Positions 1 to 32,094 of a DNA stretch of 32,094 bases are shown one piece after another. The DNA is taken from positions 1-32,094 of the forward strand of contig JAUVZV010000006.1 of the NCBI GenBank assembly GCA_030602375.1, read 5' to 3'. Source of the stretch: Chloroflexota bacterium (GTDB lineage: Bacteria; Chloroflexota; Dehalococcoidia; Dehalococcoidales; JAUVZV01). The position numbers and the translations under genes were made by a program. The notes below the pieces were generated by a model, which was given only the letters and a program-made list of their open reading frames with translations, was not told the DNA's origin and did no database searches. The stretch's first letter is position 1; each line of letters opens with the position of its first letter.

Positions 1-1
1 C

Positions 2-148
2 CTCAACGGCCAGTGGACCTTTATTGATGGAGCGAAGGGCCAGGGTCAGTTTGACGCATGGGCCGTCTTCATACCCACCCCTGAAGGCCACGTTGCTTTC
101 ATTGCAAACAGCAGCATTAGCTTGACCGGAAAATGGCAGCAACCGTAG
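2..148 (+). CDS. C-terminal fragment of a protein truncated by the window edge (ends ...HVAFIANSSISLTGKWQQP*)
   Basis: Open frame from base 2 to TAG at 146-148, followed directly by an intrinsic terminator. Confidence 0.6.
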   Translation, partial: LNGQWTFIDGAKGQGQFDAWAVFIPTPEGHVAFIANSSISLTGKWQQP

Positions 149-176
149 AGTTAATTGAATCTCGATTAGAAGTAGA

Positions 177-217
177 GAAAGGGTAGAGAGAAAAAATCTC
201 TGCCCTTTCTTTTATTT
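177..217 (+). terminator. Rho-independent terminator
   Basis: GAAAGGGTAGAGA-GAAAAAA-TCTCTGCCCTTTC 13-bp stem (one G-U) followed by TTTTATTT. Confidence 0.85.
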
Positions 218-419
218 GACGGCAACGATTATCAACATTTGGTTAGAGCAAAAGAGAATACACTTCATTAGGAGATTCTGCCCGGGGGACGAATACGAGT
301 CAATCTATTCTGGAGAAGTGACACTTTCAAAGGTCAAGAAAAGCGGGGGATAGTCTTGATTGGGGAAATAGGTCGCAAAAACATCTGATAAGCAGAAATT
401 CACACGCTGCTCGGGACCA

Positions 420-1448
420 CTAGTCTGAGTGGAGGGGGTTATCGATAGTATCCTCGTCAAGCGCTATCGTGAGCGTTGGTCGCTGTAGATTCTTGGGTGC
501 GCTAGACTCTTGCCCGCTCTGGGTCTCGATAACGTTTTTCACATTTTGCGTCTCTAGTAATAACGAAGGCAATGCAATAGGTTCATTTAAGGACAAGGTC
601 ATCATGGTCCCACCTGTATCGCTGCCTGCCTCCATGCGAATGTATACCCCAGGGATATTAAGCAGTCGTTGCCTTAATTGCTGCATCCATGATTGTCTCA
701 CTCCGTGAGGGATTACCAGGGTTACTTCACCACTGTATAAGCGAGAATTACTTTCCTTTAAGGCAGTAGCAGGGGCTTCGACGTTGTCAGGTTCCTTTTC
801 CTCCTTAGTTTGAAAGTCAGCGGGTTGAGTTCCCAGGATGCAATCAGGCGTGCCGCTTGCTTGCGGGTTTGCCAAATCAAAAACCGGCTCTTTTGCCGGT
901 GCTGTTTCTTGCACTTCGGCATCAGATGAGGTATCAACAGCCTGAATCTGTGAGGTCGCCTCGACTATATTGCGGAAATCCTGCTGGATGGCCTCCATAT
1001 TCTGCCTTGCCTTAGTTATAGCTTCTGAGAAAACGGAGTTTGTACTTTCGATAGAGGCAATGCACCTCTCCCTTGTCTGCTCTAACATTTCTTCGACTTG
1101 ATGTTTAGCTTCCTCGATTACTTGATGTTTTTCCGCCTCGGCTTCTAGTTTTGATTGTGCCTTAATCTGCTCCGCCAACTGGCTGGTTTCTGCTATCACT
1201 GCCTCCATTGACCTAGAAAGCTTCTGGAGGGATGAAAAATTCTCGAGGCGTTTAAGAGCAGCTTCACTTGAACCTGCGATTGTGTCAAGATAGGCTATCA
1301 CCTCGTCTGGGTCTAGCCCCTTCTTAACCATGCGGAATTCTCTGCCAAGCAATTCCTTTATCTTGCGCTGTATCAGCTTTTCTGACTCAGGCACGCTATT
1401 ATCTCCATCTGTGGTATTTGAACTAGCATTACCCTTTAAATCTAACAC
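420..1448 (-). CDS. DivIVA-like coiled-coil protein with an additional C-terminal alpha/beta domain
   Basis: 342-aa ORF; N-terminal FRMVKKGLDPDEVIAYLD resembles the DivIVA-type motif, then a coiled coil; C-terminal IPGVYIRMEAGSDTGGTMMTLSL domain; GTG start. Confidence 0.65.
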   Translation of the reverse strand: MLDLKGNASSNTTDGDNSVPESEKLIQRKIKELLGREFRMVKKGLDPDEVIAYLDTIAGSSEAALKRLENFSSLQKLSRSMEAVIAETSQLAEQIKAQSKLEAEAEKHQVIEEAKHQVEEMLEQTRERCIASIESTNSVFSEAITKARQNMEAIQQDFRNIVEATSQIQAVDTSSDAEVQETAPAKEPVFDLANPQASGTPDCILGTQPADFQTKEEKEPDNVEAPATALKESNSRLYSGEVTLVIPHGVRQSWMQQLRQRLLNIPGVYIRMEAGSDTGGTMMTLSLNEPIALPSLLLETQNVKNVIETQSGQESSAPKNLQRPTLTIALDEDTIDNPLHSD

Positions 1449-1460
1449 ACTCAGGTCTAC

Positions 1461-1489
1461 AGTGTAAGGCCCAAGGGTGCAGCGGTCAA
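1461..1489 (-). promoter_or_regulatory. Putative sigma70-type promoter for the DivIVA-like gene
   Basis: On minus strand TTGACC-N17-TACACT (-35 at 1484-1489, -10 at 1461-1466). Confidence 0.45.
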
Positions 1490-1578
1490 TAGTGCAATAG
1501 TACCGACATAAAAAGTTGAAAGTACACCTTATGAGTACTTTTGGTTAAAATGGGAAACGAAGGGCGCCAAGGCTCATA

Positions 1579-1980
1579 TTACCAGCTTACTGGTTTATTA
1601 ATTTGAGTTCCGTCAGGCAGTTCAAATGGGTCAGGGAATTGGTGTCTAACGTAACTATTCCTATGTATTTTGAATGAGTTCGGTGCTATTTGTTTTAGTT
1701 CGAGATTTGTCCGCCTATATGGAAAAGCAAATCGTATATCCTTATTGGGAAACGGTTGTTTTGCAGTCTTTACCGAAGTAGATAAGTCAGTATCTCCAGT
1801 AACGAGAACAACGCTGTCGCACTCATTTCTAAAGAGTATTTCGAATAGTTTAGTTCCGATAGACACGTCTGTTTCTTTTTCCTCGTGTCTGGTGAATTTA
1901 TTCGTACAGTGCGGGCACTTCACAGTCTTAGGCTTGAATCTGCTTAATATCTCCTTAACTCCTGTTGCTTTGAGGCAATT
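1579..1980 (-). pseudogene. 5'-truncated NYN-domain (LabA/DUF88-like) nuclease remnant
   Basis: KCPHC..KFTRHEEKETDVSIGTKLFEILF..CDSVVLVTGDTDLSTSVKTAK...FAFPYRRTNLELKQIA is the C-terminal part of NYN proteins; frame extends upstream (NCLKATGVKEILSRFKPKT) to a TAA at 1981-1983; N-terminal (Y)VDGFNL part absent. Confidence 0.65.
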
Positions 1981-1989
1981 TTATGTCTT

Positions 1990-2808
1990 CTAGCGTGGTA
2001 ACAGCACGCCTCTGGGGTCTATTACTTCTCGGATTATTCTTAATTCTTCTGGTGTTGGTTGGGGCGTTATGGCAACCTCTTCAGGCATAAAGTTATGTAC
2101 ATAACCAGTGTTCCCCCTGGTGTCTTCTAGACTTACCCCGGGATGTAGTGACTTCAGTCTTGCCAGCTTCGTCTTTGGCTCGAAATCAAAGACCGCCTTA
2201 TCTGTCAGGATCATTACTGGACCACTTCCAAGGAAACCAAGCCTTGAGCGTGCCTCCGGCCCGTCGAGGTATCCGACCCCCGAAATAAAGTCCACCCTAT
2301 CCACAAAATTTCTCTTCTCATGGGGCATGATAATGATTTCCCGGCCAAAACAGCTGAAGTGCAGTGGTTGGTTTACCGGGCCAATCAGTCGAATCTTTGG
2401 CCGGTGATAATCCCCGATACACACGGTGTTGCAGTTTCCATATTTGTCAACATGTGCCGCCGAAGCAAAGCCGACATCGACGTCTCCCCTCTTGGTAGCG
2501 AAGGGGTGAAAGGGCGCTGACATGGTGATATGAGCTTCACATCTCCAGTGTATTGTTGTAGTCGGGATCTCCGATTCCAGGGTTGGCATTTCATTGAGTA
2601 CAGGGTTTAGCCCCCATCCAGCCACTGACATAACCGAGTTAGGAGCGTGTGTGTGTTGAGCCAGGGCCATACCCACCAGCGGGACATGCGAAAGTAAAAG
2701 TATTGTTTCCTCCCCCGTGGCTAGGCCAAGGAACCATCTTTCAAAGTCTTTAAGCTCATGGGAGACTGCGGCAGCCATAACTTCATAGACAGTCGGCTCC
2801 TCATTCAC
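1990..2808 (-). CDS. CoA-transferase family I, beta subunit (GctB/IpdB-like)
   Basis: 272-aa ORF with SxxVPLVGMALAQHTHAPNSVM and YGNCNTVCIGDYHRPKIRLIG features of subunit B; paired with subunit A; start GTG overlaps upstream TAG (TAGTG). Confidence 0.85.
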   Translation of the reverse strand: MNEEPTVYEVMAAAVSHELKDFERWFLGLATGEETILLLSHVPLVGMALAQHTHAPNSVMSVAGWGLNPVLNEMPTLESEIPTTTIHWRCEAHITMSAPFHPFATKRGDVDVGFASAAHVDKYGNCNTVCIGDYHRPKIRLIGPVNQPLHFSCFGREIIIMPHEKRNFVDRVDFISGVGYLDGPEARSRLGFLGSGPVMILTDKAVFDFEPKTKLARLKSLHPGVSLEDTRGNTGYVHNFMPEEVAITPQPTPEELRIIREVIDPRGVLLPR

Positions 2809-3719
2809 TAAAGGCCACCTCCTACATGTCTGATCTTCATCAGATTCTCAACTCCGATGAGTTTGAGATAGTCAAGGTGAGATTTAACGCCGTAGACATA
2901 TTTATCCAGATACTTCTTAAACTCGGCTGGGTCTCGAGCCAGCCTAGCATACATAGTTAGGTGTTCCGCATCAAAATTATATAATTGTAAATAAGACGAG
3001 GGGTGAGCTCCGTAAGGGGCCTCTACAATGGCAACGTTTCGAAACCTAGGGATCATATTCAGGTGTGATAATCGTAAAACCCGTTCCCGGTCTATAATCT
3101 GCTCCACAGTGACAATCACCTTGTTTGTGGTCCGAGTCATCACCAGATCCCAATTCATTGGTAGTTGCATGTTTGGAAAGTAGAGAGCATTGCCATATCT
3201 ATCACCCATAGGAGTATGGACTATCACCCATTCCGGATCAGCTGGGGGGATGGCATGATACTTACCTCCATCCAAAGGGCTGACCCCTTCCTTGATATCC
3301 CGGTTATACTTAGGTATGTCGCTTCCAAAGAGTATCCGGCTAGGGATAAAGGGGTCTCCTCGGGCGCTGCACTGGAACCTTTCAATGGCTAAGTCCTCAC
3401 TGTATTCCACAACTTCAATCTCACCCTTCTCAACTGCCCTGCGGAAATTTGGTGCCACCCCAAACTTCTCCAGTCCTACATAGCAGGTCTCTATCCTCTT
3501 AACGCATCCGGCACCAACGAGTATGTCAACCTCATTGCCATTGGTGAAGCCAACAATGGTAAGGTCCTTGACACCTTGTCTAATTAGCTCGTAGATAAAA
3601 GCCATAGGGTGATTGTGGATGGTGAACCCGCCGAAAGTGATGCGCGAGCCGTTCTTAATCAGTTTAGCAGCCTCGGCTAAACTGCATAGCTTTTCCTTGA
3701 GTTGGACCACAGACATCAC
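2808..3719 (-). CDS. CoA-transferase family I, alpha subunit (GctA/IpdA-like)
   Basis: 303 aa; ITFGGFTIHNHPMAFIYELIRQGVKDLTIVG, EYSEDLAIERFQCSARGDPFIPSRILFGSDI typical of subunit A. Confidence 0.85.
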   Translation of the reverse strand: MMSVVQLKEKLCSLAEAAKLIKNGSRITFGGFTIHNHPMAFIYELIRQGVKDLTIVGFTNGNEVDILVGAGCVKRIETCYVGLEKFGVAPNFRRAVEKGEIEVVEYSEDLAIERFQCSARGDPFIPSRILFGSDIPKYNRDIKEGVSPLDGGKYHAIPPADPEWVIVHTPMGDRYGNALYFPNMQLPMNWDLVMTRTTNKVIVTVEQIIDRERVLRLSHLNMIPRFRNVAIVEAPYGAHPSSYLQLYNFDAEHLTMYARLARDPAEFKKYLDKYVYGVKSHLDYLKLIGVENLMKIRHVGGGL

Positions 3720-3725
3720 CTCTCT

Positions 3726-4883
3726 TTAAAGAGTTCTCCCCAGCAGAGACATAACCTGGGCATCGGTAACTGTTGCCGCTGAGCTTTTGCCCGCCACCGG
3801 GACAAGTACCGGTGCTTTCTTGATTTCGTGGTGGAGTACTGCCACCTTCACCACATAAGGGGTATTTATTTCAGCTGTCTCCCCAGCAGGCACAGCTACC
3901 CTTCTGCCCTGGTAGTTGAGTGCCACCACGCCGGAGTTCCAGAGCAGGCGTTGGTTCTCCAGTCGCTCCTCCCGCTTCTCCCAGCAGACTAGTCCGCAAT
4001 TGCCACAGGTGTCAAAGTAGGTTTCATTGGGGTCGAAACAAAAGTCTCGCTCGGTACGGAAGGCTGGCTTGTCTTGTCGGTCAGGGTCGGCGCGCCGGAG
4101 GCGGCGGCTCAGCTCAATAAGCTCGGCTTCATCTGCGGGTAATGGGTAGTCCACTCGGTAAGGACTCCAGGTCGACCACTTCTTGTTTGGTCCCAAGCCA
4201 TGAAAGCCGCCACATCCGATGATACAGCGGGCATTATTATCCTTCTTGGCATAGCTATACTCCCTGCCAGCTATGGTCACCGAGACGGTTTGCCGCTTAC
4301 TTATCATTTCCACCGGGCAGACGGTGGTACAAATCTTGCATCTCTGGCATGGGCTTTCTTCAAGGAGAGGGTCTGGCTCAAGTTTGGCTGTAGTGAGCAC
4401 CGCACCTAAGTAGACCGCGGCACCGAACTGGGGAGTCACCAGATTGCCACTCCATCCCAGCGTCCCCAATCCAGCCGCTACCGCCCCATAACGAAGAGAG
4501 AAATCAGGCACTATCTCCACCCGGCTAAAGTGGTCGGTACCGCCCGGTTCGGGGCGATAGGATTTGTTGGCATGCACCCACCGGGCTTCAAAGCCCCGCC
4601 CTTTAAGGAGGTCAACCAAGCGGTCAGAAATATTATAAAGCTTCTGGTAAATGAGCTTTTGGTCTGTACCGCGGGACAACCAATCTCTCTTGCTGAGGTA
4701 ATCACGAATGGCCCTCCGGTCCAGCGGAATGGCAAAGGAGATGACTGACTGCGTGGATGGCAGCAGGTAGTCCGGGTCGGCCGAAGGGGGAGCATCGTTA
4801 AGCCTTTCCCGGGAGGCAATACCCACCAGAGCGGCACCATTTTCCCTGGCAATGGCCTTAATCTTGGTCTCCATAATTTCCAT
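3726..4883 (-). CDS. QueG/reductive-dehalogenase-like 4Fe-4S (possibly corrinoid-binding) oxidoreductase
   Basis: 385 aa; RYGAVAAGLGTLGWSGNLVTP (QueG-like), ferredoxin motifs CQRCKICTTVCP and CGNCGLVCW. Confidence 0.75.
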   Translation of the reverse strand: MEIMETKIKAIARENGAALVGIASRERLNDAPPSADPDYLLPSTQSVISFAIPLDRRAIRDYLSKRDWLSRGTDQKLIYQKLYNISDRLVDLLKGRGFEARWVHANKSYRPEPGGTDHFSRVEIVPDFSLRYGAVAAGLGTLGWSGNLVTPQFGAAVYLGAVLTTAKLEPDPLLEESPCQRCKICTTVCPVEMISKRQTVSVTIAGREYSYAKKDNNARCIIGCGGFHGLGPNKKWSTWSPYRVDYPLPADEAELIELSRRLRRADPDRQDKPAFRTERDFCFDPNETYFDTCGNCGLVCWEKREERLENQRLLWNSGVVALNYQGRRVAVPAGETAEINTPYVVKVAVLHHEIKKAPVLVPVAGKSSAATVTDAQVMSLLGRTL

Positions 4884-4901
4884 CTCTCCCCTTTTGCTTC
4901 T

Positions 4902-5759
4902 TTAGCTATATAAATCTTTACTGATGTTCTCATAGGAGCCCGGCACTCTCCAGCGGAGAGGACTAAAAATAGTCTCGTTCTGAAGTCTTTTTAATTCTTC
5001 TTGGACAGAAACCGTCGCCGTTATCAAACCTTCTTCCGAGGTTTCGGCAATTACCTTGCCCTGCGGGTTAACTATTCTGCTGTTACCCAAATACCTTTGT
5101 TGTTTACTTACACCGACCATTCCTGAAGCCACGAGCCAGCGCACGTTCTCCAGTGCCCTGGTTCGGGTTAATAATTCCCAGGCATGAGTAAACCATCCCC
5201 CCTCCCCGGGCCAAGCGGTGGGCGAGACCAAAATCTCGGCACCCCCCAGGGTCAATTCTCTTGCTGACTCAGGAAACAAGAGGTCGTAACAGATAAATAT
5301 GCCTATCCTGCCCAGATTGGTTTCAAATACATTCCATGAATCGCCGGGGCGAAATATGTCCCGTTCATTCCCAGCTAGGTGGACCTTTCGATAAACTCCA
5401 ATCAGACCCCCCGGACCAACAAGAGCAGCTGAGTTATAAAGCAGCCGAATAAATGACGTCTCCACTTTTTCGCAGAAGCCATAGATAATATAGATGTTTT
5501 TCTCGGCAGCCTTGCTAGCCAGAATTTCAGTACTTTCACCAGGGGCGGCTTCGGCATTTTCATGGTGGTATCTCAGTTCCTCGGCGGTGAATTCATGGTT
5601 TTCCGAATATAAATAACCCTGGAGCGACATCTCTGGAAAAACTATCAAGCTAGCGCCCAGACCGGACGCTTCATCAATGAATCTCAGGTATTTCTTCAGG
5701 TTATGGTCTTTATCAAGCTCAGCGTTCATACTTACTGCGGCTAGTGTTATCTTTGCCAC
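4902..5759 (-). CDS. Carbon-nitrogen hydrolase (nitrilase superfamily)
   Basis: 285 aa; LIVFPEMSLQGY (Glu), YRKVHL (Lys), IGIFICYDLLFPESAREL (Cys) triad motifs. Confidence 0.9.
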   Translation of the reverse strand: MAKITLAAVSMNAELDKDHNLKKYLRFIDEASGLGASLIVFPEMSLQGYLYSENHEFTAEELRYHHENAEAAPGESTEILASKAAEKNIYIIYGFCEKVETSFIRLLYNSAALVGPGGLIGVYRKVHLAGNERDIFRPGDSWNVFETNLGRIGIFICYDLLFPESARELTLGGAEILVSPTAWPGEGGWFTHAWELLTRTRALENVRWLVASGMVGVSKQQRYLGNSRIVNPQGKVIAETSEEGLITATVSVQEELKRLQNETIFSPLRWRVPGSYENISKDLYS

Positions 5760-5795
5760 TCTTCTTTCTCCTTTGGTTATCTTTTCTTTAGGTAA

Positions 5796-6698
5796 TTATA
5801 ACAATTTATATGTTTCACCACCTAATCTTTCTGGTTTCTGTTTTAAGACGATAAATATCCCGCCCAAAATCAGCAGGCCTCCTGTTATTTCAATAACAGT
5901 CGGTGTCTCTTCAAGGATGAAATATCCGAGAGTTGTTGCTCCGACTGGTTCACCAAGAATGGCGACGGCAACAAAGGTAGCTGGTACTAGGCGCAGGGCT
6001 AGATTTAAAGACGAGTGACCGATAAGCTGCGGCACGACTGCTAGGAGGATGAGCATGATATAGGTGGTGGAGGAATAACCAAATAGACTGTGACCGGCGA
6101 GCAGGGTGGCGATAAGTAAAATCAGCGCCGCACCAGTGCAGATAATTGCCAGGTAATGACGAAGCTCAATGCGCCTTCTAAGCTGTCGACCAATAACAAG
6201 ATAGGAACCCATGGCCAAGGCACCCAGCAAAGCCAGCCCATCACCCAGTAGGGCACCCGGGCTTATCCTAAAACCGCTGTGGGTAATGAATATAGCTCCG
6301 ATGAAGGCAACCACAATGCCGAGTATCATTATCCTGGTCAGCCTTTCCCGCCACAGGAAATAGGAGATTAAAGCCACGAATAAGGGATTAGCGGTTACCA
6401 GAATCACCGAGCTGGCAATCGTAGTGTAACTAAGTGAGGTTATCCAAAGGGCAAAGTGCAGGGCTAAAAATAGGCTTGAGAGCAGCACTAATAACCAGTC
6501 ACCCCGGGATAGTTTGTTTAAGGTCTCTTTAGGTCGGACGAGGAGAAAAGGGATTAATACCAGTGAGGCTAGGGTTAAGCGGTAGGTAGCAATAACAAGG
6601 GGGGGTGCCTCTGCCAAACGGATGAAAATAGCGGCGAAGGAAACGGAAAGCACCCCGACGAAGAGGATTAAATATGGTTTCGCTTTAATTCCGGTCAT
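5796..6698 (-). CDS. EamA/DMT-family transporter
   Basis: 300-aa hydrophobic protein with duplicated EamA pattern (FIRLAEAPPLVIATYRLTLASLVLIPF; AILGEPVGATTLGYFILEETP). Confidence 0.9.
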   Translation of the reverse strand: MTGIKAKPYLILFVGVLSVSFAAIFIRLAEAPPLVIATYRLTLASLVLIPFLLVRPKETLNKLSRGDWLLVLLSSLFLALHFALWITSLSYTTIASSVILVTANPLFVALISYFLWRERLTRIMILGIVVAFIGAIFITHSGFRISPGALLGDGLALLGALAMGSYLVIGRQLRRRIELRHYLAIICTGAALILLIATLLAGHSLFGYSSTTYIMLILLAVVPQLIGHSSLNLALRLVPATFVAVAILGEPVGATTLGYFILEETPTVIEITGGLLILGGIFIVLKQKPERLGGETYKLL

Positions 6699-6705
6699 AA
6701 AAATC

Positions 6706-7125
6706 TTACACCGGCTTGAAGGCTAAGAAAGTTTTCAAATTTCCCTGAGCGCCTTGATGCAGGTATTGCACGGTTAGAGGTGTCCCAATTCTTATTGTCT
6801 CCGGGTTATTTGCCGCCACCCCCTCAATGCGGGCTACTATCCTGGCTCCTTCCTCAAGCTCCACCACCCCAATGCAATAAGGATGCCTGGTATTGTAGCC
6901 TTCTTTGACCATAAAAGGAGGACCGATAGCTATCGAAGTAAAAGCAACCAGCCTGCCCTTGCCCTTCATCTGGGCCCATTCCATTTTAAGGCTTTGGCAG
7001 TGAGGGCAAAGGGAGCGAGGGGGCACGAAGAGCCGGCCACACTTTTTACATCTTGAAGCCATGAGTTTTTCTTCACTCAAGAATTGCTCATAGGTAATAT
7101 CGCTGAAAGGCCTTTCTTCGGTCAC
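6706..7125 (-). CDS. Zn-ribbon/OB-fold protein (DUF35), thiolase partner
   Basis: CKKCGRLFVPPRSLCPHC rubredoxin-like ribbon plus OB-fold; probable GTG start at 7125 behind GGAGAT, one base after the thiolase stop (ORF track extends to 7194). Confidence 0.85.
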   Translation of the reverse strand: MTEERPFSDITYEQFLSEEKLMASRCKKCGRLFVPPRSLCPHCQSLKMEWAQMKGKGRLVAFTSIAIGPPFMVKEGYNTRHPYCIGVVELEEGARIVARIEGVAANNPETIRIGTPLTVQYLHQGAQGNLKTFLAFKPV

Positions 7126-7126
7126 T

Positions 7127-8392
7127 TTATCTCCTCTCAAGAATGGTAACCGTACAGGTACCCCCGGTTCCACCGAGATTATGAGCGGCGCCAACCCTTA
7201 AGTTGGGATTCGGGATTTGCCGCTTCCCGGCTTCACCTCTTAGCTGCTTCCAAACCTCATAAAGCTGGGCTGTACCCGTGGCACCTACCGGGTGTCCTTT
7301 ACATTTAAGCCCCCCTGAGGTGTTAATCGGTTTTGGCCCGTCTAATTTAGTTATACCCTCGGCCACAACCTTATAGCCTTCCCCAGGTTTACAAAAGCCA
7401 AGGTCTTCCAGGTGAATAATCTCGGCGATGGAGAAACAATCGTGCACCTCAGCAAATTGAATCTCTTCCGGATTAAGCCCTGACATCTTAAAAGCTTCAT
7501 TGGCGGCATGCCTTGTAGCTTCAAAGAAGGTAAGGTCATCCACAGCATGTAAATCTAGGCCACTTCCTTGTCCGATGCCAGCAACATGCAGGGGATTATC
7601 GGTAAAGTTTTTAGCTATTTCCTCGGCTACCAGTAGCATACAACTTGCCCCGTCGCTTATCGGGCAGCAGTCAAAAAGGTACAATGGCCAAGAAACTACC
7701 GGGTTAACCACCGGGTCAAGCAGGAACTCCTGCTCATCCTTCCAGGCTGGTATTGGTTCGCCTTTGCTCCTGGCGCGTTCAATTCTGGAATCCATGATAT
7801 CACGGATAGATAAATTAAACTGTGCCTTCGGGTTAAATCTGGCGTTATTATGGCTTTTTACGGTAACATTCATCAGATGCTGTCTGGTGGCTCCATACTT
7901 TTCAAAATAAGCTGTAGCCATAATAGCAAAACAGCCCGGGAAGGTAAGTCCAATCTGCCCTTCATAGGGGCTGCTTGCCAGCGCCAAACCCTCGGTAACT
8001 TCACTGGTAGTGCGTTTTGACATCTCCTCAACCCCACCGACTAAAACGATGTCGTAGAATCCAGAGGCAATGGCAAAGACACCTTCCCTGAAGGCGAGTC
8101 CGCTTGAGGCGCAGGCACCCTCTGTCCTTGTTGCCGCTTTTGGGGTATGTCCAATTAGGTCAGCTATTATAGGTCCCCAATGCGCTTGATGGGTAAAGAA
8201 ATCGTTGGTGAAATTACCCAGGTAAAGGGCGTCGATATCTTTAGGTTCTAAACCCTTATCTACTGAAGCAAGCATTTCCTGGAAAGCTTCAGTAAACAGG
8301 TCCTTTGAGTTTTTATCTTTAAAGACACCAAATTTTGACAGCCCGGCACCGACCACCGCCACCCCCCTACCGAGCTTTCTTTCCCTTAGCAA
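7127..8392 (-). CDS. Thiolase-family protein (SCP2/Ltp-like acetyl-CoA acetyltransferase)
   Basis: 421 aa; TEGACASSGLAFREG nucleophile motif, GGLKCKGHPVGATG, terminal NLGGTGGTCTVTILER. Confidence 0.9.
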   Translation of the reverse strand: MLRERKLGRGVAVVGAGLSKFGVFKDKNSKDLFTEAFQEMLASVDKGLEPKDIDALYLGNFTNDFFTHQAHWGPIIADLIGHTPKAATRTEGACASSGLAFREGVFAIASGFYDIVLVGGVEEMSKRTTSEVTEGLALASSPYEGQIGLTFPGCFAIMATAYFEKYGATRQHLMNVTVKSHNNARFNPKAQFNLSIRDIMDSRIERARSKGEPIPAWKDEQEFLLDPVVNPVVSWPLYLFDCCPISDGASCMLLVAEEIAKNFTDNPLHVAGIGQGSGLDLHAVDDLTFFEATRHAANEAFKMSGLNPEEIQFAEVHDCFSIAEIIHLEDLGFCKPGEGYKVVAEGITKLDGPKPINTSGGLKCKGHPVGATGTAQLYEVWKQLRGEAGKRQIPNPNLRVGAAHNLGGTGGTCTVTILERR

Positions 8393-8463
8393 TTTAGACC
8401 CTCCAAATCACCTTTTGAAGCCCTCATAATCAGGACTATACCGATAGGCGTGGGATAACAGAA

Positions 8464-8799
8464 TTATCTTTCCCAAGATTTGATAAACTCATACTGGGCT
8501 ATCCCTTTGGTTGTAAACTCCCCTTCCTGCCAAGTGTTTTTCACGTCCTCCAATGCCGCAGCACGCTCCGGGCTATTAAAATATTTATCTAAGGTCTCCT
8601 TTTCCTCAAATTCATACACCGCGATGTACTGGGGAAAGGCTTCGTCGCCACCTATCCTCTTGTAACGGGTTGCTCGCTTCACCCCCGGGTACTTAAACAG
8701 CATTGGAACGTGGATCTCGTTATACCATTGGTTCCATTTCTCCTCTACCTCAGGTCGGCACTCGGTTCCGGCAATGTTTATTACCTTGATGTTACCCAT
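8464..8799 (-). CDS. Small dimeric alpha/beta-barrel (EthD-like) protein
   Basis: 111 aa; KWNQWYNEIHVPMLFKYPGVKRATRYK...YIAVYEFEE pattern. Confidence 0.65.
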   Translation of the reverse strand: MGNIKVINIAGTECRPEVEEKWNQWYNEIHVPMLFKYPGVKRATRYKRIGGDEAFPQYIAVYEFEEKETLDKYFNSPERAAALEDVKNTWQEGEFTTKGIAQYEFIKSWER

Positions 8800-8897
8800 T
8801 CTTTAAACTACCTCCTTTTTGTTTTATGGTTGAAATCCCTTTTTAAGCGCTTTTAGATTAAGCTCCGTCGCTTCAGGCGGGAAGCTATCCTCTTCTC

Positions 8898-10748
8898 TCA
8901 GTCTTTTAATAGGTGTTCAAGCCCAAGCTCACTGAGCGTCTCAGGCAAGGGTGACCCCGTCTTTCTATCCCAGCCCATCAAGTGGTAGTAATTGCTTACC
9001 ATATCTTCCCAGTGAGGTTCAACAGATATGCCTTTAACTGGCCCATCCACTGGGGTGGAGCCATATCTAGGCATTGGTTTATCCATGTCGGGTGTATGCC
9101 CCGCTTTGATGTTAAATAGCCTCATTATATTTATTGCTCTACGTCCTACCTTTAAAGCCTCATCAAATGACAAATCCCAGCCGGTAGCGGCATTTAATGC
9201 TTGGGTTAGAACGGGTATATTGTGTCGCGTGGCCCAGGTGCAGGTGACGAGTGAGTCAGCAAATTGAGTCGAGCCCTTTGTTTTAGCTTCAACCCTTGAG
9301 ACATCTTGCCATGAGAAACGGTCCCATTGCTGAGGTAGCCCGTAAGCAGTTATATCCCTTATCTGGGGTACCAGAGTCTCCACTGTGCCAGTACCAGTAA
9401 CACATGTAGAAAGCATCTCAACCCAGCGGGCGCGGTGGTCGTGGCCTCTAGGGGTACTCGGTTTCATTGTAGAAACAGCCATGTTGATCGCTTCACCACC
9501 AATATGCTCAGCGGCATACTTGAGCCCCTCGGCCAGTATATTGCCGAATCCTCTGCGGTAGGTGATGTTTCTCAACAGGGTGAGGGTTGCCTCAGCATTG
9601 CCCCAGGTCATTTCAAGCCCATCAAGCTCCTTTGCAGTGAGCAACCCTTTCTCATAGCATTCCATCACCCAGCCCACAATCCATCCCGCCTCATTACAAT
9701 CAAAGCCGAGACGATCACCCTCATTAGCAAGCATAACCGCAGCCCCAGGGTCTATCTGGCCAATCTGAGGGCCGTAGGCTGCCCACTCTTCATATTCGGG
9801 GTCCTTGCCAAAATAACCGCTATAAGGGCCCTCGGTAACTTTCAAAAATCCGGAATGTCCCGGGGCAGGACAGGCCCAGCACGGGTGGTTCTTGCGCTCG
9901 AAATGACTCCTGATATAGGGACCATCAAACTTTTCCCATTCCGGGAAGAGGTTGGTAGTGTAGTTCTTAACTGGCAATTCTCCTATTTTCAAATTACCGG
10001 GGAAGCCACGGCTGGTGCCCCACTGATAAACTATATGCTCCTTGAAGTCTTCATTAAGTTGCTTGGCAATGGCTGACACTTTTTGGGCATCAGCAACCTC
10101 GATTTTACCAGCGCTTCGTGAAACTGCTACCGCCTTTATCTTTTTGGCACCCCAGCAAGCGCCGACACCATTATGTGAGGCCGAGTGGCCCCGGTCACCG
10201 AAGACACCGGCAAATTTGACCAGATTTTCACCAGCCGGGCCAATACTAAAGACACTCATGCCGCTTTCGCTATACCCCAGTTCTTTCTTTATCGTATCCT
10301 CAATTTCCCAGGTATTTTGTCCCACCAGGTGCTGAGCATCCCTTAACTCAGCCACTCCGTCATGAACATATAGGTATTTCCAATTGGCACTAGCTCCCTG
10401 AATCAATATGCCGTCAAAACCAGAAAATTTTAGATAGGCACCGAAGAACCCGTTGGCTTGGGTGGAAGCAGCTCCGTTGTTGAGAGCACCTTTGGTCACT
10501 ATTGAGAAACACCCTGTCCCGGCTATTCTGGCACCACCGAGTGCCCCAGAGCCTAGGTAGAGGATATTTTGCGGGTCTGACCAGGCTATTTTGGGGTTCA
10601 CTTCCTCATAAAGATACTTTGACCCCAGCGCCGTACCGCCCACATACTTGCGTAGCACAGATTCATCCAAGGCTTCTTCCCGGACCCCTTCCTTACCCAG
10701 GTCAACCCTCAGAATCTTTCCCGTGGTCCCATAAAGTTTGCTTTTCAT
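8898..10748 (-). CDS. Aldehyde:ferredoxin oxidoreductase-family protein (tungstopterin)
   Basis: 616 aa; MKSKLYGTTGKILRVDLGKEGV N-terminus, GGARIAGTGCFSIVTKGALN, YVGGTALGSKYL; good SD (GGAGGT). Confidence 0.9.
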   Translation of the reverse strand: MKSKLYGTTGKILRVDLGKEGVREEALDESVLRKYVGGTALGSKYLYEEVNPKIAWSDPQNILYLGSGALGGARIAGTGCFSIVTKGALNNGAASTQANGFFGAYLKFSGFDGILIQGASANWKYLYVHDGVAELRDAQHLVGQNTWEIEDTIKKELGYSESGMSVFSIGPAGENLVKFAGVFGDRGHSASHNGVGACWGAKKIKAVAVSRSAGKIEVADAQKVSAIAKQLNEDFKEHIVYQWGTSRGFPGNLKIGELPVKNYTTNLFPEWEKFDGPYIRSHFERKNHPCWACPAPGHSGFLKVTEGPYSGYFGKDPEYEEWAAYGPQIGQIDPGAAVMLANEGDRLGFDCNEAGWIVGWVMECYEKGLLTAKELDGLEMTWGNAEATLTLLRNITYRRGFGNILAEGLKYAAEHIGGEAINMAVSTMKPSTPRGHDHRARWVEMLSTCVTGTGTVETLVPQIRDITAYGLPQQWDRFSWQDVSRVEAKTKGSTQFADSLVTCTWATRHNIPVLTQALNAATGWDLSFDEALKVGRRAINIMRLFNIKAGHTPDMDKPMPRYGSTPVDGPVKGISVEPHWEDMVSNYYHLMGWDRKTGSPLPETLSELGLEHLLKD

Positions 10749-10930
10749 TGCCTACCTCCTGGACTCCAATAGGCCACTGCATCTGGGGCTAAATTTTAAC
10801 CTATCTCAAGGCCCCTGTCTAGTAGCCTCTCCCTACGTGCTCTCATATCTATTTTTATTCTGTCAGACATTCCCCTTCGAAACCGATACAGAATCTAACA
10901 CTGGGGTATTAGTGGATTGGATGAACCCTC

Positions 10931-12070
10931 TTAGCTGGCAAAGTGCTCTCTCAGATAATCAAGGTAAGACTGAAAATTCTCCAGCGATACATCTTCCGGT
11001 ATAAAATGGTCAATACCAGGGAAATAGCCACCCTGGGAGAGAAGGAATGGTATCTTCCGGTCCAGTTCTTCTTTTATTGCCTCCTTCCCCTTAGCCAGGG
11101 CGCGCTTATCAATATTGCCCCATAGAATACATTGCTTACCATACTGCTTTCTTAACTTGACGGCATCCATACCGGCAGCTACCTCAAGGGGATACATCCC
11201 GTTGACCCCGCTTTCAACCCATAAAGGGATGAGCTCAGAGATGTCTCCGTCGGAATCAACGAAGATAATATCTACCCCTTTGCGGTGAAGTAGCTCGGTA
11301 ACTTTTTTATAGTGGGGCATCATAAATTCCCGGAACATCTTGGGAGAGATGAGGGGTCCCCCCTTCCAGGCGATGTCCTCCCAGAAGACGGCAAAGTCCA
11401 CCTGAATATCTTTAAGCACCCTCTGAATTATCTCGGTGGAGAAATACTCCATATGTGCTATCATATCGTGGACTAGCTCTGGGTCATCATAGAAGAGGTA
11501 CATCAGCCTTTCCGCCCCGGTCCACTCACGCAATAGCCCGTAAAAACTGCCTACATCCACCCCCAAGGGGTAGTCCCGTTGGCTTAGGTTTTCAGCATAA
11601 GCACCCCAATCAGGATCAAGCCACCTTTCTGGGTGATGAGGGTCAAGTCGCTTCTTGTACTCATCCCAGTCGCCTCTGTTTTTCACCGGGGCATCAAGCC
11701 AAGCCGGCATCCGCTGCGGGTCATCTTTATATTGACGCAGTTTCCTCCCTCCTTCATCAATGATGACCCTGGTTCTTTCATCTTCTTCCAACACCTTAAG
11801 TTCAAAGCGGGGACGAACCGGGGGGATGAAAGGAGGACCACCTGTTTTGCCTAACGTCAGGAAAGAGGCTTCGACGTGCACCATACCAATTCGCTCAAAA
11901 CCAAAGTAACCCAAGCGAGCCTTGGTTGAGGAAAGGATTTCCTTAGGCGCGCCCTCCTCTACCCAACGCTCCAGGGTTTTGTGCCACATAGCATGATTAT
12001 AAGTTGAAAGAAAAAACGTATTTGGTAGCTCAAATCGAGCAATCTTTAAAAACCGTTCTCTCCCGGTCAT
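10931..12070 (-). CDS. Uroporphyrinogen decarboxylase-family protein, likely corrinoid methyltransferase
   Basis: 379 aa; VDFAVFWEDIAWKGGPLISPKMFREFMMPHYKKVTELLHRKGVDIIFVDSDGDI and GGYFPGIDHFIPEDVSLENF UroD/MtaA-like motifs. Confidence 0.85.
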   Translation of the reverse strand: MTGRERFLKIARFELPNTFFLSTYNHAMWHKTLERWVEEGAPKEILSSTKARLGYFGFERIGMVHVEASFLTLGKTGGPPFIPPVRPRFELKVLEEDERTRVIIDEGGRKLRQYKDDPQRMPAWLDAPVKNRGDWDEYKKRLDPHHPERWLDPDWGAYAENLSQRDYPLGVDVGSFYGLLREWTGAERLMYLFYDDPELVHDMIAHMEYFSTEIIQRVLKDIQVDFAVFWEDIAWKGGPLISPKMFREFMMPHYKKVTELLHRKGVDIIFVDSDGDISELIPLWVESGVNGMYPLEVAAGMDAVKLRKQYGKQCILWGNIDKRALAKGKEAIKEELDRKIPFLLSQGGYFPGIDHFIPEDVSLENFQSYLDYLREHFAS

Positions 12071-12099
12071 TATTTTCCCTGCGCCTACCTTAAATATCT

Positions 12100-12747
12100 T
12101 CAGGAGGTTACACCCATAAACCTTAGGGCTATTTCAACTGCCTGAAAACAGTCCTCACCATAGGCATCGACACCTACCTCCTGAGCATACTCTTCGGTGA
12201 GGGATGCACCACCGACCATAATTTTCACGCCCCCTCTCAGCCCGGTTTTTCCCAAAGTTTCTAATACTGAGGGGATGTTAACCATAGTAGTGGTAAGCAG
12301 CGCTGAAATCGCTACCATATCGGGTTTTTCCTCTACTACTGCCTGATGGAATTGCGCTGCTGAGACATCAACTCCTAGGTCAATAACCTCAAATCCATTC
12401 CCTTGTAACACAAATTTGACCATGTTTTTCCCGATGTCGTGCAGGTCCCCTTCAATGGTGCCAATAACTACTTTACCTTTAGGTTTTAGCCCACTTTTGG
12501 CAATAGCTGGCTTTAGAACTTCCAGTCCCCTATTAGCTGCCCGGGCAGCAATGAGTATTTCAGGGAGATAAGCAACACCTTCCTTGAATTTTTCTCCCAC
12601 TTTTTCCATCCCCCTTACCAGTCCTCTCTCCATTAACTCCTTGGCCGGGATTCCCTCATCAAGTGCCTTTTGGGTAAGCTCGGCTACCTGTTCTGCCTCC
12701 CCCTCGTCTATGGCGGTAACAATACTTTCTAAGTAGTCCACTTCCAA
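12100..12747 (-). CDS. Corrinoid (B12-binding) protein of a methyltransferase system (MtbC/MtaC-like)
   Basis: 215 aa; B12-binding GTIEGDLHDIGKNMVKFVLQGNGFEVIDLGVDV (DxHxxG) with helical cap; TTG 12747 or GTG 12741 start. Confidence 0.9.
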   Translation of the reverse strand: MEVDYLESIVTAIDEGEAEQVAELTQKALDEGIPAKELMERGLVRGMEKVGEKFKEGVAYLPEILIAARAANRGLEVLKPAIAKSGLKPKGKVVIGTIEGDLHDIGKNMVKFVLQGNGFEVIDLGVDVSAAQFHQAVVEEKPDMVAISALLTTTMVNIPSVLETLGKTGLRGGVKIMVGGASLTEEYAQEVGVDAYGEDCFQAVEIALRFMGVTS

Positions 12748-12872
12748 GTACCTTCCTTTTCAGAACTAATTGTAAAAAACCTGGGTTTATATTACCAGTC
12801 GTCAGAGTTGCAGTCGCTTAGTCTAACATGACAAAATCAAGGGCGTCAATCAGCCTTTTCCAATAGCAGGAA

Positions 12873-12900
12873 TTGACAAGTTTGGATTACGAATTATAAT
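12873..12900 (+). promoter_or_regulatory. Perfect-consensus sigma70-type promoter for the KDPG aldolase operon
   Basis: TTGACA (12873-12878)-N16-TATAAT (12895-12900), just upstream of the ORF. Confidence 0.75.
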
Positions 12901-12924
12901 AATCTTTATCTAAGTCGAAAGGGG

Positions 12925-13605
12925 GTGATAAAAATTAGGGATAAGTATGAGACCCTGAAATGTATCCTTGATTGTGGCATAATAGCTGCAATTCGGGCAC
13001 CGGATGTTGAGCGTGGACTTAATTTGGCTGAAGCAGCCCGCCGCGGGGGTATTACTGCTCTGGAGATAACAATGACTGTTCCTGGTGCTTTAGAGGTAAT
13101 CCGTGAGCTGGTATCAAGGTATGCTGATAGCGAGGTAGTAATTGGGGCGGGGACTGTTCTTGACGCCGAGACAGCGCGTCTGGCAATCATCTCCGGCGTG
13201 GAATTTGTGGTTGGTCCCCATCTTAACCTGGGGATGCTTCGGATAAGCAATCGCTACCAAAAGGTTTGCATACCTGGAGCAATGAGCGTAACAGAAGTAG
13301 TTAGCGCTATGGAGCACGGGGCTGATGCGGTAAAGATTTTTCCAGCCAGTCTTTTTGGCCCCAGAATTATAAAGGCGATAAGGGAACCACTACCTCAGGC
13401 AAGGCTAATCCCTATGGGTGGAGTAAATGTAGATAACGTAGCCGAGTGGCTTGAGGCTGGCGCAGTCGCGGTAGGGGTTGGTGGTGACCTGACCAAAGAG
13501 GCTTTAGCCAAGGGAGATTATAGCCTAACCGAACAAAAAGCAAAACAATTCATCACCCGAATTAGAGAGGCAAGGGAAAAGTTAAAGGGGGTAAGTAATG
13601 TTTGA
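12925..13605 (+). CDS. eda: 2-keto-3-deoxy-6-phosphogluconate aldolase (KDPG/KHG aldolase)
   Basis: GIIAAIRAPD, GGITALEITMTVPGALE, VIGAGTVLD, VKIFPASLFGP, LIPMGGV motifs; start GTG 12925 or AUU 12934 (see findings). Confidence 0.9.
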   Translation: MIKIRDKYETLKCILDCGIIAAIRAPDVERGLNLAEAARRGGITALEITMTVPGALEVIRELVSRYADSEVVIGAGTVLDAETARLAIISGVEFVVGPHLNLGMLRISNRYQKVCIPGAMSVTEVVSAMEHGADAVKIFPASLFGPRIIKAIREPLPQARLIPMGGVNVDNVAEWLEAGAVAVGVGGDLTKEALAKGDYSLTEQKAKQFITRIREAREKLKGVSNV

Positions 13606-14590
13606 CCTACTCACATTCGGTGAGGTAATGCTCCGGCTCTCTCCACCCCACTTTCAGAGATTGGAGCAGACAACAGGCTTTGATGCTCATGCTGGCGGTG
13701 CCGAGCTAAGTGTAGCTGTTAGCGCGGCCAGGTTTGGGCTCAGGGTGGCATTTGTCACCCGCCTGCCGCGCAACCCGCTGGGGAGAATGATACAGAATAG
13801 GGCCCGGGAACAGGGCGTCGACACCTCACATATTGTATGGTCAGACGGAGACAGGCTGGGGATATACTTCCTCGAATTTGGAGCACTGCCCCGCTCAAGC
13901 GCTGTAGTTTATGACCGGGCTAATTCGGCAATATCAAAAATACAACCCGGCATGATTGATTGGGGCAATCTGTTCTCCCAAACAAGAGCCTTTCACGTGA
14001 CCGGGATTACCCCCGCACTAAGCCCCGGTGCTGCCGAGACAACCAAGGAAGCCTTGAATGAAGCACGAAAGTCAGGTCTGCTGGTCAGCTTTGACCTTAA
14101 CTATCGAGCCCGTCTTTGGAGCACAGAGCAGGCAAGAAATACACTTACTCCTTTGATGGAGTGTGTGGACATCCTGATTACCACCGAAGAGGATACGGCA
14201 AGGGTTTTCCAGATTGAAGGTAAAGACTACAATGAGGTAGCCCGAAAACTTGCTGAATCTTTTGGCTTCAAGGTGGTGGCGATAACAATCAGAGAGAACA
14301 TTACTATATGGAGGAATTACTGGACAGCTATTGCTTACTATAATGGTAAATCTTATGCCGACCGAAAATACGATATTGAGATAGTTGACCGACTCGGTGC
14401 TGGAGATGCTTTCGCTGGTGGCTTTTTATATGGTTATCTCAGTGATGAGACGAATATTGAGCGGGCACTAAAATATGGAACCGCCGCATCGGCATTAAAA
14501 CATTCAAACCCTGGTGATATCAACTGGTGTACACTAGAGGAAGTTGAGCAACTAATGGCTGGTGGGGGGAGTTTAAGGATAAGTCGCTGA
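13598..14590 (+). CDS. PfkB-family sugar kinase, probable 2-keto-3-deoxygluconate kinase
   Basis: MFDLLTFGEVMLRLSPP N-terminus, DRLGAGDAFAGGFLYG catalytic motif; overlaps the aldolase. Confidence 0.88.
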   Translation: MFDLLTFGEVMLRLSPPHFQRLEQTTGFDAHAGGAELSVAVSAARFGLRVAFVTRLPRNPLGRMIQNRAREQGVDTSHIVWSDGDRLGIYFLEFGALPRSSAVVYDRANSAISKIQPGMIDWGNLFSQTRAFHVTGITPALSPGAAETTKEALNEARKSGLLVSFDLNYRARLWSTEQARNTLTPLMECVDILITTEEDTARVFQIEGKDYNEVARKLAESFGFKVVAITIRENITIWRNYWTAIAYYNGKSYADRKYDIEIVDRLGAGDAFAGGFLYGYLSDETNIERALKYGTAASALKHSNPGDINWCTLEEVEQLMAGGGSLRISR

Positions 14591-14764
14591 TCAGTTTCTC
14601 AAGAAAACAGACACCAGCTCTAAGGGGAACTTAAACAGCTGCTTCGAGGTATAGCATCTCGTTTGCCCGACATTTCGGCGACGCATCACTGTCGGTACCT
14701 CGGTAAGTTTGAGGCCCTTTTTATGGGCAAGCAGGTGTTCCTCAATATCATTGGTAAGCAAGGT
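14591..14764 (-). pseudogene. C-terminal remnant, glycosyltransferase family 2-like
   Basis: Minus-strand frame LLTNDIEEHLLAHKKGLKLTEVPTVMRRRNVGQTRCYTSKQLFKFPLELVSVFLRN*, TGA at 14591-14593. Confidence 0.45.
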
Positions 14765-14900
14765 GAATCCATTCGTCTATGTGTACCGGGTAGGGATAGT
14801 TCTGGTGCGGAAAAAAGGCAATGTAGAATGCCAATGCCATAATGGGGATTAGCATCAGATAATCAAATCTAAGTATCTTTTGACTATTGTCCAAATTCAT
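14748..14900 (-). pseudogene. N-terminal remnant of a membrane protein (GT39/oligosaccharyltransferase-like)
   Basis: MNLDNSQKILRFDYLMLIPIMALAFYIAFFPHQNYPYPVHIDEWIHLAYQ* then frame broken into the GT2-like fragment. Confidence 0.45.
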
Positions 14901-15206
14901 CTAACATCCAAACTCGGTGCTGATTATTCTTGCCACCGCTATTATACTTGTAGTACTATATTAGCTCAAGAGGCTTAGGCGAAATGAGGAGGCAATGCTA
15001 CATCAGGGGGGTTAATTTTGTCCCCAAATGTCTCTTATTGATTGTCTCTAAGTCTTGTTTTTAAGGTTATCTGTATTTTACTCTGAATCTGGTATCTCGG
15101 TTGGTGCTTTTCTTTGCTGTTATACACTTATAGAAACTCTATTTACTAAAAGAGAGGAACGGATGACCAGCTGAGGTGAGAGCGTGAAGGAAACGGGATT
15201 AAAGGT

Positions 15207-15506
15207 ACTACCAGTAGTATTGATTATCCCCGGGAGCTAAAGTTAGGGGAGGCAGGGAAGGTGGTGGTGGGGATTATTAACCATGAATATCAGGATGTGT
15301 ACTACCTTGTTGAGATACGGTGGGCGGGGACACTAGTTGAAGAGCTAGGACCGGTGATGTTGCAGCATGAGCAGGGGTGGCAACAGGAGGTGGAGGTCAC
15401 TGCAGTAGAGGTAGGGGAAAATCAGAAGGTGGAATTCTTGCTATTTAGAGAAGGAGAGGAGGAGCCCTATAGGTCGCTCTTCCTCTGGCTTGATGTTAAG
15501 GAGTAG
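15207..15506 (+). pseudogene. C-terminal domain of a DUF1616-like protein, apparently 5'-truncated
   Basis: Frame GNGIKGTTSSIDYPRELKLGEAGKVVVGIINHEYQDVYYLVEI...ENQKVEFLLFREGEEEPYRSLFLWLDVKE*; ORF track gives 15261 (GTG) start; N-terminal membrane part missing. Confidence 0.55.
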
Positions 15507-15508
15507 GG

Positions 15509-16252
15509 ATGAGTATAGCCATCCTTTATCTGGTGGTTATTGCTGGCTCGGAGATAGTTACTAATCTGTTTAGTCTAGTAGCGGGTATTGTTTGCCATAT
15601 CATTGTCCTGACCGGGCTCATGGTTCACTCATCGCTAGTGGCAAAGTCGCCCATTCGTGGCTTCCTTCTGGTGCTCTGTCTTGCTCCCCTGACCCGAATA
15701 ATGAGCCTGTCTATGCCACTGGCCCAATTTCCTGTGCTCTACTGGTATCTTATTATCTATCCTACTCTGTTCCTGGCAGCCTGGGTAGCAATGCACCACC
15801 TCAATTTTACCGCCAGGGAAGTCGGGCTCACTGTCCAGAAGCTCCCCTGGCAGTTAGTGGTGGCATTAACCGGGATTGCCTTTGGTGTAGGCGAGTACTA
15901 TCTTCTGAAACCTGAGCCATTAATTCCTGAGCTGAGCTGGGGGAATGTATTACTAGCCACCCTTGTTTTTCTGGTTGGAACAGGATTTGTTGAGGAGTTC
16001 ATGTTTCGGGGGCTAATTCAACGAGCATCAATGAAGTTTTTTGGAGGGTGGGGATTACCTTATGTCGCCTTGCTCTTCGCCGTCATGCACTTGATACACT
16101 ACTCAACTAATCCCTGGGATATCCCCTTCGTTTTTATTATCGGCTTATTCTTTGGCTGGGTGGTAAATAAAACAGGGTCACTCCTCGGAGTGACCCTGTC
16201 TCATGGCATTACTAATACTCTATTATATGTGGTAATACCCCTGCTAGCCTAA
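15509..16252 (+). CDS. CPBP-family intramembrane glutamic endopeptidase
   Basis: 247 aa multi-TM; GFVEEFMFRGLIQR, FAVMHLIHYS, GSLLGVTLSHGITNT motifs; AAGGAG SD. Confidence 0.9.
   Translation: MSIAILYLVVIAGSEIVTNLFSLVAGIVCHIIVLTGLMVHSSLVAKSPIRGFLLVLCLAPLTRIMSLSMPLAQFPVLYWYLIIYPTLFLAAWVAMHHLNFTAREVGLTVQKLPWQLVVALTGIAFGVGEYYLLKPEPLIPELSWGNVLLATLVFLVGTGFVEEFMFRGLIQRASMKFFGGWGLPYVALLFAVMHLIHYSTNPWDIPFVFIIGLFFGWVVNKTGSLLGVTLSHGITNTLLYVVIPLLA
16163..16199 (-). terminator. Intrinsic terminator (minus strand) embedded in the CPBP coding region
   Basis: Perfect 13-bp inverted repeat ACAGGGTCACTCC-tc-GGAGTGACCCTGT (16172-16199); on minus strand followed by TTTATTTA. Confidence 0.65.
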
Positions 16253-16492
16253 TATCTCCACCGCCTTAATGCCTACTATCATGGCAAAGGCGATGAGGAG
16301 GGGGACTATACTTACATCAAGAGACCTGGCTAAAAATCGGGGCGAATTACTACTACTGGCGGTAGCCAACTGCCTGGCAAAAAGGAAGACAATCAAAGCA
16401 ATTACTGCCACCAAACCCAACCCCACACCAAAGACCATCATGCTGGTTGTGGTTATTGAGGTTATAGTACTGGTTATAACTGTAGTAATCAT
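16244..16492 (-). CDS. Small two-TM membrane protein
   Basis: 82 aa; two hydrophobic segments; preceded by a perfect-consensus promoter and followed by a terminator hairpin. Confidence 0.6.
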   Translation of the reverse strand: MITTVITSTITSITTTSMMVFGVGLGLVAVIALIVFLFARQLATASSSNSPRFLARSLDVSIVPLLIAFAMIVGIKAVEILG

Positions 16493-16528
16493 TTCTTTTT
16501 ACTCCTTAACAAAATTCACCTTGGCAGT

Positions 16529-16593
16529 TTTGCCAATTGTCCACTAGAAAATGCGTTTTGTCAATTATATACTAGGAAATGCGTTTTGTCAAT
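16529..16593. repeat. 28-bp tandem repeat (about 2.3 copies)
   Basis: ACTAG(A/G)AAATGCGTTTTGTCAAT at 16543 and 16571 (period 28), partial degenerate copy upstream. Confidence 0.75.
16536..16592 (-). promoter_or_regulatory. Tandem promoters for the small membrane gene; distal one perfect consensus
   Basis: Minus strand TTGACA (16587-16592)-N17-TATAAT (16564-16569); second copy TTGACA (16559-16564)-N17-GACAAT (16536-16541). Confidence 0.7.
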
Positions 16594-16672
16594 AGGGTTA
16601 TTGGGTTAATTTCACAAAAAATCACAAAAAAATTTCACAATAAATTAAGATAACAGGCGGAAAATGCTGTTA

Positions 16673-16882
16673 TTAAGAGCCGAGAATGTATTTTATAATT
16701 TGCTCCCGTTTTAAAACTGTTACTGGTAACCCCGAATTTGAATTTCTTATTTCCGGTTCGGTGTACTTATCATAGACGGCACCACATTGGATACAAGAGA
16801 TGTAGACCCCGTACTGGTCACAATCCAAATAGAGATTCCCTCCACAACGCTGGCACCTTTGGCTCCTTATGGTATGGAACAT
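16673..16882 (-). CDS. Small zinc-ribbon protein
   Basis: CQRCGGNLYLDCDQYGVYISCIQCG (CxxC..CxxC); likely ATG at 16882 with GGAGATAAC SD (ORF track extends to 16948). Confidence 0.65.
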   Translation of the reverse strand: MFHTIRSQRCQRCGGNLYLDCDQYGVYISCIQCGAVYDKYTEPEIRNSNSGLPVTVLKREQIIKYILGS

Positions 16883-16940
16883 GTTATCTCCTTCACTGTG
16901 CAAGTAACGACTGTGATGATTGTTAAATATGACATATAAA

Positions 16941-16973
16941 CAAGGCATAAATAACTAGGGCAAGGCATAAATA
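16941..16973. repeat. 13-bp direct repeat CAAGGCATAAATA, period 20
   Basis: Copies at 16941-16953 and 16961-16973. Confidence 0.7.
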
Positions 16974-17096
16974 TTTGATAAACGTTTTGGGGGGTAGCCA
17001 AGGGGGTTACCTATGAAGAGAGGCAAAAGATCCTGCGCAATACCGGACTGTGTTGCTAAAAGTGCCGCTCTGGGGTAGGCTCCTCCGCCTATTGTA

Positions 17097-17125
17097 TTGA
17101 CTTCAAAGACCAAGGGCAATATAAT
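17097..17125 (+). promoter_or_regulatory. Sigma70-type promoter for the lipoprotein gene
   Basis: TTGACT-N17-TATAAT. Confidence 0.7.
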
Positions 17126-17186
17126 TTGTCTAAAATAATTAAATATAAAGTCGATAAAAGTCGGTTGAAAGGAGGGCAATTGAAAG

Positions 17187-17756
17187 GTGTGGCGAATTAT
17201 ATGGACGGGTGTTGCAGTTCTTCTGGTAGCTGGTGTAGCTATTGTTGGGGCATGTGGCCGCGGCGAAGGTCCGGCTGTTCCACCACGCCCTACTTATGAG
17301 GCACCGCCTGTTGAGGAGATGCTGGCGCTAGGGGAAGTAGCCGCGGTTGGTGGAATAGAGTTTACCGTTGTCGAATATATCACCTTGACGGAGATAAAAG
17401 GTCAGACACCCCTAGAAACAGGTTTCCAGTATTTACTGGTGCGCTATGAAGTAGAGAATACAACTGGAGCCGTATTAGCTCCGCCCTATATTGACGAGAA
17501 TCTCTTGATTATCCACCCAGGAGGGGCGTCAGGAATACCCTCGCTTATATTCACACCTCTCGTGCCGTTACCTGACGGAAGCAGTGCTAACCACTACACT
17601 TACCGCAGTCATTTTAGCGGTGAGCTTGATGGTGGTGCATCACATAACGGCTGGGAGTGTTATCTTGTTCCCTTAGGGTTTGCTATCGCAGATACCTATG
17701 TACGGTGGACCCTTGGCAGTGGTGAGCAGGTATTCTGGAGCCTGGGTAAGAGTTGA
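17187..17756 (+). CDS. Predicted secreted lipoprotein (DUF4352-like beta-sandwich)
   Basis: Signal peptide with lipobox VAIVGAC; VGGIEFTVVEYITLTEIKG...GFQYLLVRYEVENTTGA. Confidence 0.7.
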   Translation: MWRIIWTGVAVLLVAGVAIVGACGRGEGPAVPPRPTYEAPPVEEMLALGEVAAVGGIEFTVVEYITLTEIKGQTPLETGFQYLLVRYEVENTTGAVLAPPYIDENLLIIHPGGASGIPSLIFTPLVPLPDGSSANHYTYRSHFSGELDGGASHNGWECYLVPLGFAIADTYVRWTLGSGEQVFWSLGKS

Positions 17757-17832
17757 GCTTAGTCTAGCTTTGTAGGTTGTGGCAGTTTAAAGACTAAAGG
17801 GGGGTTTTGCCTTAACCTACCCTCATTGTGTA

Positions 17833-17914
17833 GGGGAAGTGTCGGAACTGGCAGACGAGCATGATTTAGGATCATGTGCCGCAAGGCGTCGGGGTTCGAG
17901 TCCCCGCTTCCCCA
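17833..17914 (+). tRNA. tRNA-Leu(UAG)
   Basis: Acceptor GGGGAAG/CTTCCCC, anticodon stem-loop CATGA-TTTAGGA-TCATG (anticodon TAG), long variable arm, T-arm CGGGGTTCGAGTCCCCG; CCA not encoded. Confidence 0.95.
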
Positions 17915-17963
17915 GAGATAGCAGCTTTTGTTTAACCCTTAGCCTGCCCCAGATGTTAGATTC

Positions 17964-19073
17964 TCAGACATTAAAAAGAAAGGTGATTACATCCCCGTCT
18001 TGGACGGTATAGTTCTTGCCCTCATGTCGAAGAAGACCCTTCTTACGTGCCTCAGCTAGACTGCCACACTTGGCCAGGTCATCATAACTTACCACCTCAG
18101 CCCGAATAAAGCCCCTTTCCATATCAGAGTGGATTTTACCGGCCGCTTTTGGTGCGCTAGTGCCATTTTGAATTGGCCAAGCCCTAACCTCACCTGAAGC
18201 GATAGTGAAGAACGAGATTAGCCCCAATAACTTATATGACTCCCTGATGACACGGTCAAGCCCGGACTCTTTAAGCCCAAACTCAGCGCGAAATCCCCCT
18301 GCAGCCTCCTCATCCAGCTGGGCTAGCTCCATTTCCAGCTTGCCGCAGAGGGCAATAATTCGGCGGTTGCCTGTTGAGTAATAAGAGCCTAGTTCGGCTT
18401 CTAAGGTTTCAGCCTGAGGTAACTGGTCTTCACCAATGTTAACCACCACTAGTATTGGCTTGGCGGTCAGAAACTGGTAGTTAAGAATAATTCTGATTTC
18501 ATCAGGGGTTAGGCTTAGCTCGCTAAGGGGTATATCCTTTTCTAAGTTAGTTTTAATTTTGGTCAAAATGTCTTTCTCTCTTAGGACAGCTTGGCGCTCA
18601 GGCTGTTTAGCTTCTTTTAAGGCTACCTCAATTCTTTCCAGCCTTCTCTCAAGCAGGGTTAAGTCAGAAAAGGTAAGTTCAAAATCTATGGTGGCAATGT
18701 CACGCTTTAGATTCACGCTGCCTTCAATATGGGGAATACTCTCATCGGCAAAGGCTCGAACAACATTAATCAGGGCATCCACATTCGTTAACTGGGCTAG
18801 CGTTTGACCGCTTACACCTTTATCTTCCTCTGCCAAGCCCTTAACTGAAGCACCGATGTCAATGTATCTTGCCTCAGCGGGGACAACTCGCTTTGGGTTG
18901 AGCATATCGGCTAGGACTTTGAGTCGAGGTTCTGGAATCTTGGCTATCCCAATATGGGGGGCTGTGCTTTCCTGAGTGTAAATTCCAGTATCAGCCTTAC
19001 CTTTGGTTAAAGCATTAAAAATGGTCGTCCTGCCGCTTTTGGCTAGCCCGATGATGCCAATATCAATACTCAT
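17964..19073 (-). CDS. ychF: Redox-regulated ATPase YchF (Obg-family GTPase)
   Basis: IGIIGLAKSGRTTIFNALTKG P-loop, C-terminal TGS-like domain (AEVVSYDDLAKCGSLAEARKKGLLRHEGKNYTVQDGDVITFLFNV). Confidence 0.92.
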   Translation of the reverse strand: MSIDIGIIGLAKSGRTTIFNALTKGKADTGIYTQESTAPHIGIAKIPEPRLKVLADMLNPKRVVPAEARYIDIGASVKGLAEEDKGVSGQTLAQLTNVDALINVVRAFADESIPHIEGSVNLKRDIATIDFELTFSDLTLLERRLERIEVALKEAKQPERQAVLREKDILTKIKTNLEKDIPLSELSLTPDEIRIILNYQFLTAKPILVVVNIGEDQLPQAETLEAELGSYYSTGNRRIIALCGKLEMELAQLDEEAAGGFRAEFGLKESGLDRVIRESYKLLGLISFFTIASGEVRAWPIQNGTSAPKAAGKIHSDMERGFIRAEVVSYDDLAKCGSLAEARKKGLLRHEGKNYTVQDGDVITFLFNV

Positions 19074-19109
19074 TGGCTTAGACCGTTATTTTTTCCTTGA
19101 GCCGGGCAA

Positions 19110-19331
19110 TTAAAGGCTTTGTTTTATTACCTGTCTAGCCTGTTTCAGGGCGAGGTCTCTTTCCTTTAGAACTAAGGCTTCGTTGGCAGCTAGCTCAAGT
19201 AAAGCCAGGAGTGCTTCCCTGGTGCCAATACGAGCAAGCTGTTCTATAGCTTTAGTTCTTAATATAGGGGTAAGGTCCATGTCAGTGGCGATTGAGGCCA
19301 ATTTCTTTAGCTCAGGAGCATATTCTGCCAT
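19110..19331 (-). CDS. Small helical HEAT-like protein
   Basis: 73 aa; ILRTKAIEQLARIGTREALLALLELAAN. Confidence 0.6.
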   Translation of the reverse strand: MAEYAPELKKLASIATDMDLTPILRTKAIEQLARIGTREALLALLELAANEALVLKERDLALKQARQVIKQSL

Positions 19332-19475
19332 CTTAATTCTCCTCTTTGCCCTGGCAATATCAGCCAGAGATGTATCTAAGGTTGAGCTTATTTTAACCCC
19401 TGCGTCTTAATTCTTCAATAGGTTTGTGATTAATAAAGTGCTAAAATAAGGAAAACACTAGGTAAGAGGCTGGTC

Positions 19476-20468
19476 TTGATATATATACTCTGGGGACAGG
19501 ATGATTTTTCCCTCAACCAATCATTTGCCGAGATTAAAAGCAGTATTAGTGACGAACTACTGGAGAGCAATACCACTATACTTGATGGCGAGCATTTGAC
19601 TTTAGACAAGCTCAGTACTGTTTGTAATGCTGCCCCCTTTCTATCTGAGAGGCGATTGGTGGTGGTTAGAGGGCTCTTAGGGCGTTTTGAACCCGCCACT
19701 AAATCTGGCCGGGGAAGGAAGGCTGTCTTGAAGGTTGCCCCATTGGAGGGGTATAAGTTATGGGTTGATTATATGACTGCGATACCTGATAGTAGCATAC
19801 TGGTATTAATCGATAGCGCACTAACAGGTAATAACCCTCTACTGAAGGAACTTTCTAAGATAGCAGAAGTGAAGTTCTTCCCCTTACTTAAGGGTGCCCA
19901 GTTGCTTGAATGGATTAAGAGGCGGGTGGCAAGAGAAAATGGCAGCATCTCTTTCCCGGCAGTTGCCTTACTGGCTAAGCTTGTGGGCAGCAATCTGTGG
20001 GTTATGGCGAGTGAAATTGATAAGCTGGTTCAATATGCTTCTGGCCGCCGCATTGAGGAGGCGGATGTCAATAAACTGGTAAGCTACGCCCAACAACCCA
20101 ATGTCTTTGCTATGGTTGATGCCATCCTCGGCTCTAAGGTTGGGATAGCCGAAAGGCTGCTTCAAGAACTACTACAGGCCGGAGCTGCCCCAGCCTATCT
20201 TCTGGTCATGCTATCGCGCCAGGTGCAGCGGGTTCTTCGAACCAAGGCACTAAAAGGCCAGAGGGTGCCCAGGACCCAGATTCAGAATAAGTTGGGTTTG
20301 ACTCAAGATTTTGTCTTAAATAAGACCTTAGAGCAAGCCGATCGGTATACCTTGGAGCGACTGAAGCGGGTCTACCGCAAGCTTCTGGAGGCTGACCTTT
20401 CGATTAAGACCGGAAGGTACAGTGGTGAGCTTGCCCTTAATATTCTAGTCGCTGAGTTGTGCCAGTAA
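19476..20468 (+). CDS. holA: DNA polymerase III subunit delta
   Basis: IYILWGQDDFSLNQSFAEIK...LVVVRGLL...LLEWIKRRV...NLWVMASEIDKL pattern; TTG start. Confidence 0.9.
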   Translation: MIYILWGQDDFSLNQSFAEIKSSISDELLESNTTILDGEHLTLDKLSTVCNAAPFLSERRLVVVRGLLGRFEPATKSGRGRKAVLKVAPLEGYKLWVDYMTAIPDSSILVLIDSALTGNNPLLKELSKIAEVKFFPLLKGAQLLEWIKRRVARENGSISFPAVALLAKLVGSNLWVMASEIDKLVQYASGRRIEEADVNKLVSYAQQPNVFAMVDAILGSKVGIAERLLQELLQAGAAPAYLLVMLSRQVQRVLRTKALKGQRVPRTQIQNKLGLTQDFVLNKTLEQADRYTLERLKRVYRKLLEADLSIKTGRYSGELALNILVAELCQ

Positions 20469-20545
20469 GTTATGGTAAAATATTAAGTAGCCCAAAACTA
20501 TTGCCGTAGCTTTCGGCTGTTAAATAGAGATTAAAATGAGGTAAC

Positions 20546-21355
20546 TTGGTGATGGAACTTTCTCTGTTGCGTCAATATGGAGAGGAATTTGAGTGGCGGC
20601 TGAGACTAAAGACTTTTCCCTTGGCGGTGAAGTTACTGGAAAAAGAGACGGACATACCTGAGGGGGCAATGAGACCGGTTAGAGATTTAGGCTACCATTT
20701 GAGCCTTTGCCAGGGTTTTGCCGCCTCACGCCGGGATGGAACACTGCTTGCCATGCTGAAAGAGGATATGTGGTGTGTTGAGCCGGTTATAGGTTACGGA
20801 CTTGCCGAAGCCCCACAGTACTTTCTGCAAGGGCGGAACCGTTTCCCCGAAGATGTTGAGACCTTACAAGCGGGCAAAAATTACGCCAGCGATTTTCCTC
20901 GTTTGGAGGCTGGTAAGTGCTTAGGCGTAATGTCAGTTCCCTTGAGGAAAACCGATTTTGAGCCCGATGTGGTCATCTTTTACTCTGATTCAGCTCAATT
21001 GAGTCTGCTGCTTTTAGCCAGAGAGTACAAGGATGGGCATGACCTTAAATGTAGCCTTTCAAGCCACGCTGCTTGTGTTTATTCGGTGGTTCCGGTAATA
21101 CAGACTGGGGAGTGCCGGGTTGCCATACCATGTCGTGGCGACCGCTATCAGGCGATAGCTGGAGACGACGAATTGGTTTTCACGACACCGACCTCAAAAC
21201 TAGAGGATTTGATGCTGGGGCTAAGGTATCTTGAGAACTCTGGTTCCAAATTACCCAGAAACTATAGAATGAGGCGCGAGCCGGAATTGCGCCAGAGTTA
21301 TATAAAAATAGCTAGAATGGTAGGTATGCAGGTAAACGGCGGTCATTTAGATTAG
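20546..21355 (+). CDS. DUF169 family protein
   Basis: LRLKTFPLAVKLLEKETDIPEGAMRP...LCQGFAASRRDG...PCRGDRYQAIAGDDELVFTTPTSKLEDLMLGL; start may be GTG 20549 or ATG 20552. Confidence 0.82.
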   Translation: MVMELSLLRQYGEEFEWRLRLKTFPLAVKLLEKETDIPEGAMRPVRDLGYHLSLCQGFAASRRDGTLLAMLKEDMWCVEPVIGYGLAEAPQYFLQGRNRFPEDVETLQAGKNYASDFPRLEAGKCLGVMSVPLRKTDFEPDVVIFYSDSAQLSLLLLAREYKDGHDLKCSLSSHAACVYSVVPVIQTGECRVAIPCRGDRYQAIAGDDELVFTTPTSKLEDLMLGLRYLENSGSKLPRNYRMRREPELRQSYIKIARMVGMQVNGGHLD

Positions 21356-21396
21356 TATCCACTCTGTTTAAGGTTAGAGCGGAGGGGGGAGATAAA

Positions 21397-22911
21397 GTGG
21401 CGCCAAGCCTAAAAAGTAATGCTAGCCGCCTCAAGGAGTTATGTAGCCAGAGGCTCTCATCGCGGTGGCTGATTCTGGTCAGCAACCGCGGCCCAATTGA
21501 GTATCATCTTGCTGAGAGTGGGGAACTTGAGGCATGTCGTGGCAGTGGTGGCATGGTTACTGCTCTTAACAGTATTAGTGACTATCTGGAGCTTGAATGG
21601 ATTGCCAATGCCATGAGGGAGGGGGACAGGGAGGCAGTGCGGAGAGCACAGGGGAGGCGTTTTAGGGGTCCCGAAGGTCATGAAAACCTTTATCTTCAAT
21701 TTATAGTCAGCCCCCGAAGTGTGTATCATAAGTTCTATAACATCATTTGCAATCCCCTGCTCTGGTTTTTGCAGCACTACATGTGGAACTCCCCCAGAAC
21801 ACCTAATATCGATCGTATCACTTATGATGCCTGGGAGAACGGCTATGTCCTGGTAAATCAGGCCTTTGCCCGGGCAGTTATTACGGCGGCAAAACGGGAT
21901 GAACCACCACCCCTAGTTATGCTAAATGACTACCACCTTTATTTAACCGCTGGTTTTATTCGAGAGGAAATGCCAGATTTACTGATTCAGCACTTTATTC
22001 ATATCCCCTGGCCGGCACCGAGCTATTGGCGGCTACTACCAAATTTTATGTGGCAGGCAATTATGCGGAGTTTGTGTGCTGCTGATATTGTTGGCCTTCA
22101 GACTTTGCGGGATGTGGGTAATTTCCTTTTCTGTTGTGAGACGCTTATTGATGGGGCTGAGGTAGACTACCATGAGCAAGTTGTTGCTCTTAGTGGGCAC
22201 ACTACCAAGGTTAAAGCCTACCCGGTATCTGTTGATGTTGCCGCTCTTAAGAAATTGGCTTCGTCAGCAGCAGTAAAGGAATATGAAGCTAAATTAAAAC
22301 CACTTTGTGGAGAGAAGACTATTATCCGTGTTGACCGGGCTGAACCGAGTAAGAATATTCTTCGTGGCTTTAGGGCCTTTGACATGTTTCTGGAGCGATA
22401 CCCTGAGTTTTTAGGCAAAGTCAAATTTATGGCTTTCATTGTCCCGACCAGAACTCACTTGAAGCAGTATCAACGCTATACTCAGGATGTGGCTCAGCAA
22501 ATAGAAGCTATAAATACTAAATACGGGACAGAAGACTGGCATCCTATTGATTATTTCTATGAAAACAATTACCCTCAGGCGATAGCCAGCATGCGCCTTT
22601 ATGATGTACTGCTGGTAAACGCGGTAATTGATGGCATGAACTTGGTAGCCAAGGAGGGACCTACGGTTAATGAGCGTGACGGCGTGCTGATACTGTCGGA
22701 AACGGTGGGTGCCTGTGAGCAGTTGGGGGAAAATGCCTTGACGGTGGCGCCGGCTGACCTTGAGGGGACAACTCGAGCACTGCATACTGCCCTAACCATG
22801 CCGGCTGAAGAACGAAAGAGGCGGGCCCGGGCGCTAAAGGAGTCTATTGAAAAAGAGGATATTACGGCTTGGCTACTGCATTTACTCGAGGATATTGCTA
22901 GCTTGATTTAA
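21397..22911 (+). CDS. otsA: Trehalose-6-phosphate synthase (GT20)
   Basis: ILVSNRGPIEY, GSGGMVTAL, HIPWPAPSYWRLLP, IIRVDRAEPSKNILRGFRAFD, DGMNLVAKE, LSETVGACEQLGENAL. Confidence 0.92.
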   Translation: MAPSLKSNASRLKELCSQRLSSRWLILVSNRGPIEYHLAESGELEACRGSGGMVTALNSISDYLELEWIANAMREGDREAVRRAQGRRFRGPEGHENLYLQFIVSPRSVYHKFYNIICNPLLWFLQHYMWNSPRTPNIDRITYDAWENGYVLVNQAFARAVITAAKRDEPPPLVMLNDYHLYLTAGFIREEMPDLLIQHFIHIPWPAPSYWRLLPNFMWQAIMRSLCAADIVGLQTLRDVGNFLFCCETLIDGAEVDYHEQVVALSGHTTKVKAYPVSVDVAALKKLASSAAVKEYEAKLKPLCGEKTIIRVDRAEPSKNILRGFRAFDMFLERYPEFLGKVKFMAFIVPTRTHLKQYQRYTQDVAQQIEAINTKYGTEDWHPIDYFYENNYPQAIASMRLYDVLLVNAVIDGMNLVAKEGPTVNERDGVLILSETVGACEQLGENALTVAPADLEGTTRALHTALTMPAEERKRRARALKESIEKEDITAWLLHLLEDIASLI

Positions 22912-23702
22912 GAGAGTTCTTCCGACATCCAGCCGAGGAAGCGCTCAACATCAGCTACTCCATTTAAGGTTAGATCTGCTTCTTTGGTTAGGTCTTGAGG
23001 CATTTCCTTGCTGATGACGCCTATAGCCAAACCCTGAAAATCACTTTGCGGGGTGTGGATAGCTTTGAAGGCGTCAATATCAGTGTGGTCATCCCCTATG
23101 TAAATACCACCCTCCAGGTTATAGCTTTTTATCAGCTTGAGTGTGGCCGTACCCTTGTTTACCCCTATATCGGGTAGAAGGTTTATTACCATCTTACCTT
23201 CCATAATCTGCAAGCTTCTTGCCTGAGGTAAGCTCTTCACTGCGGTTAGGATTCTCTTCATCACTGACTCGGGTTCCAGGCAAAGGCGGTAGTGAATGGA
23301 AGCTGTGATTCCCTTGTCCTCAATAATAATCCCCTCACCCGAGAGGCTTGGGGTTAGCTCTTTGAGAACGGTTTTGATAACTTGAGAATAGTCCTTGGTA
23401 TTTTGGGCAAGTTCGTAGTCCCCTTCACCCAATCGTTCTAGACCGTGATTACCAAGGTAGACCATGCCGTCAATTCCTATCATCTCTTTTATTTGAGTTG
23501 CCGGCCGGCCTGAGATAGCAGCTATCAAGGTTAGCTTGCGGCAGAGGATAGTAAGATAATGACGGCACTTCGGGGAAACAGTAGCCTCATCAGGACTAGA
23601 AGTTGTCCTGCTTATGGTGCCATCAACATCAGTGATAAGTCCAAAGCGGGGCTTTTTCAGGACTTCTCTAATTAAATCCAACTTACCAAAAACGTATACC
23701 AC
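22908..23702 (-). CDS. otsB: Trehalose-6-phosphate phosphatase (HAD)
   Basis: GLITDVDGTISRT, AISGRPATQIKEMIGIDGMVYLGNHGLE, GVNKGTATLKLI, YIGDDHTDIDAF. Confidence 0.92.
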   Translation of the reverse strand: MVYVFGKLDLIREVLKKPRFGLITDVDGTISRTTSSPDEATVSPKCRHYLTILCRKLTLIAAISGRPATQIKEMIGIDGMVYLGNHGLERLGEGDYELAQNTKDYSQVIKTVLKELTPSLSGEGIIIEDKGITASIHYRLCLEPESVMKRILTAVKSLPQARSLQIMEGKMVINLLPDIGVNKGTATLKLIKSYNLEGGIYIGDDHTDIDAFKAIHTPQSDFQGLAIGVISKEMPQDLTKEADLTLNGVADVERFLGWMSEELS

Positions 23703-23788
23703 CGCTTAAGTAATCTAGCAGGTAGCCTCCTCTTCGTCAACCTCAGGCTCGACAAATAAATTAAGATAGGTTAAAGTGGTATTTTAGA

Positions 23789-24802
23789 ATGGGCAAGGTT
23801 GACAAGCCAGACCTTCCGGTTTTAGCCATAGACCTGGGCGGAACCAAGATAATTGCTGCCATTATCTCAAGTAACGTTGAGATTCTAGCCAGAGACTATC
23901 ACTTAACTTTAGCTTCCAAGGGACCGCAAGCGGTAATTGACCGGGTAATTGCTTGCATAGACCAGCTCCTCGGTAAAAACAACGTCGAGCTATCTCAAAT
24001 AAGTAGTATCAGCATTGCCGCCGCCGGGGCTGTAGATTCAAGTAGGGGGCTGGTAACCTCTTCACCACACCTGCCCGGTTTTGATGATGTTCCCTTGAGG
24101 GATATTGTTAAGGAGAAATGTGGAGTTAATACCTTCCTCTTAAACGATGCTAGTGCCGCTGCCCTGGGAGAACATAGATTTGGGGCCGGGAAGGGGGTAA
24201 AAAACCTCATTTACCTTACGGTGAGCACTGGCATTGGCGGGGGCATTATCATTGATAGAAGGTTATACCTTGGCCTATCTGGTACCGCCGGAGAGGTAGG
24301 GCACATGACCATTGAGGTTAATGGCCCGGGCTGCAGCTGTGGCAGTAAGGGTTGCTGGGAGCAACTGGCTTCAGGCACTGCTTTGGCTCGGGAAGCAGTA
24401 AGGCGTATCAGGCAGGGGGAGGTTTCTTCTCTAACTGAGATGGTGAGGGGTAAGCTTCGGAATATCACTGCTGAGAAGGTGTCAGTGGCTGCTCAGGGTG
24501 GGGACCCTCTAGCACTGGAGGCTATCTCTGAAGTAGCCTATTATCTGGGGGTGGGGCTGGCAAATCTGGTTAATATCTTTAATCCAGAAATGATTATTAT
24601 CGGTGGCGGGATGGCCAAGATGGGGGAGCTACTGCTTAAGCCAGCAAGAGAGGTAGTGCTTAAGCGGGCTTTTAGGCTACCGGCTCAGGCGGTGAATATC
24701 GTCCCATCACAGCTTGGGGACGATGCTGGGGTAATTGGGGCGGCTGTCTTTGCCCTCAAAGACCTTGAGAGTAAGCTAGAGCTTTCAGATTATCTGCAGT
24801 AA
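23789..24802 (+). CDS. ROK-family sugar kinase (probable glucokinase)
   Basis: AIDLGGTKIIAAII, NDASAAALGEHRFGAGKGVKNLIYLTVSTGIGGGII, CSCGSKGCWEQLASG. Confidence 0.93.
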   Translation: MGKVDKPDLPVLAIDLGGTKIIAAIISSNVEILARDYHLTLASKGPQAVIDRVIACIDQLLGKNNVELSQISSISIAAAGAVDSSRGLVTSSPHLPGFDDVPLRDIVKEKCGVNTFLLNDASAAALGEHRFGAGKGVKNLIYLTVSTGIGGGIIIDRRLYLGLSGTAGEVGHMTIEVNGPGCSCGSKGCWEQLASGTALAREAVRRIRQGEVSSLTEMVRGKLRNITAEKVSVAAQGGDPLALEAISEVAYYLGVGLANLVNIFNPEMIIIGGGMAKMGELLLKPAREVVLKRAFRLPAQAVNIVPSQLGDDAGVIGAAVFALKDLESKLELSDYLQ

Positions 24803-24836
24803 CTACCTTGAGTTTCAAACTTGACATAACTTTTCA

Positions 24837-24865
24837 TTGACAGCCTTTAGGTCTTAAACTAAAAT
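24837..24865 (+). promoter_or_regulatory. Sigma70-type promoter for alaS
   Basis: TTGACA (24837-24842)-N17-TAAAAT (24860-24865). Confidence 0.6.
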
Positions 24866-24913
24866 CGTATATAACTATCTTTCTTTATTCCTAACTATTG
24901 GAGGGTAGCTTTA

Positions 24914-27556
24914 GTGACCAGTGATGAACTTCGAGCCTCATTTTTAGACTTCTTTAAAGAGAAGGGACACAAGATTATTCCCAGCTCTTCACTCATACCC
25001 CAGGGTGACCCCACATTGCTCCTGACTACTGCCGGAATGGTACAGATTAAGCCTTACTTCTTAAAAGAGGCAGTACCGCCGGCGCCACGCCTGGCGTCTT
25101 GTCAGAAGTGTTTCCGCACCACTGATATTGAATCGGTAGGTAATGCTACCCATCTTACCTTCTTTGAGATGCTGGGTAACTTTAGTGTTGGTGATTACTT
25201 TAAGCAAGAGGCTATTGCGTGGGCATGGGAGTTTGTTACCCGGCGCTTAAAACTGCCCCCGCAGCGTTTGTGGATAACTATCTTTGTTGACGATGAGGAG
25301 GCTTTTAACTTCTGGCGGGAACTGGGCATTTCGGAACAGAAAATACTCAGGTCTGGTGAGAAGGACAACTTCTGGGGACCAGCCGGAAGTTCTGGACCCT
25401 GTGGACCATGTAGTGAAATTCACTATGACTTCGGGGAAGGGGTTGGCTGCATGAGGGCTTCCTGCGGTCCGAATTGTGATTGCGGTCGCTTTTCCGAGAT
25501 TTGGAACCTGGTATTTACCCAGTACAATCAAGACGAACAAGGGAATCGCACCCTTCTGCCCAGCCCTAACATTGACACCGGTATGGGGCTGGAAAGGACA
25601 GCGGCGGTGGTGCAGGGTAAGACCTCGCTTTATGAGACTGACCTCTTTGTGCCACTAATTAAGCGGATAACCGAGCTATCCAGGAAGAAATACGGCTCCG
25701 GTGAGGAAACTGATAATGCGATGCGGATTGTTGTTGAGCATGCCCGGGGGATTACCTTCCTCATCGCTGATGGGGTAATCCCCTCAAACGAGGGCCGGGG
25801 CTATGTGCTGCGTCGGCTACTGAGACGAACCGCACTTTTCGGCAGAAGATTGGGTATGGCTCAGCCATATCTTGCTGAAATGGCTAAGGCTACTATCAAG
25901 CTTATGGGGCATGTTTACCCTGAGATAGCAGAGAGGCAGGATTTCATCACCAAGGTGGTTGAACTTGAAGAGGAAAGATTTGGGGAGACGCTGAGTGTTG
26001 GCCTTGAATTACTGGATAGGACGATGGAAGAGGTAGCCAGTAAAAAGAAGGGGGTAATTTCCGGTAAAGAGGCATTTAAGCTCTACGATACCTTCGGATT
26101 TCCAGTAGAGCTAACCAAGGAGATTGTGGCTAAATCAGGCTTCTTGGTAGATTTAGAAGGTTTTGAGAAGGAGATGGAAAAGCAGCGTGAAAGGGCCCGG
26201 GCAGCACATAAATTTGATGTAACTTTGAAGGAATCAGCCCAGTTAGCTGACCAACTCGGTATTAAGGAAACCCCGTTTGTCGGCTCTAGAAGCCTGAAGC
26301 ACAAATCTGTTCTTATCAACCTCTTGGTTGATAGTAAGTCCGTAGAAGAAATAAAAGAGGGGCAGGAGGCGAGTCTCGTTTTAGAAACCACTCCTTTCTA
26401 TGGGGAAACGGGAGGACAGGTGGGGGACACTGGCCAGATACGGGGCAGGAGCGGGCGCTTTTCAGTGACCAATACAGTTCGTGTTCCACCTAATATTACA
26501 GTTCATCAGGGTTATATGAGCCAGGGCGGTCTGGCTTTAGGTGATAGGGTTGAGGCTGCGGTGGATGAAGAGAGGCGGCTTGATATTGCCAGAAATCACA
26601 CCGCCACCCATTTGCTTCAGTTTGCCCTGCGCCAGGTTCTAGGTAAGCATGTTGAGCAGCGGGGCTCACTGGTAGCCCCGGAGCGCTTTCGGTTTGACTT
26701 TTCTCACCTTGAGGCGCTGGAGGCTGAGGAAATGGAGCGGGTGCAGCACCTTGTCAACGAGAAAATCCGCCAGAACCTGCCGGTATATGCTGAAGAGCTT
26801 CCGTATAAAAAGGCGATTGAGGAAGGGGCGATTGCCCTGTTTGATGAGAAGTATGGCGATGTGGTTCGGGTGCTTAAGATAGGAAGACCTCCTATAAGCT
26901 TGGAGCTATGTGGTGGCACCCATGTTAGGGCTACCGGTGAGATAGGTCTCTTCCAGATTACCGCTGAGATGAGCATTGGTGCCGGGTTGCGCCGCATTGA
27001 GGCGATTTCCGGTAGGGGGGCTGAGGAATGGCTTAAAGAGCGTCTTTTGAGTTTGGAGGCTATTGCCCGGTCTTTGGGAACTACTACCGAAGAAGTTCAA
27101 GATAAGCTCAGTGACGTCGTCGCTGAACTTGATAAGGAGCGCCAGCAGACTCTAGCTCTGGAGAGAGAACTGGCTAAGAGGGAAGTCGAGTCGCTTTTAA
27201 CTCAGACAGAGGTAGTTAATGGAGTGAGGATATTGGTGGCTAGGGTGGCGTCTTCTCGGATGCAGATTTTGCGTGAGATGTCTGACCTGCTCAGGGATAA
27301 ACTTAAAAGTGCAGTGATAGTCCTGGGCACAATTTATGAAGATAAACCCGCTTTTATTGCTGCGGTGACCCCGGATTTGGTAGCTAAAGGTTACCATGCC
27401 GGGGAAATCATAAGGCAGGTGGCAAATGTTACCGGGGGTGGTGGCGGTGGTAAACCAGGCCTGGCTCAGGCTGGTGGTAAATACAAAGAAAAGCTTGATG
27501 AAGCCCTAAAGAGAGCCAAGAATCTTATTGAGTCTGGGAGGCTTAAAGACGCGTAG
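24914..27556 (+). CDS. alaS: Alanyl-tRNA synthetase
   Basis: 880 aa; FLDFFKEKGHKIIPSSSLIPQGDPTLLLTTAGMVQIKPYF, NHTATHLLQFALRQVLG, CGGTHV, C-terminal DHHA1 GGGGGGKPGLAQAGG; GTG start with GGAGGG SD. Confidence 0.98.
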   Translation: MTSDELRASFLDFFKEKGHKIIPSSSLIPQGDPTLLLTTAGMVQIKPYFLKEAVPPAPRLASCQKCFRTTDIESVGNATHLTFFEMLGNFSVGDYFKQEAIAWAWEFVTRRLKLPPQRLWITIFVDDEEAFNFWRELGISEQKILRSGEKDNFWGPAGSSGPCGPCSEIHYDFGEGVGCMRASCGPNCDCGRFSEIWNLVFTQYNQDEQGNRTLLPSPNIDTGMGLERTAAVVQGKTSLYETDLFVPLIKRITELSRKKYGSGEETDNAMRIVVEHARGITFLIADGVIPSNEGRGYVLRRLLRRTALFGRRLGMAQPYLAEMAKATIKLMGHVYPEIAERQDFITKVVELEEERFGETLSVGLELLDRTMEEVASKKKGVISGKEAFKLYDTFGFPVELTKEIVAKSGFLVDLEGFEKEMEKQRERARAAHKFDVTLKESAQLADQLGIKETPFVGSRSLKHKSVLINLLVDSKSVEEIKEGQEASLVLETTPFYGETGGQVGDTGQIRGRSGRFSVTNTVRVPPNITVHQGYMSQGGLALGDRVEAAVDEERRLDIARNHTATHLLQFALRQVLGKHVEQRGSLVAPERFRFDFSHLEALEAEEMERVQHLVNEKIRQNLPVYAEELPYKKAIEEGAIALFDEKYGDVVRVLKIGRPPISLELCGGTHVRATGEIGLFQITAEMSIGAGLRRIEAISGRGAEEWLKERLLSLEAIARSLGTTTEEVQDKLSDVVAELDKERQQTLALERELAKREVESLLTQTEVVNGVRILVARVASSRMQILREMSDLLRDKLKSAVIVLGTIYEDKPAFIAAVTPDLVAKGYHAGEIIRQVANVTGGGGGGKPGLAQAGGKYKEKLDEALKRAKNLIESGRLKDA

Positions 27557-27956
27557 TTTGGGTCTTGATGTTGGTGATAAGAGGATTGGGGTCGCTTTAA
27601 GCGACCCTGAGGGAATACTGGCTAGCCCCTTTACTATCATTAACCGCCAGGATGAGAGCCTGGATATAGAGGCTATTGCGGGTATTATTAGCCAGCACCA
27701 GGTTAAGCAAGTTATCGTTGGGCTACCGCGCTCTATGGATGGTAGCCTGGGTAAGCAGGCGGAAAAGGTAAAAGCCTTCACCGAGAAGCTATCAAGCCGC
27801 ATTCATCTTCCAGTTGAATTTAGGGACGAGCGCCTGACAACAATATTAGCAAAGTACCTGATTCGGGAAACTGGCAGAAGGGCTAAGCGAAAAGTTCAAG
27901 ATGATGCCATAGCGGCAGCGCTTATTCTGCAAAGCTATTTGGATGAAGAGCGCTAG
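27528..27956 (+). CDS. ruvX: Holliday junction resolvase-like RuvX/YqgF
   Basis: LGLDVGDKRIGVALSDPEG...VIVGLPRSMDGSLGKQAEKVKAF...FRDERLTT...DDAIAAALILQSYL; overlaps alaS end; start uncertain (TTG 27528 or ACG 27549). Confidence 0.93.
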   Translation: MSLGGLKTRSLGLDVGDKRIGVALSDPEGILASPFTIINRQDESLDIEAIAGIISQHQVKQVIVGLPRSMDGSLGKQAEKVKAFTEKLSSRIHLPVEFRDERLTTILAKYLIRETGRRAKRKVQDDAIAAALILQSYLDEER

Positions 27957-28094
27957 ATGGGGTTGTCTTAAACCTTCTGCTAGACCTCTAGTTTGTCAAG
28001 GCATTTGACGTGGTTAGCTGATTCTTTAGGTTACTTAGAGGTTATTTAAGAGACTTGGTCTAATTTAAGCCTGCCTCAAAGGAGGACTGGTTAA

Positions 28095-28949
28095 ATTTAT
28101 CAGACAGTTAGGAACTATATTGAGGTATTAAACCCCCGCCCAAGCGGTCTTTTGACCTTTATTGGTGTGGGTGCAGCTATTGTAGCTTCAGGTGGATACC
28201 CCTCTTTAAGTAGGCTCTTTCTGATACTTGTAACGATTTTGCTTGCCAGTGCTGGGGCTAACGGACTGACCAATTATTTAGACCGTGATATTGATGCCCG
28301 GATGGAGCGGACAAAACACCGTGCTCTACCATCAGGGCGAATAAGACCACCAGAGAAGGTATTGCCTTTGACGGTAGCTCTGGTCATTATCGGCCTGGGC
28401 CTAGCCTGGCATCTTCATCCGCTTGTCTTTGTGGTCGACCTTATTGGTACCATAGCGGCTGTAGTTTTCAGAAAAAGGGCAACCTGTGTTTTCCCGCAAG
28501 GGGCTATTTCCAGTTGTACCCCGGTTCTAATGGGGTGGCTTTCATTTGAGGCTACTTTTAGCTGGGAAATAGTGCTCCTCTGCCTTCTTATCGCCTTGTG
28601 GCTGCCGCTTCATGTCTGGAGCATCATGGTGGCAAACCGCCAGGATTACCTTAATGCCGGGATTAGTTACTTCCCGGTAAACTGGGAGGTAAAAAAATCA
28701 GTCAGGGTGTTTCCGGTATTCTCGGTAGGGCTTTATATTACCTCCATTGCCCTCTATTTTGTGGGCGGCTTTTCCTGGCTTTACCTTATAGCAGCCAATT
28801 TACTCGGTATTACCATGGTCTATGCCAGCTTGCGCTTAGTTCTATCCAGTGCCTCTCGGGATGCCTGGAGGCTCTATAAGCTATCTGCCTTCCCCTATTT
28901 GGGTCTGCTTTTTCTTTTCCTGTGTCTGGATATCTGGCTTTTGTGGTAG
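28095..28949 (+). CDS. UbiA-family prenyltransferase, heme O synthase (CtaB/CyoE)-like
   Basis: NYLDRDIDARMERTKHRALPSGRI and NRQDYLNAGISYFPV; ORF track starts at TTG 28152 but in-frame YIEVLNPRPSGLL upstream belongs to the family N-terminus; AUU 28095 start proposed. Confidence 0.85.
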   Translation: MYQTVRNYIEVLNPRPSGLLTFIGVGAAIVASGGYPSLSRLFLILVTILLASAGANGLTNYLDRDIDARMERTKHRALPSGRIRPPEKVLPLTVALVIIGLGLAWHLHPLVFVVDLIGTIAAVVFRKRATCVFPQGAISSCTPVLMGWLSFEATFSWEIVLLCLLIALWLPLHVWSIMVANRQDYLNAGISYFPVNWEVKKSVRVFPVFSVGLYITSIALYFVGGFSWLYLIAANLLGITMVYASLRLVLSSASRDAWRLYKLSAFPYLGLLFLFLCLDIWLLW

Positions 28950-28978
28950 TATTCTGTCGGTGATGCCGAAGGCTTTTT

Positions 28979-30157
28979 ATGATGAACCACTTCCATTTAA
29001 TAAAAACCTGCTCTGATAGTTTAGCCCGCGCCGGGGAGCTCAAGACACCGCATGGCTCGGTTGAGACACCGGTATTTGTGCCGGTAGGAAGCCAGGGGGC
29101 AGTCAAGACACTCACCCCCCAGGAGCTTAAGGCTTTAGGTATAGGGATGATACTGGCTAATACCTATCATCTCTATTTAAGGCCGGGTATTGAGGTAATT
29201 GAAAGGATGGGGGGGTTACATCAGTTTATGGGCTGGGATGGGGCAATTCTCAGCGATAGTGGTGGCTATCAGATATTTAGCCTGGCACCACTACGTAAGG
29301 TCAGTGATGAGGGGGTTACCTTCCGTTCCCATATTGACGGTAGCCAGCATTTCTTTACCCCAGAGCTGGCGATTAAGGTTCAGCAGGCTATTAGAGCCGA
29401 TATCATTATGACCCTGGATGAGGTCCCAGCCCATGATGATAGCTTAGAAAAGGTGCGGCAGGCAATGGAGAGGACGCAGCGCTGGGCAGAGAGGTGTAAG
29501 CGGGCTCATGAGCGTGGTGACCAGATGCTATACGCCATTGTGCAGGGCGGGCTTTTCCCTCAGCTGCGGCGAAAATCGGCTGAATACCTTACCTCTTTAG
29601 GCTTTGCTGGCTATGCTATTGGCGGCTTGAGTCTGGGGGAAGCCAAAAAGGTGACCTTAGCCATGATTGAGGAAACGGTAACTTTTTTGCCGCAGGATAA
29701 GCCACGCTACCTGATGGGGGTTGGTTCCCCGGAGGATTTATTAGAGGGTATCGCCAGGGGGTGTGACTTGTTTGACAGTGCTCTGCCGACTCGTGTTGCC
29801 CGAAACGGTGCCCTCTTTACCTTAAAGGGTCGGCGCAATATTCATCATAGTGCCTTCAAGCAGGCAAAGGGGCCAATCGAGGCTGATTGCAGTTGCTATA
29901 CCTGCCGCACCTTCTCGGCGGCTTATCTGCACCACCTGTTTAACTCAAATGAACTCTTAGCCTACAGGTTAGCTACGATTCATAATCTAAATTTCATTGG
30001 CAGCCTAGTAAGCAAAGCCAGAACTGCCATCCTTAATGGTACTTTTAACTCTTTTAAAGATAGTTTCCGGCTAAACTATAGGACTACCGACGAAGAGATA
30101 AGGCTTGAGCAGAAGCATAAGTGGCTAAAGTCGCGCCGTTTAAGGAATAAAGAGTAG
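28979..30157 (+). CDS. tgt: tRNA-guanine transglycosylase
   Basis: TPVFVPVGSQGAVKTLTPQEL, GGLHQFMGWDGAILSDSGGYQIFSL, YAIGGLSLGEAKK, C-terminal zinc site DCSCYTCRTFSAAYLHHL. Confidence 0.97.
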   Translation: MMNHFHLIKTCSDSLARAGELKTPHGSVETPVFVPVGSQGAVKTLTPQELKALGIGMILANTYHLYLRPGIEVIERMGGLHQFMGWDGAILSDSGGYQIFSLAPLRKVSDEGVTFRSHIDGSQHFFTPELAIKVQQAIRADIIMTLDEVPAHDDSLEKVRQAMERTQRWAERCKRAHERGDQMLYAIVQGGLFPQLRRKSAEYLTSLGFAGYAIGGLSLGEAKKVTLAMIEETVTFLPQDKPRYLMGVGSPEDLLEGIARGCDLFDSALPTRVARNGALFTLKGRRNIHHSAFKQAKGPIEADCSCYTCRTFSAAYLHHLFNSNELLAYRLATIHNLNFIGSLVSKARTAILNGTFNSFKDSFRLNYRTTDEEIRLEQKHKWLKSRRLRNKE

Positions 30158-30161
30158 CTTC

Positions 30162-31226
30162 TTATGCCTTGGCTTGCTCATTACGGATTGTCTTTACCCT
30201 TACCCCTTTAAGTACCTCTTCAGCTTCAGCAACGATACGCTCAATTAATTCAGCGCAGGTGGGTATGTCATCTATCCGGCCGCAGTCCTGCCCAGCAAGC
30301 ATAATCCCGTCCTCGTCACCACTAATTATTGCCCGCCTGAACTCAACCATTCCAACTGGGATTAAGGCAAGTCCACTTAAGCCGAGCTTCTGGGTTTTAC
30401 CCATTCTAAAGACACCGCGTACCAGCTCCCATAGTGAAAGCTTTAGTTCTCGTTTGAGCCTTAAGGCATTGGACAGCGATTCTATCAGCGGCAACCTTCG
30501 TTGGACGACACTTTCGGTTTTTTTGGTTTTTAGTGCCCGGGAAAGAAGCCCATCAAAGCGGTCGGAGAATATGGTATCTTCTACACCTGCCCTAAGTAGG
30601 AGCTGTTTGTAGTTTTGATGAAGGATGCACTCTTTAGTTAAAGCAAATCTGGTGCCCATGGAGATGCCGTCAGCACCAAGTATCAGGGCAGCAGCCAGAG
30701 TCCTGCCATCGCAGAAGCCACCGGCTCCAATAATAGGCACCTTTACTTGATTGGCAATAGTAGGTAAAAGTACCAGTGAACTGACGTTACCGGCGTGGGC
30801 GGCAGCTTCATAGCCGGTAACAATAATGGCGTCAGCACCATCTTGTTCAGAACGCTTGGCATGCCTCTCCAGTGCTACCGTAGCGATAACCTTGCCGCCA
30901 TACTGGTGGACGGCTTTGATAATCTCGGTAGCCTTGCCCAGGGCGTAATTTACTACCGGGACTTTTGCTTCAAGTATGGTATCTACTAAGTCTGTGGCAC
31001 CGGGGATTAAGAGGGTTATATTCACCCCGAAGGGTTTGTCAGTAAGTGACCTAACTTCTTTAATGGCTGCTTCGAGTCCCTCGGCGGTATAGGGGGAGCC
31101 ACCCAGGATGCCGAGTCCACCGGCATTGGAGACGGCGGCTGCAAGCTCGGGTGTGGTGACGTAGCTCATCCCCGCCAGAATAATGGGGTATTTTATGCCC
31201 AATAGCTCGGTTATCCTTGTTTCCAC
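30162..31226 (-). CDS. Nitronate monooxygenase/FabK-like FMN-dependent enzyme
   Basis: LLGIKYPIILAGMSYVTTPELAAAVSNAGGLGILGG, VPIIGAGGFCDGRTLAAALILGADGISMGTRF; GTG start at 31226 with GGAGGT SD (ORF track 31250). Confidence 0.88.
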   Translation of the reverse strand: METRITELLGIKYPIILAGMSYVTTPELAAAVSNAGGLGILGGSPYTAEGLEAAIKEVRSLTDKPFGVNITLLIPGATDLVDTILEAKVPVVNYALGKATEIIKAVHQYGGKVIATVALERHAKRSEQDGADAIIVTGYEAAAHAGNVSSLVLLPTIANQVKVPIIGAGGFCDGRTLAAALILGADGISMGTRFALTKECILHQNYKQLLLRAGVEDTIFSDRFDGLLSRALKTKKTESVVQRRLPLIESLSNALRLKRELKLSLWELVRGVFRMGKTQKLGLSGLALIPVGMVEFRRAIISGDEDGIMLAGQDCGRIDDIPTCAELIERIVAEAEEVLKGVRVKTIRNEQAKA

Positions 31227-31259
31227 TTCTAACCTCCTCCAAAACATCAATCAAGGTGG

Positions 31260-31994
31260 CTAGCCTTTGGCTGAAATCTGGCAGATTTTTACCTCTCCCC
31301 AGAGTCCCATCTTGTCAGCAATGATAATTACTGCACCCTTTAGTCCCCGAATTTCTTGGGCAAACTCAATACCACTCTGGATGTCAGAAGGCTCTTTAAT
31401 TAAGTTTCCGATGGCGGTGGCGGCAGCGTCAGCCAGAGTAGCCGATTTTGAAAGCGCTATCACCGCGTCAGCCTTCCCGTAACTTAGTGAGTGGCCTACT
31501 GTTCCCGAAGAGGTGCAGATGCCTAAGGGGGTATCTTTGGGGTTAATTTCCAGCCCAATTTTGCCGCTTAAGGGGGACGAGCCGGCATAAATGCCGATCA
31601 GCCTTTTTTTGAGGCTTTTAAGGTAAATATCGCCCCCGTTTTCAACAATTACCTCGGGTGAAAACTCCAGTAGTTCCTGAGCGACAAACTCGGCTATCGC
31701 CCCAGCTACCGAAGCCATGGGACCGATGCCAACTTTGGTCGTTGACTCTACCATTGCCTTTACCATGAGTGGCGCCTCGGGAGTTAAGGGGAATGGCTCA
31801 AGTGAGGTCAGAAAGGCAGGGTGTTTTGCAATGTATTCTTCTAAGATATTACGGTATTTTAATACCAGCTTGAGGGCTTTTCTTTTGAGGTCTTTTTTGG
31901 CGCGAATATATAAATCTGTCTCCTTGACGACTACATTAAACGGGACCAGGTCACTATCTTTAATCCAGTGGCGATAGGTTCTAGGCTGATACAT
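31260..31994 (-). CDS. UPF0280 family protein (ApbE-like fold)
   Basis: YRHWIKDSDLVPFNVVVKETDLYI, MVESTTKVGIGPMASVAGAIAEFV, VENGGDIYLK, GICTSSGTVGHSLSYGKADAV. Confidence 0.85.
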   Translation of the reverse strand: MYQPRTYRHWIKDSDLVPFNVVVKETDLYIRAKKDLKRKALKLVLKYRNILEEYIAKHPAFLTSLEPFPLTPEAPLMVKAMVESTTKVGIGPMASVAGAIAEFVAQELLEFSPEVIVENGGDIYLKSLKKRLIGIYAGSSPLSGKIGLEINPKDTPLGICTSSGTVGHSLSYGKADAVIALSKSATLADAAATAIGNLIKEPSDIQSGIEFAQEIRGLKGAVIIIADKMGLWGEVKICQISAKG

Positions 31995-31997
31995 TGA

Positions 31998-32094
31998 CTA
32001 AAAGTGTACCTCCATGGCTCGCGGAGGGCAGGCTTTGATACATAGTCCACAGGCAATGCATTTTTCATCATCAAAATTAACCTGTCTAGTTTTA
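31998..32094 (-). CDS. 4Fe-4S ferredoxin-type protein, C-terminal part (runs off window)
   Basis: Minus-strand frame TRQVNFDDEKCIACGLCIKACPPRAMEVHF* with CxxCxxCxxxCP. Confidence 0.8.
   Translation of the reverse strand, partial: KTRQVNFDDEKCIACGLCIKACPPRAMEVHF

Follow-up and report, generated by a model that had tools for sequence, protein, structure and literature searches.

Does the uninterrupted run of eleven minus-strand genes between positions 12747 and 1990 of a Dehalococcoidia genome fragment encode one catabolic pathway, or do several separately conserved units lie side by side? The window (the whole stretch of DNA analysed, 32,094 nucleotides) combines in this run a corrinoid protein with a UroD-type methyltransferase (block A), a tungsten aldehyde oxidoreductase (AOR, block B), an EthD-like gene, a thiolase-DUF35 pair (block C) and a permease, a C-N hydrolase, a QueG-like protein and an IpdAB-like pair (block D). 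No description of this gene combination was found in the open-access literature. Little is known of the carbon sources on which uncultured Dehalococcoidia live, although these bacteria are common in anoxic sediments.

An earlier sequence-only reading had described about ten consecutive genes. The run is real and all genes named there are found at their positions, but it comprises eleven genes, of which the C-N hydrolase and the EthD-like gene had been left unnamed. In the order of transcription, from the corrinoid to the IpdB-like gene, the intergenic gaps are 29, 182, 98, 71, 1, 7, 36, 18, 6 and -1 bp. The 1-bp gap between thiolase and DUF35 and the TAGTG overlap (-1 bp) of the CoA-transferase pair had thus been given exactly, as had the gap of about 180 bp between the UroD-type and AOR genes, which measures 182 bp. 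An unbroken series of eleven genes on one strand whose protein families match is above chance, and the tight gaps from the EthD-like to the IpdB-like gene suggest real co-transcription.

Features of the eleven-gene run and of the divergently transcribed neighbours (positions in the window)
Feature	Position	Strand	Evidence
Corrinoid (B12-binding) protein, MtgC/MtbC-like	12100..12747	-	PF02310 4.6e-28, PF02607 1.1e-17
UroD-superfamily methyltransferase, proposed MT-I O-demethylase	10931..12070	-	PF01208 1.2e-16
Promoter-like site	10793..10821	-	10/12, within UroD-AOR gap
Tungsten aldehyde oxidoreductase (AOR/WOR) large subunit	8898..10748	-	PF01314/PF02730
EthD-like/DUF4286 small protein	8464..8799	-	PF14114 4.9e-09; TIGR02118 34.1 bits (cut-off 30.5)
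SCP2-type thiolase	7127..8392	-	PF22691 9.2e-45, PF00108 4e-25
DUF35 (zinc ribbon + OB), thiolase partner	6706..7125	-	PF01796, PF12172; likely start GTG
EamA/DMT family permease	5796..6698	-	PF00892 2e-37
Nitrilase-superfamily C-N hydrolase	4902..5759	-	PF00795 3.5e-55
QueG/RdhA-like iron-sulfur protein	3726..4883	-	motifs for two Fe-S clusters
CoA-transferase-fold alpha subunit, GctA/IpdA-like	2808..3719	-	PF01144 1.5e-22; 1poi_A 1.4e-36, 6co6_A 1.3e-25
CoA-transferase-fold beta subunit, GctB/IpdB-like	1990..2808	-	PF01144; 1poi_B 1.6e-32
Consensus promoter TTGACA-16-TATAAT, assigned to aldolase/kinase pair	12873..12900	+	12/12 match
KDPG/KHG aldolase, divergently transcribed, possible partner	12925..13605	+	PF01081; NCBIfam eda 170.8 bits (cut-off 156)
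PfkB sugar kinase, KDG/KDGal-kinase-like	13598..14590	+	PF00294; NF041332 318 bits, below cut-off 440

The possibility of two transcription units had been raised before and is likely. The 182-bp gap contains a promoter-like site, and a two-promoter arrangement of the run is a plausible prediction. Neither promoter-like nor terminator-like sites in the region exceed the number expected from shuffled sequence, and no Rfam elements were detected in the window.

The sequence-only reading had claimed one co-conserved module and had proposed a comparison of gene neighbourhoods, which was carried out on about 200 stretches of related Dehalococcoidia genomes, with relatives from the same order but not from the same family. 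Within the blocks pairing is strong: thiolase and DUF35 are adjacent in all 29 related loci, the IpdAB-like pair in 27 of 29, and a corrinoid protein gene adjoins the UroD homolog in at least 6 of 16. Between the blocks, thiolase or DUF35 occurs with IpdAB-like homologs in 9/29 loci, and looser homolog pairs link thiolase-DUF35 (L204), corrinoid/UroD (L023) and the QueG-like protein (L199) with an AOR. Since block homologs recur in pairs, the combination is not pure coincidence. The full set is absent from the other loci compared: besides the window none of the roughly 200 stretches has a locus with three blocks, and the maximum is two. The best relative of each block sits in a different genome. 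Genome G474 carries the closest UroD (74%) and AOR (66%), and there UroD, AOR and thiolase lie on three different contigs; thiolase relatives reach 80% in G620 and 79-80% in G217 and G469, and the closest relatives listed for the QueG-like protein and the IpdAB-like pair are found in G056 (65%) and G694 (56/59%), respectively. In these genomes the claim of a single co-conserved module is largely unsupported.

Because the best relatives lie in different genomes, no other three-block locus exists in the set and pairing within blocks is strong, we favour, at about an even chance, a lineage-specific catabolic island of separately conserved blocks and not one conserved pathway module. In this island corrinoid O-demethylation would feed the Wood-Ljungdahl pathway, beside a CoA-dependent cleavage unit; the substrates, the methyl route and the links between blocks are inferred. 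Against the island speak the close spacing from the EthD-like to the IpdB-like gene, the pairwise recurrence of block homologs and the weakness of the sugar-acid signal outside the nearest relatives.

The strongest competitor is a lineage-specific operon of all eleven genes for the breakdown of a methoxylated or branched acyl compound, which would be demethylated, oxidised as an aldehyde, thiolysed in a CoA-dependent step and cleaved in its ring or chain. It would account for the contiguity of the genes on one strand and their small gaps, for the pairwise links among homologs of several blocks and for a CoA-transferase-fold pair without its catalytic Glu. However, the nearest relatives of the blocks stand in differing contexts without a further three-block locus, domain annotation of the run reveals neither an acyl-CoA dehydrogenase nor a hydratase or CoA ligase, and the 182-bp gap has its own promoter-like site, so that we consider a single pathway rather unlikely. 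Still less probable are chance neighbours, i.e., unrelated units of one to three genes on the same strand of a small, compacted genome. The size of the host genome (0.86 Mb at 75% completeness), the variety of families, among them a permease and an EthD-like protein, and the independent distribution of the blocks within the class would agree with this, whereas the unbroken, tightly spaced run of eleven genes on one strand and the pairwise recurrence of block homologs argue against it.

In block A, the pairing of a corrinoid protein with a UroD-type methyltransferase, recognised in the sequence-only reading, is borne out by the domains of both proteins. The corrinoid protein carries the cobalamin motif DLHDIG, in agreement with the DxHxxG of O-demethylase corrinoid proteins, and scores 219 bits against NCBIfam MtgC_2, under the cut-off of 370. 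For the UroD-type protein no PDB match was obtained by sequence. Its AF2 model (pLDDT 81.9) finds the M. mazei methyltransferase 4ay7 as best PDB match (9.5e-11), and as modelled the protein is of the MtaA/UroD fold. Against the curated MtaA/MtbA coenzyme M methyltransferase family it reaches only 26.9 bits (cut-off 400). In an alignment of 13 sequences D272-x-D274-G is invariant and D354-H355 near-invariant. Judged by the offset of the profile match, D272-x-D274 would fall at the presumed position of MtaA His237-x-Cys239, taken here as the zinc-ligand site of the S-methyltransferase type. In O-methyltransferases of the UroD superfamily the Cys ligands are replaced by carboxylates or non-coordinating residues (PMC10418091). 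Asp-x-Asp in place of the expected His-x-Cys would thus fit O-demethylation.

A methyl-transfer role is further suggested by the surroundings of the UroD homologs, which lie beside a pterin-binding methyltransferase and the RACo activator in one locus (L017) and beside a homocysteine S-methyltransferase in another (L166), and by the host genome, which encodes acetyl-CoA synthase and a nearby pterin-binding gene. Block A probably takes a methyl group off the oxygen of a small methoxylated substrate. The methyl group would pass to Co(I) of the corrinoid protein, then to a folate methyltransferase encoded elsewhere and into the Wood-Ljungdahl pathway. Corrinoid demethylases are described in the literature found mainly for aromatics, and their known substrate range would become wider if block A proved to O-demethylate non-aromatic methoxy compounds.

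The AOR of block B has both the AFOR_N and the AFOR_C domain, with 1aor as closest solved structure (4.4e-84). According to the residue table (PfAOR numbering) it belongs to a 30-member clade in which Cys295 is changed to His, Tyr427 to His and His448 to Glu. At position 295, the third Cys ligand of the [4Fe-4S] cluster, the alignment has His in 30/30 clade members, so that the four-Cys set is incomplete and the cluster motif of the window AOR reads C-x2-C-x4-H. Thr243 and Glu313 are kept; with Tyr427 and His448 changed, the aldehyde-oxidising signature is broken. These four residues show very little variation in most aldehyde-oxidising members, and a role has been defined for only 5 of the 92 WOR clades (PMC13328260). 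As the altered residues are nearly fixed in aldehyde-oxidising members (PMC13328260), this clade is a clear study target.

Block B would be a ferredoxin-linked tungsten enzyme of this altered clade, with its nearest relatives beside hydroxy- and sugar-acid genes: GarR, HpcH or GlcD/F genes are present in 3 of the 4 closest AOR-clade loci vs 0/25 thiolase loci. Such genes occur in 1/23 of the other AOR-clade loci (4/27 overall) and, with partly circular seeds, near UroD in 4/16 loci. When the count, first made with such seeds, was redone with seeds that did not stem from AOR loci the signal shrank, and beyond the nearest AOR relatives it is weak. The UroD paralogs of the same genome neighbour MR/MLE, altronate dehydratase, GlcD/F and IlvD genes. 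Together with the adjoining KDPG aldolase/KDG kinase pair and the closest AOR-clade loci, these neighbours point to a hydroxy- or sugar-acid link. The AOR context and the divergent pair hint at a hydroxy- or sugar-acid product of demethylation. In the full version the corrinoid system would demethylate O-methylated sugar or hydroxy acids and supply both Wood-Ljungdahl and the KDG/KDPG branch. The tungsten enzyme next to it, its Fe-S cluster ligated by His and its active site remodelled (Tyr427 to His, His448 to Glu), would catalyse something other than ordinary aldehyde oxidation. This version is speculative and in our view improbable.

Blocks C and D most likely serve a separate or downstream cleavage of C-C bonds in CoA thioesters. 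The thiolase-DUF35 pair had been identified correctly. The thiolase has the nucleophile Cys94 and HDCF at 317, as expected for the SCP2 type, with 6esq as closest solved structure (1.4e-73), and the DUF35 protein has a canonical zinc finger, C-x2-C-x10-C-x2-C. HDCF marks thiolases and YDHF/YDCY steroid aldolases (PMC12329534), so that a steroid side-chain aldolase (Ltp2/Sal) was rejected and the retro-aldolase of steroid type put forward earlier does not stand.

The C-N hydrolase of block D shows the E-K-C triad motifs FPE, RKVH and ICYD. The QueG-like iron-sulfur protein is as described earlier; identity with QueG epoxyqueuosine reductase (TIGR00276, 45 bits, cut-off 200) or reductive dehalogenase RdhA (TIGR02486, 35 bits, cut-off 160) was rejected. 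At 1e-30 homologs among 400 genomes of the phylum were limited to its own genome, and a contig scan gave one match; a search of the genomes that contain other blocks yielded relatives of 65-70% in G056 and G451. An AF2 model from two sequences (pLDDT 33.6) was too poor for use. The IpdAB-like pair was upheld: the column of the catalytic Glu54 of GctB holds Ala in the window beta subunit and in L126, and Gly in the IpdB sequence, so that the transferase Glu is lost as in IpdAB. By score, both subunits are closer to GctAB (1poi) than to IpdAB, with 129 vs 93 bits and 116 vs 68 bits.

A unit for steroid-type or anaerobic steroid/terpenoid degradation, in which thiolase-DUF35 would act as a retro-aldolase and the IpdAB-like pair would open a ring, draws on the family resemblance of these proteins to steroid enzymes. 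It is very improbable: the thiolase has HDCF and a nucleophilic Cys where a steroid aldolase would have YDHF/YDCY and Gly, the DUF35 finger is of the canonical C4 type, the IpdAB-like pair is nearer to GctAB in sequence, and no further steroid gene could be recognised in the window.

Each block of the island resembles a known system in part. The IpdAB-like pair shares with IpdAB and AibAB (type I CoA-transferase fold, no catalytic Glu) the alpha/beta arrangement and the missing beta Glu; unlike IpdAB, it is nearer to GctAB in sequence, and its surroundings show neither steroid genes nor a ring substrate. The archaeal acetoacetyl-CoA thiolase-DUF35-HMGS complex (6esq) and the benzoylsuccinyl-CoA thiolase BbsAB likewise have adjacent SCP2-type thiolase and DUF35 genes, with a nucleophilic Cys, the HDCF motif and a C4 zinc finger as found here, whereas no HMG-CoA synthase or benzylsuccinate genes adjoin the window pair, which scores far under the cut-offs of the curated BbsA and BbsB families. 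With class I WOR/AOR (PMC13328260) the window AOR has in common a single large subunit with AFOR_N and AFOR_C, Glu313, Thr243 and three cluster Cys, and its relatives carry a ThiS-like WorX gene. No WorX was seen adjoining the AOR gene in the window, and the Cys295, Tyr427 and His448 exchanges throughout its clade are unlike class I. Unlike the corrinoid O-demethylase systems MtvABC of Moorella and MtoABCD of Methermicoccus (PMC8630106), the cluster studied here is without an MT-II or activator gene, and a tungsten oxidoreductase and a KDPG aldolase/kinase pair lie next to it in place of aromatic transporters. Like these systems, it combines a small corrinoid protein with a UroD-superfamily methyltransferase, which would have carboxylates where S-methyltransferases are expected to carry His/Cys zinc ligands, and relatives of the pair adjoin a pterin methyltransferase and the RACo activator.

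The window is contig 15 of a metagenome assembly of 0.86 Mb in 50 contigs (75% complete). The genes that the sequence-only reading had joined into one catabolic module are real and were correctly read, and their arrangement is unusual: eleven minus-strand genes follow each other with no interruption between the first and the last, including a C-N hydrolase and an EthD-like gene not named in that reading. The gap between the UroD-type and aldehyde oxidoreductase (AOR) genes contains a promoter-like site. A divergent KDPG aldolase/PfkB kinase pair starts 178 bp from the corrinoid gene, about 25 bp behind a perfect sigma-70 consensus (TTGACA-16-TATAAT) that is likewise divergent from the corrinoid gene.

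Features of the window and of related loci, with the run genes in order
Feature	Coordinates	Strand	Gap to next gene (bp)
Eleven-gene run	12747-1990	-	
Corrinoid protein		-	29
UroD-type methyltransferase		-	182
AOR	8898-10748	-	98
EthD-like		-	71
Thiolase		-	1
DUF35		-	7
EamA permease		-	36
C-N hydrolase		-	18
QueG-like		-	6
CoA-transferase-fold alpha		-	-1
CoA-transferase-fold beta		-	
Sigma-70 consensus	12873-12900		
L204 (genome G463), thiolase, DUF35, AOR	5648-9312		
L024, corrinoid/UroD fusion	3181-3667		
L199 (genome G056), QueG-like and AOR-superfamily	1778-5602		
L200 (genome G469), QueG-like and flavoenzyme	685-3726		

Separate searches were made for each block (corrinoid/UroD, AOR, thiolase/DUF35, EamA permease to CoA-transferase-fold pair), covering up to 363 genomes of the class or 400 of the phylum, and the surrounding DNA was read; the closest genomes compared belong to the same order. 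Genome G474 has the closest UroD relative (74%); two AORs (66% and 62%) and a thiolase (60%) are also encoded there, and these four genes are spread over four contigs. Both the closest QueG-like genes (65-70%, genomes G056 and G451) and the closest IpdAB-like pair (56/59%, G694) have surroundings that differ from the window's. No locus with three blocks was present among all fetched loci, also in a relaxed comparison. One co-conserved undescribed pathway, as first proposed, is therefore unsupported in the genomes compared, and as far as the sampling goes the blocks are not co-conserved in relatives.

Looser homologs do recur in pairs. A thiolase or DUF35 gene occurs with an IpdAB-like gene in 9 of 29 loci, some from related genomes, and in L204 a thiolase-DUF35 pair is followed on its strand by an AOR (53%) that belongs to the altered clade described below and starts about 100 bp past DUF35. 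Corrinoid/UroD genes stand together with an AOR in L023, and a truncated UroD with thiolase-DUF35 in L024; the QueG-like gene of L199 (64-65% to the window's) lies downstream of a different AOR-superfamily gene, at a distance of about 500 bp. Because of these recurring pairs we regard the blocks as members of overlapping catabolic repertoires. We favour a lineage-specific mosaic island, to which we give an even chance; the main rival, that the uninterrupted run is one lineage-specific operon, seems rather unlikely to us. What remains novel here is mainly the altered AOR clade, together with the substrate of the candidate demethylase.

In L024 the start of the corrinoid protein is fused to the end of UroD, apparently the remnant of an internal deletion, and adjoins the thiolase-DUF35 pair, MaoC-like and acyl-CoA dehydrogenase genes. 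An iron alcohol dehydrogenase gene is also near the L199 QueG-like gene, where the QueG-AOR theme is repeated.

The closest solved structure to the window AOR is that of P. furiosus, whose numbering is used here. Its clade comprises 30 distinct Dehalococcoidia sequences, the window's included, with relatives at 43-66% (loci L167, L168, L177-L185 and L146-L165). The third cluster Cys (295) is changed to His, Tyr427 to His and, in all but one of the 30, His448 to Glu; the cluster motif reads C-x2-C-x4-H in the window versus C-x2-C-x3-H in relatives. Glu313 and the other cluster Cys are retained, as is Thr243 in 27/30. Since most aldehyde-oxidising members show very little variation at the pterin-site residues (PMC13328260), aldehyde activity should not be assumed for this AOR, and a His-ligated [4Fe-4S] cluster with an altered active site is possible. 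GarR-like, HpcH-aldolase or GlcD/F neighbours accompany three of the four closest AOR relatives, compared to 1/23 other AOR-clade loci and 0/25 thiolase loci.

The UroD-type protein was aligned with 12 relatives (38-74% identity) and scores far below the curated cut-offs for MtaA, MtbA and hemE. Its AF2 model (pLDDT 82) matches best the M. mazei methyltransferase 4ay7, followed by UroD and cobalamin-independent methionine synthases. An invariant Asp-x-Asp-Gly occupies the presumed position of the MtaA His-x-Cys zinc ligands, as deduced from the profile-match offset. UroD-superfamily O-methyltransferases have one or both Cys ligands replaced by carboxylates or non-coordinating residues, and S-methyltransferases retain His-Cys-Cys (PMC10418091). 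Neighbour names around UroD and thiolase relatives were assigned by eye, except where a Pfam match is cited. In L017 a pterin-binding methyltransferase gene adjoins the UroD relative, together with a RACo activator gene; in L166 the neighbour is a homocysteine methyltransferase. The window's genome has an acetyl-CoA synthase gene with a pterin-binding protein gene nearby. Given the presumed Asp-x-Asp site, these methyl-transfer neighbours and the two genes of the own genome, a predicted corrinoid O-demethylase pair is the best reading. As UroD paralogs of the same genome neighbour MR/MLE, altronate-dehydratase, GlcD/F and IlvD genes, and the window's pair adjoins the KDPG aldolase and KDG-kinase-like gene, we would guess, with low confidence, at a methylated sugar or hydroxy acid as substrate. 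On contig 24 of this genome (L021 and L022) two divergent UroD-type genes lie amid MR/MLE dehydratase, altronate dehydratase, GlcD/GlcF, IlvD and TRAP genes, which hints at sugar-acid metabolism tied to such proteins.

Thiolase and DUF35 are adjacent in 29/29 related loci. The closest thiolases (68-80%) each have a DUF35 in varied contexts, which include another thiolase, a TRAP transporter accompanied by a beta-keto acid cleavage enzyme, and 2-hydroxyacyl-CoA dehydratase-like genes. By the motif criteria that separate SCP2-type thiolases from steroid aldolases (PMC12329534), the enzyme is classed as an SCP2-type thiolase; the steroid-aldolase likeness suggested earlier is contradicted by the nucleophilic Cys94, the HDCF motif and the canonical C4 zinc finger of DUF35.

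For the QueG-like protein neither a QueG nor an RdhA identity fits; same-order single-contig genomes of 1.4-2.1 Mb carry up to 26 QueG/RdhA-like candidates each. In L200 such a gene is directly followed by a BaiCD/2-enoate-reductase-type Fe-S flavoenzyme gene. The C-N hydrolase retains its catalytic triad motifs.

In the CoA-transferase-fold beta subunit the catalytic Glu is replaced by Ala. Many class relatives keep the Glu and another group has Tyr; a VAGW motif is common to the window and L126 only, among the class relatives compared. The Tyr-bearing GctB-like group is class-wide (L050-L063), and several of its members adjoin a thiolase. Since the Glu is absent, and its loss has served as an argument against IpdAB being a transferase (PMC5380842), the pair would more likely be a hydrolase or decarboxylase than a transferase. 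The IpdAB likeness first proposed holds in part: in sequence the pair is nearer to glutaconate CoA-transferase, but IpdAB has lost the catalytic Glu just as this beta subunit has.
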